Positions 1 through 64,000 of a stretch of 64,000 bases of DNA are shown in pieces. Numbering within the stretch: the first letter of the stretch is position 1; the number at the start of each line of letters is the position of its first letter. The DNA comes from Gemmatimonadota bacterium. Lineage in GTDB: Bacteria; Gemmatimonadota; Gemmatimonadetes; Gemmatimonadales; GWC2-71-9. The notes beneath the pieces were generated by a model, which was not told where the DNA came from, did no database searches, and saw only the letters and a list, made by a program, of their open reading frames with translations. The position numbers and the translations under genes were made by a program. The stretch is from the NCBI GenBank assembly GCA_025357945.1, contig JANYLJ010000011.1, positions 62,001-126,000 of the forward strand, read 5' to 3'.

Positions 1-949
1 CGTCGGTCACCCGCCAGAGCTTGAGCCCGCCCGGGTGGCGGATCTTGTGGAACTCCAGATAGGCGCCCTCGCCCGGATACCCACCGTGCCGGCTCCAGAC
101 CTGTGCCGTGGTCTTCGGGTCGCGCACCAGGACGTAGATCGGGCGGCCGCGCGCCACGTTGCCGACCCGGTACCCCTGGTACGGCGAACGCTTGGCGCCC
201 TTGGGTGAGCGTGGCCGCGTCTCGCCGCTGTAGAGATCGTAGGTCTCGCCGGCTTCGACGACGTGTGCGTCGACGAAGAACCATTGGAACCCGGCGTACC
301 GGAGGTGGTCTTCGATGCCGGCACGGGTCGGGCGTCGCACGGCCGCCGGCAACGGTTGCCACGGGCCGCGCGGGCGGTAGGCGCACTCTGGAACCCAGCA
401 GCCGCGCGGCAAGTCGCCGAAGTGGCGCGCATGTTCCGAGCGCCCGACGAGGAGCTGGAAGCGAATGCTCTCGTCACGTGCCAGCAATGGGAGGAAGCCG
501 TGCGTTGCCGCTGACGAGATCAATTCGATCCGGCCTGCGAGCGCGTGGCGGCGGAACGCCGCGATCAAGTCCTTGCCGATGCGCTCCCACGTGGCCTGCA
601 ACAACTCCACGTGGCTCTTCCAGAACGCCACCACCGGTAGCAGAGACTCGTCACCGGTGTGGCGGAGTGACTCGGGTGCCTCGTCGATCGTCTTGAGCCG
701 GTGCGCGAAGTAGGTGTCGAGTTCTTCCCGAAATGACGGGTGCGCGAACTGCGCGGCGAGGATTGGCGTGATGCCAAGGGTGATGGCCGGCGCTACGTCT
801 TCCGTTTCGAGCGCCTCCAGCATGGTCACCAGCGGGAGATAGCTGTCGAGCGCGGCCTCGCAGATCCAATCGGATCCGTGCGGCCAGCGGCCATGGTGGA
901 GCACCCAGGGCAGGTGACTGTGCAGCGTGAGGACAAATCGGACCGTCAC
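1..949 (-). CDS. GH57 1,4-alpha-glucan branching enzyme (partial, 3' end outside window)
   Basis: N-terminal 316 codons of a glycoside hydrolase family 57 protein of the DUF1957 branching-enzyme type, which introduces alpha-1,6 branches into glycogen in the cytoplasm. The start reads VTVRFVLTLHSHLPWVLHHG, with the HSHLPW motif typical of the GH57 barrel, followed by GRWPHGSDW and LGITPILAAQF, also family-like. The catalytic nucleophile region is probably beyond the window edge. The GTG start at 949 overlaps the glgA stop as GTGA, so translation is probably coupled to glgA. Family call is confident; exact specificity (branching versus amylase) is inferred from the glgP-glgA neighbours. Confidence 0.85.
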   Translation of the reverse strand, partial: MTVRFVLTLHSHLPWVLHHGRWPHGSDWICEAALDSYLPLVTMLEALETEDVAPAITLGITPILAAQFAHPSFREELDTYFAHRLKTIDEAPESLRHTGDESLLPVVAFWKSHVELLQATWERIGKDLIAAFRRHALAGRIELISSAATHGFLPLLARDESIRFQLLVGRSEHARHFGDLPRGCWVPECAYRPRGPWQPLPAAVRRPTRAGIEDHLRYAGFQWFFVDAHVVEAGETYDLYSGETRPRSPKGAKRSPYQGYRVGNVARGRPIYVLVRDPKTTAQVWSRHGGYPGEGAYLEFHKIRHPGGLKLWRVTD

Positions 950-2442
950 CGAGTGCGCCTCGCGGCCAGCGCGATTGCCCGCGTATAGATGTCGTTATAT
1001 CGCTCGGCGACCCGGTCCCAGCCGAAGTCGCGCGACATCGCCTCGCGCTGCATCTCCCGCCACGCCTTGGCGGAGCGATGCTCGGTCATTGCGCGCCACA
1101 TTCCGCCGACCAGTGCGCGTTCGTCGAACGCATCGAACAGGAAACCGGTGAGGCCGTCGTCGATGGTATCCGCCAGGCCGCCCACCCGGCGCGCGACCGG
1201 CACGGTGCCGTACCGTTGCGCCCGCATCTGCGTGAGGCCGCACGGCTCGTACTGCGATGGCATCAGGTAGAGGTCGGCCCCGGCGATCATCACATGTTCG
1301 AGCGAATCAGAGAACTTCGTCACCACGCCCACGCGGCTCGGCATCGCCGTGTGCAGCGCGTGCACGGCGTCCTCGAGCCGCTGGTCTCCGCTCCCCATGA
1401 AGACGTACTGCGCCGCGAGGTGAAAGAGGGCGTGGTTGTGCACCACGATGTCGAGGCCCTTTTGCGTCGCCATCCGGCCGATCGACGCCACCACCGGGAG
1501 GAACGGGTTCTCGGGCAAGCCGAGCCGGTGCTGCAGGTCGAGCTTGCAGGCCCGCTTGCCATCGAGATCAGCCGCGGAAAATTGCGCGGCGATCTGCGGA
1601 TCGGTCGCCGGGTTCCAGACACTCTGGTCGATGCCGTTCAGTACGCCGGTGAAGCGGTTCCCCAGCCACTCGAACACTTCCTGGAGACCGAAGCCACCGG
1701 CCGGTGTGCGCAGCTCTTCCGAGTGGGTGGGGCTCACGGTCGTCGCCATGTCCGTATGGGTCAGGCCGCCCTTGAGGTAATTCGTCTTGCCGTACCACTC
1801 GAGCTTGTCCGGCGTGAACACGTCCCACGGCAGGCCGATGTCGGGGATGACGTTGGCGCCGAAGTGGCCCTGGTAGCCGCCGTTGTGGACGGAGAGAACG
1901 ACTGGAATGCGGTCGAACCACGGATTTCCCTTCCACCACGTGCGGAGATACACGGCCGCGAGCGCGGCGTGCCAGTCGTGAGCGTGCAGCAGCACGGCAC
2001 CGTTGGTGACGCGCGGGAGGGCCGCCACCGATGCCGCGGCGAACGCCGCGAAACGGCGGTAGTTGTCGGGATAGTCGGCGCCGTGCTCACCGTACAGCCC
2101 GTCGCGGTCGAAGAAGCCGTCGTGTTCGAGGAAACAGGTCGGCGTTTCCGAAGCGGGCTCGAGTTCGCGCCACAGCCGGAAGGTCTCGGCGCGAGCGCCG
2201 AACTGAAGCGTGAACGGATCACCGGCGGGCTCGAGGCGGCGGACGTGCTGTCGCACCGTGCGGTACAACGGCACGATCGCCATCGTCTTGAGGCCGTTGC
2301 GATGCTGGTCGCGGTGGAGACCCCAGGCGGCCTCGGCCAACCCGCCGGTGCGCGCATACGGGAAGTACTCTGCCGAAAGGTGGACGATCGTCGGCTGCTC
2401 GCCGGCGACGGGCGGGAGGGCGAACCGCTGCTGCGCATTCAT
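946..2442 (-). CDS. glgA: Glycogen synthase (GT5)
   Basis: Transfers glucose from a nucleotide sugar to the growing glycogen chain. The protein is about 498 residues from the ATG at 2442, which lies 4 nt after the glgP stop; a longer frame starts at 2511 inside glgP. It has the GT5 N-terminal signature SAEYFPYARTGGLAEA, a middle part with KTNYLKGGLTHTD and GVLNGIDQSVWNP, and a GT-B C-terminal domain with SIGRMATQKGLD and PSQYEPCGLTQM. The usual Lys of the KTGGL nucleotide-sugar motif is Arg here. It sits between glgP and the GH57 gene in one operon. No glgC is seen in the window, so the source of ADP-glucose is unknown. Confidence 0.9.
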   Translation of the reverse strand: MNAQQRFALPPVAGEQPTIVHLSAEYFPYARTGGLAEAAWGLHRDQHRNGLKTMAIVPLYRTVRQHVRRLEPAGDPFTLQFGARAETFRLWRELEPASETPTCFLEHDGFFDRDGLYGEHGADYPDNYRRFAAFAAASVAALPRVTNGAVLLHAHDWHAALAAVYLRTWWKGNPWFDRIPVVLSVHNGGYQGHFGANVIPDIGLPWDVFTPDKLEWYGKTNYLKGGLTHTDMATTVSPTHSEELRTPAGGFGLQEVFEWLGNRFTGVLNGIDQSVWNPATDPQIAAQFSAADLDGKRACKLDLQHRLGLPENPFLPVVASIGRMATQKGLDIVVHNHALFHLAAQYVFMGSGDQRLEDAVHALHTAMPSRVGVVTKFSDSLEHVMIAGADLYLMPSQYEPCGLTQMRAQRYGTVPVARRVGGLADTIDDGLTGFLFDAFDERALVGGMWRAMTEHRSAKAWREMQREAMSRDFGWDRVAERYNDIYTRAIALAARRTR

Positions 2443-2446
2443 GAGG

Positions 2447-4609
2447 TCATCCGAGCGGTGGATCATCCACGAACGGGTCGCCGCGAAGAATCGGCGCGTA
2501 GTACCTGTCAACGTAGTTCTGCAGCATCCGGCGCGCCGTGAACTGGCGCCCGGCGATCCGAATCGACTCCTTCATCCGCTGCACCCAACGGCGCGGGATG
2601 CGGTTGGCGTCCTGGTCGTACCAGAGCGGCACGATTTCCCGCTCGAGCAGCTGGTAGAGATGCTCGGCGTCCTCAGCGTCGGCGGTCGCATCGGTGCTGG
2701 CCTTGGGGATCGCCCAACCGTTCTTGCCGTTGAACCCTTCTTCCCACCAGCCATCGATGGTGCTGAGCTGCGGTACGCCGTTGAGGGCCGCCTTCATGCC
2801 ACTGGTGCCCGATGCTTCCAGTGGCACGCGTGGCACGTTGAGCCACAGGTCGACGCCCTGCACCAGCAAGTGCGCCAGGTGCATGTCGTAGTCTTCGAGG
2901 AACGCCACTCGTCCCTCGAACATCGGGTCGCGGGCAAAGTGGTAGAGCGACTGCAGGAGCTGTTTGCCGGGCGTGTCCTGTGGATGCGCCTTGCCGGCGA
3001 TGACCAGCTGCACCGGACGCATGGTGTTGGTCACGAGTGCCCGCAGCCGCTCGATGTCGCTGAACAGGAGGTTGGCGCGCTTGTAGGTGGCGAACCGGCG
3101 GGCGAGCCCGATCGTGAACACGGTGGGGTCGAGCAGCGTGCCGGCGGCGACCACCTGTGCGGCTTCGCTCCATTCATCGCGCCAACGACGGCGGGCCTCT
3201 TCGCGCAGGTGGCGCAACAGTGTCCGCTTGAGCTCGTAATGGGTGAACCACACCTCGCGCACGTCGAGGCCGAGCACGGCGTCCCAGGTTTCCGGCTCGT
3301 CGAGCCGGTCGCCCCAGTCGTCGCCGAGATGGTAGTCGAGCAGCCGCATCATCGGGTTGGCCATCCAGGTCGCGAGGTGGACGCCGTTGGTGACCGCCCC
3401 GATGGGAACCTGTTCCAGCGGTCGATCGCTCCACAGGTCGCCCCACAACTCACGCGAGACGATGCCGTGGCGCTGCGCGACTCCGTTGACGTGCCCGGCG
3501 AGCCGGATCGCCAGCACGGTCATCTGGAACTCGCGGGTATCGTGGCGGGGATGCACGCCAAGCGTGACGGCGTGCTCCGCATCAGCGCCGAAGTCTTCGA
3601 GGTACCGCATCCCGGCGCATTCGGCGACCTGGCTCACATCGAATGCATCGTGTCCGGCGGGCACCGGCGTATGGGTGGTGAAGACCGACGTGCGGCGTAC
3701 CTCGGTTTTCGCGGCGGCCATCGTCGTGCCCGACCCCACCAGCTCACGCAGCCGTTCGAGCATCATGAACGCCGCGTGACCTTCGTTGGCGTGCCACGCG
3801 CCGGGATGGATTCCGAGTGCGCGCAGCACGCGCACGCCGCCAGTGCCGAGGATCCATTCCTGACGCAGGCGCATCCCGGCGCCGCCGGAGTAGAGCTTGC
3901 TCGTGAGGGTCCGATCGTCTTCGTGATTGAGCTCGAGGTCGGTGTCGAGGAAATAGAGCGGCGCGCGTCCGACCGTCATTGTCCAGGCACCGATGTGTAC
4001 CGCGCGGCCGAACGTGTTCAGCACGGTGACCCACGGCGTACCATCGGCGCCGGGAACCGGGACGAGTGGCGTGTTGTCCGGGTTCACTTCCTCATCGGAA
4101 TCTTCCTGCCAGCCCAGCGGCGTGATCCGCTGGTCGAAATACCCCTTCTTGTAGAAGAGTCCCACGCCGACGAACGGCAGCGCAAGGTCGGATGCCGTCT
4201 TGCAGTGATCGCCAGCGAGGACGCCGAGTCCACCGGAGTAGATCGGCACCGACGCGTGCAGCCCGAATTCGGCGCAGAAATAGGCGACCGGGCGGTCGAC
4301 GGCAACGTCCGGATAGTGATCGCGGAACCAGCCGCCGCCGCTCACCTGTTCGAGCTCGAGCCACGCCATGACCACGTCGTAGTGCGAACAGAAATCCGCG
4401 TCCTTCGCGAGCGCTTCGAGGCGTTCCGGTGCGACGTGGCGCAGCAGGACGATCGGGTTGTGATGCGAATCTCGCCACAGCATTTCGTCCACGCGCCGGA
4501 AGAGCGCGCGGGCCTGCCGGTGCCAGCTCCACGCGAGGTTGACGGCCAACGCGGCCAGTCCTTCCAGGCGGGGGGGTAGCGCCGGAATCTTGGTGCGCGA
4601 CAACAACAT
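2447..4609 (-). CDS. glgP: Alpha-glucan (glycogen) phosphorylase, short GT35 type
   Basis: Releases glucose-1-phosphate from glycogen ends using a PLP cofactor. At 720 residues it matches the shorter phosphorylase subfamily rather than the 800-residue E. coli type. Family marks include the N-terminal region with NLAWSWHRQARALF, the AWHANEGHAAFMMLERL segment, and the cofactor site EASGTSGMKAALNG with the PLP lysine at about residue 606. First gene of the glgP-glgA-GH57 set, so breakdown, synthesis and branching are made together. The 80-nt leader upstream carries a TATCTTG element and a small TTGCC/GGCAA hairpin. Confidence 0.92.
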   Translation of the reverse strand: MLLSRTKIPALPPRLEGLAALAVNLAWSWHRQARALFRRVDEMLWRDSHHNPIVLLRHVAPERLEALAKDADFCSHYDVVMAWLELEQVSGGGWFRDHYPDVAVDRPVAYFCAEFGLHASVPIYSGGLGVLAGDHCKTASDLALPFVGVGLFYKKGYFDQRITPLGWQEDSDEEVNPDNTPLVPVPGADGTPWVTVLNTFGRAVHIGAWTMTVGRAPLYFLDTDLELNHEDDRTLTSKLYSGGAGMRLRQEWILGTGGVRVLRALGIHPGAWHANEGHAAFMMLERLRELVGSGTTMAAAKTEVRRTSVFTTHTPVPAGHDAFDVSQVAECAGMRYLEDFGADAEHAVTLGVHPRHDTREFQMTVLAIRLAGHVNGVAQRHGIVSRELWGDLWSDRPLEQVPIGAVTNGVHLATWMANPMMRLLDYHLGDDWGDRLDEPETWDAVLGLDVREVWFTHYELKRTLLRHLREEARRRWRDEWSEAAQVVAAGTLLDPTVFTIGLARRFATYKRANLLFSDIERLRALVTNTMRPVQLVIAGKAHPQDTPGKQLLQSLYHFARDPMFEGRVAFLEDYDMHLAHLLVQGVDLWLNVPRVPLEASGTSGMKAALNGVPQLSTIDGWWEEGFNGKNGWAIPKASTDATADAEDAEHLYQLLEREIVPLWYDQDANRIPRRWVQRMKESIRIAGRQFTARRMLQNYVDRYYAPILRGDPFVDDPPLG

Positions 4610-4689
4610 TCAGGGTCTCCACCGGCGTGGCCAAGACGGATGAGCGATTGCCTGAAGGCAAGATAAGCGCGGAGGGTTGCCGCCTGCCC

Positions 4690-6366
4690 CTAGTGCGTCA
4701 GCTTCCGGTACTTGATCCGATGCGGCTGATCGGCGCTGACGCCCTTCCGCTTCTTGAGATCGGCCGAGTAGTCCTGGTAGTTCCCCTCGTACCACACGAC
4801 CTCGGAATCGCCTTCGAACGCCAGGATGTGGGTTGCGATCCGGTCGAGGAACCAGCGATCGTGTGAAATCACCACGGCGCAGCCGGAGAAGGTGAGCAGA
4901 GCATCCTCGAGTGCCCGCAGCGTGTCGACGTCGAGATCGTTAGTCGGTTCGTCGAGCAGCAGCAGGTTGCCGCCAGTCTTGAGGAGCTTGGCCAGGTGCA
5001 AGCGGTTACGCTCGCCGCCGGACAGGAGGCCGGTCTTCTTCTGCTGGTCACTGCCGCGGAAGCCGAACCAGCCGCAGTACGCCCGGGCGTTGATGCTCCG
5101 GCTGCCGAACTGCAGCGTGTCGAGGTCGCCGGCGATTTCCTGGTAGGCGGTCTTGTCGGGATCGAGCGCCTCGCGCGACTGGTCCACATACGCGGGCTGC
5201 ACCGTTTGCCCGACGATCAGTTCACCGCCGTCGGGCTGCTCTTCACCAATGATCATCCGGAACAGTGTTGTCTTGCCGGCGCCGTTGGGGCCGATCACGC
5301 CGACGATGCCGCTGCGCGGCAGCGAAAAGTCGAGGTTGTCGAACAGGAGCTTGTCGCCGTACCCCTTGGACAACTTCTTCGCGATGACGACCTCGTCGCC
5401 AAGGCGCGGCGCCGGCGGAATCAGGATCTCGTGGCCCGTCGCGTCGGCCTTTTGCTCTTCCTGCACCAGCGTTTCGTACGCGGCGAGGCGCGCCTTGCTC
5501 TTCGCCTGGCGCGCCTTCGGGCTCATCCGCACCCATTCGAGCTCGCGCTCGAGCGTGCGGCGGCGCGCGGAGGCCTGCTTCTCCTCGACCTCGAGCTTCT
5601 TCTCCTTCTGGTCAAGCCACGATGAGTAATTCCCCTTCCAGGGAATCCCGGCGCCGTGTTCGAGTTCGAGGATCCACTCGGCGGCGTTGTCGAGGAAGTA
5701 ACGATCGTGCGTGATCGCGACGACCGTGCCCGGGAATTCCTTGAGGTAGCGCTCCAGCCAGGCGACCGATTCGGCGTCGAGATGGTTGGTCGGTTCGTCG
5801 AGCAACAACATGTCCGGCTTGGAGAGGAGCAGGCGACAGAGCGCAACGCGCCGCTTCTCGCCACCGGAGAGCGTGGCGACGGTGGCGTCGCCGGGAGGGC
5901 AACGGAGCGCATCCATCGCGATGTCGAGCGTGCGGTCGAGTTCCCACGCGTTCGCGGCGTCGATCCGGTCCTGCAGTGCCGCCTGCTTGTCGAGCAGCGC
6001 CTGCATCGCGTCGTCGGTCATCGGCTCGGCGAACTTCGCGCTGATCTCCTCGAATTTGGTCAACAGGTCGCGAATCGGCTGGAGCGCCTCCTCGACGTTG
6101 CCGCGGACGTCCTTGGTCGGGTCGAGCAGCGGCTCCTGGGGCAGGTAGCCGATCCGTACCCCGTCGGCGGGCTTCGCCTCGCCGAGGAAATCCTGGTCCA
6201 CCCCCGCCATGATGCGGAGCAAGGACGACTTGCCGGCGCCGTTGCCGCCAATGACGCCGATCTTGGCGCCCGGATAGAAGGAGAGGTAAATCCCCTTGAG
6301 GATCTCGCGCTGGGGCGGGACGATCTTGCGAAGGTCCCGCATCGTGAAGATATATTCGCCGGCCAT
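4690..6366 (-). CDS. ettA: Energy-dependent translational throttle protein EttA (ABC-F)
   Basis: Cytoplasmic ABC-F ATPase that binds the ribosomal E site and gates the first elongation steps in response to the ATP/ADP ratio. The 558-residue protein has two nucleotide-binding domains: Walker [10 protein letters not shown], signature LSGGEKRR and Walker [12 protein letters not shown] in the first; [17 protein letters not shown] and [11 protein letters not shown] in the second. An interdomain linker with [17 protein letters not shown], typical of EttA, joins them. It has no membrane domain. The start [12 protein letters not shown] at 6366 matches the family; the open frame runs much further upstream only as antisense of the next gene. 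A TATCTTC element ends 6 nt before the ATG. Confidence 0.95.
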
Positions 6367-6372
6367 GGGGGC

Positions 6373-6379
6373 GAAGATA
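6373..6379 (-). promoter_or_regulatory. Possible -10-like element giving a leaderless ettA mRNA
   Basis: The minus strand reads TATCTTC ending 6 nt before the ettA ATG. If this is a -10 element, transcription would begin at or next to the start codon. No Shine-Dalgarno sequence is seen in between. Similar TATCTTCA-type elements precede other genes in the window. This is inference only. Confidence 0.3.
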
Positions 6380-6504
6380 ATCGTCGAGTGTCGAGGGCGA
6401 CCACCGCCCGATCCTCCTGATCGAGCCCCACCCGCCCAATGGCCGGTAGCCGGAGCTATCTTCAAGCGGCTCGAACCACTCGACTCGCGACCCGAGACAT
6501 CTCC

Positions 6505-7731
6505 ATGCGACGCACTCTGCCCCTCATCGCCCCGCTCGCTGCGGCTGGCGTACTGCTCGCCTTCCGCCACCAGCCGGCACCCGCCTGCGATACCGACAAC
6601 GGTGGACTCGTACTGCCGAAAGGTTTCTGCGCAACGGTATTCGCGTCGCTCCCTGGCGTGCGACACATCGCCGTGGCGCCCAATGGTGACGTGTTCGCCG
6701 CTGGCGGTCGTGCGGGCGTGACCGCACTGCGCGACCGGAAGGAGACCGGACACGCCGATACCACAGCGACCTTCGGTAGCGGCTCCGGCACCGGAATCGC
6801 GCTGGGCCCGGACGCCATCTTCTTCGCGCCCAACGATCGCGTCATCCGATTCGCCTGGAAGCCGGGCTCGCTTACGCCCACCGACACTGGTGTGGTGATT
6901 GTGAGTGGGCTGCCGACCGGTGGTCACACCGCCAAGACGCTCGCACTGTCGAACGACAACTTCATCTTTGTCGACCATGGTTCGGCGTCCAATTCGTGCC
7001 AGCAGGCAGATCGCACGGCCAAGTCTCCCGGCAAACAGCCATGCCCGGAGCTGCCGACGCGCGCGGGAACGTGGCGATACAGCGCGAGCAAGCCCGATCA
7101 GACGCCCGCCAACGGCGAACACTGGACCACCGGCGTGCGCAACGGGATGGCACTCGCCGTCGAACCGACCACCGGCGTACTCTGGGGCGCGACCCACGGC
7201 CGCGACGACCTGCGCGGCGCCCTCGGCTTCTCTGACTCGGACAACGCCGAGAAGCCGGCCGAGGAATTCGCCATGTTCACCAAGGGCGCCGACCTCGGCT
7301 GGCCCTATTGCTACTACGATCCGCTGGCGCACAAGAAGGTCCAGGCACCCGAGTACGGCGGCGACGGCATGAAACAGGGCGATTGCGCGAGCAAGACGCA
7401 GCCGGTGATCGCGTTCCCGGGACATTGGGCGCCGATGCAGCTCGCGTTCATGCCGGCAAGGAACAGCTTCGGCCCGGAATACGCAGCGGGCGCGTTTCTG
7501 GCCTTCCACGGTTCGTGGAACCGCGCGCCACTGCCGGCGGCCGGATTCCGCGTCGTATTTATTCCGTTCAAGGGCGGCAAGGCGGTGGGTACGTACACCA
7601 CGTTCGCCGACGGCACCGCCGGCAGCATCAAGATCGGCGGGGTCGCGATGGCTCCGGATGGTCGCGCGCTCTATATCGCATCTGACCAGGTCGGCAAGAT
7701 CTGGCGCGTCGTTCCCACAATTTCGAGGTAA
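6505..7731 (+). CDS. Secreted glucose/sorbosone dehydrogenase-like beta-propeller protein
   Basis: 408 residues from the ATG at 6505, chosen because [20 protein letters not shown] is a clean signal peptide; an upstream in-frame ATG at 6439 adds a non-signal-like stretch. The body resembles the PQQ-dependent sugar dehydrogenase/L-sorbosone dehydrogenase family, with [54 protein letters not shown] and [11 protein letters not shown] repeats. Probably periplasmic. Several Cys pairs suggest disulfides. The substrate cannot be told and PQQ dependence is only a family expectation. First gene of an operon with a peroxiredoxin 5 nt downstream and an S9 peptidase. Confidence 0.8.
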
Positions 7732-7736
7732 ACATC

Positions 7737-8306
7737 ATGCGTCTCGCGTTTCGTACTCTTTGTGCTGCCGTTGTCTTTCCCGCAGCCCTGATGGCCCAGC
7801 AGGTAGTCACGCCCGCGGCCACTAGCCCCAAGGTCGGCGATGTGGCGCCTGACTTCACCCTCGCGGCCGGCACCTGGGCCGGCATCTCGGCCAAGTCGGT
7901 CAAGCTGTCCGACCTCAAGGGGCGGACGGTGGTGATCGCCTTCTATCCGCGGCAGCGCAGCGGCGGCTGCACGATCCAGATGAAGGCGTACCGCGACAAG
8001 TACACGGAAGTCTTCGGCGGCGGGAAGGATGTGACGTTGCTCGCTGTCAGCACCGATTCGGTCAAGGACATCGCGTCGTGGGCCACGGAAGAGAAGTTTC
8101 CCTTCACGATGCTGAGCGACGTCGATGGTACCGCGGGGAAGTTGTACGCCACGCTGGCCCCCGGCGGACGGTACGAGCGACGAATCGTCTTTGTTGTCGC
8201 GCCCAACGGCAAGATTTCCTACGTGATGAATCCGTTTCGCGAGGTTGACCCGACCTCCTACGAGGAACTGACCAAGGCGATCCACGACGCGAAGGGCGCC
8301 AAGTAA
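7737..8306 (+). CDS. Exported AhpC/TSA-family peroxiredoxin, apparently 1-Cys
   Basis: Thiol peroxidase fold of 189 residues. The N-terminus MRLAFRTLCAAVVFPAALMAQ is a probable signal peptide, so it should act in the periplasm. The thioredoxin-like core has KVGDVAPDFTL, VVIAFYPRQRSGGCTIQ with the peroxidatic Cys at 78, and VSTDSVKDIASWA. In Bcp-type enzymes a second Cys lies five residues later; here that place is Lys83, so a 1-Cys mechanism or another resolving partner is likely. It follows the sorbosone dehydrogenase-like gene by 5 nt and its TAA overlaps the ATG of the S9 peptidase (TAATG), a tight operon. Confidence 0.85.
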   Translation: MRLAFRTLCAAVVFPAALMAQQVVTPAATSPKVGDVAPDFTLAAGTWAGISAKSVKLSDLKGRTVVIAFYPRQRSGGCTIQMKAYRDKYTEVFGGGKDVTLLAVSTDSVKDIASWATEEKFPFTMLSDVDGTAGKLYATLAPGGRYERRIVFVVAPNGKISYVMNPFREVDPTSYEELTKAIHDAKGAK

Positions 8307-10609
8307 TGCAAAACCGATGCACCCTTGTGGTCGCTGGCGCCACGCTCGGCTTGTTTCTGGTGCTCCCCGCAGCGGCGCACGCACAGGATCGACTCAAGGC
8401 GATGCCGGGCTACGATCAGTTCACCAAGAACGCGCCGCTCTATCAGGGCGTCATGAAATCGGGCTCGGTCATCGGGCCTGGTGGGATCGTCGGCGGCGTC
8501 GGCGGCGGTGGTGGTCGCGGGAGTGGTAGCGGTAGCGCAGCCGGCGAGGCCGGGAACAAGCAGGCGATCGTCTGGGCGGCCGACCGCAAGGGTGTGGACT
8601 ATTCGTGGGACAGCAAGCGCTTTCACCTCGACTTTGCCAGCAAGAAGGTCGCCGATGTGGCCGCCGCCGCCGCCGCCGCGGCCGCGCCGGCGGATCCGAC
8701 CGCGGGGCGCGGCGGCCGCGGGGCGGGTGGGCGTGGCGCGGGCGCCGCGTCGATGATCCACGGCTGCGGTGGCGCGGCACTTCCGCCGCCGGTGCGCGGT
8801 CGTCAGCGACCGGTCGCCAATTCGCCGGACGGCAAGCTGCTCGCGACGTATCGCGACCACAATGTGTCGGTGTGCAACGCCGATGCCAGCGGCGAGGCCG
8901 CCGTCACTCGCGACGGGAACGAAAAGGAACGAATCAAGTACGGTACGGCGTCCTGGGTGTACGGCGAGGAACTGGCGCAGACGACCGCGATGTGGTGGAA
9001 TCCGTCGAGCACCAGGCTCGCCTACTTCCGCTTCGACGAGAGCAAGGTTCCCGACTTCTACATCACCAATGACGAAACCAAGATCCAGACGCGCGTCGAC
9101 GTCGAGGCGTATCCCAAGCCGGGCGTGCCCAATCCGGTTGTCGATCTCTTCGTGTACGATCTCGCCACGAAGCGGAGCATCCACGTTGATGCGCGTGACG
9201 GCAAGCCGTTCGCCAACGATGTCGTCGGTCACTATGTCTACGACGTGGCATGGTCGCCAGACGGCGAAAACCTCCTGATTCACCGGACCAATCGGCGCCA
9301 GAATATCCTCGAGCTGGCGATCTGCTCGCCCGAGACCGGCCTGTGCAAGGCGATCATCCACGAGGAGTGGCCAACCGGCTGGGTGGAGAACCATCCGCCG
9401 ATGCGCTATCTCGCCGACAGTACGCGCTTCCTCTGGGAATCGGAGCGCAATGGTTACAAGAACTACTACTTGTACAACCTGAGCGGGCGGCTGCTTGCGA
9501 CCGTCACGAACAACCAGTTTGAAGTGGCGGGAATCGTTCGTGTCGATGAAAAGGCGAATACGCTCTGGTACATGGCGCGCGACGGCGACAACTATATGAA
9601 GGTGCAGTTGCACAAGGTCGGCCTCGACGGCAAGGGCGATCGGCGCATCACGGATCCGGCGTTCTCCCATCAGGTCGATATCTCGCCGGACGGCAAGTAC
9701 GTGATCGATGTGGCACAGACGCATGACAACGCGCCGACGTCGAGCGTGGTCGAGGTGGCGACCGGCAAGACGCTGGCGCAGCTCGCGAAAAGCGATGTGT
9801 CGGTGATGGAACAGCGCGGCGTCCGGAAGGCCGAGGTCTACCCATACCTGGCGGCGGACGGCAAGACGCAGCTCTACGGCGAGATCTGGTATCCGATCAA
9901 CTTTGACTCGACCCGGAAGTATCCGGTGCTCACCTCCGAATACGGCGGGCCGGCTGCTGGCGTCGGCGTGACCGAAACCTTCAGCACCGGCAACGCGCAG
10001 GCGGAATACGGCTTCCTGATCATCTCGCTCATGTCGCGCGCTGCGCCCGGGATGGGGAAGCGCAGGCTCGACGCCATCTACCTCAAGCTTGGCCAGACCG
10101 AGATGGACGACATGGCCGAGGGGGTGAAGGCGCTCTGGAACCGCCGGTACGTGGCCAAGGATCGCGTCGGCATTTACGGTACGTCATACGGCGGGTACAC
10201 GGCATTGATGGAGATCTTGCGTCACCCTGACGTGTTCACCGTCGCGTCGTCGTCATCGCCACCGACGGATTGGCGAAACTACGACACGATCTACACCGAG
10301 CGGTACATGTGGATCCCCGAGGAAAACAAGGACGGGTACGACAAGGGTTCGACGATGACGTATGCGAAGAACCTGACCGGGCGCCTGCTCCTCGACTATG
10401 GCACGGTCGACGACAACGTGCATAACACCAACATGATGCAGATGATCAAGGCACTGCAGGGTGCCGGCAAGAGCTTCGAGCTGCAGCTGCAGCCGGATGT
10501 CGGGCACTCGGGCGTGAACTACCAGCGGATGATGGAATTCTTCGTCGAGAACCTGATCCAGCACCCGGAGCGGATCAAGGCGGGGTATGGTCAGCCGGTG
10601 ACGCCGTAG
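8306..10609 (+). CDS. Secreted S9 (DPP IV-like) peptidase
   Basis: 767-residue prolyl oligopeptidase family protein with a signal peptide (MQNRCTLVVAGATLGLFLVLPAAAHAQ cut after about residue 27). An N-terminal beta-propeller domain is followed by an alpha/beta hydrolase domain with the triad Ser627 (GTSYGGY), Asp702 (GTVDDNVH) and His734 (DVGHSG). Family knowledge predicts removal of N-terminal dipeptides with proline or alanine at position 2. Two low-complexity stretches are odd: a Gly/Ser run near residues 55-85 and an Ala run plus Gly/Arg run near residues 115-150. The second lies where the propeller begins. Last gene of the operon, 7 nt from the convergent acyltransferase. Confidence 0.92.
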   Translation: MQNRCTLVVAGATLGLFLVLPAAAHAQDRLKAMPGYDQFTKNAPLYQGVMKSGSVIGPGGIVGGVGGGGGRGSGSGSAAGEAGNKQAIVWAADRKGVDYSWDSKRFHLDFASKKVADVAAAAAAAAAPADPTAGRGGRGAGGRGAGAASMIHGCGGAALPPPVRGRQRPVANSPDGKLLATYRDHNVSVCNADASGEAAVTRDGNEKERIKYGTASWVYGEELAQTTAMWWNPSSTRLAYFRFDESKVPDFYITNDETKIQTRVDVEAYPKPGVPNPVVDLFVYDLATKRSIHVDARDGKPFANDVVGHYVYDVAWSPDGENLLIHRTNRRQNILELAICSPETGLCKAIIHEEWPTGWVENHPPMRYLADSTRFLWESERNGYKNYYLYNLSGRLLATVTNNQFEVAGIVRVDEKANTLWYMARDGDNYMKVQLHKVGLDGKGDRRITDPAFSHQVDISPDGKYVIDVAQTHDNAPTSSVVEVATGKTLAQLAKSDVSVMEQRGVRKAEVYPYLAADGKTQLYGEIWYPINFDSTRKYPVLTSEYGGPAAGVGVTETFSTGNAQAEYGFLIISLMSRAAPGMGKRRLDAIYLKLGQTEMDDMAEGVKALWNRRYVAKDRVGIYGTSYGGYTALMEILRHPDVFTVASSSSPPTDWRNYDTIYTERYMWIPEENKDGYDKGSTMTYAKNLTGRLLLDYGTVDDNVHNTNMMQMIKALQGAGKSFELQLQPDVGHSGVNYQRMMEFFVENLIQHPERIKAGYGQPVTP

Positions 10610-10616
10610 GCGCCGC

Positions 10617-11939
10617 TCACTCAATCTCCCCGTCGAGGGCAAGAATCGCCTCGCGAATCTTCCGGCGCTGCGCCTCGAGGCGTCGGAACGCCCGCGGGCG
10701 GAGCAGGCGCAACGAGAGTCCGCGCGCCGAGCCGACCAGCCGATCGAGTTGTTCCACGAAGAGCAGCGCCCCGTAGCCGGACACTGGACAGAGGACAAAG
10801 GCGAGCGCGGCGTACGCCACTCCCCAGCGCCGCCATACCAACCACGCGATCGCAAACCAGATCAACGGAAACACCGCCGCTGCGGCAAAGATCTTGGTCG
10901 TAGCAACCACGTCCCGCTCCACCTTGGCAGCACGGGTGATCAACGGACCGGTGATCTTGTAGGCCGGCAAGTGGATGAAGACGCCGACGACAGCCAACGG
11001 CGCCAGCAAGAGCAGCGTCACCACGGCGATTGCGGCATTCCTGGTTACCGTACCGACGGTGAGTCGTGATTCCAGCATGTTTTCGGGTGCCATCCCCGCA
11101 GCGCCGAGTTCCGCGTCGTAGCGGGCCAGCATCTGTTCCACAGCCGCGATCCGGTCCGGCATGCGAATCCGCAGCTGCGCGTACCCCCGAAGAAACCGCT
11201 GCCGCAGCGCGAACTGTCTCGTGAGGTCGCGGTCCTTCGTTCCGGGCCCTTCTACCGAGGAGAAGATGCGTTCCGCCCGCGTGACCAGTCGCAGTGCCTC
11301 CTCCTGATCCGCCTCAAGCGTGACCTTCGACAATGCCTCCTGCAGGCGTGCCGTGAGCGCCCGCACGCCTTCCTGCGTCGGCTCGCCGTCACGCCCGAGC
11401 GGCTCCGATACAACGGTGATCGGCTCGCCGAAGCAGAGTACCGCCGAACTGCGGAACGTCACCTTCGCCGTGTAGTACAGTCCGCCCGGAACGATGACCA
11501 CAGGGGGTCCGGGGTTCATGCTCGCCGCGCCGAGCGCCATCCGCGCCGACCCGGTCTTGAAGGGGCGCATCTTGGGGTCGCTGTGCGACGTGCCCTCGGG
11601 AAAGAGTGCGATCGCACCACCCCGGGCGAGTTCCTGCCAGACCCGCTCGAACGTCTGGCGATTCTGCGACGTGTCCGCGCCATCCATCCGGCGATACACC
11701 GGGATCGAACCCATGGCGCGGGTGAGCATGCCGACAATGGGAATCCGGAACAGCGGTTCCTTGGCCAGGAAGACGACTCGGCGCGGTGCGAGGCCGAGCA
11801 GCAGGAGCGGATCGACCAGCGAGTTGGGATGGTTGAGCAGCAGCAACACCGGGCCGGTGGGCGGCACGTGTTCCGCGCCCGTGATCACGACTCGGCGAAA
11901 GAAGACGCGGACGACGAGCGAGATGAGCTTACGCCACAC
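10617..11939 (-). CDS. PlsC-like lysophospholipid/glycerol-3-phosphate acyltransferase, membrane
   Basis: 440 residues. Motif I is NHPNSLVDP, the variant spacing seen in the PlsC branch related to glycerone-phosphate/lysophospholipid acyltransferases. Motif III is FPEGTSH, followed by PFKTGSARMAL. After the catalytic domain come a charged helical stretch and several hydrophobic segments (near residues 305-330 and 345-405), so it is an inner-membrane protein likely acting in phospholipid synthesis or remodelling. Its start overlaps the MFS gene by 11 nt. The acyl acceptor cannot be told from sequence. Confidence 0.8.
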   Translation of the reverse strand: MWRKLISLVVRVFFRRVVITGAEHVPPTGPVLLLLNHPNSLVDPLLLLGLAPRRVVFLAKEPLFRIPIVGMLTRAMGSIPVYRRMDGADTSQNRQTFERVWQELARGGAIALFPEGTSHSDPKMRPFKTGSARMALGAASMNPGPPVVIVPGGLYYTAKVTFRSSAVLCFGEPITVVSEPLGRDGEPTQEGVRALTARLQEALSKVTLEADQEEALRLVTRAERIFSSVEGPGTKDRDLTRQFALRQRFLRGYAQLRIRMPDRIAAVEQMLARYDAELGAAGMAPENMLESRLTVGTVTRNAAIAVVTLLLLAPLAVVGVFIHLPAYKITGPLITRAAKVERDVVATTKIFAAAAVFPLIWFAIAWLVWRRWGVAYAALAFVLCPVSGYGALLFVEQLDRLVGSARGLSLRLLRPRAFRRLEAQRRKIREAILALDGEIE

Positions 11940-13251
11940 TTCTCACTTCTTTCCGCAGTCCTCCCACCGTCCAAATCACGCCGCCGATCAGGATCGCCAC
12001 CGGCAGGATCAACACGGCATGCTGCAATCCGGCGGCTTCAGCCACCGCGACCTGTGTCGGCGAAGGCCTTCCGGCGATGCCCGAGAGCAGCGCGGCCGAG
12101 CGTGCATCGGAGAGCGCACCCACGATGTATGGCGACGGCACATCGCCGATGGCATGAATCAAGAGAATGCTGAATGCCATCGCGGTCGCACGTTCTGTGG
12201 GGGCGACATAATTTACGATCGCCGAGTTGATCGGCCCCGTCGATGCGAAGATCAACAGCTCCGCGGCGACCAGTGCGGTGATATACACGGTCGGATCGGT
12301 CGCCGTGAGCGCCAGGTACGCGCACGGTGCCGCGAGGAGCGTCGCCGTGCCGGAGACCAGCAGGTAGGCGTGGCGCGTGTGCCGGAGGAAATAATCCCCG
12401 AGCCACCCACCGATGAACGTCCCGAGGAGTCCGGTCACCACCACAATAACGCCGACCTGGCCGGCCGCATCCTTGTGCGGCGTGTGATGCACGCGTTCGA
12501 GGAACGAGACCATCCACCACGAGAGACCGCCGAGGGCGAACGTGTACGCGGCATAGCCGAACACGGTGAAGGCGTATTGCCGGTTGCGCAACAGCTGCAG
12601 ATAGTGCCGCCAGACGCCGGGACCTGCGGGCGGGTGACCCACCGGATCGTTGTCCTCGACGCCACGCGGCGGATCAGGCAGGCGGAGCAGCAACCACGCG
12701 AGCGCCAGCCCCGGAATGCCGGCGACGAAGAACGCCGCGCGCCAATGCTCGCCCATCAGGGCGGCCACGAGGAAGCCTATCGCACCCCCCACCGGAATCG
12801 CGGTGTAGAAAATCGCAAAGACCCGGCCCCGTCGACGCCTGGGAAAGCAGTCGGCCAACACGCTCGGCGCGATCGTGCCGTACGCCGCTTCGCCCACGCC
12901 GACGAAGGCACGCGCGACGAAGAGCGAGACGAAACCGATGGCGAATCCGCCGAGCGCCGTCGCAATACTCCAAACCGCAACACCAAAGGCGATGACACGG
13001 GGTCGGCTCCGCGTGTCACCCAGCGTGCCAAAGCGCGGCGACACCAGCGCATAGACGGCGAGGAACGCCGTCGCCAGCAGGCCGATCTTCTTGTCGCTCA
13101 GCTGGAGCGCGGATCGCTTGAGCGTCTCGGTCAGGCCGGCGACGACAAAACGATCGATATAGTTGAAGAGATTGACGAACGTCAGGACGATCAGGACATT
13201 GCGCGCCGTCTTGGTCGAGACCGGCGCGCGGGAAGCATCGACGTCGGCCAT
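11929..13251 (-). CDS. MFS transporter, spinster-like
   Basis: 440-residue major facilitator protein with about 12 hydrophobic segments. The N-terminus VLTFVNLFNYIDRFVVAGL and FVGVGEAAYGTIAPSVLADCF are characteristic of the spinster-type subgroup, whose eukaryotic members move lipids such as sphingosine-1-phosphate and lysophospholipids. A central charged loop (LPDPPRGVEDND) separates the two halves. Being overlapped by a PlsC-like acyltransferase gene makes a lysophospholipid or lipid-like substrate attractive, but that is inference. It starts 6 nt after the small membrane protein gene upstream. Confidence 0.85.
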   Translation of the reverse strand: MADVDASRAPVSTKTARNVLIVLTFVNLFNYIDRFVVAGLTETLKRSALQLSDKKIGLLATAFLAVYALVSPRFGTLGDTRSRPRVIAFGVAVWSIATALGGFAIGFVSLFVARAFVGVGEAAYGTIAPSVLADCFPRRRRGRVFAIFYTAIPVGGAIGFLVAALMGEHWRAAFFVAGIPGLALAWLLLRLPDPPRGVEDNDPVGHPPAGPGVWRHYLQLLRNRQYAFTVFGYAAYTFALGGLSWWMVSFLERVHHTPHKDAAGQVGVIVVVTGLLGTFIGGWLGDYFLRHTRHAYLLVSGTATLLAAPCAYLALTATDPTVYITALVAAELLIFASTGPINSAIVNYVAPTERATAMAFSILLIHAIGDVPSPYIVGALSDARSAALLSGIAGRPSPTQVAVAEAAGLQHAVLILPVAILIGGVIWTVGGLRKEVRSVA

Positions 13252-13257
13252 CCGCTG

Positions 13258-13518
13258 CTACTCAACCTCGATCTTGACCCCGCCGACCCAGCCTGCGACC
13301 GCGTTGTAGATCATCGCGGTGATCGCCGAGCCGATGAAGCCGAAGACTCCGTAGAGGATCGGCATGACGATGATCGCAGCCATCCCGAAGTTCCCCATCA
13401 TTCCGCCACCCACACTACCGACCAGCGCGACGAACAGTCCCGCGATGAGGCCGATTGCCGCGCAGAGTACGCCGGCGATCTTGGCGTACGACATCGGGTC
13501 AATTCGTTTGATGATCAT
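13258..13518 (-). CDS. Small membrane protein (DUF3566-like)
   Basis: 86 residues beginning MIIKRIDPMSYAKIAGVLCA. The ATG at 13518 is preceded by AGGA at suitable distance; an earlier in-frame TTG at 13536 is less likely. Two or three hydrophobic segments with Gly-rich turns and a conserved-looking C-terminus YNAVAGWVGGVKIEVE. It resembles a widespread family of short proteins with an IKRIxPMSxAK start, but no biochemical role is known to me. Lies between the Yip1-like gene and the MFS gene and is probably cotranscribed with them. Confidence 0.7.
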   Translation of the reverse strand: MIIKRIDPMSYAKIAGVLCAAIGLIAGLFVALVGSVGGGMMGNFGMAAIIVMPILYGVFGFIGSAITAMIYNAVAGWVGGVKIEVE

Positions 13519-13552
13519 GGCTGGGTTCCTGTGCAATAGGGTGAGGCCGACG

Positions 13553-14143
13553 TCACGGGGTCAGGCGGCCGTATCCGGGCATTGGGACAACCTGGTTCGT
13601 AATCAGTCCGATCACGACACCGACGACAATCGCACAAACGATCACCACGACGGTATACGCCATGGCCTTCTCCTGCGGCGCCTTCATCAGCACCGGCAGG
13701 CCGAGGTAGAAGAGGTACAACGAGTAGAGGCCGAGGATGGCGAGAATGCCGAGCGCTGGAAGGATCGTGAAAATACCGGCGACCCAGAACGCGGTGCTCG
13801 AATAGGCGGCGACCTTGAGCGCCTGGAGCTGGCTCTTCTGGCCGCCGAAGTTCGGCGCCAAGGCGTCGATGATCAGTGCCAGCACGTAGGTCATTGCCAA
13901 CGAAAGGAGGAACTGGAGGATTGCTCGCTCGATGCCACTCCCCATCGAAAACCGAATCGAGGTGCCGAGAACGTTGTAGCCGAGCACGGACATTCCGATG
14001 AATCCGGCGATGGCGGGGATCGCGGCCAGCGGGATGATGTAGCCGGTGTAGAGCGAGCCCACGGTGGTCGGCTCGGTATCAATGACACCCCACTCGGTCT
14101 TGGGGCTCAAGAGGATTCCCTTGACGCGGGCGACCAGATCCAT
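13553..14143 (-). CDS. Yip1-domain membrane protein
   Basis: 196 residues from the ATG at 14143, which has GGAGG a few nt upstream; an in-frame extension to 14290 is antisense-type sequence. The start MDLVARVKGILLSPKTEW is typical of bacterial Yip1 family proteins, followed by about five membrane segments. The family is defined by similarity to the eukaryotic Yip1 trafficking protein; the bacterial role is unknown. First gene of a minus-strand set with a small membrane protein, a lipid-type MFS carrier and an acyltransferase, which hints at membrane lipid handling. Confidence 0.8.
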   Translation of the reverse strand: MDLVARVKGILLSPKTEWGVIDTEPTTVGSLYTGYIIPLAAIPAIAGFIGMSVLGYNVLGTSIRFSMGSGIERAILQFLLSLAMTYVLALIIDALAPNFGGQKSQLQALKVAAYSSTAFWVAGIFTILPALGILAILGLYSLYLFYLGLPVLMKAPQEKAMAYTVVVIVCAIVVGVVIGLITNQVVPMPGYGRLTP

Positions 14144-14305
14144 GCGAACCTCCGTGCGGCGGTGAGCGATTGTGTTGGGTGAAGAGCCTGAAGCTATCTC
14201 CAACAGCGAGAAGCGGTAAGCCCCCGGTTTCAGCTTCGGCCCGTGGCGGTGTGGGATCGGTACAGTCCGTCTGGGCGGGGTGGCCGCCATTCGCGGCTCG
14301 ACTGC

Positions 14306-14333
14306 TTGCCAGCCGACGTATCGGCGGTATGAT
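14306..14333 (+). promoter_or_regulatory. Sigma-70-type promoter for the DUF4383-like gene
   Basis: TTGCCA at 14306-14311, a 16-nt spacer, then TATGAT at 14328-14333. Start of transcription would fall near 14340, about 45 nt before the ATG, with TTGGAGGAT as ribosome site in between. It lies in the divergent region between the Yip1-like gene and this gene. Confidence 0.45.
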
Positions 14334-14385
14334 AGTGCAGCCGGGTCACCGGCCCTTCCCCTGCAACCGCTCGCTTGGAGGATCG

Positions 14386-14769
14386 ATGAATCAGACGATC
14401 GCGAAGCTCTTTGGTTGGGTGTTCATCCTGCTTGGCGTGATCGGCTTCTTCAGCGGCAGCATGAACATGACCACCGGGTCGGAGTTCGGTCTCTTCCCGG
14501 TCAACGTGGTGCACAACGTTGTCCATATCCTGATCGGTCTCTGGGGACTCAACGCGGCGCGCACGGCGGCCGGTGCCACGGCGTACTGCAAGCAGGCCGG
14601 CGTGTTGTTCCTGCTGCTGGCGATCCTGGGATTCATCCCCGCGATGGTCGACATGCTCGCCAACCTGGCTCCGGTCGGCGGCAAGGACCGCTATCTGCAT
14701 CTGGGGTTCGCGGTGATCCTGCTTTACTCCGGGGTCATGGGGAATTCGCGGGAGGCGGCTGCGGCGTAG
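14386..14769 (+). CDS. DUF4383-like four-helix membrane protein
   Basis: 127 residues from the ATG at 14386, preceded by TTGGAGGATCG. Four hydrophobic helices, with HNVVHILIGLWGL in the second, match the short DUF4383-type membrane family. No function is known. It stands alone, with its own good promoter, and ends against a long hairpin-forming repeat that separates it from the convergent M1 aminopeptidase gene. Confidence 0.7.
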   Translation: MNQTIAKLFGWVFILLGVIGFFSGSMNMTTGSEFGLFPVNVVHNVVHILIGLWGLNAARTAAGATAYCKQAGVLFLLLAILGFIPAMVDMLANLAPVGGKDRYLHLGFAVILLYSGVMGNSREAAAA

Positions 14770-14773
14770 AAGC

Positions 14774-14815
14774 GACGAGAGACGAGAGACGAGAGACGAG
14801 AGACGAGAGACGAGA
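14774..14815. repeat. Six tandem copies of GACGAGA
   Basis: Six exact 7-bp units follow the DUF4383-like stop codon. Inverted copies of the unit lie at 14859-14877, so the array is also the left arm of a long hairpin. It is the only simple tandem array of this kind seen between genes in the window. Confidence 0.9.
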
Positions 14816-14877
14816 GAAACCAGCCGGACCGCGGAGATCCTTCCGCGCAAGCTGGTCGCTCTCGTCGCTCGTCTCTC
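14798..14877. terminator. Long imperfect hairpin between convergent genes
   Basis: Left arm: GAGAGACGAG, one mismatch, GACGAGAG, a 2-nt bulge, ACCAGC. Right arm: GCTGGT, 2 nt, CTCTCGTC, one mismatch, CTCGTCTCTC. An inner CGCGGA/TCCGCG pair closes the top. It sits between the DUF4383-like gene and the M1 gene, which converge, so it could end transcription from both sides. There is no T tract, so a repeat element of the REP kind is the main alternative. Confidence 0.55.
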
Positions 14878-14913
14878 CGCCGGATCCGCGATCGGCGCCG
14901 GTCGGGGAAAGGA

Positions 14914-17379
14914 TCAGGGCTTCTCGAGCGTCGCGATCAGTGCGGTGACGCGCTGCCGGGTGTCGGCGTAGGTCAGGCCCGCGAGAGCGCCCGTGAGCTG
15001 CTGCCGCGCCACCACCCGGTTCATTCGAATCATCGTGTTGCTGAACGCGTTCACGGTCCACCGCCGCACGCCAGCCCTCGGATCATTGAGGTGGCTCGTG
15101 ATGAGTCCAAGCGCGCGCGTGTTGCCGCGCCCGCCGAGGGCCGCCAGCACGTGCGCCGGGAATTCCTGCTCGGCGATCGCCGCATCGACCCGGTCGATGA
15201 ACAGGGTGTCGTTGGTCTGGATGATCCCGCGGAATGCAGCACCCTGGATCGCATCGCGGTAGGACGTCGTCGTGAGGGCCTCACCCAGCACATCATGGGC
15301 ATGCGCGGGATCGGCCTGCACCAGTGTCGCCAGCGCCGCCGCGCGCACTTCGTAACTCGAATCATGCTGGAACAGGTCGCGCGCGATGCTCACTGCCGTC
15401 GCATCGCCGAACTTTGCCATGGCGCCCACGGCGGCCACCCGCACCGCGGCCGAGGTGTCCTTGGCGGCATCCGCGAGCGTGCCGATCGCGATCAAGGCGG
15501 GGAACTCACCGAGCGCTTCGACGGCGTGGACGCGGGTCAGGTAGTAGTCGGCGTGCGTCGCAGCCTCGGCCAGCGCGGCGGCGGCGTCGCGGTCATCCGG
15601 GTGCTGTGCCAGCTGCGCAATCGCCCACTGGCGGTCCCACAGGTTATCGTCGTGCCGAAGCTGTTCGGCGAGCCAGGTTACCGGCTGATTGAAGGTGAGC
15701 GTCTTCAGCATCCGGTTGCCAGCGTCGAACACCACCATCGTCGGCTCGGTCGCGATGCTGTCGATGGTGACGACCTGCTCGCGCGCATTGATCTCGATGT
15801 GGTGCAGCCGTTCGCCGCCCTTGAACCGCACGCGAATCGTGATCGGCATCCGGAACGCCAGGGGGACGCGGAACAGTCTGCCCGTGCTGTCCACCGTGAA
15901 CGAATCGACTTGCGTCTGTTGGACGTTCAGCGTCAGCCTCGACTTCGCTGTGTCGTGCGTCGCCTGCACGGAAAACTTCGGGACTCCGGCGGCGTAGACC
16001 CACTCATCCCAGAACCAGTCGAGGCTTTCGCCGGTCGCGGCGAGCACCGCCTGGCGGAGGTCGTCGGACGTCGTGGTACCGAATGCGTGTCCCACGAGGT
16101 AGCCGTGAATCGACGCCCAGAAGCGCTCCGGGCCGAGATAGTCCTTGAGCATCTTGAGGACGAGCGCACCCTTGGGATAGATGTTGTTCGATCCCAGTGA
16201 GGCGAGGGGCATCGACCGCTGTGCCTCGATCTGCAGGTACTGGCGATGCTCATCGACGTAGTAGTCCTGTTCCGCATGTGCCCCGATCTTCTCATTCCAG
16301 TACTGCCCCGGCATGAACTCGGCGAAACCTTCGTTGAGCCACATATTGGCCCAGTTCAGCGTGGTCACGTAGTCACCGAACCATTGATGGGCCAGCTCGT
16401 GCGGGATCAGGATGTACTGGTACCACGGACGATCACGATAGGCACGGGCGTCGGGGAGCCAGTCCACCAGCGTGGTCGCGCTGACGTTCTCCATCCCGCC
16501 GAAAAAGTCCGCGACCGTCGTCTGGGCATACTTGGCCCACGGATACCGTACGCCGGTCAGCTTGGAGTACGTGCCGATCATGTCGGTCGTGACGTGAAAG
16601 AGGCGCCAGGCGCGAGTGCTGTCCTCGTGATAGGTGTAGTAGTCGACCGGGATGCCTTGCCACGTATCGTGAACGACCGCCAGCGGCGCCACGATCAAGG
16701 ACACGAGGTAGCTCGCGGACGGCGTGTCCTGGTGCCATGTCATGGTCCGGTTGCTGCCACGCACGACGTTGGAGACCAGGCGGCCATTGGAGATAGCGAG
16801 GTTGTTCCTGGGGACCGTCGCGACCAGTTCCCACGTCATCTTGTCATTGGGAAAATCGTAGGTGGGAAACCAGTAGTGGTTGTTGTGATCCTCGCCCTGG
16901 CTCCAGATCTGGTCGGGACGGTGCGGCAGGCCGTCGTTGGTGATGAAGGTCAACCCGTCGCCGCTTTTCACCTTGGCGTGATAGGTGACGGTGAAGACCA
17001 GTGTATCGCCGAATCGGAGCGGATGCGAAGGATGTACCACCAGCGTGTCACCCGACCGTGACGTCGTGAGCGGTCGGCCGCCGCCGTCAACGACCCCGGT
17101 ATTCGCCAGCAGCTGGCCTTCGTCGAGGACGACGGCGTCAAGCCCGGGCCGTTTCGACACCAGGGTTGTTGTCACGATGCCATCGAACGACGTCGAATCC
17201 CAGTTGAACCGGGATAGTACGATTCGCTGGTGGATCAGGTCATAGTCGTGGGAACGGGTGTAGTGGTCGTTCGCCATCAATGCGAGGTTCGATTGCGGGG
17301 TGGCGGACTGAGACCACGCCGGCGCGGCGCCGAGCGCGAGTAAACAGGCTGGCAGGACGAACGGCGTATGGCTGCGCAT
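14914..17379 (-). CDS. Secreted M1 family metallo-aminopeptidase with HEAT-like C-terminus
   Basis: 821 residues from the ATG at 17379, where MRSHTPFVLPACLLALGAAPAWSQ forms a signal peptide; the open frame extends to 17511 without a better start. The zinc site is HELAH at residues 327-331 with the third ligand Glu350, giving the HEXXH-X18-E spacing of gluzincins, preceded by the exopeptidase loop GGMENVS. The last 200 residues are Ala-rich helical repeats resembling HEAT repeats. Expected role is removal of N-terminal residues from peptides in the periplasm. The start lies about 100 nt from the 3' end of the GH13 gene. Confidence 0.9.
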   Translation of the reverse strand: MRSHTPFVLPACLLALGAAPAWSQSATPQSNLALMANDHYTRSHDYDLIHQRIVLSRFNWDSTSFDGIVTTTLVSKRPGLDAVVLDEGQLLANTGVVDGGGRPLTTSRSGDTLVVHPSHPLRFGDTLVFTVTYHAKVKSGDGLTFITNDGLPHRPDQIWSQGEDHNNHYWFPTYDFPNDKMTWELVATVPRNNLAISNGRLVSNVVRGSNRTMTWHQDTPSASYLVSLIVAPLAVVHDTWQGIPVDYYTYHEDSTRAWRLFHVTTDMIGTYSKLTGVRYPWAKYAQTTVADFFGGMENVSATTLVDWLPDARAYRDRPWYQYILIPHELAHQWFGDYVTTLNWANMWLNEGFAEFMPGQYWNEKIGAHAEQDYYVDEHRQYLQIEAQRSMPLASLGSNNIYPKGALVLKMLKDYLGPERFWASIHGYLVGHAFGTTTSDDLRQAVLAATGESLDWFWDEWVYAAGVPKFSVQATHDTAKSRLTLNVQQTQVDSFTVDSTGRLFRVPLAFRMPITIRVRFKGGERLHHIEINAREQVVTIDSIATEPTMVVFDAGNRMLKTLTFNQPVTWLAEQLRHDDNLWDRQWAIAQLAQHPDDRDAAAALAEAATHADYYLTRVHAVEALGEFPALIAIGTLADAAKDTSAAVRVAAVGAMAKFGDATAVSIARDLFQHDSSYEVRAAALATLVQADPAHAHDVLGEALTTTSYRDAIQGAAFRGIIQTNDTLFIDRVDAAIAEQEFPAHVLAALGGRGNTRALGLITSHLNDPRAGVRRWTVNAFSNTMIRMNRVVARQQLTGALAGLTYADTRQRVTALIATLEKP

Positions 17380-17477
17380 GCGGGGCCCCAAGGAGGATTC
17401 GGGATCGAAGGTCGCGAAATATGGCCCGTCGTGGGCGATGCCTGTAGGGGCTGGGCGCGGTGCCCTGCCAACATGGG

Positions 17478-19271
17478 TCAGGTCGCCGGCACCAGGATCA
17501 GCACGGACCACGGCGGCACCGTCAACGAGAGCACGCCGTCGCTCACTACCGCATCCTGGTGCGGGACCCCCTCACCGCCGAACTCCGCCGACTGCGAATC
17601 GAGCACCACGCGCCAGCTGCCGACGCGATCCGCCATCGGCACACGATAGCCACTCTCCAGCCACGCCACGGGGCTTACGTTGACGACCGCCAGCACCGCG
17701 CCGGCATCGGCTGCCGGCCGAACGAACACCAGCACTCCGTTGCGGGGGTCGACGTGGACCAGGTGGAGCTCCCTGGCTCGCAGCGCTGGGCGATCCCACC
17801 GGACCTGATTCGCGGCCGCGACCAGCGCACGCATCTGGGTGCCGTACCTGTCACCACATTGCGACCAGTCGAAGCGGTGATCGCCGTGCAACGGATTGCC
17901 GTCCATCCGCGGATGCCAGTAGCCCGGTTGGTGACACTCGCTGCCCATGAAACACATCGGCGTGCCCGGTAGTACCGCGCAGAGCGCCCAACCGAGGCGA
18001 GCCTTGGCCCGTGCGTGCGCGTCATCGCGCCCGCCGACGAGTTCGATAAAGTGGCGGTGGCCAGCCCGCGCGCCATCCTGGTTGTCGTGCGCATCATCGT
18101 GGGAACCAAGGAGGTAGCGGATGCGCGCCGCCGCGTTCGGCAGGTCCACCACGCTCGCCAGGTGCTCGATGCGGACGGCGGCCTCGGCCGCTTCATCCAC
18201 GCCGGCGCGGAACTGGTGAGGATCCGCGAGCGACCAGACCCGGTCGAAGCCGAGTTGGTCGACCAGCGTGTCCCAGCCCGATTCGTCCTCGCCGGTCGAT
18301 TCCGCGATCAGGAGTTTCGAGCGCCAGGCTGGTTCGGCCCGTACGTCATGCACGACGGCCCCGAGCAGGTCGCGCGAAATCTCGTTTGCTGCGTCGATTC
18401 GTAGGCCGTCTACGTGATATTCCGCGAACCAGATGCGTGCGTTTGCGATGATCAGGTCGCGAACTTCTCGTTTCCAGAATGCGAGCCGGGGCCCCCACGG
18501 CGAGCGTTCACCGCCTTCGAAGAACACGCCGCCCTCGTGCGTCATCCCGTCGAATTCCCACAGCCGATTGTCGACGTCACTGAGATGGTTCCAGACCACG
18601 TCGAAGATGACGGCGAGTCCGACGTCGTGCGCGGCACGCACCAGGTGTCGCAGCTCCAACGGCGACCCGAATGACGACTCGGGCGCAAAGAGGTGCGATG
18701 GTCCGTATCCCTCGCTGCCATCGCCCGGGTTCTGCTGCACGGGCAGGAGGGCGATGGCGTTGAATCCGAGCGACCGGATATAGCCGAGCTTGCGCTCGAA
18801 CTGGGCGAACGTCCCGGTGCCGGTGGATCCGGTGTCGATCCCGTCGCCACCGCCGACGAAGGATCCGACGTGCACCTGATATACCAGCCAATCCGACGCT
18901 GCTGGCGTGACGAAGGGGTCGTCCGCCAGGCCGCTCGCTACCAGTTCACCGGCGACGTCAACCACCACGGCGTTGCCGTCGGCGTGGCGGGTCTCGCGCG
19001 CCCACGGATCGATGCGCAGCAGGCCGCGTTGGCCGGGGTTGTGGCTGTCGCCGCCGCGGTTGTCGATGACGAAGAGGTATTCGTCCCCGGCCTGGACGCC
19101 GGCGATTTCGGCGTCCCAGATGCCCCCGGGTTGGGCCGCGAGCAGGTGCTCGTTCTGGCGCCAGTCGCTGAACGTACCCATGACCGCGACGCGCGACGCG
19201 TGGGGAGCCCACACGCGAAACCGGCAGCCGGTCGAGGTGAGCGTGGGGCCCATCGCTCCGGCATCGGTCAA
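17478..19271 (-). CDS. GH13 alpha-glucan enzyme, branching-enzyme-like
   Basis: 597 residues. The TTG start at 19271 is preferred because GGAGGAG stands 8 nt before it; another TTG at 19316 and an ATG after it are weaker. An N-terminal CBM48-like domain (CRFRVWAPHASRVAVMGTF) precedes the GH13 barrel. The barrel carries DVVWNH, GLRIDAANEI with nucleophile Asp293, LLIAES with acid/base Glu324, and GSHDDAH with His391-Asp392. There is no signal peptide, so it is cytoplasmic. It is probably a second glycogen branching enzyme or relative alongside the GH57 enzyme; a trehalose-pathway hydrolase is the main alternative. Confidence 0.8.
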   Translation of the reverse strand: MTDAGAMGPTLTSTGCRFRVWAPHASRVAVMGTFSDWRQNEHLLAAQPGGIWDAEIAGVQAGDEYLFVIDNRGGDSHNPGQRGLLRIDPWARETRHADGNAVVVDVAGELVASGLADDPFVTPAASDWLVYQVHVGSFVGGGDGIDTGSTGTGTFAQFERKLGYIRSLGFNAIALLPVQQNPGDGSEGYGPSHLFAPESSFGSPLELRHLVRAAHDVGLAVIFDVVWNHLSDVDNRLWEFDGMTHEGGVFFEGGERSPWGPRLAFWKREVRDLIIANARIWFAEYHVDGLRIDAANEISRDLLGAVVHDVRAEPAWRSKLLIAESTGEDESGWDTLVDQLGFDRVWSLADPHQFRAGVDEAAEAAVRIEHLASVVDLPNAAARIRYLLGSHDDAHDNQDGARAGHRHFIELVGGRDDAHARAKARLGWALCAVLPGTPMCFMGSECHQPGYWHPRMDGNPLHGDHRFDWSQCGDRYGTQMRALVAAANQVRWDRPALRARELHLVHVDPRNGVLVFVRPAADAGAVLAVVNVSPVAWLESGYRVPMADRVGSWRVVLDSQSAEFGGEGVPHQDAVVSDGVLSLTVPPWSVLILVPAT

Positions 19272-19502
19272 GGCGGGTACTCCTCCATCGGGTGGCCTGT
19301 CATGATGGTCATGCAAGCCCGGAGACGATCGTCAATCGGAAGTTATGCGTGTGGGCCCCGGACATATTAACGTGGCCGAGGCACCGTCCCTCGAACGACG
19401 GTGTTCTGGCGGTGGTCCCGCCGCCGATACTGCGGAAGGGCGGGATCCAGTCGGATGCTGCTATTTTCAGGTTCGCCACGTCCAATGACCGGGGTATGAC
19501 TC

Positions 19503-21962
19503 GTGCGCAAGACGTCTCTGATCGCGCTTGCGACCATGTTGGTGGCCGCCTGCCAGGACTCACCCACCGCGCCGATCGCGGCTACCGGCAGCGTCGCTGC
19601 GGCCAGTGTTCGCGCCGGCGATCCGACATACATCGTTGTCTTCCATGACAGCGTGAGGAATGTCGGCGCACTCACGAACACGCTGGTGAGCGTTCACCAT
19701 GGCACGCTTAAATACCGCTATGTGAGTGCGATTCATGGCTTTGCCGCGGCGATACCGGATTCGGAGATTGTCAGGCTGCAGCGCCATCCGGGCGTCGTAT
19801 ACGTGGAACGCGACGCCGAGATGCACATCGTCGGCAGTCAGTCGAACCCGCCATCCTGGGGTCTCGATCGGATCGATCAGGTTAGCCTACCGCTCAATTC
19901 GCTGTACAACTATGCCGTCACTGGCTCGGGTGTGAACGTATACATCATTGACACCGGGATCCTCACTACCCACGTCGACTTCGGCGGGCGGGCGTCAGGG
20001 GTGTTCACCGCGATCGCGGACGGCAATGGCACCAATGACTGCAACGGTCACGGGACGCACGTCTCTGGAACGGTCGCCGGTGCGCAGTACGGCGTCGCGA
20101 AGCAGGCGAAGCTGTATGCGGTGCGGGTCCTGGATTGCACCGGGAGTGGTCTCACATCGGGCGTGATCGCAGGCGTCGACTGGGTCACGGCCAACGCCGT
20201 GAAGCCCGCCGTCGCGAACATGAGCCTCGGCGGCTCGGCGTCGACCGCACTGGATCAGGCGGTTACCAGTTCCGTTGCGGCGGGCGTCACCTACGCTGTC
20301 GCGGCCGGGAACAGCAACGCCGACGCCTGTCTCTCGTCCCCATCGCGCGCGCCAGCGGCATTGACGGTTGGCGCCACAGACATTTCCGACACGCGCGCAT
20401 CGTTCTCGAACTTCGGTAGCTGTGTCGACCTGTTCGCACCAGGCGTCGGCATCACGTCAGACTGGGCGACCAGCAACAGCGCGACCAACACGATCAGTGG
20501 AACGTCGATGGCGTCGCCGCACGTGGCCGGCGTCGTGGCGTTGTTCCTGCAGACCCAGCCGAACGCCACGCCGGCGGCGGTTGCTGCGGCGTTGACCGGC
20601 AACGCGAGCGCGGGTCGCGTGGCGAACGCGGGCACGGGCTCGCCGAATCTCCTGCTCTATATGGGATTCATCACAGTATCCGACCTGCCGCCGGTGGCGA
20701 GTTTCACCTGGACCTGCCCGGGGCTGACTTGCACCTTCGATGCGAGTGGGTCAACGGACGATGGCAGCATCGTGTCGTACACCTGGGACTTCGGCAAGTC
20801 GCCGAACGGCACCGGGAGCGGGAAGGTCGTCACGGTGACGTATCCGCACGTCGGCACGAGGAATGTGACCTTGACGGTGACCGACAATGCCGGTCAGACC
20901 AACTCGATCGCCAAGACGATCACCCTCGGCGCTCCAGTGGACAATCCGCCGGTCGCGAGCTTCACCACCAGTTGTTCCGGGCTGACATGCAGCCTGAATG
21001 GCAGCGGCTCGACCGACGATGGTAGCATCGTGGCCTATGCGTGGTCGCTGGCGGGCTCCACGACACCGACCGCCACGGGGGCATCGGTGAGCGTGAGCTA
21101 CACCACGGGCGGCACCAAGGCCATCACGCTGACCGTGACCGATAACGGCGGTCAGACCAACTCGACCAGCACGACCGTCACGCTCAGCGCTCCGGTCGAC
21201 AATCCGCCGGTCGCGAGTTTCAGCTGGAGCTGTCCCGGCGTGACGTGCACCTTCGACGCGAGTGCGTCAACGGACGATGGCAGCATCGTGTCGTACACCT
21301 GGGACTTCGGCAAGTCGCCGAACGGCACCGGGAGCGGGAAGGTCGTCACGGTGACGTATCCGCACCTCGGCACGAGGAATGTGACCTTGACGGTGACCGA
21401 CAATGCCGGTCAGACCAACTCGATCAGCAAGACGATCACCCTCGGCGCTCCAGTGGACAATCCGCCGGTCGCGAGCTTCACCACCAGTTGTTCCGGGCTG
21501 ACATGCAGCCTGAATGGTGGCGGCTCGACCGACGATGGCAGCATCGTTTCGTATGCCTGGAGCCTGCCAGGATCGACCACCCAGGTCGCGGCGGGCGTGA
21601 CCACGAATGTGAGCTACACCACCGGTGGCACCAAGTCGATCACGCTCACCGTAACCGACAACGGCGGACAGACAGGCTCGCTGACGACGACCGTGACTGT
21701 CGCCCCGATCGACAATCCGCCGGTCGCGAGTTTCAGCTGGAGCTGCGCGGCGCTGTCATGCACGTTCGACGCCAGTGCGTCGACGGATGACGGCAGCATC
21801 GTGGCCTACGACTGGGACTTCAACAAGTCGCCGAACGGCTCGGGGAGCGGCAAGGTGGTCACGGCGCTGTACCCGCACGGGGGCCTCCGCAACGTCAAAT
21901 TGACGGTGACCGACAATGCCGGTCAGACCAACTCGATCACGATTCAGATCACCGTGATGTAG
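19503..21962 (+). CDS. Secreted subtilisin-like (S8) protease with five PKD domains
   Basis: 819 residues from GTG. The start VRKTSLIALATMLVAACQ is a lipoprotein signal with Cys17. An inhibitor I9 propeptide follows (TYIVVFHDSV to HGFAAAIP to VVYVERDAEM). The catalytic domain has Asp150 (IIDTG), His183 (NGHGTHVSG) and Ser335 (GTSMASPH), the proteinase K-like arrangement. From residue 396 to the end lie five PKD domains of 85-86 residues that alternate between two types. PKD domains usually bind proteins or polysaccharides outside the cell. Transcribed alone, with a hairpin after the stop. Overall a surface or secreted scavenging protease. Confidence 0.93.
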   Translation: MRKTSLIALATMLVAACQDSPTAPIAATGSVAAASVRAGDPTYIVVFHDSVRNVGALTNTLVSVHHGTLKYRYVSAIHGFAAAIPDSEIVRLQRHPGVVYVERDAEMHIVGSQSNPPSWGLDRIDQVSLPLNSLYNYAVTGSGVNVYIIDTGILTTHVDFGGRASGVFTAIADGNGTNDCNGHGTHVSGTVAGAQYGVAKQAKLYAVRVLDCTGSGLTSGVIAGVDWVTANAVKPAVANMSLGGSASTALDQAVTSSVAAGVTYAVAAGNSNADACLSSPSRAPAALTVGATDISDTRASFSNFGSCVDLFAPGVGITSDWATSNSATNTISGTSMASPHVAGVVALFLQTQPNATPAAVAAALTGNASAGRVANAGTGSPNLLLYMGFITVSDLPPVASFTWTCPGLTCTFDASGSTDDGSIVSYTWDFGKSPNGTGSGKVVTVTYPHVGTRNVTLTVTDNAGQTNSIAKTITLGAPVDNPPVASFTTSCSGLTCSLNGSGSTDDGSIVAYAWSLAGSTTPTATGASVSVSYTTGGTKAITLTVTDNGGQTNSTSTTVTLSAPVDNPPVASFSWSCPGVTCTFDASASTDDGSIVSYTWDFGKSPNGTGSGKVVTVTYPHLGTRNVTLTVTDNAGQTNSISKTITLGAPVDNPPVASFTTSCSGLTCSLNGGGSTDDGSIVSYAWSLPGSTTQVAAGVTTNVSYTTGGTKSITLTVTDNGGQTGSLTTTVTVAPIDNPPVASFSWSCAALSCTFDASASTDDGSIVAYDWDFNKSPNGSGSGKVVTALYPHGGLRNVKLTVTDNAGQTNSITIQITVM
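20688..21959 (+). repeat. Five PKD-coding repeats in A-B-A-B-A order
   Basis: Units start at 20688, 20946, 21204, 21462 and 21717, so the period is 258 bp with the fourth unit 255 bp. Units 1, 3 and 5 encode the DFGKSPNG/DFNKSPNG form; units 2 and 4 encode the TTSCSGLTCSLNG form. The stretch at 20751-21001 matches 21267-21517 (offset 516 bp) with only about three differences by eye, so a two-domain block was duplicated recently or is kept alike by gene conversion. Confidence 0.92.
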
Positions 21963-21988
21963 TCGGGGTTGACCGGGTACCCTCATCT

Positions 21989-22012
21989 CGAGCCGATCAA
22001 ACGATCGGCTCG
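21989..22012. terminator. Hairpin between convergent S8 and GH38-like genes
   Basis: Perfect 10-bp stem CGAGCCGATC/GATCGGCTCG with a 4-nt AAAC loop, followed on the plus strand by GGTCGTTT. It begins 27 nt after the protease stop and ends 8 nt before the 3' end of the minus-strand gene, so it may end transcription in both directions. Confidence 0.6.
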
Positions 22013-22019
22013 GGTCGTT

Positions 22020-23849
22020 TCACCCCTCGGGACGTCCATTTGGCAAGCGCTGCAGCTCGAGATCGAACACGGGAACCGCGGGCTCACCGGCGTACATCTC
22101 AGCGAACGGCAGTCGCAGCTGCTGGCCGCCGGCCACCGTCCCTGCCACGGCATGAACAATGGCCAGCGCCTGCAATCGTGTGAGCGCCGGGTTGCCGGGG
22201 ACGCGGCTGAGCGTCCAACCGATCAGCAACGGACCCCGTGCGCGCAACGACCAGCCGGGCCCTGTTACGCGCACTCCCTCTGGCGCAACAATGCGTTGCG
22301 TGGGGCTCCCGAAGAGCCAGCGACCGGCGAGCCCGCTGGCGGAACCGCTGGGTGCGAGCGTGACCGCACCGATCGGCGCGTGCAGCGTCACTTCGATCAC
22401 GGCCTGGTAGCGGGCGCCAAGGCGCCGTTCCAGTGCGATGCGATCGATGCTCGTGTGAATCACCAGGCGACGGTTGTCGGCGGTTACCGTCATCGGAATG
22501 GCCGCATCTGGCGCCGTGTCGTTCACGAATGGATAAATGAACGCCGCGCCCGCGCGCACCCTCGCGACGGCGTTGCGGTCGCCGACGATCCGGCGCCACG
22601 CGGCGGGCCAGGCGCCCGACGGCGGAGCCATCAGCGGGGCCGGCACGGCCGTCAATCCGGCGTTGCCGAGCGCGCCACCCACCACGGCACGATACAGGTC
22701 GGCGACCTGCGATATGTGTTGCCGCGCTTGGGCGACCGGGAGACCGTCTTGCCAGCGCGGGCCGAGCCCGACGTTGTGGTCGGTCGCCATCACGCCGGCG
22801 ATGGCGAGCGCCCGGGGCGACGTAGGCGTGAGCGCGTGGATTGCTTGGCGGAGACGCCAGCTCCACACTGGTTCGCTTGCCCGCAGCAGGTCCCAGTCGC
22901 CGCCCCACTCGCCGTGCAGAACGCGCAGCTGCTTGCCGCGTCGCGCTTCGAGGTGCTGGAAATAAATGTTTGGCAGGGAAGGCAGCAGCTTCGCGGCATT
23001 CTTCCGCATGTTCCACCGGCGGGCGGCCGCGCCAAGGTTCGCGACGCAATCCGGCTCACCGTTGTCCATCGCGTGTTGGATGATCGATACTGGCTCGGTG
23101 GTGGTGCGGTGCGCGAGTTGTTGGCCGACCCCGAGGCTCAGGATGCTGTCGTCGCTGATCGTGGCTGGAAACTGGCTGGGACTGAAGTAGCGGATGCAGT
23201 CCGGCGGCAGCAACCAGTGGGTCAACCCCGCGCCGTAGCTGTTGGGATCGACCGACACAAGCACTCGGGCACCGCGAGCACTTTCCCAGTAGAACGGATC
23301 CCTGGTGACGGTCGCCGGCAGGGGTGGGGAGAAGACCAGGTTGGGTCCCATCAGCAGGTACCTGATCCCGGCTGCGGCGAGTGCGTCGACCAGCGCTTCG
23401 GGGACGGCGGGTACGTCATTGACGACCGCGACCGTGGGGCGTCGGCCGAGTTCGTGCTGGACCCGGTTGAGGTGCAGCGTCAGCAGCTTCAGCGCCTCGG
23501 GGAATGCGGCGGCATGTGGGCTCAACAGTGTCGCGCCGACGCCGATCTGCCCACGCTGCACGAGCAGCCGCAGGCGCGCGATGTGCATCGGGTCATCATG
23601 ATAGTGGTCGAGCCACGCCTCGACCGACCAGCCACCCTCCTCGAACCAGACGAATGACGGATCGCGCGTCGCGGCTTCGATCGCGTGATCGAGGATCCGG
23701 ATGCGTTGCCGGCCGACGTCGGCGATCGGCGCCGTAAAGCCGAGATCGAGGTGACTGCCGGGTACGATGAAAATTGTGTCGCCCGCGCGTTGGGCGGGCG
23801 CTGTTGCCGGCAGCGCCAGCAACAGCGTCATCAGCGCCGGGAAACGCAT
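22020..23849 (-). CDS. GH38-like (DUF5054-type) secreted glycosidase candidate
   Basis: 609 residues with signal peptide MRFPALMTLLLALPATAPAQ. The mature start IFIVPGSHLDLGFTAPIADV resembles the metal-binding start of GH38 alpha-mannosidases and the related DUF5054 group, where the His and Asp (SHLD) bind zinc. Further marks are a long segment with DPSFVWFEEGGWSVEAWL and RGQIGVGATLLSPHAAAFP. Likely an exported sugar hydrolase; the substrate is unknown. The ATG at 23849 overlaps the upstream M55 stop as TAATG, so it is translated with two M55 peptidase-like genes and probably an M28 peptidase gene. This suggests joint use of glycopeptide or cell-wall material. Confidence 0.7.
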   Translation of the reverse strand: MRFPALMTLLLALPATAPAQRAGDTIFIVPGSHLDLGFTAPIADVGRQRIRILDHAIEAATRDPSFVWFEEGGWSVEAWLDHYHDDPMHIARLRLLVQRGQIGVGATLLSPHAAAFPEALKLLTLHLNRVQHELGRRPTVAVVNDVPAVPEALVDALAAAGIRYLLMGPNLVFSPPLPATVTRDPFYWESARGARVLVSVDPNSYGAGLTHWLLPPDCIRYFSPSQFPATISDDSILSLGVGQQLAHRTTTEPVSIIQHAMDNGEPDCVANLGAAARRWNMRKNAAKLLPSLPNIYFQHLEARRGKQLRVLHGEWGGDWDLLRASEPVWSWRLRQAIHALTPTSPRALAIAGVMATDHNVGLGPRWQDGLPVAQARQHISQVADLYRAVVGGALGNAGLTAVPAPLMAPPSGAWPAAWRRIVGDRNAVARVRAGAAFIYPFVNDTAPDAAIPMTVTADNRRLVIHTSIDRIALERRLGARYQAVIEVTLHAPIGAVTLAPSGSASGLAGRWLFGSPTQRIVAPEGVRVTGPGWSLRARGPLLIGWTLSRVPGNPALTRLQALAIVHAVAGTVAGGQQLRLPFAEMYAGEPAVPVFDLELQRLPNGRPEG

Positions 23850-24952
23850 TACGGTTTGAGCGCCGCCCACTCTACCAGATTCATGATCGTCCCGATGTCC
23901 TCGGCCTTGTTCGTGTCGTAGGTGAAGCAGCGTGGCCCGGCGGCGGTATCCGGCGTCAGGGTGAACCCTTGCGGCTTCGCCATCACCTCGTAGACCGGTT
24001 GCGCAAAGGTGTTCCGGATGCACCAGGCGACGTGGTACGGCTTCGAGAAGGTGACCAGCTTGACCTGTCCCGCCTTGGCGCGCTGCACGGCCTTCGTCGC
24101 TGCCGCCTTGATCTGGGCGTGTACCCGCGGGAGCGGCATCATGGCGCCGCCGGATCCGCTGAGCGCGATCTTCACAGTGACCACTTCGGCGGATGGGAAC
24201 GCCTCCTTCATCTCCGCCGCGTACGAATCGTCGCCGGAGACCATGCCGAGCGGCACGCCGAACTCGGCGCCGATGAAGGCCGAGATTCCGGATTCGTTGA
24301 GCTTCATCCCGTTCACGGTCATCGGACCGCCGAGGGCGTAGCTGTGGGCGATGATTCCCGGCGTCCCGGCATTCGGATGGTTCCCGACCACCATCATCAG
24401 GTTCATCCTGGAGTTGACGCCGGTCTCCATCACGTTCGGCCGCGGCCACCCGCGCAGCAGCATCGCCGCCGAGTCGACTTTGTCCACCAGCACGTTGCGG
24501 AAGTTATTGGCACCATGGCCTTCGACAACGAAGAACTGCGTTGCGCCACCACGACGCGCGCCGGCGATCGCTGCGTTGAGCTCGTCGGTGAGTTCCTGCC
24601 GGAATCGCTGATGGTCCGGGGAGTTGCCCGACCGCCCGTTCGACATCTCGCGGCCGTTGTTCACGACGCCGGCGAGTCCCTCCATGTCGGTGACGATATA
24701 CACGGCGAATCCGCCCGGCTTCACCAACTTCTCGAGCTTGGTGCGCGCAAGGTCGTTCTCGGTGACGCCGAAATACTTGTCCGGCGGCAACGTGTCTGCG
24801 TCGCCGAGAGGCGGTGGCGGCGTGACCGGCACGGCTCCTCCGCCACCCCAGGCTGCACCGCGACCGGTACCCTGGGCCGCGAGCGGCGATGCTAATACCA
24901 GCATGGTGGCCGCGACCAGCGCGGCGCGCGGAATCCTGGCGTGGCAGTTCAT
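23849..24952 (-). CDS. Exported M55 (DppA-like) D-aminopeptidase, metal site intact
   Basis: 367 residues from the ATG at 24952, which overlaps the upstream stop as ATGA; a GTG at 24964 is in frame but less likely. Signal peptide MNCHARIPRAALVAATMLVLASPLAAQ, then a Gly/Pro-rich linker to about residue 55. The DppA zinc ligands are all present: Asp89 and Glu91 in VYIVTDMEG, His146 in VEGHGANN, His192 in VVGNHPNAG and Glu220 in LNESGI. Bacillus DppA removes D-amino acids from peptides, so a role in using cell-wall peptides in the periplasm is plausible. It lies between its degenerate paralogue and the GH38-like gene. Confidence 0.85.
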   Translation of the reverse strand: MNCHARIPRAALVAATMLVLASPLAAQGTGRGAAWGGGGAVPVTPPPPLGDADTLPPDKYFGVTENDLARTKLEKLVKPGGFAVYIVTDMEGLAGVVNNGREMSNGRSGNSPDHQRFRQELTDELNAAIAGARRGGATQFFVVEGHGANNFRNVLVDKVDSAAMLLRGWPRPNVMETGVNSRMNLMMVVGNHPNAGTPGIIAHSYALGGPMTVNGMKLNESGISAFIGAEFGVPLGMVSGDDSYAAEMKEAFPSAEVVTVKIALSGSGGAMMPLPRVHAQIKAAATKAVQRAKAGQVKLVTFSKPYHVAWCIRNTFAQPVYEVMAKPQGFTLTPDTAAGPRCFTYDTNKAEDIGTIMNLVEWAALKP

Positions 24953-25974
24953 CGGGTCACCCACGGCTGCATGGCATCGATCAGGTAGCCGATCTGACGG
25001 GCGCTCTCGGTGGTGAAGCGGAACGAACGTAGACCGGTCTTTTCGAGGGTGAACCCGGACATCGCGGCGATCTGGCCGACGACGTCGTCCGACATCGAAC
25101 TCTGGACCGTGAACTCCACGCGGTACGGCTTGTCCATCTTGAACGGCGCGAACGCTCCCGCCTTCTCGCGGCGCACCGCTTCGGCCGCGCCGGCGGCGAT
25201 CATCTGCCGCACCCTGACCGGCGAGTAGGTGATCCCGGCCTGCCTGCCGACCGCGTATTTCGTGATTATGCCAACGAACCCGTTCGGGAGCATCGCCCTG
25301 GTTTCTTCGATCGCCGCGTCGTCGCCAGCCACCATCGATACCGAGACGCGCATCTCTCCGGCGATCAGCGCCGAGATGGCGACCTCATTGAGCGGCTTGC
25401 CATTCACGGAAAACGCGTCGAAGCCGAAGGTGTGCGGCAGGATTCCCTTGCTCCCCGCGCTCGCCACGGCACCGTCGAACATCAGCGTCCCGAAGGTGCT
25501 GTCGAGCCCGGAGATCATGAAGATCGGGCGGGGGAAGCCGCGCACCAGCACCACTGCACTATCGAGTTCCCACGGCAGGATATTGCCGAAGGAGTTGCCC
25601 GGGTGTGCATCGCCCACGACGAACGATCTCGCGCCACCAAGGCGTGCGCCACGGACGGCGGCGTTGGCCTCCTGCGTCAGCAGCGAGCGAAAGCGCCCCT
25701 CATAGTCGGCGAACGACGCCGTGTTCGTCTGGGCCGGCGCACCAGCCTCGGTGCCCGCCATGACCTCCTTCATGTCGACGGCGGCGCCCATCCCGGCCAT
25801 GTTCGAGACGATGTACACGCGAAAGCCGTTTTCGAATGGCAGGTGCTTGCCCTGAAACACGTTGGGGCCGGTGCCGGGCCCGCCGCGTTCGCCGGCTTGG
25901 CCGGGAAGCGCGACGGCGCTCGCGATCAGGAGTGCCAGCAGGGGGCGTGTGCAGCGCGGGAACGACATCGGCAT
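24949..25974 (-). CDS. M55-like paralogue with lost metal ligands (probable pseudoenzyme)
   Basis: 341 residues from the ATG at 25974 (a GAAAGG stands about 7 nt before it); a coupled ATG at 26025 with TGATG overlap is the alternative. Signal peptide MPMSFPRCTRPLLALLIASA onward. Fold and order match the neighbouring M55 protein throughout, but the first ligand motif reads SNMAG instead of TDMEG, so Asp and Glu become Asn58 and Ala60, and the second His is Val170. His124 and Glu197 remain. With three of five ligands gone it is unlikely to be a normal zinc peptidase; it may pair with the active copy or bind peptides. The open frame is intact and under the same operon. Confidence 0.8.
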   Translation of the reverse strand: MPMSFPRCTRPLLALLIASAVALPGQAGERGGPGTGPNVFQGKHLPFENGFRVYIVSNMAGMGAAVDMKEVMAGTEAGAPAQTNTASFADYEGRFRSLLTQEANAAVRGARLGGARSFVVGDAHPGNSFGNILPWELDSAVVLVRGFPRPIFMISGLDSTFGTLMFDGAVASAGSKGILPHTFGFDAFSVNGKPLNEVAISALIAGEMRVSVSMVAGDDAAIEETRAMLPNGFVGIITKYAVGRQAGITYSPVRVRQMIAAGAAEAVRREKAGAFAPFKMDKPYRVEFTVQSSMSDDVVGQIAAMSGFTLEKTGLRSFRFTTESARQIGYLIDAMQPWVTR

Positions 25975-26024
25975 GGGGCGGCCTTTCAGGGTGCAAGTGG
26001 TGGGGCAGGGTGTGTGGTGGGTCA

Positions 26025-27290
26025 TCACTTCTTGATCGTCGCCCCGGTCAGGTGGGCGATCGCCGAGAGCGTCGTTTGTGCCGCGTTGAGGCCGAGCCGG
26101 AAGTCGGTGTCCGCGTAGGTCGCAAACACATCGGTGGGCTGGTGCCACTGCGGATCCCAGCCGCTGCCGATCTGGGCGAGACGCTCGTTCTCTCGCAGGG
26201 AAATCGCGGCGACCAGGTCCTTGAAGGGGTCGGAGTCGGTGTTGCTCATCCGGTCGCCGACCGCCGCCGGATAATCGGTCGCGTACTTGTCGTTCGCCGC
26301 CCGGAAGAACCAGGCGAGCTTCTGTGCCTGGTCGGCAAACTTCGACCGGCCGGCGAACTCCACGTTCACATCGGCCTCGCGCCGCTGCTCCGGGCTGACC
26401 TGACCGGTCGGCCCCGGCATGCCGTGATCGAACAACATCATGTCGTGCTGGATCATCCCGAGCCACCTGGGTTCGGGGTACTTGCCCGAGCCGACCGGGT
26501 TTTCCTTCCCTTGCAGGTCTTTGCGTTGGTCCACATACGCATGCGCACCGTTCAAGCCGGTTTCCTCGTTGTTCCAGAGCACGAAGCGAATCGATCGGTC
26601 GGTCACGACGTCGGGCGCGTTGAAGACGCGCGCCAGCTCCATGACGAGCGCCGTACCCGAGCCATCGTCGTTCGCCGCCGCGCCGAAGCCATGGCCGTCC
26701 ATGTGGCCGCCGACGATATACATCTCGTCGGGGTGGGCGGTGCCGACCTTGGTGCAGAACACCTCTTCGCGCGGGCCTGGTGTGTCCGGTTCCCGATTGA
26801 TCCGGCGCAGTGCGGTGTCGGGTTGCAGTTCGGGTTTCATGTTCACCCCGGTCGGCGCGCGTGTTCCCTTGACCGGATTGGAAAGCCCGCCGCGACCGCC
26901 CTGGCCACCGGCACCATCGGCGGCCGCACTCCGCGCACCGTTGCCGCGTCCCGGGGCGGCACTGTCGGCGGCGCTCGGCAGCGGGATCTGCCGACGGGCG
27001 TACTCATAGTGCACCCGCTCGGTATTGCGGCAGCCGTAGCTCTTCAGCTGCGCCTCGATCCAGTCCACCGCGGCGCGATTGCGGGCGGTTCCCTGCCGTC
27101 GATCGCCGAACTGCGTGAGTCCCTTCACGGTCGCCTTGTACCGTTGCAGGTCGAGGCGCTCCACCAGCGATTTCACTGTGGAATCCGGGCGGGCAGCAGC
27201 GAAGCCGGCAACCAGATCCTGCGCGCCTGCGGCGACAGGAGGTCCGGCGACGACACTGCAGAGGATGGCGAAGCAGGGCATCAAGCGCAT
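26025..27290 (-). CDS. Secreted M28 zinc aminopeptidase
   Basis: 421 residues with signal peptide MRLMPCFAILCSVVAGPPVAAGAQ. The M28 di-zinc site is visible: GGHMDGHGFG for the first His and Asp, AANDDGSGTA for the bridging Asp, and LWNNEETGLNGA for the catalytic Glu pair. A Gly/Ala/Arg-rich insert near residues 105-150 breaks the N-terminal part and resembles inserts in other exported peptidases of this window. It leads an operon with two M55 proteins and the GH38-like protein. A TATACT element on the minus strand at 27348-27353, about 58 nt upstream, could be its -10 box. Confidence 0.9.
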   Translation of the reverse strand: MRLMPCFAILCSVVAGPPVAAGAQDLVAGFAAARPDSTVKSLVERLDLQRYKATVKGLTQFGDRRQGTARNRAAVDWIEAQLKSYGCRNTERVHYEYARRQIPLPSAADSAAPGRGNGARSAAADGAGGQGGRGGLSNPVKGTRAPTGVNMKPELQPDTALRRINREPDTPGPREEVFCTKVGTAHPDEMYIVGGHMDGHGFGAAANDDGSGTALVMELARVFNAPDVVTDRSIRFVLWNNEETGLNGAHAYVDQRKDLQGKENPVGSGKYPEPRWLGMIQHDMMLFDHGMPGPTGQVSPEQRREADVNVEFAGRSKFADQAQKLAWFFRAANDKYATDYPAAVGDRMSNTDSDPFKDLVAAISLRENERLAQIGSGWDPQWHQPTDVFATYADTDFRLGLNAAQTTLSAIAHLTGATIKK

Positions 27291-27527
27291 CGGGTAGTCC
27301 CCATTGTTCAGCTACTTCGGGAATCGGGCAGCGCGTGCCCGCCGGAGAGTATACTACTGGCGGACCCGCCGATGCACATTCATCCGGCACCAGAATCCTC
27401 CTGGCTGTTCCGCGACGGTGCGCCGGTGACCGACGCCCACTTCAATCTTGACGCAGGCCGCGATATCGCCAGCGTGGCGATCCGATTCCCGATCGACGCG
27501 ACAGCGCAGACCACCGCCGCATGTGCG

Positions 27528-28364
27528 TCAGCGGTCGGGGGAGGGAGGACTCGTTGCAGAAGTGGGTCGATGGGTGAGCCACACGCTGAACGATACGGTA
27601 CGCTCGCGCGCCGTGTTCTTGCCAGACAAGCCGGCATAGTACCCGCCGACTATCGCCATGCGCTCGCTCAGGTGATAGATCAGCGAACCGCCAACCTTCG
27701 TCGCGCTGTAGGCGATGCCGGACTGGCCGGCGCCCGCCAACGCAGCGACGTTGAATGTCTGTACCATGGCGGTAACTCGATGCCCGGCGTCCAGTCCGAT
27801 CGTGGCGTCGTAGCGAATCTCGTCGTTGCCATGGCGCCAGGCGGAACCGCCCGCCGAGATGGAGATCCATCCGCGCCGCGATCCGATGCCATAGCCAGTG
27901 CCGTAGAGCAGCCGGAGTTCGGCCTCGGCCTTCACCGGGCCGAGCACCGGCCGGGCATCGGCGTCATAGAGCAAGGGCAGGTCAACACGAGGTTGAATCG
28001 ACAACACGCCGAGCTTACCCTGGGTGATCCGCGTCATCACGAAGAAGCCGGTGGCACCGAACCCGGTGGTCGATGCCGTCGTACCGTTGTGGTTGTCCTC
28101 GAGGTGCGCGAACCCCTGGCCGATGCCGACGCTCACCCCTTCACGTAATCCATAGATGAAGTAGAGCCCCCAGTCCACCTTGTCGAGGCCGTTGGCGGTC
28201 GCGCCGGCGCCCGGATCGAAGCGGTCGGGGATCGTCCCCTGGTTGAGTCCTTGCGACAGGAACCAACCGTGGGGCTGCACGGTCCACTGCGCGGAAAGGT
28301 GCCACGGAAACGCAAGAGTCAGGAGCACCCCGGTCGCGGTGCCCAGGCCGACAGGAGACCTCAC
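27528..28364 (-). CDS. Outer-membrane beta-barrel-like protein of the exopolysaccharide operon
   Basis: 278 residues from the GTG at 28364, which overlaps the upstream gene's stop as GTGA. Signal peptide VRSPVGLGTATGVLLTLAFP ending at LSAQ. The rest alternates polar and hydrophobic residues with many Gly and aromatic positions (for example VDWGLYFIYGLREGVSVGIG and VGGSLIYHLSERMAIVGGYY), as in outer-membrane barrels such as the phenol-degradation-type transporter family. It lacks a C-terminal Phe but ends the barrel with TVSFSVWLTHRP. By position, it could be the outer-membrane export or anchoring partner of the exopolysaccharide system; this is inference. Last gene of the operon. Confidence 0.65.
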   Translation of the reverse strand: MRSPVGLGTATGVLLTLAFPWHLSAQWTVQPHGWFLSQGLNQGTIPDRFDPGAGATANGLDKVDWGLYFIYGLREGVSVGIGQGFAHLEDNHNGTTASTTGFGATGFFVMTRITQGKLGVLSIQPRVDLPLLYDADARPVLGPVKAEAELRLLYGTGYGIGSRRGWISISAGGSAWRHGNDEIRYDATIGLDAGHRVTAMVQTFNVAALAGAGQSGIAYSATKVGGSLIYHLSERMAIVGGYYAGLSGKNTARERTVSFSVWLTHRPTSATSPPSPDR

Positions 28365-29743
28365 GGCACCACCGCATCGGCCGCGAGCACCGCGTCGTAG
28401 CGCACTGGCAATTGTGCGGCCGCCGGACGGCGATACAGCGTGTAGCCTGCCCAACTCCAATTTACCACAAACCCGATCGGTGGGTGGACATCGGCGTCGA
28501 GCGTGAGGCCATCACCGTCGGCAGTGATGAGGACGTAATCCACCTTGGCGGCCGCGTCAGCCAGTGCCAGTTCGAACCCGGGGTCGCGCGTGGTCAGGTA
28601 TGGCGCCAGCGATGGCGCCCATTTGAGCAGTTGTGGCGCAAACCGGTCGTCGATCAGGATGCTCCGGTCTGGCGCCTTGGCCAAGGCGTCGGCCACCGCG
28701 TGGGCCGCCAGATCTGCCTCACTCACCCGTGGCCAGGGGACCAACCACCACGCCGCGATCGCCTGGGCGACCGCGGCCGCACACACGAGGGCGCGCCGCG
28801 ACGACTTGAGGTCCGTCGGCAGGGCGACAATGGCGACAAGCGTCAGCAGGCCGGTCGCGAACGCCAGCGAAAAATGCCAGCCGACCCGATTGGCGAGCAC
28901 CAGCAATGCAAACGGCAGCAGCACGCCAGCGGTGGTCGCCCGCGGTCGTAGCAGCGCGAACAGCGACACCACCAGGTAGGGTACGGTCCAGACGAGGATG
29001 GTGGCAAACCCTGGTGACGCCGGTTCCCACGGCGTGAACGGAAACGCGACGCGATGGATGAAGATCCACGACAAGTACGCCCACGTCGCGGTCGCCGCGA
29101 CGCCGGGAAAGACGAGCAGGACCAGCTGGGACGCGAACGGCGGAATCTGCAACCGCGGGAAGATGATCGGCAGCACGGCGCCGGCGACGAGGGCGAGGGC
29201 GAGGCCGAGCGGCGAGGTGTAGAACGCGAGGCCGAGCCACAACCCGGTGTAGAGGCCGTGGATCGTCTGGCGTGTGGCCCACCAACGTCGGTAATGGCGC
29301 CATCCGACGTAGAGCGCGAACAGTCCGATCGCCTCGTTGAAATCCCCGGCCACCAGGTGGACACCGATCGGCGTCCACAAAACCGAGAGCAGCAGCACGA
29401 ATGGCACGATCGAGCGCTGCCACGTGCAGTCGGCGAGTACCATCCACGCCAGCCCGAACAGCGCGGCGCCAGCCAGGATGATGATCCAGAGATCCGCCGG
29501 CCAGGGCAGCAGCAGCAGGAACGGCAGCGGTGGGTACTCGAAGCCCAACAGCTGCAATTGGCCGCGATTCTCCGCGAAGCGGACCCGGCTCAGGAACGCG
29601 CCGTGGATGTCGCTGCGCCAGCCGCCGTGCATGAGCAGCACGCTCGCGACAATCAGCGGTACCACCACCGCGAGTGCGAGAAGTGCCCGCACCCAGCGGG
29701 GGGCGGCCGGTTCAGCCGGCGGCGCCATGGCGGGTGAGGCCAT
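28361..29743 (-). CDS. Polytopic membrane protein, GT-C glycosyltransferase-like
   Basis: 460 residues with about ten hydrophobic segments. The first loop holds GAFLSRVRFAENRGQLQLLGFEYPPLP, reminiscent of GT-C (GT39/GT87-type) transferases whose first periplasmic loop carries an acidic residue, though no clear catalytic motif can be fixed. The last 100 residues form a soluble part with LIDDRFAPQLLKWAPSLAPYL, probably periplasmic. Its start lies inside the 3' end of the GT2 gene (32-nt overlap) and its stop overlaps the outer-membrane gene as GTGA. Probably adds or modifies sugars in the exopolysaccharide pathway. Confidence 0.6.
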   Translation of the reverse strand: MASPAMAPPAEPAAPRWVRALLALAVVVPLIVASVLLMHGGWRSDIHGAFLSRVRFAENRGQLQLLGFEYPPLPFLLLLPWPADLWIIILAGAALFGLAWMVLADCTWQRSIVPFVLLLSVLWTPIGVHLVAGDFNEAIGLFALYVGWRHYRRWWATRQTIHGLYTGLWLGLAFYTSPLGLALALVAGAVLPIIFPRLQIPPFASQLVLLVFPGVAATATWAYLSWIFIHRVAFPFTPWEPASPGFATILVWTVPYLVVSLFALLRPRATTAGVLLPFALLVLANRVGWHFSLAFATGLLTLVAIVALPTDLKSSRRALVCAAAVAQAIAAWWLVPWPRVSEADLAAHAVADALAKAPDRSILIDDRFAPQLLKWAPSLAPYLTTRDPGFELALADAAAKVDYVLITADGDGLTLDADVHPPIGFVVNWSWAGYTLYRRPAAAQLPVRYDAVLAADAVVP

Positions 29744-31553
29744 GGGTCGTTTTCTCCCAGTAGTACGGCTTGGTGAACAGTTGTCCCAGCGCCTTGAACG
29801 ATGCGATCGAGTGGAGCACCCAGTAGAACGGGTTGAACAGCGAGAAAAGCACCAGCACGTGGAGCTTTCGCTTGAACACGGCGAACATGTTGACGTAGAT
29901 CGCCAGCGCGTTGCCGATCAGCAGGTTGAAGAGCGACAGATACAGCACGGCCGGTGGGAACAGCGACTCGAGCAACGAACTGCGGGTGAACAGCCAAACG
30001 ATCGTCAGGACGACCGAGATCGGCTGGATCAGGAAGATGAGCGGCGTGCCGCCGATCAGCAGCGCGAATCCGAGCGTGTGCTTCCATCCCGCGCGACGCA
30101 CCAGACCGTACGGGTCGCGCGAAAAAACCAGCGCGGTCTGCATGTAGCCCTTGATCCACCGGGAGCGCTGGCGCAGCCAGTTGCCGAGCTGCTTGTTCGC
30201 TTCCTCATACGTGGTCGAGTTGACGATGCCGACGCGGTACCCGTGCATCGCGGCGCGAATGCCCAAGTCGGCGTCCTCGGTGACATTGAACGGATCCCAG
30301 CCGCCGAGTTCGCGAAGGACTTGCGTGCGGAAGTGGTTGCTGGTGCCGCCCAGCGGAATTGGCAGCCCGAGCCGGTCGAGGCCCGGCAGCAGATAGTCGA
30401 ACCAGAACGAGTACTCGAGCGTGAACATCCGGGTCAGGAAGTTTTCGTTCCAGTTGTAGTAGTTCAGCGCGGCCTGGACGCAGACGAGCGCCTTCGGCCC
30501 GCGCCGGAAGGCAAGCAGGGCCTTCTTGAGCTGGTCCGGTTCCGGCTGGTCTTCGGCGTCGTACACCACCAGATACTCGCCTCGTGCGAAGAGCAGCCCG
30601 ACGTTGCACGCCTTGGGCTTCGTCTGCGGGTCGCCACCCGGCACGACCAGGAACCGTACGTTCGCCCCCGGTGTCGCCGCCTTGGCCGCAGCCAGCGTGT
30701 CGGGATCATTCTCCTCGAACAGCAGCACGATGTCGAGCTTGTCGGCCGGATAATCCAGCTCGGCAAGCGAGCGCAGCAGCGTACCGATCACGCGCTCTTC
30801 CATGAAGACCGGCACCAGGATGCTGTAGACCGGGAGCGACCGGTTGTCGAGCGCCCGGACGTCCTCGTCGCTGATGCTGATCGCCGTCTCGGCGGCCGCA
30901 CCGGCGACGCCCACCCAGGTGCGGAAAATCACGGTGATCAGGAAGAACGCCGTGATCGGAATGTTGAGGAACAACAGTGTCCGCGCGGGCGCGAGCCACA
31001 GGCCGCCGAGCAACACCAGGCACAGCAACACAAACGTCAGGTATTGCGGCAGCGTGAACACGGTGAACGCGCTCTCGGACTGGTCGCGGAAGTAGAGGCC
31101 GTAGATCGAGGTATCGACCACCTTGCGCCGATGAATCGAGGCGATCGCGCGATCGATGTCCCATTCGGTCGTGACGCGAAAATCGATCGCCTTGCCGGGA
31201 TAGATGATTTCGAGGATGCTGCGCAGCTCGGGTGCCGGACTGTCGGCGACCGCCACGGTTACCGATCGGGCATCCTCCCGGAGCGGGACGGCGCGATGTT
31301 GCAGCGTCGCCTCGAGCGGCATGCGCTGGGCCACCCGCGGGTCCACGGTCCCCTGCTCCACCGTGACGAACGGCAGCTGCCACAGGTCGGCGAGGGCGCG
31401 GGCGAGGTCGAGGCGCCGGACGTAGCCGAGAATCAACAGCAGGCGGCCGAGACGCTCACCCGTCCGCTGCTGGTGTTGTAGCGCGGTATTGAGCTGGACT
31501 TCGCTGATCAATCCCCGGTGGACGAGGTACTCACCCAGTCGTATCGAGCTCAC
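29712..31553 (-). CDS. MshEN-GT2 exopolysaccharide synthase (cellulose synthase-like)
   Basis: 613 residues from GTG. The N-terminal 150 residues are an MshEN/GspE-N-type domain with two 24-residue motifs at residues 5-28 and 34-57, separated by 5 residues; the first matches the known c-di-GMP-binding pattern (RLG, G, L, Q) fully, the second ends in Leu instead of Gln. Then come two membrane helices and a processive GT2 domain with PVFMEERVI, VVYDAED, VTEDADLGIR and QRSRWIKG, then about four helices to YYWEKTTHGLT. There is no PilZ domain. E. coli NfrB joins the same two domains in the opposite order and is c-di-GMP controlled. It overlaps the BcsB-like gene by 23 nt. Confidence 0.85.
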   Translation of the reverse strand: MSSIRLGEYLVHRGLISEVQLNTALQHQQRTGERLGRLLLILGYVRRLDLARALADLWQLPFVTVEQGTVDPRVAQRMPLEATLQHRAVPLREDARSVTVAVADSPAPELRSILEIIYPGKAIDFRVTTEWDIDRAIASIHRRKVVDTSIYGLYFRDQSESAFTVFTLPQYLTFVLLCLVLLGGLWLAPARTLLFLNIPITAFFLITVIFRTWVGVAGAAAETAISISDEDVRALDNRSLPVYSILVPVFMEERVIGTLLRSLAELDYPADKLDIVLLFEENDPDTLAAAKAATPGANVRFLVVPGGDPQTKPKACNVGLLFARGEYLVVYDAEDQPEPDQLKKALLAFRRGPKALVCVQAALNYYNWNENFLTRMFTLEYSFWFDYLLPGLDRLGLPIPLGGTSNHFRTQVLRELGGWDPFNVTEDADLGIRAAMHGYRVGIVNSTTYEEANKQLGNWLRQRSRWIKGYMQTALVFSRDPYGLVRRAGWKHTLGFALLIGGTPLIFLIQPISVVLTIVWLFTRSSLLESLFPPAVLYLSLFNLLIGNALAIYVNMFAVFKRKLHVLVLFSLFNPFYWVLHSIASFKALGQLFTKPYYWEKTTHGLTRHGAAG

Positions 31554-33603
31554 GACGCACGACGCGAGGATAGAGCCAGATCGAGAGAATCAGCAGGATC
31601 ACGAGCGCCGCGATGAAGATCGGGTTCTTGTACCGGGTGAAGAGGTTTTGCGGGGCATCGGGCTCCGCCTCGAGTCGCCAGCCAGCGTTCGCGACGGTGA
31701 GCGAGCGCACCGGGCCCTGCATTCCGCGGATCGCCAGGTCGCCGCGCACCCCGAACCAACCGTATGGCGCCAGCGTTTCGCGCAGGAGGTCGGCCAGCGG
31801 CTGGCCGCTCGCGCCGGTGTGATGGAGGAGCAGGACGTCGTCGCCGTTGCGCACCCAGCCCTGCATCGCGCCATACGGCGCGTCGGGCGCAAACTCGTCC
31901 CAGACCTTGCCGTTGAGGTCGCGCAACCGGACGCCATCCGAGCGGAGCGGTGCACTGAGCGCTTCGGCGAGCGCGCTGGTGCCGATGGCGAGCAACGGTC
32001 CCGTCGCCGCAGCGAGGTCGCGCGCCAGCGCTGGCGCCAGCGGTGTTCGCGTCGTCTGCTGCATCGCACCGACCACGCTCGCTGCCAGCTCAACCCGGAA
32101 TCGGTCGAGTGGATCGAGCAGCACCGAAAACGACGGCACGAACGCCTGCGGGAAGCGCCCGAAGCCCGGGGCCATCGCCGTGGTGCCGTTGGTCACGAAC
32201 GCCGACGCGTTGTCGATGGTCGCGGTGAACACGGGGCCGCCCACGACGCAACCACCTTCGCCAAGGGTCACCTGGAAGCGCACGTCGAAGACGTTGTCGC
32301 GCCGCAGCAAGTGCGCCGGGATCGGGATCACGGCGTCGAACCCGTCATGGTCGAGGGTGCGCGAATAGATCAGGTCGCCGTTCAGATGCAGGCGGAGCGA
32401 ACCGCCGCCGTTGACCGGCAGGATCGAGTGGCGGACGATCAGCCGCAGTGACGTTAGCGTGATCGACGTGCCGAAATCGCCAAGCGAGATCGGGTACGAC
32501 GAGGCGACCAGCGAGTTTCCCTCGACGGTGCGGCTGTCGAAGCCAAGATCGGCCAAGGTACGCAGCGTGGCGTTTGCCACGACGTTGTGCCCGAGATCGA
32601 CGGTGGCGGTGCGAAACCCCGTCGCGGCGACGAGATCGGCGCCGCCCGCCAGCGTAAAGAGCTGGCGCGCGTCACGTCGTGCGGCGATCGCGAGAATCGT
32701 CCCGCGTCCGTTGTCGACGTGCTCCACTCTGGTGCTGCCCGTGGGGGTCCACACGACGGCGCGAGACCACGGTCCCGGCTCCGGCAGCGGCGTACCGACC
32801 GGCGGCAACGGCTTGACCTCGAACACGGTGGCCATGCCGCGGTACCGCCGCGCGACGTAGGCCGCGGCATCGAGTGCGGCCTGCGCCGCGTCGGCCGACG
32901 GTTGCTCCGCCATATAGAACGTCACGCGTTCCAGCCACGGCTGGAAAAATCCGTTGACTGCCGCGGTCGGTCGTGGCATGTCCCGGTAGCTCACCTGACT
33001 CTCAGGCTTGACCACGGTGCGGTAGAACATCTCGGCCTGGCACCGGTCACGACCAGGCACCGAGAGGCCAACCTGGAACACGGCCTTGCCGTCTTGCACG
33101 ACGGCGTCGGCGAGCGAGAGCGTGATGCTCGTCATCGTGTCGGTGAGGTCGCGAAGGGCGAGCACGTGGTCGCCCTGGCGGAGAACCAGGGTGGCCGGCG
33201 GCATCCGCGGCGTGGGCATCAGGCGAAGTTTGAACTCCGCCGGACGCAAACCGTCATTCACCGGGATGGCGATCGTGGCTTCCGCTGCGGTGCCGACCAG
33301 GACGATGCCGCTGCGGTAGCCGATCGCACTGAACGTCAGGTTCAGCGGGGCGAGTGCGGCGCTATCGCTGGCGCGTCCTCCCGGAACGATCCGCGGCATC
33401 TGTTCGCCGTGCGTGGTGTCGCTGCGGGTGCCGCCACCGTTCGTGGCCGCGCCGGCCATCGCGATGGAATCGGCGGCGGCCGGCAGCGGCGCGCGAGCGC
33501 CGATCGGCTGTGTCTGCTGGCGATTGCACCCGGTCACGGCGAGCACGAGTGCCACGAGGATCGCCGTGTGCGGGCGTCGCGCAATCTGTCGCAGCATCGT
33601 CAC
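31531..33603 (-). CDS. BcsB-like periplasmic subunit of a polysaccharide synthase
   Basis: 690 residues resembling the cellulose synthase regulatory subunit BcsB: two rounds of carbohydrate-binding-like and flavodoxin-like domains (LRLMPTPRMPPATLVL; GFFQPWLERVTFYMAEQPSADAAQAAL; LRLHLNGDLIYSRTL; LLHHTGASGQPLADLL), ending in one membrane helix (IFIAALVILLILSIWLYPRV). In Bcs this subunit lines the periplasmic exit of the glucan channel. Oddly, the N-terminus (ILVALVLAVTGCNRQQ) has a lipobox with Cys26, so it may be lipidated as well as membrane-spanning. It stands directly before the MshEN-GT2 synthase gene, as expected for its partner. Confidence 0.75.
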   Translation of the reverse strand: MTMLRQIARRPHTAILVALVLAVTGCNRQQTQPIGARAPLPAAADSIAMAGAATNGGGTRSDTTHGEQMPRIVPGGRASDSAALAPLNLTFSAIGYRSGIVLVGTAAEATIAIPVNDGLRPAEFKLRLMPTPRMPPATLVLRQGDHVLALRDLTDTMTSITLSLADAVVQDGKAVFQVGLSVPGRDRCQAEMFYRTVVKPESQVSYRDMPRPTAAVNGFFQPWLERVTFYMAEQPSADAAQAALDAAAYVARRYRGMATVFEVKPLPPVGTPLPEPGPWSRAVVWTPTGSTRVEHVDNGRGTILAIAARRDARQLFTLAGGADLVAATGFRTATVDLGHNVVANATLRTLADLGFDSRTVEGNSLVASSYPISLGDFGTSITLTSLRLIVRHSILPVNGGGSLRLHLNGDLIYSRTLDHDGFDAVIPIPAHLLRRDNVFDVRFQVTLGEGGCVVGGPVFTATIDNASAFVTNGTTAMAPGFGRFPQAFVPSFSVLLDPLDRFRVELAASVVGAMQQTTRTPLAPALARDLAAATGPLLAIGTSALAEALSAPLRSDGVRLRDLNGKVWDEFAPDAPYGAMQGWVRNGDDVLLLHHTGASGQPLADLLRETLAPYGWFGVRGDLAIRGMQGPVRSLTVANAGWRLEAEPDAPQNLFTRYKNPIFIAALVILLILSIWLYPRVVRRELDTTG

Positions 33604-33625
33604 GCTCCCTCCGAGAATGACGGCG

Positions 33626-35260
33626 TCATCTGCGCCGCCAGATCGTCAGGCCGCCCTCGTCGAAGGCGCGGTCAAAACGATTCTTGAATTCGTCACGTCC
33701 CGCAATCGCTCGGGCCACCGCTCCCGCGTCGTGATGGTTGTCCACGACGACCCAGTCCACTGTGCCTTCGGGCGCGGCGAGCGCGGCGGCACCCAATTGC
33801 CAGGTCCAGTGGTAGACCCGATCCCGCAGCGCGATCCTGGTCCGCGGACTGATGTTGATCGCTTCGTCCACCAGGACGCGTCCGCCGTCGTAGTGGGTCG
33901 CAAGCCAATCGGAGGCGTCTTGCTGCCGCCGGTCGCCATCGCGGATCGCCAGTCCTTCACGCAGGGCGCCAGCCTGCGCCGGCCAGCGGACGGTAAAGAG
34001 CGCCGCTTGCCCCAGTACGGCCGTTAGCCCAGCGAGGAGCATGCCCCGTCGCCACCGCGGGTGCGATGTCACCATCCGCAGCCCGCCCATCACGGCCAGC
34101 ACGGCGAGTCCGGGGAGCATCATCACGCCGTAGCGGATGTTCAACACCCCGGCGGGGTGCGTCCAGGGGAGCTGGATCGTACTCTGCTGTGCCCAGAGTG
34201 CGAGGATGTTGAATGGCAACGCCGTGAGCAGCAGCAACACGGTGGCGCCGCCGTGCCGGACTTGCCGGAGGACGGCGGTCGATCCGAGCAACCCCAGCAC
34301 GGTGAGCAGTGCCCCGGCCGAGAGCGCCGTAGCGCCGAGGTAGTACCACACGGACAGCCCGAGGTGCCCCGCCGCAGGAACCTGGCTCTGCGCGGCGAGC
34401 GCCGCCTGCTGGCTTTGCGCTGACCAGACGCCGCGCTGGAACTCGAGCGGATCGCCAAAGTAGATCCAGTTGAAGCCGAGCCACGCGGCCACCATCAACG
34501 CACTCGGTGTCGCGAAGAGCGGTGCGTCACGCCACCACACCTTCGCGATGCCCGCCGCGTTACGGGCGTCGAAGTTCGCCTGCGGTGCGGCCGGTTGTTC
34601 GCCGCGCGTCGCTGTGAGTGCCACGCGATGGCCGCGATACGCCAGCCAGGCCACCAGCGGTGTGGCCACCATCACGTAGAACCAGCCGTCGTATCGCGAC
34701 CCCACGGCCAGCGCGGCGAAGCAGGCCGATGCCAGGAGCGCGCGCCGCGACCCGGTGTCATTCCAGCGGTCCAACCCATTGACCGATGCGACCAGGCAGG
34801 CCAGCAGGACCGGTTCGGTCATCGCGGTGGTTTGCAGGAAGAGCAGGCTCGGATTGAACAGCACGAACGCGGTGCCGATCCATGCGAAACGTGGTGCGCC
34901 GGTGCGGCGGACCAGCAGGTCGTGGCAAGAGGCGATCGTCGTGACGTACGCAATGAAGCCCACGATGCCACCGGCCACGCCATTCCACCACCAGTGATCG
35001 ACGAGCGCGAACGGAAGCATCAGCAGGTGCGGCACCGGCAGCCAGACGGTGCCGAGCATCTGGAGTCCTGGGGTCACCGAATCGAAAACGCGTCGAGCAA
35101 TGTCGAGGTGCGCCTGCGCGTCCCAGAACGCGAAAACCACGCCGGCCTCGTGCGCCCAGACCTGTGCCACGAGGCCGACCACGACGGCGACGAGGCCGGC
35201 CTGGAAGGCCGGCCTCAGGTGTAACAGCGGACGTTCGCGTCGTGGCGCTTTGCCGATCAC
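33626..35260 (-). CDS. GT39-like polytopic mannosyltransferase-type protein
   Basis: 544 residues with roughly 12 hydrophobic segments and a short soluble C-terminus. The first periplasmic loop has VFAFWDAQAHLDIARRVFDS, the Asp-containing pattern of GT-C enzymes that use polyprenyl-phosphate sugars, followed by GTVWLPVPHLLMLPFA. The family transfers sugars to acceptors on the periplasmic side. The ATG at 35260 overlaps the PEP-CTERM gene's stop as ATGA, and the BcsB-like gene follows after 22 nt, so it belongs to the exopolysaccharide operon. It could act on the secreted polymer or on the PEP-CTERM protein. Confidence 0.75.
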   Translation of the reverse strand: MIGKAPRRERPLLHLRPAFQAGLVAVVVGLVAQVWAHEAGVVFAFWDAQAHLDIARRVFDSVTPGLQMLGTVWLPVPHLLMLPFALVDHWWWNGVAGGIVGFIAYVTTIASCHDLLVRRTGAPRFAWIGTAFVLFNPSLLFLQTTAMTEPVLLACLVASVNGLDRWNDTGSRRALLASACFAALAVGSRYDGWFYVMVATPLVAWLAYRGHRVALTATRGEQPAAPQANFDARNAAGIAKVWWRDAPLFATPSALMVAAWLGFNWIYFGDPLEFQRGVWSAQSQQAALAAQSQVPAAGHLGLSVWYYLGATALSAGALLTVLGLLGSTAVLRQVRHGGATVLLLLTALPFNILALWAQQSTIQLPWTHPAGVLNIRYGVMMLPGLAVLAVMGGLRMVTSHPRWRRGMLLAGLTAVLGQAALFTVRWPAQAGALREGLAIRDGDRRQQDASDWLATHYDGGRVLVDEAINISPRTRIALRDRVYHWTWQLGAAALAAPEGTVDWVVVDNHHDAGAVARAIAGRDEFKNRFDRAFDEGGLTIWRRR

Positions 35261-36045
35261 GCGTCGGAAGTCTGGCGGCGCCCGCGGCGGCGCCGTGCCA
35301 GCGCACCGAGCCCGGCGAGGCCGCCGCCAAGCAGGGTGAGTGTGGCAGGTTCCGGCACGACTTCCGTCGGCAACCCGATCGAACCGTGATCAACTGCAAA
35401 AATCGCGTTGTCGAAATCCCAGTCACTCCACCGGTACGTCACGTCCTCAAAACCGAAGAGCCCCACGCCGGCGGTGCCGGGAACCGTGCCGACACCGCGG
35501 TTGCCGCTAACGCCGTTCGGAAAGTACGCCAGATGCGCGTACCCGTCGGAGCCGTCCTGGTTCAGGTTTCGGGCCGGGTCGCCGGAGAAGAACCAGTTGT
35601 ACTCACCGTTGTTCTGGTTGACCATCAATGCGAAAATGACTTCGGACCCCGGGATCCAGCTGAACACCCTGGTGAACGGCGATCCGTAGCAGGCGTTGGC
35701 CGGCACCGGACAGGTCACGCCGTAGGGCTTGCCGAACAATGGGATGCCGAGGAGTCCGGCGAGATCCTGATTCGAGACGCCGTCGCAGTTCGTGCGATAG
35801 GTGGCGGAAAACTGGAAACAGCCAGCGGCGAGGTCGGCGGCGTACTGGCCTCCAGTCAGGGCGAAAATCTCATTGCCATACACGGTGGTCGCTTCCCAGC
35901 CGTAGTAGGTCGCCGTGATCGAGCTGCCAGTTGCGATCAGCGGCGACACCACGCCGTAGTCCGGCAGGTAGGTTTGCTGCCCGCGAGCACCCGTTGTGAC
36001 GACGGCGGCGAGCAGGGCGACGATGCCAACGATGCGGGACAGCAC
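35257..36045 (-). CDS. PEP-CTERM sorted secreted protein
   Basis: 262 residues from the GTG at 36045, chosen because GAGGAG stands 9 nt before it and VLSRIVGIVALLAAVVTTGARG is a signal peptide; an in-frame ATG at 36069 is the alternative. The body is a Gly/Asn/aromatic-rich domain with four Cys and the acidic segment YRWSDWDFDNAIF. The C-terminus VPEPATLTLLGGGLAGLGAL followed by Arg-rich residues is a textbook PEP-CTERM signal, read by an exosortase, of which none is encoded here. PEP-CTERM proteins are known to go with exopolysaccharide loci, which fits its place as first gene of this operon. Confidence 0.85.
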   Translation of the reverse strand: MLSRIVGIVALLAAVVTTGARGQQTYLPDYGVVSPLIATGSSITATYYGWEATTVYGNEIFALTGGQYAADLAAGCFQFSATYRTNCDGVSNQDLAGLLGIPLFGKPYGVTCPVPANACYGSPFTRVFSWIPGSEVIFALMVNQNNGEYNWFFSGDPARNLNQDGSDGYAHLAYFPNGVSGNRGVGTVPGTAGVGLFGFEDVTYRWSDWDFDNAIFAVDHGSIGLPTEVVPEPATLTLLGGGLAGLGALARRRRGRRQTSDA

Positions 36046-36291
36046 GGCGATCAACTCCTCGGGTTCCAATGGTCCAACCGACTTACCTGCCGACTAGCGC
36101 AAACCGGGTGCCGCGCCAACGCTGCGCAGCCAACTCCTTCTGGTATAACGGTTTCCGTCTGGGCTGTTGCCGACCAGCGACACCGGCCAAGTGTCGCGGT
36201 GCGGCGCCATCTCAGCAAGATAACGACACTTTTGTCGGGTTTACGCAACAGTGTGGCGTCAGCTTCGGCTTGGACCGGGCGAGCGGTCGGG
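36046..36291 (-). promoter_or_regulatory. Regulatory region of the exopolysaccharide operon
   Basis: No gene is seen. The region contains a 7-bp inverted repeat GCGACAC (36177-36183)/GTGTCGC (36191-36197) and a second CGACA/TGTCG hairpin at 36224-36237, so CGACAC or its complement occurs three times in about 50 bp. The minus strand has a TATACC element near 36141-36146 that could be a -10 box, without a good -35. The repeats may bind a regulator of the operon or, in part, end thrC transcription from elsewhere; the first reading is preferred because they lie upstream of the operon. Confidence 0.4.
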
Positions 36292-37566
36292 TCAGGTCTG
36301 CCGCTCGCCGCTCGAACTGAGTACGTCGCGCACGGCAGCGATATCTGCCGGGATGCGGATCGGTCGATTGGCCAATGCCGGTGCGATCGAGTCGTTCTGG
36401 TGGATCTGCTGCAGGACACCGGGGTCCTTGAGGATGTGTCCCGTGAGTACCGCGACGACCCGGTCGTGGCGCCCAATAGTCCCGTCGGCTCGAAGCTTCC
36501 GCACGCCAGCCACTGCGGCCGCGCTGGCGGGTTCGCAGCCGACGCCGGCGCGGTCGATTGCCACCTTGGCGGCCAGGATTTCGGCGTCGGAAACGGTCAG
36601 CACCACGCCGTCCGTTGCGACGATCGCGCGCGCGGCGCGATGGTACGACGCCGGTGCGCCGATCTTGATGGCGGTCGCGATCGTCTCGGCATGGACCGGG
36701 GTCAGCTGGTCGAATCCTCGGGAGAAGGCCGCGGCGAACGGTCCGGCGCCTTCGGCCTGCACCGCGGCGAGTCGCGGTCGGCGATCGATCAGCCGCCACG
36801 CCATTGCCTCGTCGATCGCCTTGCCGAATGCGGAGGTGTTGCCAAGGTTTCCCGCCGGCAGCACGATCCAGTCCGGTGCGTTCCAGTCACACTGCTGGAG
36901 CAGCTCGAGCACGATCGTCTTCTGTCCCTCGAGGCGGAACGGATTGATCGAGTTCAACAGGTACACGCCCAGCTCGACGCTGACCTGCTGCATCAGGCGG
37001 AGGCAGTCGTCAAAGTCACCGTCGACCAGGAGCGTGCGCGCGCCATATGCCAGCGTCTGCGACAACTTGCCGATCGTCACCTGGCCATCGGGGACGATCG
37101 CGAGTGCTGGGATCCCAGCCTGTGCCGCGTACGCTGCAAGCGACGCGGACGTATTCCCGGTCGACGCGCACGCGACAGCGGTTGCACCGATCCGTTTCGC
37201 TTGCGTCATCCCCACGGTCATGCCACGATCCTTGAACGATCCGGTCGGGTTGTGACCTTCGTGCTTGAGCAGCAGGCCGTCCACGCCGCACCACGCGCTC
37301 AACGCGGCGCGCTCGAGCAGCGGGGTGTTCCCTTCGGGATGTGAGACCGCGACATCGACCGCCGTCGGCAATACCAGCTCACCAAATCGCCACACACCGG
37401 ACGGTGAGCGGTTTGCCGCGAGCCGGGCGCGGAGTCCGTCCCGCGCCGGCATCGCGTGCACCACTGCCAGCAATCCCTGGCACACTGGGCAGCGAGGTGA
37501 CCGATCGAGCTCGTCGACTTCGTGGCCGCAGTCATCACACCGCTGCCACGTCCGGCGCGTCGTCAC
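36292..37566 (-). CDS. thrC: Threonine synthase
   Basis: PLP enzyme converting O-phosphohomoserine to threonine. 424 residues from GTG. An N-terminal zinc-ribbon-like segment (CDDCGHEVDELDRSPRCPVC) is followed by the fold-type II core with HPEGNTPLLE, the cofactor lysine at residue 112 in NPTGSFKDRG, ASTGNTSASLAAYAA and LPAGNLGNTSAFGKA. GTG start overlaps the thrB stop as GTGA, so both threonine enzymes are coupled. It resembles the shorter, archaeal/plant-type synthases rather than the E. coli one. Confidence 0.93.
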   Translation of the reverse strand: MTTRRTWQRCDDCGHEVDELDRSPRCPVCQGLLAVVHAMPARDGLRARLAANRSPSGVWRFGELVLPTAVDVAVSHPEGNTPLLERAALSAWCGVDGLLLKHEGHNPTGSFKDRGMTVGMTQAKRIGATAVACASTGNTSASLAAYAAQAGIPALAIVPDGQVTIGKLSQTLAYGARTLLVDGDFDDCLRLMQQVSVELGVYLLNSINPFRLEGQKTIVLELLQQCDWNAPDWIVLPAGNLGNTSAFGKAIDEAMAWRLIDRRPRLAAVQAEGAGPFAAAFSRGFDQLTPVHAETIATAIKIGAPASYHRAARAIVATDGVVLTVSDAEILAAKVAIDRAGVGCEPASAAAVAGVRKLRADGTIGRHDRVVAVLTGHILKDPGVLQQIHQNDSIAPALANRPIRIPADIAAVRDVLSSSGERQT

Positions 37567-38483
37567 CGCACCCTCGCGCCGTGCCGGTCCACATCAGCCA
37601 CGCGTGCCGTGGCGGGGATGCCGTCGGCCGCGTAGGCGGCGATCATGGCCGCGGCCACGACGGCGCCGAGGCGTTCATCGTCCACCAGTGCGAACGACGT
37701 CGGCCCGGCACCGCTGATGGAGCAACCGAGTGCGCCGGCGTCGAGCGCAGCGCGCTTGGCGGCGGGAAAGCCGGGCAGGAGTGCGGCTCGGACCGGTTCC
37801 GCGATCCGGTCATCCACCGCGCGACCGAACAGCGCCACGTCGTCGAGACACGCGCCCGCCACCATTTCGGCGATGCGTGCCGCCTGCGCGAGTGCGACCT
37901 CGCGGGGCACCGTCGCGGGGAGCACGGCGCGCGCATCACGGGTCCGCAGTTGTTGCTCCGGGTGCACCAGGACGATGCGCAAGGCGAGCGGCACCGGCAG
38001 CCGGAGCACCGACATCGGCTGGAGCGAGCGTACGAGCACCAGGCCGCCGAGGAGCGACGGTGCCAGGTTGTCGGCGTGCCGTCCAGCGACGGCCGCCTCC
38101 GCCTCGAGGGCGCATTCCAGGATGGCGTCCGCGTCGAGGCCGGCTGCGGTGAGGTGATTGGCGGCAACGGCACCGGCGACCGCCGAGGCGGCACTGCCGC
38201 CCTGGCCGGCCGAAAGCGGCAATCCCTTGGCCAGCCGGAGTGTCACGCCTCCGGCGAATTTCACGCGGGTGAATACCGCGTTCGCCGCGATCGCGGCGGC
38301 GTGTCGGTGAGGATCGGTGGGGAGGTCGGGGTGTCCGGCCGCCGCGACGAGGATGCCGCGGCGCTCGCACCGTGCCAGCGTCACCTCGTCGCCACGTCCG
38401 GCGACGGCGAGGCCGAGGATGTCGAGACCCGGTCCGACGTTGCCCACCGAGCCGGGCGCGAAGGCGGTTGCGGTCTGGCGCAT
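37563..38483 (-). CDS. thrB: Homoserine kinase
   Basis: GHMP-family kinase that phosphorylates homoserine before threonine synthase. 306 residues from the ATG at 38483; the open frame extends to 39236 only as antisense of pntAA. Marks are ATAFAPGSVGNVGPGLDILGLAV at the N-terminus, the GHMP ATP loop GLPLSAGQGGSAASAVAGA and the C-terminal GCSISGAGPTSFALV. It is divergent from pntAA and coupled to thrC downstream. Confidence 0.93.
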   Translation of the reverse strand: MRQTATAFAPGSVGNVGPGLDILGLAVAGRGDEVTLARCERRGILVAAAGHPDLPTDPHRHAAAIAANAVFTRVKFAGGVTLRLAKGLPLSAGQGGSAASAVAGAVAANHLTAAGLDADAILECALEAEAAVAGRHADNLAPSLLGGLVLVRSLQPMSVLRLPVPLALRIVLVHPEQQLRTRDARAVLPATVPREVALAQAARIAEMVAGACLDDVALFGRAVDDRIAEPVRAALLPGFPAAKRAALDAGALGCSISGAGPTSFALVDDERLGAVVAAAMIAAYAADGIPATARVADVDRHGARVR

Positions 38484-38507
38484 CCGGGTAACCTGTCGCG
38501 GGCTCCG

Positions 38508-38536
38508 TTGAAAGTCCACCGGGCTCGGGGTAGGTT
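38508..38536 (+). promoter_or_regulatory. Candidate promoter of the pnt operon
   Basis: TTGAAA at 38508-38513, a 17-nt spacer and TAGGTT at 38531-38536, giving a leader of roughly 27 nt before the pntAA ATG. The -35 box is close to consensus, the -10 box only partly. It lies in the 85-nt divergent gap to thrB. Confidence 0.35.
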
Positions 38537-38568
38537 GGCAGCGCCTCGGATCGCGGAGCTCACGTACG

Positions 38569-39657
38569 ATGCATGTCGGCGTACTCAAGGAAACCGCGCC
38601 TCGCGAACGTCGCGTGGCGCTCGGCCCGGATGCAGTGGCGCGCCTCATCAAGGCCGGTGACACGGTCACGGTCCAGCGTGGTGCCGGCGCGGCCGCCTGG
38701 TTCAGCGACGAGGCGTACGCCGCAGCCGGTGCCACGCTGGGCGACGCGCGCGATGCCGCGGCGGCAGACGTTGTGTGCAAGGTGCAGCGGCCGGCCGACA
38801 ACGAACTTGACGGGTTTCGCAACGGAGCGGTCGTCGTCGCGCTCGCCGGTCGCGACGCGTCGGCGTCGCCCGAGACACTCGCCAGTCGTGGCATCATGCT
38901 CCTGGCGCTTGAGCGCGTCCCGCGCTCGACCCGCGCGCAGGCGATGGACGTCCTCTCCTCGCAGGCCACCGTTGCCGGGTACAAGGCCGTGCTCATCGGT
39001 GCCTCATCGTTGGCGCGATTCCTTCCCATGCTGACGACGGCCGCGGGATCGCTCACGCCAGCGAAGGCGCTGATTCTCGGTGCTGGCGTTGCCGGATTGC
39101 AGGCGATTGCCACCGCACGACGCCTCGGCGCGGTGGTCACCGGGTTCGACGTACGGGCCGCCGCCGCCGAGGCGGTGCTATCGCTCGGCGCGAAGTTCCT
39201 GGCGCCCGGAGCGATCGCGCAGGATGCGGCGACCACCGGCGGTTACGCCCGGGAACTTGAGGACGAACAACAGCAGCGGGTCCTCGCCGCGATCAGCGGC
39301 GCGATCGCGCAGTCGGATCTGGTGATTTCGACCGCCGCGATTCCGGGAAAGCCGGCGCCGCGCCTGATCACGAGTACCATGGTCGCGCAGATGAAGCCGG
39401 GTTCGGTGATCGTGGACGTGGCCGCCGAAACCGGCGGCAATTGCGAACTCACGCAGCCCGGCGAGACGGTCGAGCATCACGGCGTGACGATCATCGGCCC
39501 GCTCAACCTGCCGAGCACGATGCCAATGCACGCATCGCAGATGTTCTCCCGCAACGTGCAGACACTGGTGGACCTGCTGCGCAAGGATGGCAAGCTCACG
39601 CTCGACATGAGCGACGACATCATCGCCGCAATGTGCCTTGGAGGACCTGCTCGATGA
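38569..39657 (+). CDS. pntAA: NAD(P) transhydrogenase, alpha subunit part 1 (NAD-binding)
   Basis: 362-residue soluble NAD(H)-binding subunit (domain I) of the proton-pumping transhydrogenase. It begins MHVGVLKETAPRERRVALGP, has ALILGAGVAGLQAIATARRLGA as the nucleotide-binding loop and the RVPRSTRAQAMDVLSSQATVAGY segment found in this family and in alanine dehydrogenase. The split alpha subunit (pntAA, pntAB) is the Rhodospirillum-type layout. Stop overlaps the pntAB start as ATGA. Confidence 0.93.
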   Translation: MHVGVLKETAPRERRVALGPDAVARLIKAGDTVTVQRGAGAAAWFSDEAYAAAGATLGDARDAAAADVVCKVQRPADNELDGFRNGAVVVALAGRDASASPETLASRGIMLLALERVPRSTRAQAMDVLSSQATVAGYKAVLIGASSLARFLPMLTTAAGSLTPAKALILGAGVAGLQAIATARRLGAVVTGFDVRAAAAEAVLSLGAKFLAPGAIAQDAATTGGYARELEDEQQQRVLAAISGAIAQSDLVISTAAIPGKPAPRLITSTMVAQMKPGSVIVDVAAETGGNCELTQPGETVEHHGVTIIGPLNLPSTMPMHASQMFSRNVQTLVDLLRKDGKLTLDMSDDIIAAMCLGGPAR

Positions 39658-39956
39658 CCGCGACCACCGTCATCCAACTCTACGTCTTCGTCCTCGCCGC
39701 GTTCGTCGGCTACCAGGTGATCAGCCGGGTGCCGTCGTTGCTGCACACGCCCCTGATGTCGGCGACCAACGCGATCTCGGGGATTTCGCTGGTCGGGTCG
39801 CTGGTGGCCGCTGGTTCGGGCAGCAGCCGCATCAGCAACATTCTCGGCTGTATCGCCGTGACGTGCGCGATGATCAACGTCGTCGGCGGATTCGTGATCA
39901 CCGATCGCATGCTCAAGATGTTCCGCCGCGGCGGGAAGGCGGGCGACCCGACGTGA
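39654..39956 (+). CDS. pntAB: NAD(P) transhydrogenase, alpha subunit part 2 (membrane)
   Basis: 100-residue membrane subunit with three or four helices (VIQLYVFVLAAFVGYQVI; LLHTPLMSATNAISGISLVG; ILGCIAVTCAMINVVGGF), the alpha-side part of domain II that forms the proton path with PntB. The ATG overlaps the pntAA stop as ATGA and its own stop overlaps the pntB GTG as GTGA, so all three chains are coupled. Confidence 0.92.
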   Translation: MTATTVIQLYVFVLAAFVGYQVISRVPSLLHTPLMSATNAISGISLVGSLVAAGSGSSRISNILGCIAVTCAMINVVGGFVITDRMLKMFRRGGKAGDPT

Positions 39957-41344
39957 ACGCTCGCGAGCTGCTGATCCAGGCCGCCTACCTCGCGGCGTCG
40001 GTGTTCTTCATCCTCGGCCTCCGGTCCCTGTCGAATCCGGACAAGGCCCGGCGCGGGATGCAATACGCCGCCGTCGGCATGCTGCTGGCGATCCTCGGCA
40101 CGCTGGTACACGAGAACATCGTCACCTATCAGTGGATCGCGGTCGGCCTGATTCTCGGCACCGCGATCGGGATTCCGCTCGGCCTCAAGGTGCCGATGAC
40201 GGCGATGCCGCAGCAGATCGCGATCTCGCACGCCTTCGGCGCGGCGGCGGCCACGCTGGTGGGCATCAACGAATGGGTGGTCCGCGGGTTCGGCGCCGGC
40301 ATTGACCGCGGCACGATGGTGGCGCTCGGTTTCGAGACGTTGTTCGGCGCCCTCACCGTGACGGGCTCGCTGATGGCGTTCGGCAAGTTGCAGGAAATCC
40401 TGCCGGGCAAGCCGATCACCTGGCCGCTCCAGAATGCGACCAGCGGTGGCTTCTTCCTGGCGACGATCGGCATGTTCGCCTGGCTGGTCGTTGACCCGGC
40501 GAATCCGCTGGCGTTCTGGACGATGATCGGGCTGGCGCTGCTGATCGGCGTGCTGCTGGTGTTGCCGATCGGTGGCGCCGACATGCCGGTGGTGGTGTCG
40601 TTGCTGAATTCGTATGCCGGCCTGGCCGCCGCCGCCACCGGTTTTGCGATCGGGAACAACGTGCTCATCATCGCCGGTGCGCTCAATGGCGCCTCCGGGC
40701 TCCTCCTCTCGGTGCTGATGTCGAAGGCGATGAATCGATCGTTCGCCAACGTGATCTTCGGTGCATTCGGCGCCGAGACCGTTGCGGCGACCAGTACCTC
40801 AGCGACCGGCGTGAGTGTGCGCAGCGTGTCGCCTGAAGACGCTGCCGTGCAGCTCGCCTTCGCGTCCCGGGTGATCATCGTGCCGGGCTACGGCCTGGCC
40901 GTGGCGCAGGCGCAGCATGTCGTGCAGGAACTCGCCGAGCAGATCGAGAAGCGCGGCGGCGAGGTGAAGTACGCGATTCACCCCGTGGCAGGGCGGATGC
41001 CGGGACACATGAACGTATTGCTGGCCGAGGCGAACGTGCCGTACGAGAAACTGCTCGACATGGAGGAGATCAACCCGCAGTTCGAGCAGTGCGACGTGGC
41101 CTTGGTGGTTGGCGCCAATGACGTGGTCAACCCCGCGGCGCGCAACGACCCCGCGTCGCCGATCTACGGGATGCCGATCCTGAACGTCGACAAGGCCCGC
41201 GGTGTGATCGTGCTCAAGCGAAGCATGAATGCCGGCTTTGCTGGTATTGAGAACGCACTCTTCTATGAGCCGCGGACGGCGATGCTTTTCGGCGACGCGA
41301 AGGCGAGCCTGACCAGGCTGGTCACCGAAATCAAGGCGCTGTAG
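39953..41344 (+). CDS. pntB: NAD(P) transhydrogenase, beta subunit
   Basis: 463 residues from the GTG at 39953. The N-terminal half has eight or nine membrane helices (domain II), with GGADMPVVVSLLNSYAGLAAAATGF conserved. The C-terminal domain III binds NADP(H) through VIIVPGYGLAVAQAQH, HPVAGRMPGHMNVLLAEANV and VVGANDVVNPAAR, ending with MNAGFAGIENALFY. The complex couples proton entry to NADPH formation from NADH. The TAG stop is followed by a 334-nt gap before the sigma factor gene. Confidence 0.95.
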   Translation: MNARELLIQAAYLAASVFFILGLRSLSNPDKARRGMQYAAVGMLLAILGTLVHENIVTYQWIAVGLILGTAIGIPLGLKVPMTAMPQQIAISHAFGAAAATLVGINEWVVRGFGAGIDRGTMVALGFETLFGALTVTGSLMAFGKLQEILPGKPITWPLQNATSGGFFLATIGMFAWLVVDPANPLAFWTMIGLALLIGVLLVLPIGGADMPVVVSLLNSYAGLAAAATGFAIGNNVLIIAGALNGASGLLLSVLMSKAMNRSFANVIFGAFGAETVAATSTSATGVSVRSVSPEDAAVQLAFASRVIIVPGYGLAVAQAQHVVQELAEQIEKRGGEVKYAIHPVAGRMPGHMNVLLAEANVPYEKLLDMEEINPQFEQCDVALVVGANDVVNPAARNDPASPIYGMPILNVDKARGVIVLKRSMNAGFAGIENALFYEPRTAMLFGDAKASLTRLVTEIKAL

Positions 41345-41678
41345 CTCCCCGCATCCTCGCCGCGTCACCTTTTCCCCGTCTCAAGCGTCTTATCAGGTAG
41401 TAGCAGCGCGGTGCCGCCCGCGGCATGGCCGTGTCAACTCGGGAACGTGGCGCGGGTGTTCAGCGTATGACGATTGTGGCGACGGGCGGCCCAGCCGTCC
41501 GTTTCACGCAGTAACGCACCGCGCAAGTCGATGTTTCACAGAAGATTACAGTCGTACTTGCATGAAAGTGTTTCTGGCGTTATTTTGGCGTCTCGCAGGT
41601 GACGATGCTTCTTGTCAGGTGAGTCGCGGCACACGGCCGGGCGCACCGTGATGGGATCGAAGGAATAGGAGTTGGGAC
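41345..41678 (+). promoter_or_regulatory. Regulatory region of the sigma factor gene, with candidate promoter
   Basis: No gene is seen in 334 nt. TTGCAT at 41558-41563, a 17-nt spacer and TATTTT at 41581-41586 form a plausible sigma-70-type promoter, leaving a leader of about 85 nt. Two direct copies of GTTTCAC at 41501 and 41533, 32 bp (three helical turns) apart, lie just upstream and could be activator sites. The region is locally richer in A and T than its surroundings. No clear terminator for pntB was found. Confidence 0.45.
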
Positions 41679-42572
41679 GTGACCATTCGTGCTCGCGGGA
41701 AGCGGCGGTCCCTCCGCCCGGCGCAAATCGCCCGGGCGGTGGACGAGGGGCGTGAGAGCCTCGACCTGTACCTCGACGAGATCTCGCGGGTGCCGCTACT
41801 CAACCGTGAGGAAGAGATGGCCTTGGCGCGCCGCGCCTTTCAGGGTGACATCCTCGCCCAGGAACGGCTGGCGCGTCACAACGTGCGGTTCGTGGTGTCG
41901 GTCGCGAAGAAATTCCAGAATCGTGGTGTGCCGTTGGTCGACCTGATCGGCGAAGGAAACCTCGGCCTGATGACGGCGGCCCGCAAGTTTGATCCGGATC
42001 GCGGCGTCAAGTTCATCTCGTACGCGGTGTGGTGGATTCGGCAGGCGGTGCAGGCCGCGATCGCGCGTCACGGCCGACCGGTGCGGGTGCCGCTCAACCG
42101 CACCGCCGATCTGTCGCGCCTCGGCAAGACGACCACGCTGCTCAAGGAAAAACTCGGCCGCATGCCGACCACCGAAGAGCTGGCGCGGGCGACCGGCCTC
42201 ACCGAGGAAGCCGTGCGCTCCCTCTCGTCGCTCAACACGGAGGCGGTGCGGCTCGATCATCCGACGCGTGAAGGCGATGGCAATGAGCGGATGGAGCGGT
42301 TCGCGCTGGCCGAACAGGAGCAGACCGATGCGCACACGATGGCGAGCTCGCAGAGCGCCGACATCGAGGCGGCGCTCGATTCGCTGCCGCCGCGTGATGC
42401 CAAGGTGTTGCGTCTCTACTTTGGCCTCGATGATGGCCAGCCGCGCACGCTGGAAGAGATCGGCCGGATGATGGGCGTGACGCGCGAACGGATTCGTCAG
42501 CTGCGCGACCGCGCGCTGGTTCGCCTGCGCGAAGGCGAAACGGGCGAAAAGCTCAAGGACCTGGTGGCATGA
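41679..42572 (+). CDS. Group 2 RNA polymerase sigma-70 factor (RpoD/RpoS-like)
   Basis: 297 residues from GTG with AGGAG upstream. Region 1.2 is LDLYLDEISRVPLLNREEE. Region 2 holds VRFVVSVAKKFQNRGVPLVDLIGEGNLGLMTA and SYAVWWIRQAVQAAIA, region 3 GRMPTTEELARATGLTEEAV, and region 4 LRLYFGLDDGQPRTLEEIGRMMGVTRERIRQLRDRAL. It lacks region 1.1 and is much shorter than the housekeeping factor, so it is probably an alternative factor for stress or stationary phase, although small primary factors exist in some phyla. A small secreted protein gene is coupled downstream by ATGA. Confidence 0.88.
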   Translation: MTIRARGKRRSLRPAQIARAVDEGRESLDLYLDEISRVPLLNREEEMALARRAFQGDILAQERLARHNVRFVVSVAKKFQNRGVPLVDLIGEGNLGLMTAARKFDPDRGVKFISYAVWWIRQAVQAAIARHGRPVRVPLNRTADLSRLGKTTTLLKEKLGRMPTTEELARATGLTEEAVRSLSSLNTEAVRLDHPTREGDGNERMERFALAEQEQTDAHTMASSQSADIEAALDSLPPRDAKVLRLYFGLDDGQPRTLEEIGRMMGVTRERIRQLRDRALVRLREGETGEKLKDLVA

Positions 42573-43075
42573 TGCGACTGATGACCCGCTCGATCACGAC
42601 GGCCGCCGTGATGTATGCCGTGACCGTCTCGAACGCGCCCGCGCAGGCGGCACGCCCGAATTTCACCGGCGTCTGGGTGCTGGATGTCAACAAAAGCGAG
42701 GCGAGCGCGGGCATGCCGTCGGCGGCGACATGGACAATCACGCAACACGGCGATACGCTCGTGTCCGATCGTGAGACAACGATCGAGGGAGCTGGCGCCA
42801 TCAAGTCGCATGTGGTCATCGGCAGCGATGGCAAGCTCTGGAAGAATACCGTGTCCCAGCCGGGCATGGGCGAGATCGAGACGAGCACGGTCGCTTCGTG
42901 GGACAACGGCGTGCTGGTAATCGCCACGTCCGGCAACGTTCAAGGAACCGACTTCGTGCAGACTGACCGGTGGACGCTCAGTGCAGACGGGAAGTCGATC
43001 GTTTCACGGCGATCGGTCATGGTCGAGGGCCAGGAAGTGCAGTCCGCGACGTTTACGCTCGCCCGGAAAAGCTGA
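42569..43075 (+). CDS. Small secreted protein coupled to the sigma factor gene
   Basis: 168 residues with signal peptide MMRLMTRSITTAAVMYAVTVSNAPAQA. The mature part FTGVWVLDVNKSEASAGMPSAATWTITQ, with repeated short beta segments ending in Thr/Ser-rich strands, looks like a small beta-barrel (lipocalin-like) domain common in hypothetical proteins of soil bacteria. No cysteines and no membrane helix, so it does not look like a membrane anti-sigma factor. Start overlaps the sigma stop as ATGA. Function unknown. Confidence 0.7.
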   Translation: MMRLMTRSITTAAVMYAVTVSNAPAQAARPNFTGVWVLDVNKSEASAGMPSAATWTITQHGDTLVSDRETTIEGAGAIKSHVVIGSDGKLWKNTVSQPGMGEIETSTVASWDNGVLVIATSGNVQGTDFVQTDRWTLSADGKSIVSRRSVMVEGQEVQSATFTLARKS

Positions 43076-43159
43076 CCGTTTCCGGCAGGATCGTTCGTCG
43101 AATCACGACCGCGTCAGCACGGTACGCGGGCGTGCCTGGCCGGGCCGGCTCCCATGCTC

Positions 43160-45931
43160 CTAGCGCTTCGCGAACATCCTGAGCACCCGCGTCAGGATCC
43201 CGCCGTGTCGCAAGTACTCGAGTTCCACCGGTGAGTTGAGCCGCACGATCACCTGAAAAGTCGTCGCCTTGTGGGTCGCCGGATCGACTGCACTCACGCT
43301 GACCGTGCCGCCGGGCGTGAGGCCGTGGGCGATCCCGTCAATCGCGATGACTTCCCGGCCGGTGAGTCCCAGCGACTGCGCCGTCTGCCCCGCCGCGAAC
43401 GCCAGCGGCAACACGCCCATGCCGACCAGGTTCGAACGGTGGATCCGCTCGTAACTTTCGGCGATGACCGCCTTGACACCGAGCAGGGCCGCGCCCTTGG
43501 CCGCCCAATCCCGCGATGAGCCGGCGCCGTACTCCTTGCCGACCAGCAGCACGAGCGGCGTTTTCGTCTCGGCGTACTTCATCGCCGCGTCGTAGATGCT
43601 CATGACCTCGCCGGACGGGAGGTGGATCGTCCAGTTCCCTTCCGTATCGGGCACGAGCTGGTTTCTGATGCGCACGTTGCCGAAGGTGCCACGCATCATC
43701 ACCTCGTGATTGCCGCGACGCGCACCGAAGGTGTTCCAGTCGGGTTGCTCGACGCCGTGTTCACGCAAGTACTTCGCGGCCGGCCCGTTTTTCGGGATGG
43801 CGCCGGCCGGCGAGATGTGATCGGTCGTGACCGAATCGCCAAGCACGGCGAGCACACGCGCGCCGGCGATGTTCCGCAGCGGCTCCGGTTCCGCGGGCAG
43901 CTCGCGGAAGAACGGCGGATTCCGGACGTAGGTGCTGTTGTCGTCCCACACGAAGCGCGAACCCTGCGGCACGTCGAGCGCCTGCCACTGGGCGCCGCCG
44001 TCGAACACGGCGCCATACTGGTGCCGGAAGAGATCGGGCCCGAGGCACATCGCCATCGTGTCAGCGATCTCACGCGGCGAGGGCCAGATGTCCTTGAGGA
44101 ACACCGGCGTGCCATCGTTGGCGATGCCGATGGGATCCTTGTCAATGTCGCCGTCCACGCGACCGAAAAGGGCGAAGGCGACCACCAGCATTGGTGACAT
44201 CAGGTAGTTCGCGCGCACCTGCGGGTGCACCCTCGCCTCGAAGTTCCGGTTTCCCGACAAGACCGCCGCCGTCACCAGGGCATGCTCGTCGATCGCCTTG
44301 GCGACCGGTTCCGGCAGCGGCCCGCTATTGCCGATGCACGTGGTGCAGCCATAGCCGACGGTCTGGAATCCCAGCGCGTCGAGATCCTTCTCGAGGTCGG
44401 CGCGACGGAGATAGTCGGTCACGACGCGCGAGCCCGGCGCCATCGACGTCTTGACCCATGGGCGCGCCCGGAGTCCCCTCGCGGCGGCGTTTCGCGCGAG
44501 CAGGCCCGCACCGACCATCACCGATGGGTTGGACGTGTTGGTACACGACGTGATCGCGGCGATGACGACCGAGCCGTCGTGCAGGTCGTGCGCCTCGCCG
44601 TTGATCTCGCACGGGTAATCGGTGGTCGTCTTCGGCGTGGCCGTGGTGACCGCGCCACCTTCGTTGGTCCACTGCTCGAACGCCGCCTGGGCCTGCTCGC
44701 GGCGCGCCGTGGGCGCGGTCGGCTGCAGCAGCCCGGGCAGGCTCACCGCGAAGTTGCGCCGCAGGTCGCTGAGGTGCACGAGATCCTGCGGTCGCTTCGG
44801 TCCGGCGACGCTCGGGACCACCGTGGCGAGGTCGAGTTCGACCGTGGCGTTGAACGCCGGCTCCGGCGCGTCCGGCGTGTGGAAGAGTCGCTGGGCGCGG
44901 CAGTACTGCTCGACCAGCGCCACCGCGGCGGTGTCTCGCCCGGTGCGCTCGAGGTACTTCAGCGTTTCGGCGTCGACCGGGAAAAAACCGCAGGTGGCAC
45001 CGTACTCGGGCGCCATGTTCGCAATGGTGGCGCGGTCGGCGAGCGGGAGCTCTGCCAAGCCCGGCCCGTAGAACTCCACGAACTTGTCGACCACGCCATG
45101 CTGGCGCAGCATCTGGGTGACCGTGAGGACCAGGTCAGTCGCCGTGCACCCGGGTGGGAGTGACCCGGTCAGTTTCATGCCGACCACTTCCGGCATCAGC
45201 ATGAAATAGGGCTGGCCGAGCATCACGGCTTCGGCTTCGATGCCGCCGACGCCCCAGCCGAGCACACCGAGGCCGTTGATCATCGTGGTATGTGAGTCGG
45301 TGCCGACGAGCGTATCGGGGTAGGCCGTCAGTTCGCCGTACTGATCGCGCAGCTGCACGCCGGGCGAGAGGTATTCCAGGTTGACCTGGTGCACGATGCC
45401 GGTGCCCGGTGGCACCACGCGGAAGTTCTCGAACGCGCGCTGGGCAAACTTGAGGAGCTGGTAGCGTTCGGTATTGCGGTCGAACTCGAGGGCCACATTC
45501 AGCTTGAACGCGTCGGCGGACCCGTAGTGATCGACCTGCACCGAGTGGTCGATCACCAGATCGCAGGGAACGACCGGATTGATCCTGGCGGGATCGCCGC
45601 CCATCTCGGCCATCGCGTCGCGCATCGCGGCGAGGTCGACGACGCACGGCACGCCGGTGAAGTCCTGGAGGATTACCCGGGCCGGCATGAACGGGATTTC
45701 GCCCTTCGCCGCCGCCGGCGTCCACGCGGCGAGTGCTCGAACATGCGCTTCGGTGACGAAGCCGTGGCCCAGGTGGCGAAGGGCGTTCTCCAGCAGCACC
45801 CGGATCGTGAACGGCAGCCGGTCCAGTCTGGTGAGCCCGGCTCGTTCGAGGGCCTCGATGGAGTAGATGGTGACGTCGCGGTCGCCGACTCGGATGGTGG
45901 TTTGGGCGCGGATCGGATCGGGGTGGCTCAT
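43160..45931 (-). CDS. acnA: Aconitate hydratase A
   Basis: Citric-acid-cycle enzyme that interconverts citrate and isocitrate with a 4Fe-4S cluster. 923 residues from MSHPDPIRAQTTIRVGD at 45931; the frame runs on to 45973 without a good start. Cluster ligands are Cys463 (TSCTNTSN), Cys529 and Cys532 (GYGCTTCIGNSG). The substrate region GTDSHTTMINGLGVLGWGVGG and the C-terminal swivel domain with GAGSSRDWAAKGA are intact. Length and layout match AcnA/IRP1 rather than AcnB. Divergent from a DUF971 gene, 30 nt away. Confidence 0.96.
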   Translation of the reverse strand: MSHPDPIRAQTTIRVGDRDVTIYSIEALERAGLTRLDRLPFTIRVLLENALRHLGHGFVTEAHVRALAAWTPAAAKGEIPFMPARVILQDFTGVPCVVDLAAMRDAMAEMGGDPARINPVVPCDLVIDHSVQVDHYGSADAFKLNVALEFDRNTERYQLLKFAQRAFENFRVVPPGTGIVHQVNLEYLSPGVQLRDQYGELTAYPDTLVGTDSHTTMINGLGVLGWGVGGIEAEAVMLGQPYFMLMPEVVGMKLTGSLPPGCTATDLVLTVTQMLRQHGVVDKFVEFYGPGLAELPLADRATIANMAPEYGATCGFFPVDAETLKYLERTGRDTAAVALVEQYCRAQRLFHTPDAPEPAFNATVELDLATVVPSVAGPKRPQDLVHLSDLRRNFAVSLPGLLQPTAPTARREQAQAAFEQWTNEGGAVTTATPKTTTDYPCEINGEAHDLHDGSVVIAAITSCTNTSNPSVMVGAGLLARNAAARGLRARPWVKTSMAPGSRVVTDYLRRADLEKDLDALGFQTVGYGCTTCIGNSGPLPEPVAKAIDEHALVTAAVLSGNRNFEARVHPQVRANYLMSPMLVVAFALFGRVDGDIDKDPIGIANDGTPVFLKDIWPSPREIADTMAMCLGPDLFRHQYGAVFDGGAQWQALDVPQGSRFVWDDNSTYVRNPPFFRELPAEPEPLRNIAGARVLAVLGDSVTTDHISPAGAIPKNGPAAKYLREHGVEQPDWNTFGARRGNHEVMMRGTFGNVRIRNQLVPDTEGNWTIHLPSGEVMSIYDAAMKYAETKTPLVLLVGKEYGAGSSRDWAAKGAALLGVKAVIAESYERIHRSNLVGMGVLPLAFAAGQTAQSLGLTGREVIAIDGIAHGLTPGGTVSVSAVDPATHKATTFQVIVRLNSPVELEYLRHGGILTRVLRMFAKR

Positions 45932-45961
45932 CTGGATCAGGTTCCCGGGTAAGATTCGTCC

Positions 45962-46267
45962 ATGACCCCGCAAGATACACGAGTGCCGAAAGCGATTCGG
46001 CGGCGGCCCGGTGGCCTCGAGATCGACTGGGACGGGGCGGGTGACACCGTATTCTTCGCCGCGAGAGCGCTACGCCTGGCGTGCCCGTGCGCCGCCTGCG
46101 TCGATGAAATGTCGAAGCGCCCGCTGCTCGATCCGGCGACCGTGCCGACAGGCATCGGGGTCGAATCGCTCGAGCTGGTGGGCGCCTATGGTCTGCGGAT
46201 CCGCTGGAGCGATGGGCACGGTACCGGTATCTACACCTTCGAGTTACTTCGTGGTGCCGGGTCGTGA
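45962..46267 (+). CDS. DUF971 (GBBH-like N-terminal) protein
   Basis: 101 residues. The DUF971 pattern is clear: a start with KAIRRRPGGLEIDWDG, then RLACPCAACVDEM, and the end GAYGLRIRWSDGHGTGIYTFELLR. This domain is also found attached to Mrp/ApbC-type Fe-S carrier ATPases and in gamma-butyrobetaine hydroxylases, and its CPCAACVDE segment has two Cys that could bind metal. It is divergent from aconitase, an Fe-S enzyme, which supports a link to Fe-S clusters but does not prove it. The ATG is only 14 nt after a TAAGATT element. Confidence 0.85.
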   Translation: MTPQDTRVPKAIRRRPGGLEIDWDGAGDTVFFAARALRLACPCAACVDEMSKRPLLDPATVPTGIGVESLELVGAYGLRIRWSDGHGTGIYTFELLRGAGS

Positions 46268-46351
46268 CCCCCTTGGCTCCGACGGCGACGGCCGCTACCG
46301 TTGCAGCGGGATTCGCCGCCGTGTACGCTGACCCCCGCGCCAGAGTCGCCG

Positions 46352-46657
46352 ATGATCGGTAAACGCTACTGGATCGTGATCTGGTGGGGCATCCTGGCAC
46401 TTGGCGTCGTCGGCCTGGTGGGTGCGATCCATTGGGGCCTCAAGACCAAGTGGCGCAACCTCGATGAGGTGCTGCGCGGTGTCGGGACGATCGCCGTCTC
46501 GGCGGGGATGATCCTGCTGCTCAAACAGGCGGGCGGCGGCGCCGGCGTAACCCTGCTGCTGGCGTCGCTGATCGCCTTCATCCTCGCCTTTGCCATCGGC
46601 CGCGAGAAGAAGCCGCCGCCCGCCCACCCGCCAGACGATTCGCCGCCGAGCCCATGA
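46352..46657 (+). CDS. Small two-helix membrane protein
   Basis: 101 residues from the ATG at 46352 (an in-frame GTG-type start at 46301 adds a non-conserved-looking tail). Two or three hydrophobic helices (IVIWWGILALGVVGLVGAIH; VGTIAVSAGMILLLKQ; VTLLLASLIAFILAFAI), then a Pro-rich cytoplasmic end. Not recognised beyond this. The stop overlaps the PIG-L gene's ATG as ATGA, so it is translated with it. Confidence 0.65.
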   Translation: MIGKRYWIVIWWGILALGVVGLVGAIHWGLKTKWRNLDEVLRGVGTIAVSAGMILLLKQAGGGAGVTLLLASLIAFILAFAIGREKKPPPAHPPDDSPPSP

Positions 46658-49098
46658 TCCGCCCATCCCGCACAACCGTCATCGCCGCGCTCATCGGTGC
46701 GTGGGCCTTCGGCGCCGTTGGTCCGCCGGCGCTCGTCGCCCAGTCCGGTGGCGCTGGCACCGGCGGGCTGACCCGTCTGGCGCAAGAGCAGCGGCTCGCC
46801 GGCAACTGGCGCCGCGTACTGATGATCGGGGCGCATCCCGACGACGAAGACACCGAACTGCTGACGATCCTCGCCCGCGGCGAGGGCATCGAAACGGCGT
46901 ACCTGTCGCTGACCCGTGGCGACGGCGGCCAGAACCTGATCGGTTCCGAGCTGGGCGAGGCGCTCGGCGTGCTGCGTACCGAAGAACTCGCGACGGCGCG
47001 ACGCATCGACGGTGGTCGGCAGTTCTTCACCAGGGCGTACGATTTCGGTTTCTCGAAAACTGAGGCCGAGACATTCCGGTTCTGGAATCACGACGCAGTG
47101 CTCAAGGACATGGTCCGGATCATTCGCCGGTTCCGGCCGCAGGTCATCGTATCCGTCTGGTCGGGTACGCCCGCCGATGGGCACGGCCATCATCAGGCGT
47201 CGGGGACGCTGTCGCTCGAGGCGTACCACGCGGCCGGCGACTCGACGCGCTTTCCCGAGCTGCGGCGGGAAGGGCTGCCGGCGTGGCAGCCGAGCAAGTT
47301 CTACCGCACCACCGGGCGCGGCGCGGGCGGGACCGCGACCCTGTCGTTCGATGGTGGCGTCATCGATCCGGCGACCGGGTTCTCGCTGCGTCAGCTCGCG
47401 GTGCGCAGTCGCTCGCAACATCGCTCGCAGAACCAGGGGAACCTCGAGGATCTCGGGCCATCGCGCACCAGCCTGCGACTCGAAGAACGCACGGCGGGAA
47501 TTTCCGGTACGGACGATTCGTTGTTCGCCGGCATCGCACCGGAACGCGTCGATGGTCGTGATCGCCATACCGCCGAAGTGCGGCTGATCGACGCGGGTGT
47601 CGTGCTCGACGCGACCACGGACGACGCCGAAGTCACGCCGGGACAGCTGCTGCCGGTCACGCTCACCGCGTGGAATACCGGACGTGACACCGTGCGCGTG
47701 GGCTTCGCGATCGTGCCGCACGCGGGGTTTGCGCCGCGCTCCGATGAATGTCCGGTGAGCGCTGGTCGGCTGATCGCGCCGGGCGTCGTGTTCCGGTGCC
47801 AGTTCCCGACCACCGTCTCCATCGACGCCACGCCGAGCGCGCCCTACTATCTCGAACTGCCGCGAGGCTTCGGTCTCTACCAATGGCGGGGCGACCCGGT
47901 CGTCTGGGGAGAACCGGCAGAACCGGCGTTGCAGGCGAGCTTTTCGGTGACGATCGCGGGCGGTGCGGCCGGTCACGACACCGTGCGCGCCGTGCGCGAG
48001 GTGCAGGCCCGATCCCGCGATCCGGTGCTCGGTGAGCTGCGCCGGCCCGTGATGATCGTGCCGGCGATCGCCGTCTCCGTGGACCCGAATCGGGTGCTCT
48101 GGCCCGCCGGTGTGCGGCGGCGGTCATTCACGGTCGCGCTCGAACACCTGGCCCGCGATTCGGCAAACGCGAGCGTGTCGTTGACGGTGCCCAGGGGATG
48201 GATCACCGGCCCTCCCCAGCAGCTGCATTTCACTCGCGAGGGCGAACGCGCGGTGGTCACCTTTCGCGTGACGGCACCGCTGAACGTGTCGCAGGCGACC
48301 TACCATTTCACTGCCCGCGCGATCGCCGGAACGGACACCTTCACCACCGGACTCCAACGCATTCGCTATCCGCATGTCCGCGACCGCAACATCGTGACGA
48401 CGGCGGAGGCGACGGTCGTAGTTGCCAACCTGACGTTTCCGACGCTGGGGGCGATCGGATACGTCCGGGGCGGCGGCGACCTGGTACCCGAGGCGATGAC
48501 CAACGCCGGATTGTCGGTGGCGCTACTCACGGGTGACGCGTTGGAGCGCGGGCCGCTGGATCAGTTCACGGTGATCGTCATTGGACCGCGCGCGTACGAA
48601 GCAGACAAATCGCTGGTACGCGCGCATCCGCGACTGATGCGCTGGCTCGAGTCGGGCGGCACCCTGATCATCCAATACCAGCAGACGCCGTACGTGCGCG
48701 GCGGGTTTCCACCAAGACCGCTCACGCTCGTGTCGCCGACGCAGAGCCGCGTGACCGATGAAACGGCGGCGGTCACCATTCTTGCCACGACGCACCAGGT
48801 GGTGCGATGGCCGAACGTCATTGGCGCCGGCGATTTTGACAACTGGGTGCAGGAGCGCGGCCTCGACTTCCCGCCCCAGTACGATCCCGCGTGGACGCCG
48901 ATCCTGGCGATGCACGATCCGGGTGAGAAACCGCTCGACGGCGGCCTGCTGGTGGCCAAGGTGGGGAAGGGGACCGCGGTGTACACCGGCCTCGCGTTTC
49001 ACCGACAGCTGCCGGCGATCGTGCCCGGCGCGTGGCGCTTGTGGGCGAATATTCTCGGCGTTGGGCAGCTGGCGAACAAGCCGGGACCGAGGCGATGA
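46654..49098 (+). CDS. Secreted PIG-L family deacetylase, large form
   Basis: 814 residues with signal peptide MIRPSRTTVIAALIGAWAFG to VAQS. The N-terminal domain is a PIG-L/LmbE zinc deacetylase: LMIGAHPDDEDTE carries the first His, Asp and Asp, and DGHGHHQASG the second metal His. Typical family members remove acetyl from N-acetylglucosamine groups. The remaining 550 residues are beta-rich domains (with AWNTGRDTVRVGF, an NEW3-like segment) and a C-terminal glutamine-amidotransferase-like stretch with LMRWLESGGTLIIQYQQ. The whole is much longer than the 230-residue mycothiol/bacillithiol enzymes, suggesting an extracellular glycan substrate. Coupled to the small membrane gene upstream. Confidence 0.85.
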   Translation: MIRPSRTTVIAALIGAWAFGAVGPPALVAQSGGAGTGGLTRLAQEQRLAGNWRRVLMIGAHPDDEDTELLTILARGEGIETAYLSLTRGDGGQNLIGSELGEALGVLRTEELATARRIDGGRQFFTRAYDFGFSKTEAETFRFWNHDAVLKDMVRIIRRFRPQVIVSVWSGTPADGHGHHQASGTLSLEAYHAAGDSTRFPELRREGLPAWQPSKFYRTTGRGAGGTATLSFDGGVIDPATGFSLRQLAVRSRSQHRSQNQGNLEDLGPSRTSLRLEERTAGISGTDDSLFAGIAPERVDGRDRHTAEVRLIDAGVVLDATTDDAEVTPGQLLPVTLTAWNTGRDTVRVGFAIVPHAGFAPRSDECPVSAGRLIAPGVVFRCQFPTTVSIDATPSAPYYLELPRGFGLYQWRGDPVVWGEPAEPALQASFSVTIAGGAAGHDTVRAVREVQARSRDPVLGELRRPVMIVPAIAVSVDPNRVLWPAGVRRRSFTVALEHLARDSANASVSLTVPRGWITGPPQQLHFTREGERAVVTFRVTAPLNVSQATYHFTARAIAGTDTFTTGLQRIRYPHVRDRNIVTTAEATVVVANLTFPTLGAIGYVRGGGDLVPEAMTNAGLSVALLTGDALERGPLDQFTVIVIGPRAYEADKSLVRAHPRLMRWLESGGTLIIQYQQTPYVRGGFPPRPLTLVSPTQSRVTDETAAVTILATTHQVVRWPNVIGAGDFDNWVQERGLDFPPQYDPAWTPILAMHDPGEKPLDGGLLVAKVGKGTAVYTGLAFHRQLPAIVPGAWRLWANILGVGQLANKPGPRR

Positions 49099-49099
49099 C

Positions 49100-50167
49100 T
49101 TGCGAGTGGTCATCCGGAGCAAAGCCAGGCATCGATTCGTCGCGAGCTCGACCGCCTGCCTTCTGGCGCTCGCGGCATGCACCCCCGACCACCGCGAACC
49201 GCTGACCCTCTACTCGCCGCACGGCCGCGAACAGCTCGAGCTGCTCGAAAAGACGTTCGAAGCCGCCAATCCCGACATCGATGTTCGCTGGCTCGACATG
49301 GGCAGCCAGGACATCGTGGACCGGCTGCGGTTCGAGCGCCCCAATCCGGTGGCGGATGTCTGGTTCGGCGGTCCCACGACCCTGTTCGACGCCGGCATCC
49401 GCGAACAGATGATCGAGCCCTACCGGCCGACCTGGTGGCGCAGCGTGGATTCCCTCGGTGTCGGCCCCGACGACATGTACTGGCCGGTGTACCGCACGCC
49501 GGCGGTGATCGCGTTCAACGCGAACCTGGTCACGCCGGCCGACGCGCCGCAGGACTGGGACGAGGTGCTGCAACCGAAGTGGCGCGACCAGATCCTGATC
49601 CGGGATCCGATCGCGAGCGGCACGATGCGGGCGATCTGGGGCATGATCCTGATGCGCAGCGTGCAAGCGACCGGCGACACCGCACAGGGCATGACGTGGC
49701 TGCGGCGTCTCGATGCGCAGACCCGGAGTTACGCACTGAATCCCGCCATCCTCGCCCAGAAACTCGCCCGCGGCGAAGGCACGATCACGCTCTGGGACCT
49801 GCCCGACATGTTGATCTGGCAGAGCCAGGGGATGCCGTTCGGCTTCACATTTCCGCGGAGCGGGACCCCGGTGATCGACGATGCCATTGCGATCGTGAAG
49901 GGGACAAAGCATCGGCGGGCGGCCGAGCGGTTTGTGGAGTTTGTCGGCAGCGTGGATGCCCAGATCCTGACGGCGGAGAAGAACTGGCGGCTTCCGGCGC
50001 GAACCGACCTTCCGCCGAACCGCATTCCGGCGTGGGTCGCCGATGTCGACCGACGGATGGTCACCGCACCGATGGACTGGGCGATGCTCACGAAGAACGG
50101 GAGTGCGTGGATGCGGTACTGGGATCAACGCGTGCGTGGCAGCGGGAAGGGAGCGGCGTCACCATGA
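49100..50167 (+). CDS. ABC importer solute-binding lipoprotein, Fe3+/thiamine type
   Basis: 355 residues. A TTG start at 49100 has GAGG 7 nt before it; GTG at 49106 is the alternative. The N-terminus ends in a lipobox (CLLALAACTP), so it is a lipoprotein. The mature part LTLYSPHGREQLELLEKTFEAANPDIDVRWLDMGSQD and DVWFGGPTTLFDAG resembles the Fe(III)/AfuA/FbpA and ThiB cluster of binding proteins, followed by IPAWVADVDRRMV. Four genes run with 4-nt overlaps: binding protein, ATPase, permease and MFS. Iron is the best guess; phosphonate-type organic or thiamine substrates are not excluded. Confidence 0.8.
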   Translation: MRVVIRSKARHRFVASSTACLLALAACTPDHREPLTLYSPHGREQLELLEKTFEAANPDIDVRWLDMGSQDIVDRLRFERPNPVADVWFGGPTTLFDAGIREQMIEPYRPTWWRSVDSLGVGPDDMYWPVYRTPAVIAFNANLVTPADAPQDWDEVLQPKWRDQILIRDPIASGTMRAIWGMILMRSVQATGDTAQGMTWLRRLDAQTRSYALNPAILAQKLARGEGTITLWDLPDMLIWQSQGMPFGFTFPRSGTPVIDDAIAIVKGTKHRRAAERFVEFVGSVDAQILTAEKNWRLPARTDLPPNRIPAWVADVDRRMVTAPMDWAMLTKNGSAWMRYWDQRVRGSGKGAASP

Positions 50168-51210
50168 GCACGATGCACCTCGAGCGTGTCGCCAAGCGAT
50201 TCGATACCACGCCGGTCGTCTCCGACGTGTCCTTGGCAATAGCTCAAGGCGAGCTGGTGGCGCTGCTGGGACCGAGCGGCAGCGGCAAGACCACGTTGCT
50301 TCGGTTGATCGCGGGGTTCGAGCAGCTCGATAGCGGCCGGATCCTCCTCGACGGCGACGATGTCACCGACCGGTCGGCGCTCGAACGGCGCTGCGGGATG
50401 GTGTTTCAGCATTACGCGCTCTTCCCCCACCTCTCGGTCAGCCAGAACGTCGGGTACGGGCTCGCGAACGAGCGGTTAACGCGAGTGGCGCGTGACGCCC
50501 GAGTGACCGAAGTCCTCGCCATGGTCGACCTCGCCGGGTACGGCGGACGTCCGGTGACGGCACTCTCCGGCGGTCAGCAGCAGCGGGTGGCGCTCGCTCG
50601 CGCGTTGGCACCGCGCCCACGCGTGTTGCTGCTCGATGAGCCATTGTCGAACCTCGATCCATCGCTTCGGGAACGCACGCGACGTGAGTTGCGCGAGCTG
50701 GTGCGTCGCACCGGCATCACCACGGTACTCGTGACGCACGAACAGGAAGAGGCGTTCGAGCTCGCGGACCGGATCGCCGTGTTGCACCTGGGCCGGCTCG
50801 AGCAACTCGGCACGCCGGAATCGCTCTATGACGCGCCTGCCACCCCGTTCGTCGCCGGCTTCGTCGGGCGCGCGTCGCAACTGCACGGCACCGTGACGGG
50901 CCGTGAAGGCGTGGTCGTGCACGTCCGGGCAGCGGGCACCGGCTGGCGTGCCCGGGCGACCGGTAACCTCGCCGGTGACGTCGTGTTGCTGCTCCGCCCC
51001 GATGCCATGCGCTTTGCCGCTGCCGGCCCGGTGGCGGGGACGATCGTTCACCGGCGTTTCGCTGGCGCGCACGCGTTCTACACGATACGGCTCGCCGACG
51101 GCGACGACGTCGAAGTTGCCGCGCCGCCCGACGCTGCCCGCGAAGGCGACCCAGTGCGCCTTGAGCCCACCGGGACGGGCGCCCATGCCTGGGACGCCGC
51201 ACCACGATGA
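50164..51210 (+). CDS. ABC importer ATPase, Fe3+/spermidine type
   Basis: 348 residues from the ATG at 50164 (ATGA overlap with the binding protein gene). Walker A GPSGSGKTT, Q-loop VFQHYALFPHLSV, signature ALSGGQQQRVALARAL, Walker B LLLDEPLSNLD and switch VTHEQEEAFELAD are all present. A C-terminal TOBE-type domain (about residues 245-345, with VVLLLRPDAMRF) is typical of the CUT1/FbpC/PotA group and may sense the substrate or regulate the ATPase. Works with the following fused permease. Confidence 0.9.
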   Translation: MSTMHLERVAKRFDTTPVVSDVSLAIAQGELVALLGPSGSGKTTLLRLIAGFEQLDSGRILLDGDDVTDRSALERRCGMVFQHYALFPHLSVSQNVGYGLANERLTRVARDARVTEVLAMVDLAGYGGRPVTALSGGQQQRVALARALAPRPRVLLLDEPLSNLDPSLRERTRRELRELVRRTGITTVLVTHEQEEAFELADRIAVLHLGRLEQLGTPESLYDAPATPFVAGFVGRASQLHGTVTGREGVVVHVRAAGTGWRARATGNLAGDVVLLLRPDAMRFAAAGPVAGTIVHRRFAGAHAFYTIRLADGDDVEVAAPPDAAREGDPVRLEPTGTGAHAWDAAPR

Positions 51211-52850
51211 TCCGTCGCGTCGTCCCGGCGATCCTGCTGTTGATCCTCGCCTGGTTGGTGGTCGAGCCGATGCTCCTCGTGGCGCTCGATGCCGTGCGAT
51301 CCGACGCCGGTTGGACCTTCGCCGCGGTTCGCGCCTTCCTGGTGGAACGGAACGAGTGGCGCGCCGCGCTGAACTCGCTCTGGCTCGCGCTCGCGAGTGT
51401 TGTCCTTGGCGGCGTCCTCGGCGTGTCGCTCGGCCTGTTGACGCGACTCGCCGATTTTCCCGGCCGGCGAATCGTGTCGGCGCTGCTGGCCCTGCCGGCT
51501 GTGCTGCCACCCCTGGTCGGCGTGGTCGCGTTCCTGTTCCTGTACGGCGAGAGCGGTGTCATCGCGCGCATGGTGATGGCAGTCACCGGCGCCGATACAC
51601 CACCGTGGCGGTTCGAAGGCGCCGGCGCGGTCGTGCTGATTCACGCGACCACGATGTATGTCTACAGCTACCTGCTGGTACGCGGTGCGTTGGCGACCTT
51701 CGACCCGGCGCTGCTCGAGGCAGCGACCGCGTTGGGGGCGGGGCGGTGGCGCACCCTCGGCACGGTGGTGCTGCCGCTGCTGCGACCCGCGATCGGCAAC
51801 GGCGCCCTGCTGACCGCGCTCTCGTCGCTCGCGTCGTTCTCGGCACCGTACGTCTTTGGCGGCGGCTTCCGGGTGCTGCCGACCCAGATCGTGAGCACGC
51901 GACTCAACGGCGACATCCCGATCGCCATGGTGGAGACGCTGGCGCTGGTCGGGCTCTCACTGGTGGCACTGCTGCTCGCCTCTCGACTCGGTGGCGTCGG
52001 GGCCCGCGGGGCCGGCAAGGGGATCGCCCCGGCCCCGAAACGCACCGGATCACGGCGGTCGCGGTGGGGGATTGCGCTGGTGGCGTGGGGCTTCACGGGC
52101 TGGTTGCTGCTGCCGCACCTCGCCCTGGCGGTGGTGTCGCTGGTGCCCCAAGGGGCGTGGAACACGACGGCCTTGCCGACGGCGTGGACGATCGGGAATT
52201 ACCTGACGTTGGTTACCGACCCGGTGCGCTGGCGGCCGTTTGGTACTTCCTTGTGGATGGCGTCGGCGTCGGCGTTGGTGGCGGCTGTGCTGGCGCTGGG
52301 TGTCGCGGTCGCCGCCCGCGACCCACGCCGGCCGTTGTCGCGCTGGCTCGAGGGTGGGCTGGCGTTGCCATGGGCCGTGCCGGGAACGGTCTACGCCATC
52401 GCCCTGGCCACGATGTTTTCAATGGCACAACCGGCAGCGGGCCGGTTCGTGCTGATCGGCACGCTCTGGCTGCTGCCGCTGGCGTACCTGATCAGATCGT
52501 TGCCGGTGATCGGCCGGCCAGTGGTTGCGGCGATCCGCGGACTGGACCCCGCTCTGGACGAGGCGGCCACGTCGCTCGGGGCCGGTGCCTGGCGCGCATT
52601 CACCACGGTGACGCTACCATTGCTCGGCCCGGTCCTGGCGGGCGCGGCAGCGCTGGCGTTCGTTACCGGGTTGGGCGACTTCATGACGTCGATCATCTTG
52701 TACACCTACGACACTCGTCCGGTATCACTGGAGATTCTTGGTGCAATTCGTCAGGGACAACTCGGCGTCGCTGCCGCCTACGGTGTCGTGCTGACCATGC
52801 TCAGTACCGGGGCCTTCCTGCTGGCGGAACGCAGTCGGCGCTCGACGTGA
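51207..52850 (+). CDS. ABC importer permease, two-module FbpB/ThiP type
   Basis: 547 residues with about 12 helices in two homologous halves. Each half has an EAA loop that contacts the ATPase: EAATALGAGRWRTLGTVVLPLL (near residue 170) and EAATSLGAGAWRAFTTVTLPLL (near residue 450). One chain therefore supplies both transmembrane halves, as in FbpB and ThiP. A basic linker (GKGIAPAPKRTGSRRSRWG) joins them. ATGA overlap with the ATPase and GTGA overlap with the MFS gene. Confidence 0.88.
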   Translation: MIRRVVPAILLLILAWLVVEPMLLVALDAVRSDAGWTFAAVRAFLVERNEWRAALNSLWLALASVVLGGVLGVSLGLLTRLADFPGRRIVSALLALPAVLPPLVGVVAFLFLYGESGVIARMVMAVTGADTPPWRFEGAGAVVLIHATTMYVYSYLLVRGALATFDPALLEAATALGAGRWRTLGTVVLPLLRPAIGNGALLTALSSLASFSAPYVFGGGFRVLPTQIVSTRLNGDIPIAMVETLALVGLSLVALLLASRLGGVGARGAGKGIAPAPKRTGSRRSRWGIALVAWGFTGWLLLPHLALAVVSLVPQGAWNTTALPTAWTIGNYLTLVTDPVRWRPFGTSLWMASASALVAAVLALGVAVAARDPRRPLSRWLEGGLALPWAVPGTVYAIALATMFSMAQPAAGRFVLIGTLWLLPLAYLIRSLPVIGRPVVAAIRGLDPALDEAATSLGAGAWRAFTTVTLPLLGPVLAGAAALAFVTGLGDFMTSIILYTYDTRPVSLEILGAIRQGQLGVAAAYGVVLTMLSTGAFLLAERSRRST

Positions 52851-54073
52851 GCGAAACCCCCACGTACGCGCTCGGGAAAGGCGACCAGTTTCAAGCGCTC
52901 AGCGTGCTGATCGGCGTCAACTTCGTCGACATGCTGGGGTCACTTATCGTCATCCCGCTGTTGCCGTTTTACGCGTTGCGATTCGACGCAACGCCGGAAA
53001 TGGTTGGCTGGTTGATCGCGTCGTTCTCGGTTGCGCAACTGGTGGCGGCGCCCATCTGGGGTCGGGTATCGGATCGATACGGTCGTCGGCCGGCCCTCTT
53101 GATCGGGCTGTTCGGGTCGGCCGCGGCGTTCCTGGTCTTCGGCCTCGCGACCTCGCTCCCATTGCTGTTCCTGTCCCGGATCGTGCAGGGAATGGGCGGT
53201 GGCACCACTGGCGTTGCCCAAGCCTACGTATCGGACACGGTTGGCCGTGAGCATCGCGCGCGGGCGCTCGGCTGGTTGTCTGCCGCCACGAACGCGGGCG
53301 TGATCATCGGCCCCGGCATCGCCTCGCTGTCGGCGCATTGGGGGCGTCAGGCGCCGGGATTCGTGGCGTCAGGTCTGTGTTTCATCAATGTCATTGCTGC
53401 CTGGTTCTGGCTCCCCGAATCGCGGCCCGCCTCGGCGCGTAAGGCCCCGGCGCAGCGCAAGCCGGTGTGGCACGCGGCATGGACGGTCTTGTGGAACCCT
53501 GCGGGGCGCGCCGAACGGCTGATCTGGATCTATGGTGTGGGTATGCTGGCATTTACCCTGCTCACCAGCATCCTGGCATTGTGGCTGCACGCAAAGTTCA
53601 GCGTCAACGAGCGGACCATCGGGTACTTCTTCATGTACTACGGCCTCTTGTCGTTCGTGATGCGGTCGGTGTTCCTTGGCCCGGTGGTTGATCGGATCGG
53701 TGAGATCGGCGCCCTGCGCGTGGGAACGATCCTTCTCGCAGTGGGGATGCTCCTCTACCCGCTGGTGTCGACCGTCTGGATGATGGCGTTGGTGATCCCG
53801 TTCGTGCCGATCGGCACGGCGCTCATGTTTCCGACGGTCACCTCGCTACTGTCACACGCCGTCGACTCGGCCGAACTTGGCACGATGATGGGCGTGGCAC
53901 AGACGTTCGCCGGCATCGCGCGGGTGCTGGCGCCGATTGCCGGGACCATCGCGTTCCAGCGGCTGGGCATCAGTGCGCCGTTCATTGCCGGCGGCCTGAT
54001 CGTCCTGCTGGTGAGCTGGGCGACATTCCGCCACGTCCAGGCCGCGCCAGCCGTGGCCGAGTCCGCGGTCTGA
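52847..54073 (+). CDS. MFS transporter, TetA/drug-efflux-like
   Basis: 408 residues from the GTG at 52847, which overlaps the permease stop as GTGA; the long frame upstream is a shadow of the ABC genes. Twelve helices, with FVDMLGSLIVIPLLPFYA, the motif A loop GRVSDRYGRRPALLIGL, VQGMGGGTTGVAQAYVSDTV and GPGIASL, all typical of the DHA1 (TetA-like) branch. Being coupled to an ABC importer is unusual; it may export a carrier molecule or a surplus metal complex, but ordinary drug efflux remains possible. Confidence 0.85.
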   Translation: MSETPTYALGKGDQFQALSVLIGVNFVDMLGSLIVIPLLPFYALRFDATPEMVGWLIASFSVAQLVAAPIWGRVSDRYGRRPALLIGLFGSAAAFLVFGLATSLPLLFLSRIVQGMGGGTTGVAQAYVSDTVGREHRARALGWLSAATNAGVIIGPGIASLSAHWGRQAPGFVASGLCFINVIAAWFWLPESRPASARKAPAQRKPVWHAAWTVLWNPAGRAERLIWIYGVGMLAFTLLTSILALWLHAKFSVNERTIGYFFMYYGLLSFVMRSVFLGPVVDRIGEIGALRVGTILLAVGMLLYPLVSTVWMMALVIPFVPIGTALMFPTVTSLLSHAVDSAELGTMMGVAQTFAGIARVLAPIAGTIAFQRLGISAPFIAGGLIVLLVSWATFRHVQAAPAVAESAV

Positions 54074-54097
54074 TGGTCTCGGCGTTATCATCCCGGG

Positions 54098-55813
54098 ATG
54101 GTCATGATCCAGCTGCCTGACACCAGCGCCGGGTTTGCCGGCGCGACGTGGGAAACCCTCGCATCGTTCTACCGCGAAATGGACGCCGCGCCACTCGATG
54201 CCGCGACGCTCGAAGCGTGGCTGGCGCGCTGGTCGCGCCTGGACGAACTGGTGACCGAGGCAGCGTCGCTGGCGATGATCGCCTATACCAGCGACACCGC
54301 GAGCGCGGCGAAGAAGGCGGCGCACCTGCGATTCTCGACCGAGGTGTTGCCGCAGCTCGAGGCAGCCGAAGTCGCGCTGGCCAAGCGCTTTGTCGCGGTT
54401 GGCACCGACCGTCCCGAGCTGCAGACCACGCTCAAGCGCTTCCGTTGCGCCATCGCGATCTTTCGTGAGGCCAACGTGCCGCTGGTGTCCGAAGCGGAGG
54501 GGCTTGCGGCGCAGTATCAGCAGATCACCGGCTCGATGACGGCAGACTGGGGCGGTGAACGCGTCCCGCTCCCCAGGCTCTCGCCGTTCCTGAAGAGCCA
54601 TGATCGCGCCGTGCGGGAGTCGGCGTGGCGTGCCGCCAACCTGCCGTACCTGTCGGCACGCGATGCGCTCTCGGCGCTGTTCGACCGCATGGTGCAGCTG
54701 CGCCAGACGATGGCACGGAATGCGGATTTCGCCGATTACCGTGACTATGTGTTCGCCGCGAAGTGCCGATTCGACTACACGCCCGAAGACTGTACGCAGC
54801 TGCAGGGTGCCATTGAACAGAAGGTCGTACCGGCGATGCTGCGCGCACTGGAACATCGGCGTCAACGGCTCGGTCTGGCGCAGCTGCGGCCGTGGGACCT
54901 GGCCGTCGATCCCTGGCGCGCGACGTCGCCGGTGCCGTATCACGATGTCGCCGAACTGCAGGAAACGGCGGCGCGAATCTTCTCGGCGGTGAGCCCGGAT
55001 CTTGGTGGTCAGTTCCGCACCATGATGGCCGAGGGGCTGCTCGACCTCGAGTCGCGGCCCGGCAAGGCTCCCGGCGGATATTGCGACACGCTCCATGCGC
55101 GCGGTCGTCCGTTCGTGTTCATGAACGCGGCCGGCGTCGCCGAGGATGTCACGACGCTCCTGCACGAGGCGGGGCACTGCTTCCATGCGTTCGCCTCCCA
55201 CGCGCGACCGTTGATCTGGCAGCGGCATCCCGGTGCCGAGTCCGCCGAACTCGCGTCGATGTCGATGGAACTCCTCGCCTCGCCACATCTGGCCCGTCCG
55301 ACGGGCTACTACAGTGACGCCGACGCGCTCTCCACGCGTCTGGAGCACCTCAACGACACGTTGATCTCGCTGGCGCATATCGCGTCGGTCGACGCGTTCC
55401 AAAACTGGATCTACACCGACCCGGCCGGCGGCGACGGGGCGGCGCGCGACCAGGCGTGGCTGGCACTGCGCGAACGCTTCGAACCGGGGGTCGACTGGAG
55501 CGGCCTCACCGAGGAGCGCACGGCGCGCTGGTACCGCCAGCTGCACATCTTCCTCTACCCGTTCTACTACATCGAGTACGCCATCGCGCAGATCGGTGCG
55601 CTCCAGGTGTGGCGCAACGCCCGGCGCGACCCGGCCGGGGCCGTGGCCGCCTACCGCCGGTTCCTGGCCCTCGGCGCCACCCAGCCGCTGCCGGAGTTGT
55701 ATCGGGAGGCTGGCGTGGAGATGTCATTCGACGCCGGGTTGATCGGGGACCTGGTGGCGATGGTGGAGGAAGAAATGGCAGAATTGCGAGGCTTGCTGCA
55801 CAAGGTGGACTAG
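54098..55813 (+). CDS. M3 family oligoendopeptidase
   Basis: 571-residue zinc oligopeptidase without signal peptide, so cytoplasmic. The site is HEAGH at residues 356-360 ([12 protein letters not shown]) followed by the Glu in [14 protein letters not shown]; the upstream [21 protein letters not shown] forms the substrate cleft, and the C-terminal helix bundle has FHAF to [19 protein letters not shown], typical of PepF-type enzymes. It breaks down peptides of moderate length. TTATCATCC lies 4 nt before the ATG, another sign of a very short leader. Confidence 0.92.
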
Positions 55814-55908
55814 GGGTCTCCAGGTTGCGCAGGCCGGGGCAGGGCGGCAGATTGCCAGCTTGTGCACCCGTGCCCAAGGGAGCGGGATTTCCCGGATCCG
55901 GAGAACGG

Positions 55909-56127
55909 ATGGCGAAGGAAGAAGGCATCGAGATGGAAGGCGTCGTCCAGGAAGTACTCCCGGACCGCAACTACCGTGTGCTCCTCGACAACAAGCACAC
56001 CATCCTCGCCTATGCCGCCGGAAAGATGTCCAAGTTCAAGATCCGCGTGCTCGAGGGCGACCGTGTGAGCGTGGTGCTCTCGCCGTATGATTTGACTCGC
56101 GGCCGCGTAGTGTATCGGCACAAGTAG
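55909..56127 (+). CDS. infA: Translation initiation factor IF-1
   Basis: 72 residues, the usual length of IF-1. The S1/OB fold is complete: [26 protein letters not shown], then [40 protein letters not shown], with the conserved KMxKxxIRxxxGDxVxVExSPYDLTKGRI pattern. GGAGAACGG just before the ATG serves as ribosome site. It stands alone here, not in a ribosomal protein operon. Confidence 0.97.
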
Positions 56128-56200
56128 GCCGACGTTTGCGGGTCGAGGGTTGGTGAGCCCGGCAGAATGATGTCTGCGGGGCTTCCGGCGTTTAACGCGT

Positions 56201-56234
56201 TTCGATCGGACGGGTGTCGCCCGGTCGGATCGAA
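56201..56234. other. Imperfect hairpin downstream of infA
   Basis: TTCGATC at 56201-56207 pairs fully with GATCGAA at 56228-56234; the inner part pairs with two mismatches around a TGTCG-type loop. No T tract follows. The 278-nt gap it stands in (56128-56405) holds no gene. It may end infA transcription or be part of a leader for the next gene. Confidence 0.35.
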
Positions 56235-56405
56235 CGGCCGTATGTTTGCAACTGAACTCGGCGTCAGGTGCCCACACCGGGAGTTGCCGTGGATCATCGT
56301 GGTATCTGCGAGGAGGGCCTTGGCCGCCGACGATCAGTTTGAGCGACGGGCACCTGCACGGACACCCTCGCCGCCAGCAGGATCGCGCCGCTGCAGCATG
56401 ATTCC

Positions 56406-56786
56406 ATGTCAGGCACACTCGACGAGGATCTCAACGTGGCATCCAAGACGCGCTTCTGGAATGCGGTGCTGGTGCTGTTATCCGCCGGCAATCTGGTATC
56501 AGTCTGGTTCGCGGCGCGATCGGGCGAGCCTTGGCATGCAACGATCCACGCCGCTTTAGCCCTGGGGTTCGGGCTGTGGGCGCAGGGCCGGATGCGGCGT
56601 GAGGAGGCACGGCCGCGTGCGGGCGCGCTGGACGAGGGGAGTGCGGTCGAGATCGCAGCGCTTGGGGACGAAGTCGGGGAAGTGCGACGCGAGTTGGACG
56701 AGATGCAAGAGCGGCTCGATTTCGCCGAGCGGTTGCTCACTCAAGCGCGTGAAGTAGACCGGCGTCCCGACCGCCGGGAGACCTAG
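56406..56786 (+). CDS. Small membrane protein with C-terminal coiled coil
   Basis: 126 residues from ATG; a GTG at 56436 has a better ribosome site (GAGG, 8 nt). Two hydrophobic helices (NAVLVLLSAGNLVSVWFAA; IHAALALGFGLWAQG) are followed by a charged helix with a heptad-like pattern (IAALGDEVGEVRRELDEMQERLDFAERLL), so a coiled coil on the cytoplasmic side is likely. The layout resembles a group of small proteins with a closing coiled coil found near PspC-like genes, but I do not recognise the family with certainty. Confidence 0.65.
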   Translation: MSGTLDEDLNVASKTRFWNAVLVLLSAGNLVSVWFAARSGEPWHATIHAALALGFGLWAQGRMRREEARPRAGALDEGSAVEIAALGDEVGEVRRELDEMQERLDFAERLLTQAREVDRRPDRRET

Positions 56787-56970
56787 CAGGGGATGCGCGC
56801 CGGATACGATACGCCTTACGAGTAAGCCACACGAGGCCATATTGGTGCGCGTTCGAGCAGCATTGTCGAGCGAGCAGACAGATGCGTTTGCAGTGGATTG
56901 CGTCGAGTACTCGCCTGGCCAATAGGTGCCGGGTGGATGATGCAACAGTGGAACATCCGCGACACTCCTA

Positions 56971-57018
56971 TTGCGCGATGCAGCGCTCGACATTACCGTC
57001 ATATGGTCATCCCATATG
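56971..57018 (+). promoter_or_regulatory. Promoter and operator of the PadR-ABC operon
   Basis: TTGCGC at 56971-56976, 17-nt spacer and TACCGT at 56994-56999 form a weak promoter. Directly after it, at 57000-57018, lies a perfect inverted repeat CATATGG, 5 nt, CCATATG, centred just downstream of the expected transcription start and 8 nt before the padR ATG. A 7-bp perfect palindrome in front of a PadR gene is the expected form of an autoregulatory site. Confidence 0.6.
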
Positions 57019-57025
57019 AGGGAAC

Positions 57026-57370
57026 ATGGCGGAGAAGTTGGACGTGAAGCAGGGCACGCTCGCCCTGATGATTCTCAGAACCCTCGAGGTCCTCGGACCG
57101 CTTCACGGCTACGGCGTCGCTCGCCGCATCGAGGAGACGAGCAAGAACCGCCTCACGCTCAACTATGGCACGCTGTACCCCGCGCTGCTCAAGCTCGAAC
57201 AGGAGGGATTCGTCACCGCGGAATGGCGCCAGTCCGAGAACAATCGTCGCGCGAAGTTCTATTCGCTCACTGCCGCGGGGCGCAAGCAGCTGGCGCGCGA
57301 AGCCCGTGAATGGCATCGGACCGCCGATCTGATCGCCGCCTTTCTCGCGCCGCGACGGGAGGCACCATGA
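57026..57370 (+). CDS. PadR-family transcriptional regulator
   Basis: 114 residues, a one-domain PadR protein: winged helix MAEKLDVKQGTLALMILRTLEVLGPLHGYGVARRIEET, NYGTLYPALLKLEQEGFV and the wing RRAKFYSLTAAGRKQL, then a dimerisation helix. Such regulators repress adjacent ABC permease genes and let go on binding drugs or small phenolic compounds. It is coupled by ATGA to the ABC permease gene downstream and stands behind a clear palindrome. Confidence 0.92.
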   Translation: MAEKLDVKQGTLALMILRTLEVLGPLHGYGVARRIEETSKNRLTLNYGTLYPALLKLEQEGFVTAEWRQSENNRRAKFYSLTAAGRKQLAREAREWHRTADLIAAFLAPRREAP

Positions 57371-60057
57371 GACACCTTCGGGCCGCGCTCGCGCGCATCG
57401 CTGGATTTTTCACCGGACACGGCGCCGACGACGATCTCCGCGAAGAGTTGCAAGCCCATCTCGACCTGGAGACAGCCGAGAACATCCGCCGTGGCATGGA
57501 TCCGGACGAGGCGCGCCGGCAGGCGCTTCTGGCGTCCGGCGGTCTCACCGTGGCCGTCGAGGCGGTCCGGGATCAGCGTGGACTGCCATGGATCGAAAGC
57601 GTTGCCGCCGACATCCGGTACGCCATGCGTGCGCTGCGACACAGCCCCGCGTTCACCACGGTGGTCGTGATTACCCTGGCGCTCGGCATCGGTGCCAACA
57701 CCGCGATCTTCAGCGTCGTCCACGGCGTGCTGCTCAAACCGCTGCCGCACCGTGACGGGGATCGGCTGCTCTACTTGCGGCAGTCGGTCGACGGACCAGG
57801 GGGAGCGAACGTCCTCTTCTCCGTTCCAGAGGTCCGCGATTTCCGCGAGGGCGCCAAATCGCTGGGCGGTATCGCGGAATACTCTCCATTCACGTTCACA
57901 CTGCAGGGTGTGAACGACGCCGTCCACATCAACGTGGGCCTCGTCACCGGCAATTTCTTCGCGGTCATGGGGCTCGCACCCGTGCTTGGCAGGCTCACGC
58001 GGCCAAGTGACGACGGACCCGGAGTACCGGCGGTGATGGTGCTAACCCACGAATACTGGATCAAGCGCTTCGGCGGAGATTCCAGCATCGTGGGCAAGCA
58101 AGTGAGAGTGGACGGCAAGTCGGTGACGGTGATCGGGGTGGTCCAGCCCGCGCCGTCCTACCCCGACCGTGTGGATGTGCTGACCAACATGGTGATCAGT
58201 CCGCACCACTTGAGCGCACTGATGGTGCAGAACCGCTCGCATCGCATGACCGAGATGGTCGCCCGGCTCGCACCCAGCGCCACGATGGAGCAAGCAATGG
58301 CCGAAGTCGCCGCGGTCCATGCCCGCATGCAGCGCGACTTCAAGGAAGCATACAATCCGGGATCCCATTATCGCGTCGCCGTCATCCCGTTCAAGGAAGT
58401 GCTGGGCGAACGCGCGCGGCTGACGCTCTGGTTGCTGATGGGCGCGGCGGCCTTCGTCCTGATCATTGCCGCCGCGAACGTTACCAACCTGACACTGATG
58501 CGCGGGGTTCGCCGCGAACACGAACTCGTGGTGCGCGCGGCCCTCGGCGCCGGCGTGCGGCGGCTGCGTCGATTGCTGCTGGTCGAGAATCTCGTGCTGA
58601 CGTTTGCGGGGGCGATCCTCGGCGTGATTATCGCAATGGGCGGCGTCGGGCTGCTCACCTCGCTCGCCGAGCGGTATTCGCCACGGGCGAACGAGATCCG
58701 TCTCGACGTCGCGGCCCTTGGGTTTACGCTTGCGCTTTCGGTTGCCGTCGCGCTGTTGCTTTCGTTCGCGGCGTCGCTGCCGGCGGAAGGGACGTTCGCC
58801 GCCGCGATCTCCGCGGGGGTACAGCGGATCAGCGGAAGCCTCAGGAAGCAGCGCCTGCAGCGCGGACTCGTCGTCGCGCAGATCGCGGTGTCGGTCGTGC
58901 TGCTGTCGGGTGCCGGATTGCTCACCCGCACCATGATTCGGCTATCCGATGTGCACACCGGGCTCAAGACCGAGGAAGTGCTGACGATGCCGGTACCGCT
59001 GTTTGTGCTTACCGGGGGGTTCGACCCCAAGGCGGACGTCGCGGCCAAGGAGCAGTACGATCGCATGCGGCGCGAGATCCGGGTACTTCCTGGTGTCATT
59101 GACGTGGGCGTCGGCTCCACCATGCCGCTCCGTAGCTCGGAGATACTGTTCGAGATGAAGGCCGAAGGCAAACCGCTGGCCGTGGGCGAGGCGATACCGC
59201 GCGCCGACGTCCGAACCGCCAGCCCCGAGTACTTCCACGCGGCAGGGATTCCTCTGCTCAAAGGGCGGCAATTCTACGCGACCGATCGGGAGGGCTCGGG
59301 CAGGGTCGTGATCATCAACCAGACGCTCGCCGACAAGTTCTTCCCCGGCGAGGACCCGCTTGGGAAACGGATCGCCTGGACCGGCGAAGTGCTCAAGTTC
59401 ACCCCGTTCAGCGGTGAGTGGCGCACAATCGTCGGCGTTGTCGGCAATACCCAGGATGGCGGCCTGGACGCGGCGCCCCGACCGGCAGTGTTCATGCCGT
59501 TTGCGCAGGAGATAGCGGTTTTCGGAGGGATGGTAATCCGCGCCGACAGCAACGTTGCCGGCCTGGTTGCCGCGGCGACGCGCGTTGTGCGGCGCATTGC
59601 GCCAACGACGCCGATCGAGAACGTGCTGACCGTAGCGCAGATCAAGGATCAGAGTGTCGCGCCCCGGCGACTGAACGCCGCACTCATCGCATTGTTCGGC
59701 ATCCTGGCGGTGATCATCGCGGCGGTGGGGATCGCCGGCGTGCTGACGTTCTCGGTCAGCACACGCACCAACGAAATCGGCATCCGCATGAGCCTGGGGG
59801 CCAACAGCGGCATGGTGCAGCGGATGATCCTGAGGGAAGGGGGCGTGCTGCTGGTGATCGGCCTGGTGCTGGGCGTTGTCGGCGCCTTCTTCGCCGGCGG
59901 CGTCATCCGGGGGCTTCTGTTCGGCGTCGCGCCGCACGATCCGATCACACTGATCGGTGTGGCGGTGATGATGGCGGCGATCGGGATCGGCGCGTGCTGG
60001 ATTCCGGCGCTTCGCGCGGCGCGGATCGACCCGGCAATCACGATGCGTGCGGCGTAG
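57367..60057 (+). CDS. ABC permease of the ADOP (Acidobacterial duplicated orphan permease) type
   Basis: 896 residues from the ATG at 57367. An N-terminal cytoplasmic segment with DDDLREELQAHLDLETAENIRRGMDPDEARRQAL is the mark of the ADOP family. Two MacB-like halves follow, each with a periplasmic core domain, FtsX-type helices (ALGIGANTAIFSVVHGVLLKPL in the first; LFGILAVIIAAVGIAGVLTFSV and GIRMSLGA in the second). No ATPase is encoded next to it, as usual for these orphan permeases. Regulated by the coupled PadR protein. Export or mechanotransmission roles are guessed from MacB. Confidence 0.92.
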   Translation: MRHLRAALARIAGFFTGHGADDDLREELQAHLDLETAENIRRGMDPDEARRQALLASGGLTVAVEAVRDQRGLPWIESVAADIRYAMRALRHSPAFTTVVVITLALGIGANTAIFSVVHGVLLKPLPHRDGDRLLYLRQSVDGPGGANVLFSVPEVRDFREGAKSLGGIAEYSPFTFTLQGVNDAVHINVGLVTGNFFAVMGLAPVLGRLTRPSDDGPGVPAVMVLTHEYWIKRFGGDSSIVGKQVRVDGKSVTVIGVVQPAPSYPDRVDVLTNMVISPHHLSALMVQNRSHRMTEMVARLAPSATMEQAMAEVAAVHARMQRDFKEAYNPGSHYRVAVIPFKEVLGERARLTLWLLMGAAAFVLIIAAANVTNLTLMRGVRREHELVVRAALGAGVRRLRRLLLVENLVLTFAGAILGVIIAMGGVGLLTSLAERYSPRANEIRLDVAALGFTLALSVAVALLLSFAASLPAEGTFAAAISAGVQRISGSLRKQRLQRGLVVAQIAVSVVLLSGAGLLTRTMIRLSDVHTGLKTEEVLTMPVPLFVLTGGFDPKADVAAKEQYDRMRREIRVLPGVIDVGVGSTMPLRSSEILFEMKAEGKPLAVGEAIPRADVRTASPEYFHAAGIPLLKGRQFYATDREGSGRVVIINQTLADKFFPGEDPLGKRIAWTGEVLKFTPFSGEWRTIVGVVGNTQDGGLDAAPRPAVFMPFAQEIAVFGGMVIRADSNVAGLVAAATRVVRRIAPTTPIENVLTVAQIKDQSVAPRRLNAALIALFGILAVIIAAVGIAGVLTFSVSTRTNEIGIRMSLGANSGMVQRMILREGGVLLVIGLVLGVVGAFFAGGVIRGLLFGVAPHDPITLIGVAVMMAAIGIGACWIPALRAARIDPAITMRAA

Positions 60058-60085
60058 CAGAATGACGGGCGCGGGGAGAGACGAC

Positions 60086-60406
60086 ATGAGCGCTATCAAA
60101 GCGACAGCGCGCCGAGCAGGAGCACTGTACTTCTTGCTCATGATCGTGGGACTCGTCGACATGTTCGGCTTTTCCGGCTTCATTGTTCCCGGGGATGCCA
60201 CAGCGACGGCCCGCAACATCATTGCAGCCGAGCTGACCTACCGCATTGGCATGCTGACTGACTGTGTCACTCTCCTCCTCTTCATCTTCCTGGTTGTGAG
60301 CCTGTACCACCTGCTCAAAGGCGTCGACAAGTGGCACGCCCCACTCCTTCATCTCGTAGCGTCGTATGGATCGCGGTTGACAACTTGGGCGTCTGGCGTC
60401 ACGTGA
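60086..60406 (+). pseudogene. Truncated DUF4386 membrane protein (first copy)
   Basis: The 106 codons start like a full DUF4386 protein (RRAGALYFLLMIVGLVDMFG, VPGDATATARNIIAAELTYRIGM, LYHLLKGVDKWHAPLLH) with two of the family's five or six helices, then turn into unrelated sequence and stop. The second copy downstream shows that the missing part should encode about 130 more residues. It follows the ABC permease gene by 28 nt. A short functional protein cannot be excluded, but truncation is the simplest reading. Confidence 0.65.
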
Positions 60407-60506
60407 AACCTCCGGCCGAGTGTCCACACGAGCACATTGACTCGTCTAGCGAAGCATTCACACATCGTCGGCCGTATCTCAGGCGAAACGCTCACAGCGA
60501 GGACGC

Positions 60507-61235
60507 ATGAAGTTCGCCAAGAACCCCGGCAGAGTCGCAGGGTTACTGTATGTACTCACGTCAATCGTTGGCTTCCTCGCGATGGGCTATGTCCCGAAGC
60601 ACCTGATCGTTGACGGAAACGCCACGGCAACGGTCAGCAACATCGCGGCCCACGAGATGCTCTTTCGCCTCGGCATCGCGGGCGAGCTGATCGGCCAGGC
60701 CGGATTTATTTTCGTGGCCCTGGCGTTATACGATCTTCTGAAGGGCGTCAACCGGCGGCAGGCCACGCTCATGGTGACATAGATTGTGGTCTCGATTCCG
60801 ATCGCCTTGCTGAATGAGCTGAACGCAGTTGCTGTCCTCGCCCTCGTGCGCGGGGCTGATTTCCTGTCCGTGGTCGCGAAGCCTCAGCGCGATGCTTTGG
60901 CGCTGCTGTTCATCGATCTGCACGGTCACGGATTTGGTATCGCCGAGATGTTCTGGGGTCTTTGGCTCTTTCCGCTCGCGCTGCTCGTGTACCGGTCGCG
61001 ATTCCTGCCGCGTTTCCTGGGCATCTGGCTCGCCATCGCGGGCGTCGCGTGGGTGATTTTGAGCCTGACGGGTGTCCTGTTACCGCAATACGAGGACAAA
61101 GTGTACACGCTCGCTCAGCCCGCTTTCTTCGGGGAGATTGCGTTCATGCTGTGGCTCGTGATTCGGGGCGCGAAGCCCGCAGCGGACGCCACGAGCTCAC
61201 CGTTGGCGGCGGCCGCAGAAGCGCAGCGTCGTTAG
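60507..61235 (+). pseudogene. DUF4386 membrane protein interrupted by an in-frame amber codon
   Basis: Two open segments, 60507-60782 and 60786-61235, are in the same frame and separated only by a single TAG at 60780-60782. Joined, they give about 242 residues, the usual DUF4386 length, with continuous family features: RVAGLLYVLTSIVGFLAMGY, VDGNATATVSNIAAHEMLFRLGI, ALYDLLKGVNRRQATLM before the stop and VVSIPIALLNELNAVAVLAL, GFGIAEMFWGLWLFPLALLV after. A single change from TTG (Leu) to TAG would explain it. Alternatives are a sequencing error, suppression of the stop, or restart at 60786. DUF4386 function is unknown. Confidence 0.8.
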
Positions 61236-61262
61236 GCGTCTGGATTCTTGAGGAGTTCTTCC

Positions 61263-61475
61263 ATGATCCCGAAATGGTTTGCAGTGATGTGCCTCCTCGC
61301 CATCTACCCTGTAGTGGCCACGGCCCAGGCGCACCAGCTCGTGGATGTCGGAGGGCACCGTCTCGATCTTTTGCGGGCGGGCAGTGGCGCGCCGTCCGCT
61401 ATATTTCAAGCACCCTTGAGTTGGAGTCACCCGTGTTTTTCCAGAAATCCAAACCCGCCGCCTGCATCGCATTGA
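61263..61475 (+). pseudogene. Truncated secreted alpha/beta hydrolase
   Basis: The start is intact: GAGGAG, 7 nt, ATG, then signal peptide MIPKWFAVMCLLAIYPVVATAQ and the first strand of an alpha/beta hydrolase (HQLVDVGGHRLDLLRAGSGAP). After about 45 residues similarity to that fold ends and the frame stops at 71 codons, with no nucleophile motif. Probably a 5' remnant left by a deletion or insertion. It follows the broken DUF4386 genes, in line with a locally decaying region. Confidence 0.55.
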
Positions 61476-62007
61476 CGCTCTGTCCCACTGTCGCGCTCCT
61501 GGATGACAAGAGCCATCAGGCGCACGTCCACGTTGACGAGGCTGACCAGGTCGCGCCACTTCTTGGCCAAACGTGGTCCTCTGTCATGACGTTCAGCGCC
61601 CGGGTTTTCGCCGACGATGGGTGGTGGGCTACTGAGCTAACCCGGCAAGCAGCCCGTCGATGGCTAACTGAGATGCCCTTCCCGCAGAGTATCATGTCGC
61701 GTGCCGGATCCGAAGACATGCTACCAGCAGCTTCATCGACCGCGTCGTCCCCGCGCGATACTTTCGGAGCAGGCTGTCGCTGATCCCGGACTCCTCGGCG
61801 AGTTCTTGTAGATTGGCGTTGGCGAGACGCGGGAGGTACACGACGTCCCACGCGGACCGCCGCCAGCTGCCGCGATCGGCAAACGCTGGCGCCGTCCGCG
61901 CCCGGGCCTCCCACCGGGCGCTCAAGCAAGCTGATCAGGGGAAAATGTCCGAACTGATAGCGTACATTCGCAGTTAGCTTCAGCAGTCACGGACGAAGGA
62001 AGGGGTC
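61476..62007. other. Gene-poor stretch with a possible HTH remnant
   Basis: No convincing complete gene in about 530 nt. On the minus strand, 61692-61925 encodes 77 codons ending in LQELAEESGISDSLLRKYRAG, which reads like a helix-turn-helix motif of an Xre-type regulator, but with no family-like N-terminus; it may be a fragment. The last bases carry AAGGAAGGGGTC before the aminotransferase ATG. GC and codon usage look less regular than in neighbouring genes. Confidence 0.3.
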
Positions 62008-63246
62008 ATGGCCGACTTGTTGCCCCACCGCACCGCAGCACTCGACCGCCGGGACTTCCTGGCGTCGCTCGGCGCGATGTCGGCTGCCGGATTCAGCCAT
62101 CCCGTGCCGGCAACCGAGCCGCGCGGGCTCGCCCCGGCGTCGAGCGATTTCATGTTCGCGCCGGGGCTCACTTACCTGCAAACTGGATCCCTCGGGCCCA
62201 CACCGCGTCCGGTCATGGAGCGCACCATCGCGGCGTGGCATGAACTCGAGCTCGATCCGGTGTATTACGGCTACGGCCCGCAGGAAAAGGCGATGGACAT
62301 GGTCAGGGAGAAGGCGGCAGCGTTCCTCGGCTGCAAGACCGAAGAACTCGTCCTGACCAAGTGCACCACCGACGGCATCAACGCCGTGGCGCAGGGACTC
62401 ACGTTCGCCGCTGGCGATCGGATCCTCACCACTGACCAGGAGCATCCCGGCGGCCGTGTTGGCTGGAACTACGTCGCCCGCCGTTTCGGTGTGACGATCG
62501 ACATCGTGGTGATCCCGCCAGGCGAGAACGACGCGCAGTCCATCATCGACCGCTTCGCGAAACAGATCTCGCCGCGCACGCGCGTGCTCTCATTCTCGCA
62601 CCTGCTCACGTCCACCGGGCTCGGCATGCCGGTGGCCGAGCTTTCGGCGCTGGCCCGTTCGCGAGGGTGCATCGCGGTGGTGGACGGCGCCCAGGCGGTG
62701 GGCGGCATCGCCGTGAACGTGAAGGCACTGGGCTGTCACGCCTACGCCACCAGCGGTCACAAGTGGCTGCTCGGACCCAAGGGCACCGGGCTGCTCTACC
62801 TGAGCGAAGAGCTTGGCAGGACGGTTGATCCGATCGCCCTGCAGAGCGGGCGGGCGGCGTACTCGGAGTCGTCGGGGGTCACCAATATTCCCGGCGTGCT
62901 GGGGCTCGGCGCGGCGATCGACTACCACCTGCGCGTCGGGACCGCGCGCATCGAGGCGCACAATCTCGACCTGCGCAATCGAGTCTATGAGGCGCTCAAA
63001 GCGTTACCGGTGCTCGACGTTGTCAGCGCGCCGCCCGGGCCGCTCGCATCACCGCTTGTCAGCTACCGCCTTCCCGACGCCGTCGATGCGGGTGCGCTGC
63101 ACACCCGCCTGCGCGACAAGCACAAGGTAGTCGTGAAGGTGGTGCCGAAGAACTGGTTCAACGGGCAGCGGATCTCGACGCATCTGTTCAACACCGAGCG
63201 AGATGCCGCTGCGCTGGTGAAGGCACTGCGAGTTGAGCTGCGATGA
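62008..63246 (+). CDS. Tat-exported class V aminotransferase (isopenicillin-N epimerase-like)
   Basis: 412 residues from ATG with a strong ribosome site. The N-terminus has a twin-arginine motif (DRRDFLASLGAMSAAGF), so it is probably folded with PLP in the cytoplasm and exported by Tat. The fold-type I core has TKCTTDGINAVAQGL, DQEHPGGR, VVDGAQAVGG and the cofactor lysine at residue 252 in SGHKWLLGPKGTGLLYL. Similar proteins are annotated as isopenicillin-N epimerase-like or selenocysteine lyase-like; here the substrate is unknown. An exported PLP enzyme is somewhat unusual. Confidence 0.85.
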   Translation: MADLLPHRTAALDRRDFLASLGAMSAAGFSHPVPATEPRGLAPASSDFMFAPGLTYLQTGSLGPTPRPVMERTIAAWHELELDPVYYGYGPQEKAMDMVREKAAAFLGCKTEELVLTKCTTDGINAVAQGLTFAAGDRILTTDQEHPGGRVGWNYVARRFGVTIDIVVIPPGENDAQSIIDRFAKQISPRTRVLSFSHLLTSTGLGMPVAELSALARSRGCIAVVDGAQAVGGIAVNVKALGCHAYATSGHKWLLGPKGTGLLYLSEELGRTVDPIALQSGRAAYSESSGVTNIPGVLGLGAAIDYHLRVGTARIEAHNLDLRNRVYEALKALPVLDVVSAPPGPLASPLVSYRLPDAVDAGALHTRLRDKHKVVVKVVPKNWFNGQRISTHLFNTERDAAALVKALRVELR

Positions 63247-63421
63247 GCGAGAGCGCGGACGGTCGAAATGCTGATTGGACTGCATCGGACCGGACATTCG
63301 CGAAATCCGGTGTGCGCCAAGCACGTTCTGCAATCATTGGCGCGATAGAATCCCCATTCTGACCGTACGCGCAGGTATTTCCTCGCTGCACAGGACGGTC
63401 ACCGAAATCGAAGGAATGGCC

Positions 63422-64000
63422 ATGCGAATAGCCCGCCTGGCGAAGTTGACCTTCAAATTCCTTGCAGGACTGGTGATTCTTGGGGTCGTTGGGATCGGCG
63501 TCATACTGGGCTCCATGTGGTTGGACCACAGGACAGCAACCACCCTGCCGCCGCCCACAGGACCTTTCGCGGTGGGCCGCACGAGCTACGCCTGGGTTGA
63601 TGACACGCAGACGGACGAACTGGCGCCGCGTCCCGGGATTCCCCGAGAACTTGTTGTTTGGATCTGGTACCCCGCGGCAGGTCATTCGGCGGCGCCGATG
63701 GCCGACTACCTGCCAGTTCCATGGCGCGTGGCGGTCGAACAATACCGTGGCACGTTTGTCAGCAACTTCTTGGAGCGGGATCTGTCGCGGGTTCGAACCC
63801 ATAGCGCACGGGACCCCGACGTGTCACCGCAACAGCCGGCGTTTCCCGTGGCGATCATGCGTCCGGGCGCATCGGCCCTAACCGCAGAGTATGCCGTTCT
63901 TGCCGAAGATCTGGCGAGTCACGGTTACGTTGTGGTCGGATTCGATGCTCCGTATCGTACCCAGGTTGTGGTTTTCCCTGACGCACGGGTAATCACAAGG
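63422..64000 (+). CDS. Alpha/beta hydrolase, PAF-acetylhydrolase-like (partial, 3' end outside window)
   Basis: First 193 codons. The ATG at 63422 has AAGGA upstream; another ATG at 63416 is in frame. An N-terminal membrane anchor (FKFLAGLVILGVVGIGVILG) is followed by PTGPFAVGRTSYAWVDD, LVVWIWYPA and PVAIMRPGASALTAEYAVLAEDLASHGYVVVGFDAPYR, the start of the platelet-activating-factor acetylhydrolase-type domain. The nucleophile elbow lies beyond the window. Probable esterase or lipase on the outside of the inner membrane. Confidence 0.75.
   Translation, partial: MRIARLAKLTFKFLAGLVILGVVGIGVILGSMWLDHRTATTLPPPTGPFAVGRTSYAWVDDTQTDELAPRPGIPRELVVWIWYPAAGHSAAPMADYLPVPWRVAVEQYRGTFVSNFLERDLSRVRTHSARDPDVSPQQPAFPVAIMRPGASALTAEYAVLAEDLASHGYVVVGFDAPYRTQVVVFPDARVITR

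Follow-up and report, generated by a model that had tools for sequence, protein, structure and literature searches.

Within a stretch of 64,000 nucleotides of Gemmatimonadota DNA (the window), we find an operon of six genes that we read, with a probability of about 0.72, as an exopolysaccharide machine of synthase type, gated by c-di-GMP and belonging with the xag-like/sfz cassettes. This reading is built on the genes present, their conservation as a unit, their motifs and predicted folds, and a promoter-like site, and from these we infer the polymer itself, its activation by c-di-GMP, its side sugars, its export path and a matrix role for a PEP-CTERM protein. Cassettes of this kind are already known and widespread, though uncharacterised, and what is new here are the predicted GT-C fold of gene 5, the predicted 12-stranded barrel of gene 6 and the recurring mannose-type neighbours.

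Make-up of the operon

The six open reading frames, identified from an ORF list and a family profile search, all lie on the minus strand at 27528-36045. By their coordinates, genes 1 and 2 overlap by 4 nt, genes 3 and 4 by 23 nt and genes 4 and 5 by 32 nt, with a gap of 22 nt between genes 2 and 3, while genes 5 and 6 overlap by 4 nt provided that gene 6 begins at GTG 28364. These values bear out the one-directional packing given in a preliminary description of this DNA, and the families named there likewise stood up to family profiles, a BcsB profile and, for genes 5 and 6 (neither of which has a family in the family profile search), predicted folds.

Genes 3 and 4 form the Bcs-like synthase pair that had been proposed. 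Gene 3 (31531-33603, minus strand) encodes a BcsB-like periplasmic subunit by profile search, with an N-terminal signal bearing a lipobox-like TGC and a hydrophobic helix at the C-terminus, as read from the sequence. Its BcsB family score (15.9) is under the cut-off of 21; its own profile of 33 rows retrieves E. coli BcsB from the PDB at 2.7e-22, with 33/33 rows matching BcsB at E<=0.01. Gene 4 (29712-31553, minus strand) joins an N-terminal MshEN domain to a processive GT2 synthase, both well above cut-off in the family profiles, and carries the synthase motifs DAED, TEDAD and QRSRW, with the active-site residues kept among its relatives (alignment of 36). The MshEN domain is predicted to be of the c-di-GMP-binding type, the tandem c-di-GMP motif NF053729 scoring 60.6 bits vs a cut-off of 38, and the genome holds 6 GGDEF places.

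The two membrane transferases of the preliminary description proved to be two proteins of GT-C type that are homologous to each other. Gene 2 (33626-35260, minus strand; alignment of 7) is PMT/GT39-like, with a PMT score of 20.4 bits that falls slightly under the cut-off of 22.7 (E 4.1e-4), and its first outer loop carries FWDAQAHLDIARR. Gene 5 (28361-29743, minus strand), previously without a family and in the XagC/Sfz3-like position of the core, is a GT-C fold in its predicted structure (pLDDT 88.7, pTM 0.90): rows 1-43 of the fold comparison all belong to enzymes of GT-C type, alone or in complexes (Z 10.4-21.8; next row 4.8), including Pmt4 (Z 21.8) and ArnT (Z 18.0 over 413 residues), and ArnT is also matched at 2.1e-3. 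The protein has 460 aa and its relatives mostly 440-530 aa. GT-C enzymes usually have an acidic residue in the first outer loop, which is kept in gene 2 (6/6 rows reaching that position) and is variable in the gene 5 family, so that gene 5 may lack a transferase role.

These folds also bear on an alternative in which the operon is a protein-glycosylation locus: the two GT-C proteins would glycosylate the PEP-CTERM protein in the manner of PMT enzymes, and the polymer of the synthase would be unrelated. The closest folds to gene 5 are those of Pmt4, ArnT and OST, and gene 2 is seen solely where a PEP-CTERM gene also occurs, yet the gene 5 family adjoins the synthase in loci with no PEP-CTERM gene nearby, including those of monoderms and plasmids, and we regard this alternative as unlikely.

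Gene 6 (27528-28364, minus strand) is predicted to be a secreted 12-stranded outer-membrane beta-barrel. Its reading frame opens at 28460, and the likely start is GTG 28364, which forms a GTGA overlap with gene 5; a hydrophobic N-terminal stretch provides an export signal, the predicted fold is a closed 12-strand barrel, and it matches FapF (7.8e-10) and the COG4313 channel (2.2e-8).

Under the exopolysaccharide reading, the MshEN domain of gene 4 would sense c-di-GMP, and its GT2 domain would polymerise a sugar nucleotide and thread the chain through the inner membrane, with the BcsB-like gene 3 protein taking it up. The GT-C protein encoded by gene 5 (in the genus also its homologue gene 2) would act on the chain at the outer side of the inner membrane, probably by attaching side sugars taken from a polyprenyl-phosphate donor, and the gene 6 barrel would give all or part of the chain a passage across the outer membrane. 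Transcription of the operon by sigma-54 would yield the PEP-CTERM protein simultaneously, and an exosortase from another locus would sort that protein to the surface. The preliminary description added that the polymer may be tied to the sorted protein.

Probable kinship with described cassettes

The xag-like/sfz cassette, proposed to serve a biofilm polymer and iron stalks, occurs in the stalk-forming Mariprofundus and Ferriphaselus (PMC8250860, PMC4643136). By the content given in those parts of the two papers that describe it, a BcsB-like gene adjoins an MshEN(IPR007831)-GT2 gene there as it does here; the third gene (xagC/sfz3) encodes a protein of ~500 aa without an assigned function, to which gene 5 may correspond by its place and its similar size of 460 aa, and an sfz protein of 310-327 aa, likewise without an assigned function, is fitted by barrel gene 6 in size. 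A phosphomannose isomerase and an ATP/ADP antiporter lie near sfz in these descriptions and likewise in related loci read here, and three loci (L035, L039, L054) that hold BcsB, MshEN-GT2, GT-C, barrel, CotH, TLC antiporter and GH113 all together come close to sfz1-6 and neighbours by described gene content. The kinship thus suggested is one of domain content and size as worded in these papers, and if the correspondence holds, the predicted folds give jobs to two 'unknown' iron-stalk gene families. Against the described cassette, the operon is without a GH10-like/GH113 gene and a CotH gene and has an extra PEP-CTERM protein, a second GT-C protein and a sigma-54-type promoter. Family profile searches found no xagD/sfz4-type hydrolase gene among the six genes, and the operon is therefore a variant working like xag-like/sfz, not a full member.

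Two further systems resemble the operon in part. In xagABCD of Xanthomonas, xagB is a putative glycosyltransferase, and an rpfG mutant depends on xagA and xagB for its raised biofilm (PMC3609779); the likeness is one of description, and the passages on this locus do not name BcsB. NfrBA of E. coli shares a GT2 joined to MshEN, there c-di-GMP-activated, and an outer-membrane partner, but differs, as far as the published excerpts go, in that MshEN is C-terminal, NfrA combines TPR with a large pore, and the nfrBA-ybcH operon is without BcsB and without a GT-C gene (PMC8669469).

The core in other phyla and the nature of the polymer

Comparison of related loci revealed a core of BcsB-like protein, MshEN-GT2 and membrane transferase, joined in diderms by the outer-membrane barrel, in ~15 phyla and also on a conjugative Geobacillus plasmid. 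The idea of a unique six-gene system is thus rejected for the core, and the preliminary statement that no described system has this set is borne out only in part, the core matching the published xag-like/sfz cassette by described gene content. The loci compared are the best 80 of at least 576, several being near-copies, and the counts describe that set. Within this set, the gene 5 family lies near the synthase in 70/80 and BcsB in 57/80; BcsB was not found in the other 23 (20 of them monoderm, and 6 of the 23 with <1500 nt upstream), and a barrel is nearby in 26/49 loci that we take to be diderm and 0/31 that we take to be monoderm, being not nearby in 17/18 Bacteroidota loci.

Neighbouring genes recur beside the core such that GMP_PMI is found in 7 of the 80 top-ranking loci out of at least 576 (2 of the 7 being the isomerase domain only) and on the Geobacillus plasmid, and a GH113 hydrolase gene in 3 of the same 80 as well as in one further locus (L122). 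These recurring GDP-mannose-supply or GH113 mannanase-type genes point to a mannose polymer and make polymer identity concretely and cheaply testable. A neighbour family found at 6 loci (C11) was considered as a GH113 relative and found no support (hhalign E 0.28, with a single PDB row at E 1).

The operon has a GT2 + BcsB pair in common with Bcs cellulose synthase. As an alternative, it could be a cellulose-type variant making beta-glucan from UDP-glucose, with MshEN standing in for PilZ, and both the BcsB homology of gene 3 and the GT2 similarity to CelA (5.4e-14) favour this. It is, however, unlikely: NCBIfam scores fall far under every cellulose or PgaC cut-off (CelA 51 bits vs 699), which disfavours cellulose as product, and the recurring sugar genes beside the core are GMP_PMI and GH113, with no glucose-specific sugar-supply gene in the first 25 families when neighbouring genes were tallied. 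The operon also differs from Bcs in having MshEN in place of PilZ and a GT-C partner, and family profile searches found no PilZ, BcsC or GH8 family within the six genes, in agreement with the earlier remark that BcsC, BcsZ and PilZ are lacking.

In a quick tree without bootstrap and rooted at the midpoint, which proves neither donor nor direction, the Gemmatimonadota rows group with Thermus scotoductus (support 96) and lie close to Chloroflexota and Actinomycetota. A bolder extension of the exopolysaccharide reading, which we hold to be rather doubtful as a whole, is that the core would be a c-di-GMP-gated mannan synthase family of ~15 phyla of monoderms and diderms, in which GT-C decorates nascent beta-mannan, the 12-stranded barrel serves the outer membrane and the same machine makes the twisted iron-stalk matrix, and that the genus cassette would come from a Thermus/Chloroflexota-like source and be wired to the exosortase pathway via a sigma-54 promoter.

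Additions specific to the genus

The six genes stand in identical order in 6/6 genus genomes with a contig spanning the place (a seventh contig, cut at the place, is left out of this count), such that the neighbourhood check suggested earlier, run here in the genus, supports a co-kept set. The set is missing from 3/10 genus genomes; in two genomes (G006 and G009) it is absent as a unit and the threonine synthase gene has different neighbours. Among sampled Gemmatimonadota genomes the set is confined to this genus, and specific to the genus are the PEP-CTERM first gene, the second homologous GT-C (gene 2) and the sigma-54-type promoter. The gene 2 family occurs at 4 of the best 80 of at least 576 loci, all Gemmatimonadota, and is confined to this genus among the loci read.

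Gene 1 (35257-36045, minus strand) encodes a PEP-CTERM protein with weak DUF4114 similarity. Its reading frame opens at 36069, and an RBS-like GAGGAG at 36055-36060 precedes the likely start, GTG 36045. The family profile search gives 25.4 bits vs a cut-off of 20.7 (E 1.4e-5), the C-terminal PEP motif, hydrophobic stretch and basic tail are all present, and 5 more loci of the genus carry the same protein, always with PEPAT close to its end and a tail rich in arginine. An exosortase had been reported absent, which is correct inside the operon and rejected for the genome, where a search of the whole genome found one elsewhere (3.3e-62); EpsI is present too, and the possible link to protein sorting gains support from this exosortase. 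It is encoded in 7/10 genus genomes and in 6/6 of the high-quality ones. A link between exosortase and exopolysaccharide has long been suspected, and the genus variant offers a way to join a synthase-type polymer system to PEP-CTERM sorting.

It is distinctly unlikely that the PEP-CTERM gene lies upstream by chance and is unconnected with the polymer system, given that gene 1 overlaps gene 2 by 4 nt and comes first in 6/6 spanning genus loci behind a common sigma-54-type site. What speaks for chance is that the genome has four more PEP-CTERM genes outside the operon and that a regex found no PEP-CTERM gene adjoining the core outside the genus in the best 80 of at least 576 loci, where 3 of 9 matches were real, each of them from Gemmatimonadota, and the other 6 seem to be spurious frames.

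The sigma-54 (-24/-12) type promoter, CGGCACCCGGTTTGC, lies at 36099-36113 (minus strand) with the form GG-N10-GC; it was picked after viewing an alignment of 6 genus upstream regions and then scored against shuffles, of which 0/2000 reached the summed score. Further upstream, TGTTGC (36245-36250) and GCAACA (36165-36170) bound a candidate activator-binding stretch (36165-36250, minus strand), and RpoN is encoded in the genome. Sigma-70-type and terminator-like sites were not above shuffle level in the promoter/terminator scan. Sigma-54 control by PrsK/PrsR of a PEP-CTERM/exosortase system is described for Proteobacteria (PMC1569441, PMC9850573), and the portions of these papers on that system match the present operon in a PEP-CTERM gene behind a -24/-12 site and an upstream element, with exosortase and EpsI in the genome; the operon differs in that the exosortase is in a separate locus and that 0/10 genus genomes have a protein above the PrsR cut-off. 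A strict pattern found no sigma-54 site ahead of the genome's remaining four PEP-CTERM genes, so that the promoter link is limited to this operon. NtrC-like activators are encoded in genus genomes, one of them ~6 kb from the exosortase (G000:C49:91301-92680).

The six-gene operon and its conservation

The six-gene operon is real, and its genes are conserved together. Its six ORFs, all on the minus strand (27528-36069), are joined by overlaps and a single 22-nt gap, which bears out the packed run first described, with better starts at GTG 36045 for gene 1 and GTG 28364 for gene 6, which overlaps gene 5 by 4 nt (GTGA) when read from there. A threonine-synthase-type gene (PALP; 36292-37566) flanks the operon upstream and an M28 peptidase gene downstream. 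Beside the peptidase gene lie two adjoining Peptidase_M55 (D-aminopeptidase) genes (23849-26106), and on the same downstream side, a few kb past the operon, is a GH38-type (alpha-mannosidase family) gene (22020-23870).

A neighbourhood comparison across Gemmatimonadota, as the preliminary description had proposed, revealed the complete set of six, in the same order and following threonine synthase, in six genus genomes (G000, which is the window's own, G001, G003, G004, G005 and G007). G008 holds four operon genes on a 6.5-kb contig ending at both sides (loci L009-L012 of the gene 4 scan were taken as the same as G008, G001, G005 and G007, and counted once), the G002 contig is short, and G006 and G009 have different neighbours beside threonine synthase; in G006, without the operon, the gene right after threonine synthase resembles the window's GH38-type gene. 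The BcsB-like gene 3 was present in 7/10 genus genomes and not found in 27 other genomes of the family or 24 others of the order, while the synthase reached E <= 1e-120 in 5/298 sampled Gemmatimonadota genomes, all five from the genus, of which the sample included seven members. Because the unit is full in six genomes, G006 and G009 carry other neighbours, and the synthase is genus-only in this sample, the six genes were acquired or lost as a whole.

Predicted gene products

Searches with Pfam and NCBIfam placed PEP-CTERM (gene 1) and both GT2 and MshEN (gene 4) over cut-off, a PMT-like match (gene 2) just under it and BcsB (gene 3) under it, with no family match for genes 5 and 6. A gene 3 profile (33 rows) matched E. 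coli BcsB at 2.7e-22 across its first half, and the DAED, TEDAD, QxxRW pattern is conserved throughout 36 aligned gene 4 members. The predicted model of gene 5 (AlphaFold2, 51 sequences; pLDDT 88.7, pTM 0.90) had ArnT as its best Foldseek match (2.1e-3), and VIA-align returned Pmt4 (Z 21.8, 316 residues, 4.1 A) and ArnT (Z 18.0, 413 residues, 4.8 A), followed by OST, ALG12, AftA and others, with rows 1-43 all of GT-C type before Z falls to 4.8. Homology between genes 2 and 5 extends along their length (hhalign 98.9%, 2.4e-17); the first-loop acidic residue is conserved in gene 2 and not throughout gene 5's family. Gene 6 was modelled as a 12-stranded barrel (pLDDT 80.6) closest to FapF (7.8e-10) and then to a COG4313 channel (2.2e-8), and the twelve strands and the neighbours suggest a pore and nothing beyond.

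The core cassette outside the genus and its candidate sugar

Scanning genome contigs with gene 4 gave at least 576 loci, of which the best 80 (44-89% identity) were taken and their ORFs searched with profiles (E < 1e-5). Among these best 80, the gene-5 family occurred in 70, BcsB in 57, the barrel in 26 and the gene 2 family in four, only Gemmatimonadota ones; the closest synthase outside the phylum was that of a Thermus scotoductus cassette (63% identical to the window's). Within the same 80, the barrel was absent from all 31 monoderm loci (Chloroflexota, Thermomicrobia, Actinomycetota) whereas 26/49 diderm loci had it (25/31 outside Bacteroidota, 1/18 within; Fisher p 8e-8, kinship not corrected for), a distribution as expected of an outer-membrane part. 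In a Schumannella bin (L065, 8920-13983) the MshEN-GT2 gene stands in two tandem copies. A Geobacillus stearothermophilus conjugative plasmid (CP128455.1, 3591-10328) carries contiguous genes for a nucleotidyltransferase, BcsB, MshEN-GT2 and a 'glycosyltransferase family 39'. This plasmid has the complete row of GDP-mannose gene, BcsB, MshEN-GT2 and GT-C: the cassette is able to move between bacteria. On a Hyphomicrobiales plasmid the synthase is accompanied by BcsB, GT-C and a GH113 gene.

In the available text of published work, the BcsB-XagB-XagC-XagD set is an iron stalk candidate whose Sfz3 is given no function (PMC8250860, PMC4643136), the same genes serve as a stalk marker (PMC12607638, PMC11044966), and xagA and xagB matter for the biofilm of an rpfG mutant (PMC3609779). 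Three loci (L035, L039, L054) carry nearly all sfz content, compared by family and not with the Xag/Sfz sequences themselves. The operon thus belongs, by putative kinship of gene content, with a known but uncharacterised kind of cassette, and the new element is its genus-specific part: PEP-CTERM, second GT-C and sigma-54-type promoter. The earlier claim that no such system had been described is not supported for the core, given the loci outside the genus, the two plasmids and published xag-like/sfz cassettes, and stands for the PEP-CTERM variant, which is not described in the accessible portions of the literature on MshEN glycosyltransferases, XagB/xagC, sfz/twisted stalk, mannan synthases and Gemmatimonadota exopolysaccharide. 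The accessible MshEN-GT, xag/sfz and mannan synthase literature likewise gives the third gene (xagC/sfz3) no fold and proposes no mannan for the synthase in question.

Our best guess for the polymer sugar of the core family would be mannose, because GMP_PMI and GH113 genes lie beside the core, mannose isomerase tops the neighbour tally (5/78), and the sfz neighbourhood as published, in the parts available, also includes phosphomannose isomerase (PMC8250860, PMC4643136). A GMP_PMI (GDP-mannose) gene or isomerase domain adjoins the core in seven of the 80 best loci (two each from Aquificaceae and Synergistaceae, one from Parachlamydiales, and two from cyanobacteria, where just the isomerase domain is present) as well as on the plasmid from Geobacillus, and all six scanned GMP_PMI-type proteins matched TIGR01479, three over its cut-off. 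GH113, a family known for beta-mannanases, does so in three of these 80 and on the Hyphomicrobiales plasmid. For this genus the guess is weaker, since no GMP_PMI or GH113 gene adjoins the operon, and elsewhere every genus genome shows matches that stay under the cut-off. A further family, C11 (about 330-390 aa, N-terminal export-like signal), lies beside the core in six of the best 80 (L029, L033, L038, L045, L050, L058), where its position is that of a hydrolase; the scanned member had no Pfam match and the C11 profile no PDB chain match.

Promoter-like site and exosortase

Within 222 nt ahead of the gene 1 ORF, a GG-N10-GC site aligns in 6/6 genus loci. Against shuffles, the single regions gave p of 0.009, 0.005, 0.056, 0.0035, 0.19 and 0.059, and their summed score was matched by 0/2000, which is indicative, the pattern having been chosen after alignment and the weights assumed. 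Proteobacterial PEP-CTERM genes are described, in the available text, with such sites ahead and an upstream element 32-92 nt off (PMC1569441); in the window, 51 nt separate the end of GCAACA from the site. RpoN was found in 9/10 genus genomes and PrsR over its cut-off in none of the ten, and the genome's four other PEP-CTERM genes did not match the strict sigma-54 pattern.

The exosortase missing from the operon, for which a search of the rest of the genome had been suggested, was found in a classical-type EPS locus that also encodes EpsI, a polyprenyl sugar transferase and a Wzc-type kinase. About 6 kb separate the exosortase from an NtrC-like activator. Response regulator matches in this exosortase/EPS cluster (G000:C49:90000-126000; L119, L120) include a diguanylate cyclase model (L120:5564-6652).

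Follow-up and report, generated by a model that had tools for sequence, protein, structure and literature searches.

The synthase gene and its neighborhood

The window (the whole stretch of 64,000 nucleotides of a Gemmatimonadota genome analyzed here) encodes, on the minus strand, a 613-amino-acid MshEN-GT2 synthase (29712–31553, GTG start) that was delineated from its open reading frame, domain profiles and an AlphaFold2 model; all features given below lie on the same strand. The protein starts with a complete MshEN domain (MshEN_N plus MshEN_C, residues 1–140; 31134–31553) supported by profiles, alignments and the model, followed by two membrane helices predicted from the AlphaFold2 secondary structure (residues 168–187 and 189–221, spanning 168–221; 30891–31052), a processive-type GT2 catalytic domain located by profiles, alignment and fold search (residues 243–470; 30144–30827), and further membrane helices identified in the model and the family alignment (residues 490–594; 29772–30086), after which comes a conserved WEKTxHG tail. 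The catalytic signatures DAED (332–335), TED (425–427) and QxxRW (462–466) are invariant or nearly so across 50 aligned family members. The AlphaFold2 model, built with 50 family members, has a mean pLDDT of 88.4 and a pTM of 0.88, and the best matches of the glycosyltransferase fold are hyaluronan synthases and BcsA. The score against TIGR03030, the equivalog of the UDP-forming cellulose synthase, is 51 bits with a cut-off of 699, and the protein is therefore BcsAB-like rather than a BcsA; against the NfrB equivalog NF008411, it scores 48.5 bits with a cut-off of 1170. In agreement with the original prediction, profile searches detected no PilZ domain in the synthase or in any of the 50 family members checked, and no T2SSE ATPase domain (PF00437) in the synthase or 50 relatives.

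The gene immediately upstream, which shares 23 bases with the synthase gene and had not been mentioned in the original prediction, encodes a 690-amino-acid periplasmic partner of the BcsB family (31531–33603). The window protein scores 15.9 bits against Pfam BcsB, below the cut-off of 21, so that its identity rests on the fold and the family profile: its AlphaFold model (pLDDT 79.8) finds E. coli BcsB as the best solved fold in Foldseek (E 2e-30, TM ~0.6), a search with the profile of the partner family hits BcsB structures (E 2e-21), and all 37 aligned partner homologs match PF03170 with E ≤ 0.01. When the genome was searched with Pfam BcsB, no further BcsB turned up, and even the one in the window escaped detection, which means that fold or profile evidence is needed for this partner family.

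Downstream, a gene overlapping that of the synthase by 32 bases encodes a 460-amino-acid polytopic membrane protein (28361–29743), next to which lies a gene for a secreted beta-rich protein (27528–28460; the open reading frame has 310 codons' worth of residues, i.e. 310 amino acids, with the true start probably further in). Neither protein has a match in Pfam or NCBIfam; the family assignment of the first comes from the annotation of its Geobacillus plasmid relative as glycosyltransferase family 39 (GT39) and a weak PMT_2 match. Homologs of the second adjoin the synthase in other phyla, and in several Gram-negative phyla, many of them end in an aromatic residue (F/Y), which suggests, from sequence features, a possible outer-membrane barrel and a candidate exporter. 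This secreted family travels with MshEN-GT2 synthases in Gram-negative phyla. On the other side, beyond the BcsB gene, lie the genes for a GT-C/PMT-like membrane protein of 544 amino acids (33626–35260), conserved only in the Gemmatimonadota copies, and for a 270-amino-acid PEP-CTERM surface protein (35257–36069), probably the first gene of the same run and likewise found only among the Gemmatimonadota copies. Located at the head of the operon, this surface protein is possibly linked to the polymer. A scan for promoters and terminators returned chance-level matches only.

The MshEN motif and domain

The MshEN motif had been predicted at 31383–31541, and these coordinates correspond exactly to residues 5–57 of the synthase. 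The published motif (PMC5013675), which exists in a strict and a relaxed form, has 11 fixed positions per copy, or 22 in both. Copy 1 (residues 5–28, RLGEYLVHRGLISEVQLNTALQHQ; 31470–31541) fits the strict consensus at 11 of the 11 positions, precisely as predicted, and copy 2 (residues 34–57, RLGRLLLILGYVRRLDLARALADL; 31383–31454), after a spacer of 5 residues, does so at 9 of 11. The substitution of Leu57 for the terminal Gln in copy 2 had been recognized but was taken to be the sole departure, whereas Tyr44 departs as well, in a position where the strict pattern has L, V or I and where V. cholerae MshE has Phe in the alignment. Taken together, the two copies fit the strict pattern at 20 of the 22 key positions and the relaxed one at 21, Leu57 falling outside even the latter. 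The profile check envisaged in the original prediction gave scores well above the thresholds, namely 60.6 bits against NCBIfam NF053729, the MshE-related c-di-GMP motif (cut-off 38), and 49.1 bits against Pfam MshEN, which covers the MshEN_C part, residues 58–140 (cut-off 23.1). The six reading frames of the window contain the strict pattern a single time, and none of 100 shuffles contains it; given these scores and counts, the motif is not a chance occurrence.

A sequence search with residues 1–140 retrieved, as the nearest solved structures, the N-terminal domains of PilF, MshE and PilB, several of which are labeled as c-di-GMP-binding. V. cholerae MshE aligns without gaps, its numbering being shifted by 4, and the MshE residues R9, L10, G11, L29, R38, G40, L54 and L58 are all kept, as R5, L6, G7, L25, R34, G36, L50 and L54, respectively. 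The residues lost in XpsE, an MshEN protein that does not bind c-di-GMP (PMC5013675), are kept or conservatively replaced in the window protein wherever they can be mapped via this alignment, with the exception of MshE Gln61, which is replaced by Leu57. One of the two terminal Gln residues is missing in NfrB, too, where the first motif ends in Arg, and NfrB binds c-di-GMP (PMC8669469). In the AlphaFold2 model, where the pLDDT of this block is 78–95 across residues 1–140, helices 6–12, 18–31, 35–41 and 47–57 form the four-helix bundle of MshEN_N and are followed by the three strands and flanking helices of MshEN_C, the pattern described in PMC12943098. The structure prediction, proposed originally as a way to refute the assignment, thus recovered the MshEN fold at the level of secondary structure.

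Phyletic spread and state of the motif

A scan of 84,980 species genomes yielded at least 576 confirmed relatives, the best 80 of which are essentially full-length matches with 44–90% identity. These 80 come from 15 phyla (Gemmatimonadota, Thermus, Chloroflexota, Thermomicrobiota, Aquificota, Actinomycetota, Cyanobacteriota, Nitrospinota, Thermodesulfobacteriota, Myxococcota, Synergistota, Bacillota, Chlamydiota, Pseudomonadota and Bacteroidota), several being metagenome bins in which single contigs may be misplaced. Of the 80 best loci, 57 have a BcsB-like gene in the vicinity of the synthase, mostly immediately preceding it or separated from it by a single gene, and several of the BcsB-less loci stop at a contig edge; at the sensitivity used, no BcsB-like gene was found in the Actinomycetota and Thermomicrobium loci. 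Within a sample of 249 Gemmatimonadota genomes, the MshEN-GT2 gene is present in at least 3, all from one genus, a lower bound given that the first pass evaluates a small number of candidates in each genome. A conjugative plasmid of Geobacillus stearothermophilus, pEF60063-1, carries the complete gene set nucleotidyltransferase–BcsB–MshEN-GT2–GT39 (L090, 2591–9328), and the synthase encoded there keeps both terminal Gln residues. Because the gene is rare in the Gemmatimonadota sample and a copy resides on a conjugative plasmid, the BcsB/MshEN-GT2 set has probably spread by transfer. In the tree, the Gemmatimonadota clade falls at an open fork together with Chloroflexota, Thermus, Thermomicrobiota and Actinomycetota, which points to no single donor. 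Genes for a transposase and a recombinase are located close to the synthase set of pEF60063-1, the host of which is Gram-positive.

An intact motif occurs only in genomes with GGDEF domains. With an intact motif defined, by a cut set in this analysis, as at least 18 of the 22 relaxed positions plus both RLG glycines (two cyanobacterial sequences sit at the border between intact and degenerate), all 52 intact-motif proteins, including that of the window, come from genomes with GGDEF, and all 16 GGDEF-less genomes scored in the main set have a degenerate motif, with RLG changed to SIP, SFI and similar. Seven further Bacteroidota genomes with the gene (42–87% identity) have no GGDEF and no recognizable motif, the N-terminus of the most distant one being unalignable. 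The GGDEF-less total amounts to 24 Bacteroidota, with the motif readable in 22, where the GT2 is kept and the motif eroded. Retention of the motif for the sake of c-di-GMP would be expected to leave such a pattern; the GGDEF-less genomes, however, form essentially one clade, so that the counts are not independent, reflecting one or two evolutionary events rather than two dozen, and a sign test on pairs has no power. Conversely, 12 degenerate copies occur in GGDEF-positive genomes (Microbacteriaceae and other Actinomycetota, cyanobacteria, Hydrogenothermaceae, one chlamydial bin and one Mucilaginibacter with a single weak GGDEF match), which implies that the synthase can exist without the switch. 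Among these GGDEF-positive loci with a degenerate motif are L040, L053 (cyanobacteria), L054, L060, L065, L075 (Microbacteriaceae), L071 and L081 (Hydrogenothermaceae), and at least some of the losses appear to be independent. In Mucilaginibacter and Pedobacter (loci within L057–L083) and in L091–L098, the BcsB and GT2 pair is kept and the MshEN ligand residues are lost; these genomes are devoid of GGDEF domains, apart from one with a single weak match. The Bacteroidota loci often have a histidine kinase gene directly upstream, perhaps as a replacement control.

The genome from which the window comes encodes six GGDEF domains and, by a profile search, no PilZ proteins, which leaves MshEN as the only common class of c-di-GMP receptor found there; its two other MshEN proteins (G000:C45:13236-13499 and G000:C36:42292-42501) are pilus/secretion ATPases of the T2SSE type. 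The possibility that the MshEN domain of the synthase no longer binds c-di-GMP and has only a structural or assembly role, as in XpsE and seemingly in the Bacteroidota members, would account for the persistence of the domain region and the operon in members with an eroded motif and for the missing terminal Gln in copy 2, but we consider it unlikely, given the fit of 20 (strict) or 21 (relaxed) of the 22 key positions, the retention of the motif over long divergence by members in the same half of the tree, and the GGDEF enzymes in the genome itself.

Proposed gating of the synthase and its implications

Cellulose synthase, with a C-terminal PilZ domain on BcsA, is the textbook example of a polymer-forming enzyme under the control of c-di-GMP. 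The synthase in the window is likely to be an exopolysaccharide synthase of the BcsA/BcsB type in which an N-terminal MshEN domain, the predicted allosteric c-di-GMP switch, takes the place of the C-terminal PilZ. The computed parts of this reading are a homology to MshEN in which almost every binding residue is retained, a complete processive GT2 set with membrane helices on both sides, and a BcsB-fold partner encoded by an overlapping gene, the pair being conserved across phyla. Under the proposed mechanism, diguanylate cyclases would raise c-di-GMP, one molecule of which would bind across the two 24-residue motifs and change how MshEN packs against the cytosolic GT2 domain, switching elongation on; the chain would then cross the membrane through the channel of the GT2 part and enter the BcsB-like periplasmic subunit, with the downstream membrane and barrel-like proteins possibly finishing and exporting it. 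The product need not be cellulose.

A functional precedent is E. coli NfrB, which makes a c-di-GMP-dependent exopolysaccharide (PMC8669469) and for which c-di-GMP binding has been demonstrated and both domains are needed (PMC8669469, PMC8669472). Like the window protein, NfrB combines GT2 and MshEN (29% identity over 103 amino acids for MshEN and a distant 23% for GT2), but profiles and alignment place its MshEN at the C-terminus, as had been noted originally (PMC8669469), its partner is the TPR-barrel protein NfrA, and there is no BcsB. NfrB works with a dedicated cyclase, DgcJ (PMC8669469), and MshEN domains are mostly found on assembly ATPases (PMC5013675), so one could imagine that MshEN binds c-di-GMP and controls oligomerization or docking, e.g. 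to a diguanylate cyclase or the BcsB crown, instead of catalysis directly. This appears quite improbable, considering that NfrB function requires both the c-di-GMP-binding and the catalytic residues (PMC8669469), that a receptor fused to a synthase is most simply read as gating it, and that no recognized cyclase is among the genes common to the neighborhoods, most neighbors being unannotated.

With BcsA-BcsB, the GT2 fold, the catalytic motifs and a BcsB partner of the same fold are shared, whereas the window protein has an N-terminal MshEN for PilZ, fewer N-terminal membrane helices and ~18% identity to BcsA. The annotation of one xagB-like gene as a beta-monoglucosyldiacylglycerol synthase (PMC4643136), along with a CelA profile score far under the equivalog cut-off (51 vs 699 bits), could hint at a single-sugar transferase with, e.g. 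a glycolipid product; such an activity is very improbable for a protein that has the complete DxD/TED/QxxRW processive set, invariant or nearly so in the family, a BcsB partner with the cellulose-synthase fold and polymer synthases as the best glycosyltransferase fold matches. The receptor domain is shared with the N-terminal domains of MshE, PilB and PilF, ungapped over ~100 residues, but in those proteins it is fused to the T2SSE ATPase, which the synthase lacks. Another c-di-GMP-activated GT2 without PilZ is the mixed-linkage glucan synthase BgsA of Sinorhizobium, which uses a binding domain of its own and not a predictable known receptor domain (PMC5567048).

The domain order itself has precedents. 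MshEN domains fused to glycosyltransferases were noted in general terms in 2016 (PMC5013675), and in the stalk-forming Zetaproteobacteria, Sfz2 combines an N-terminal EpsE-like domain (IPR007831) with GT2 beside the BcsB-like Sfz1 and has been read as a possible translocation module (PMC8250860); the description of this twisted-stalk cluster (sfz/sfb) was preceded by that of bcsB-xagBCD in Ferriphaselus (Kato 2015; PMC4643136). In Xanthomonas, the raised biofilm of an rpfG mutant is due in part to XagB (PMC3609779). The window locus, compared by description only, agrees with the Sfz2/XagB-like arrangement of an N-terminal T2SSE_N plus GT2 next to a BcsB-like gene, as well as with the order of Sfz1/Sfz2, i.e. 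a BcsB-like gene, a T2SSE_N-first GT2 protein and then a protein of ~500 amino acids (PMC8250860, PMC4643136); the phyla are different, and Sfz2 was published as an EpsE-like module with generic RxxD/RxxxR motifs, unlike the reading given here. A role of the N-terminal region as a secretion ATPase module of the EpsE kind that powers export, as suggested for Sfz2 and as the InterPro name T2SSE_N/EpsE-like would have it (PMC8250860), has a negligible probability and was rejected, because PF00437 is present in the two genuine ATPases of the genome but absent from the synthase and 50 relatives.

The original suggestion of a separate class of putatively c-di-GMP-gated synthases is supported by the conservation of the full-length family, the BcsB partner and the erosion of the motif in GGDEF-less Bacteroidota, with the qualification that the MshEN-first order had already been reported with Sfz2. 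What is apparently new, at the level of sequence analysis, is the MshEN-gated reading of a BcsAB-like class, the MshEN-first GT2 beside a BcsB-like gene being known already; in the open-access literature (subscription papers being outside the scope), no description of such a gated class was found. On balance, we favor the view that MshEN-first GT2 plus BcsB represents another widespread type of cellulose-synthase-like machine gated by c-di-GMP, a second one in which MshEN replaces PilZ, and which moves between phyla and persists as a synthase with a decayed switch in Bacteroidota lacking c-di-GMP synthesis.

If this is true, the allosteric c-di-GMP input is interchangeable, the same catalytic and BcsB parts being combined with another receptor, often of higher affinity, which sits at the other end of the protein. 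Bacteria that have cyclases but no PilZ protein, such as the one from which the window comes, would thereby possess a c-di-GMP output, and the twisted-stalk genes of iron-oxidizing bacteria would acquire a concrete hypothesis, namely c-di-GMP gating through MshEN. The members with a decayed switch would be ready-made unswitched relatives for a direct comparison of gating.
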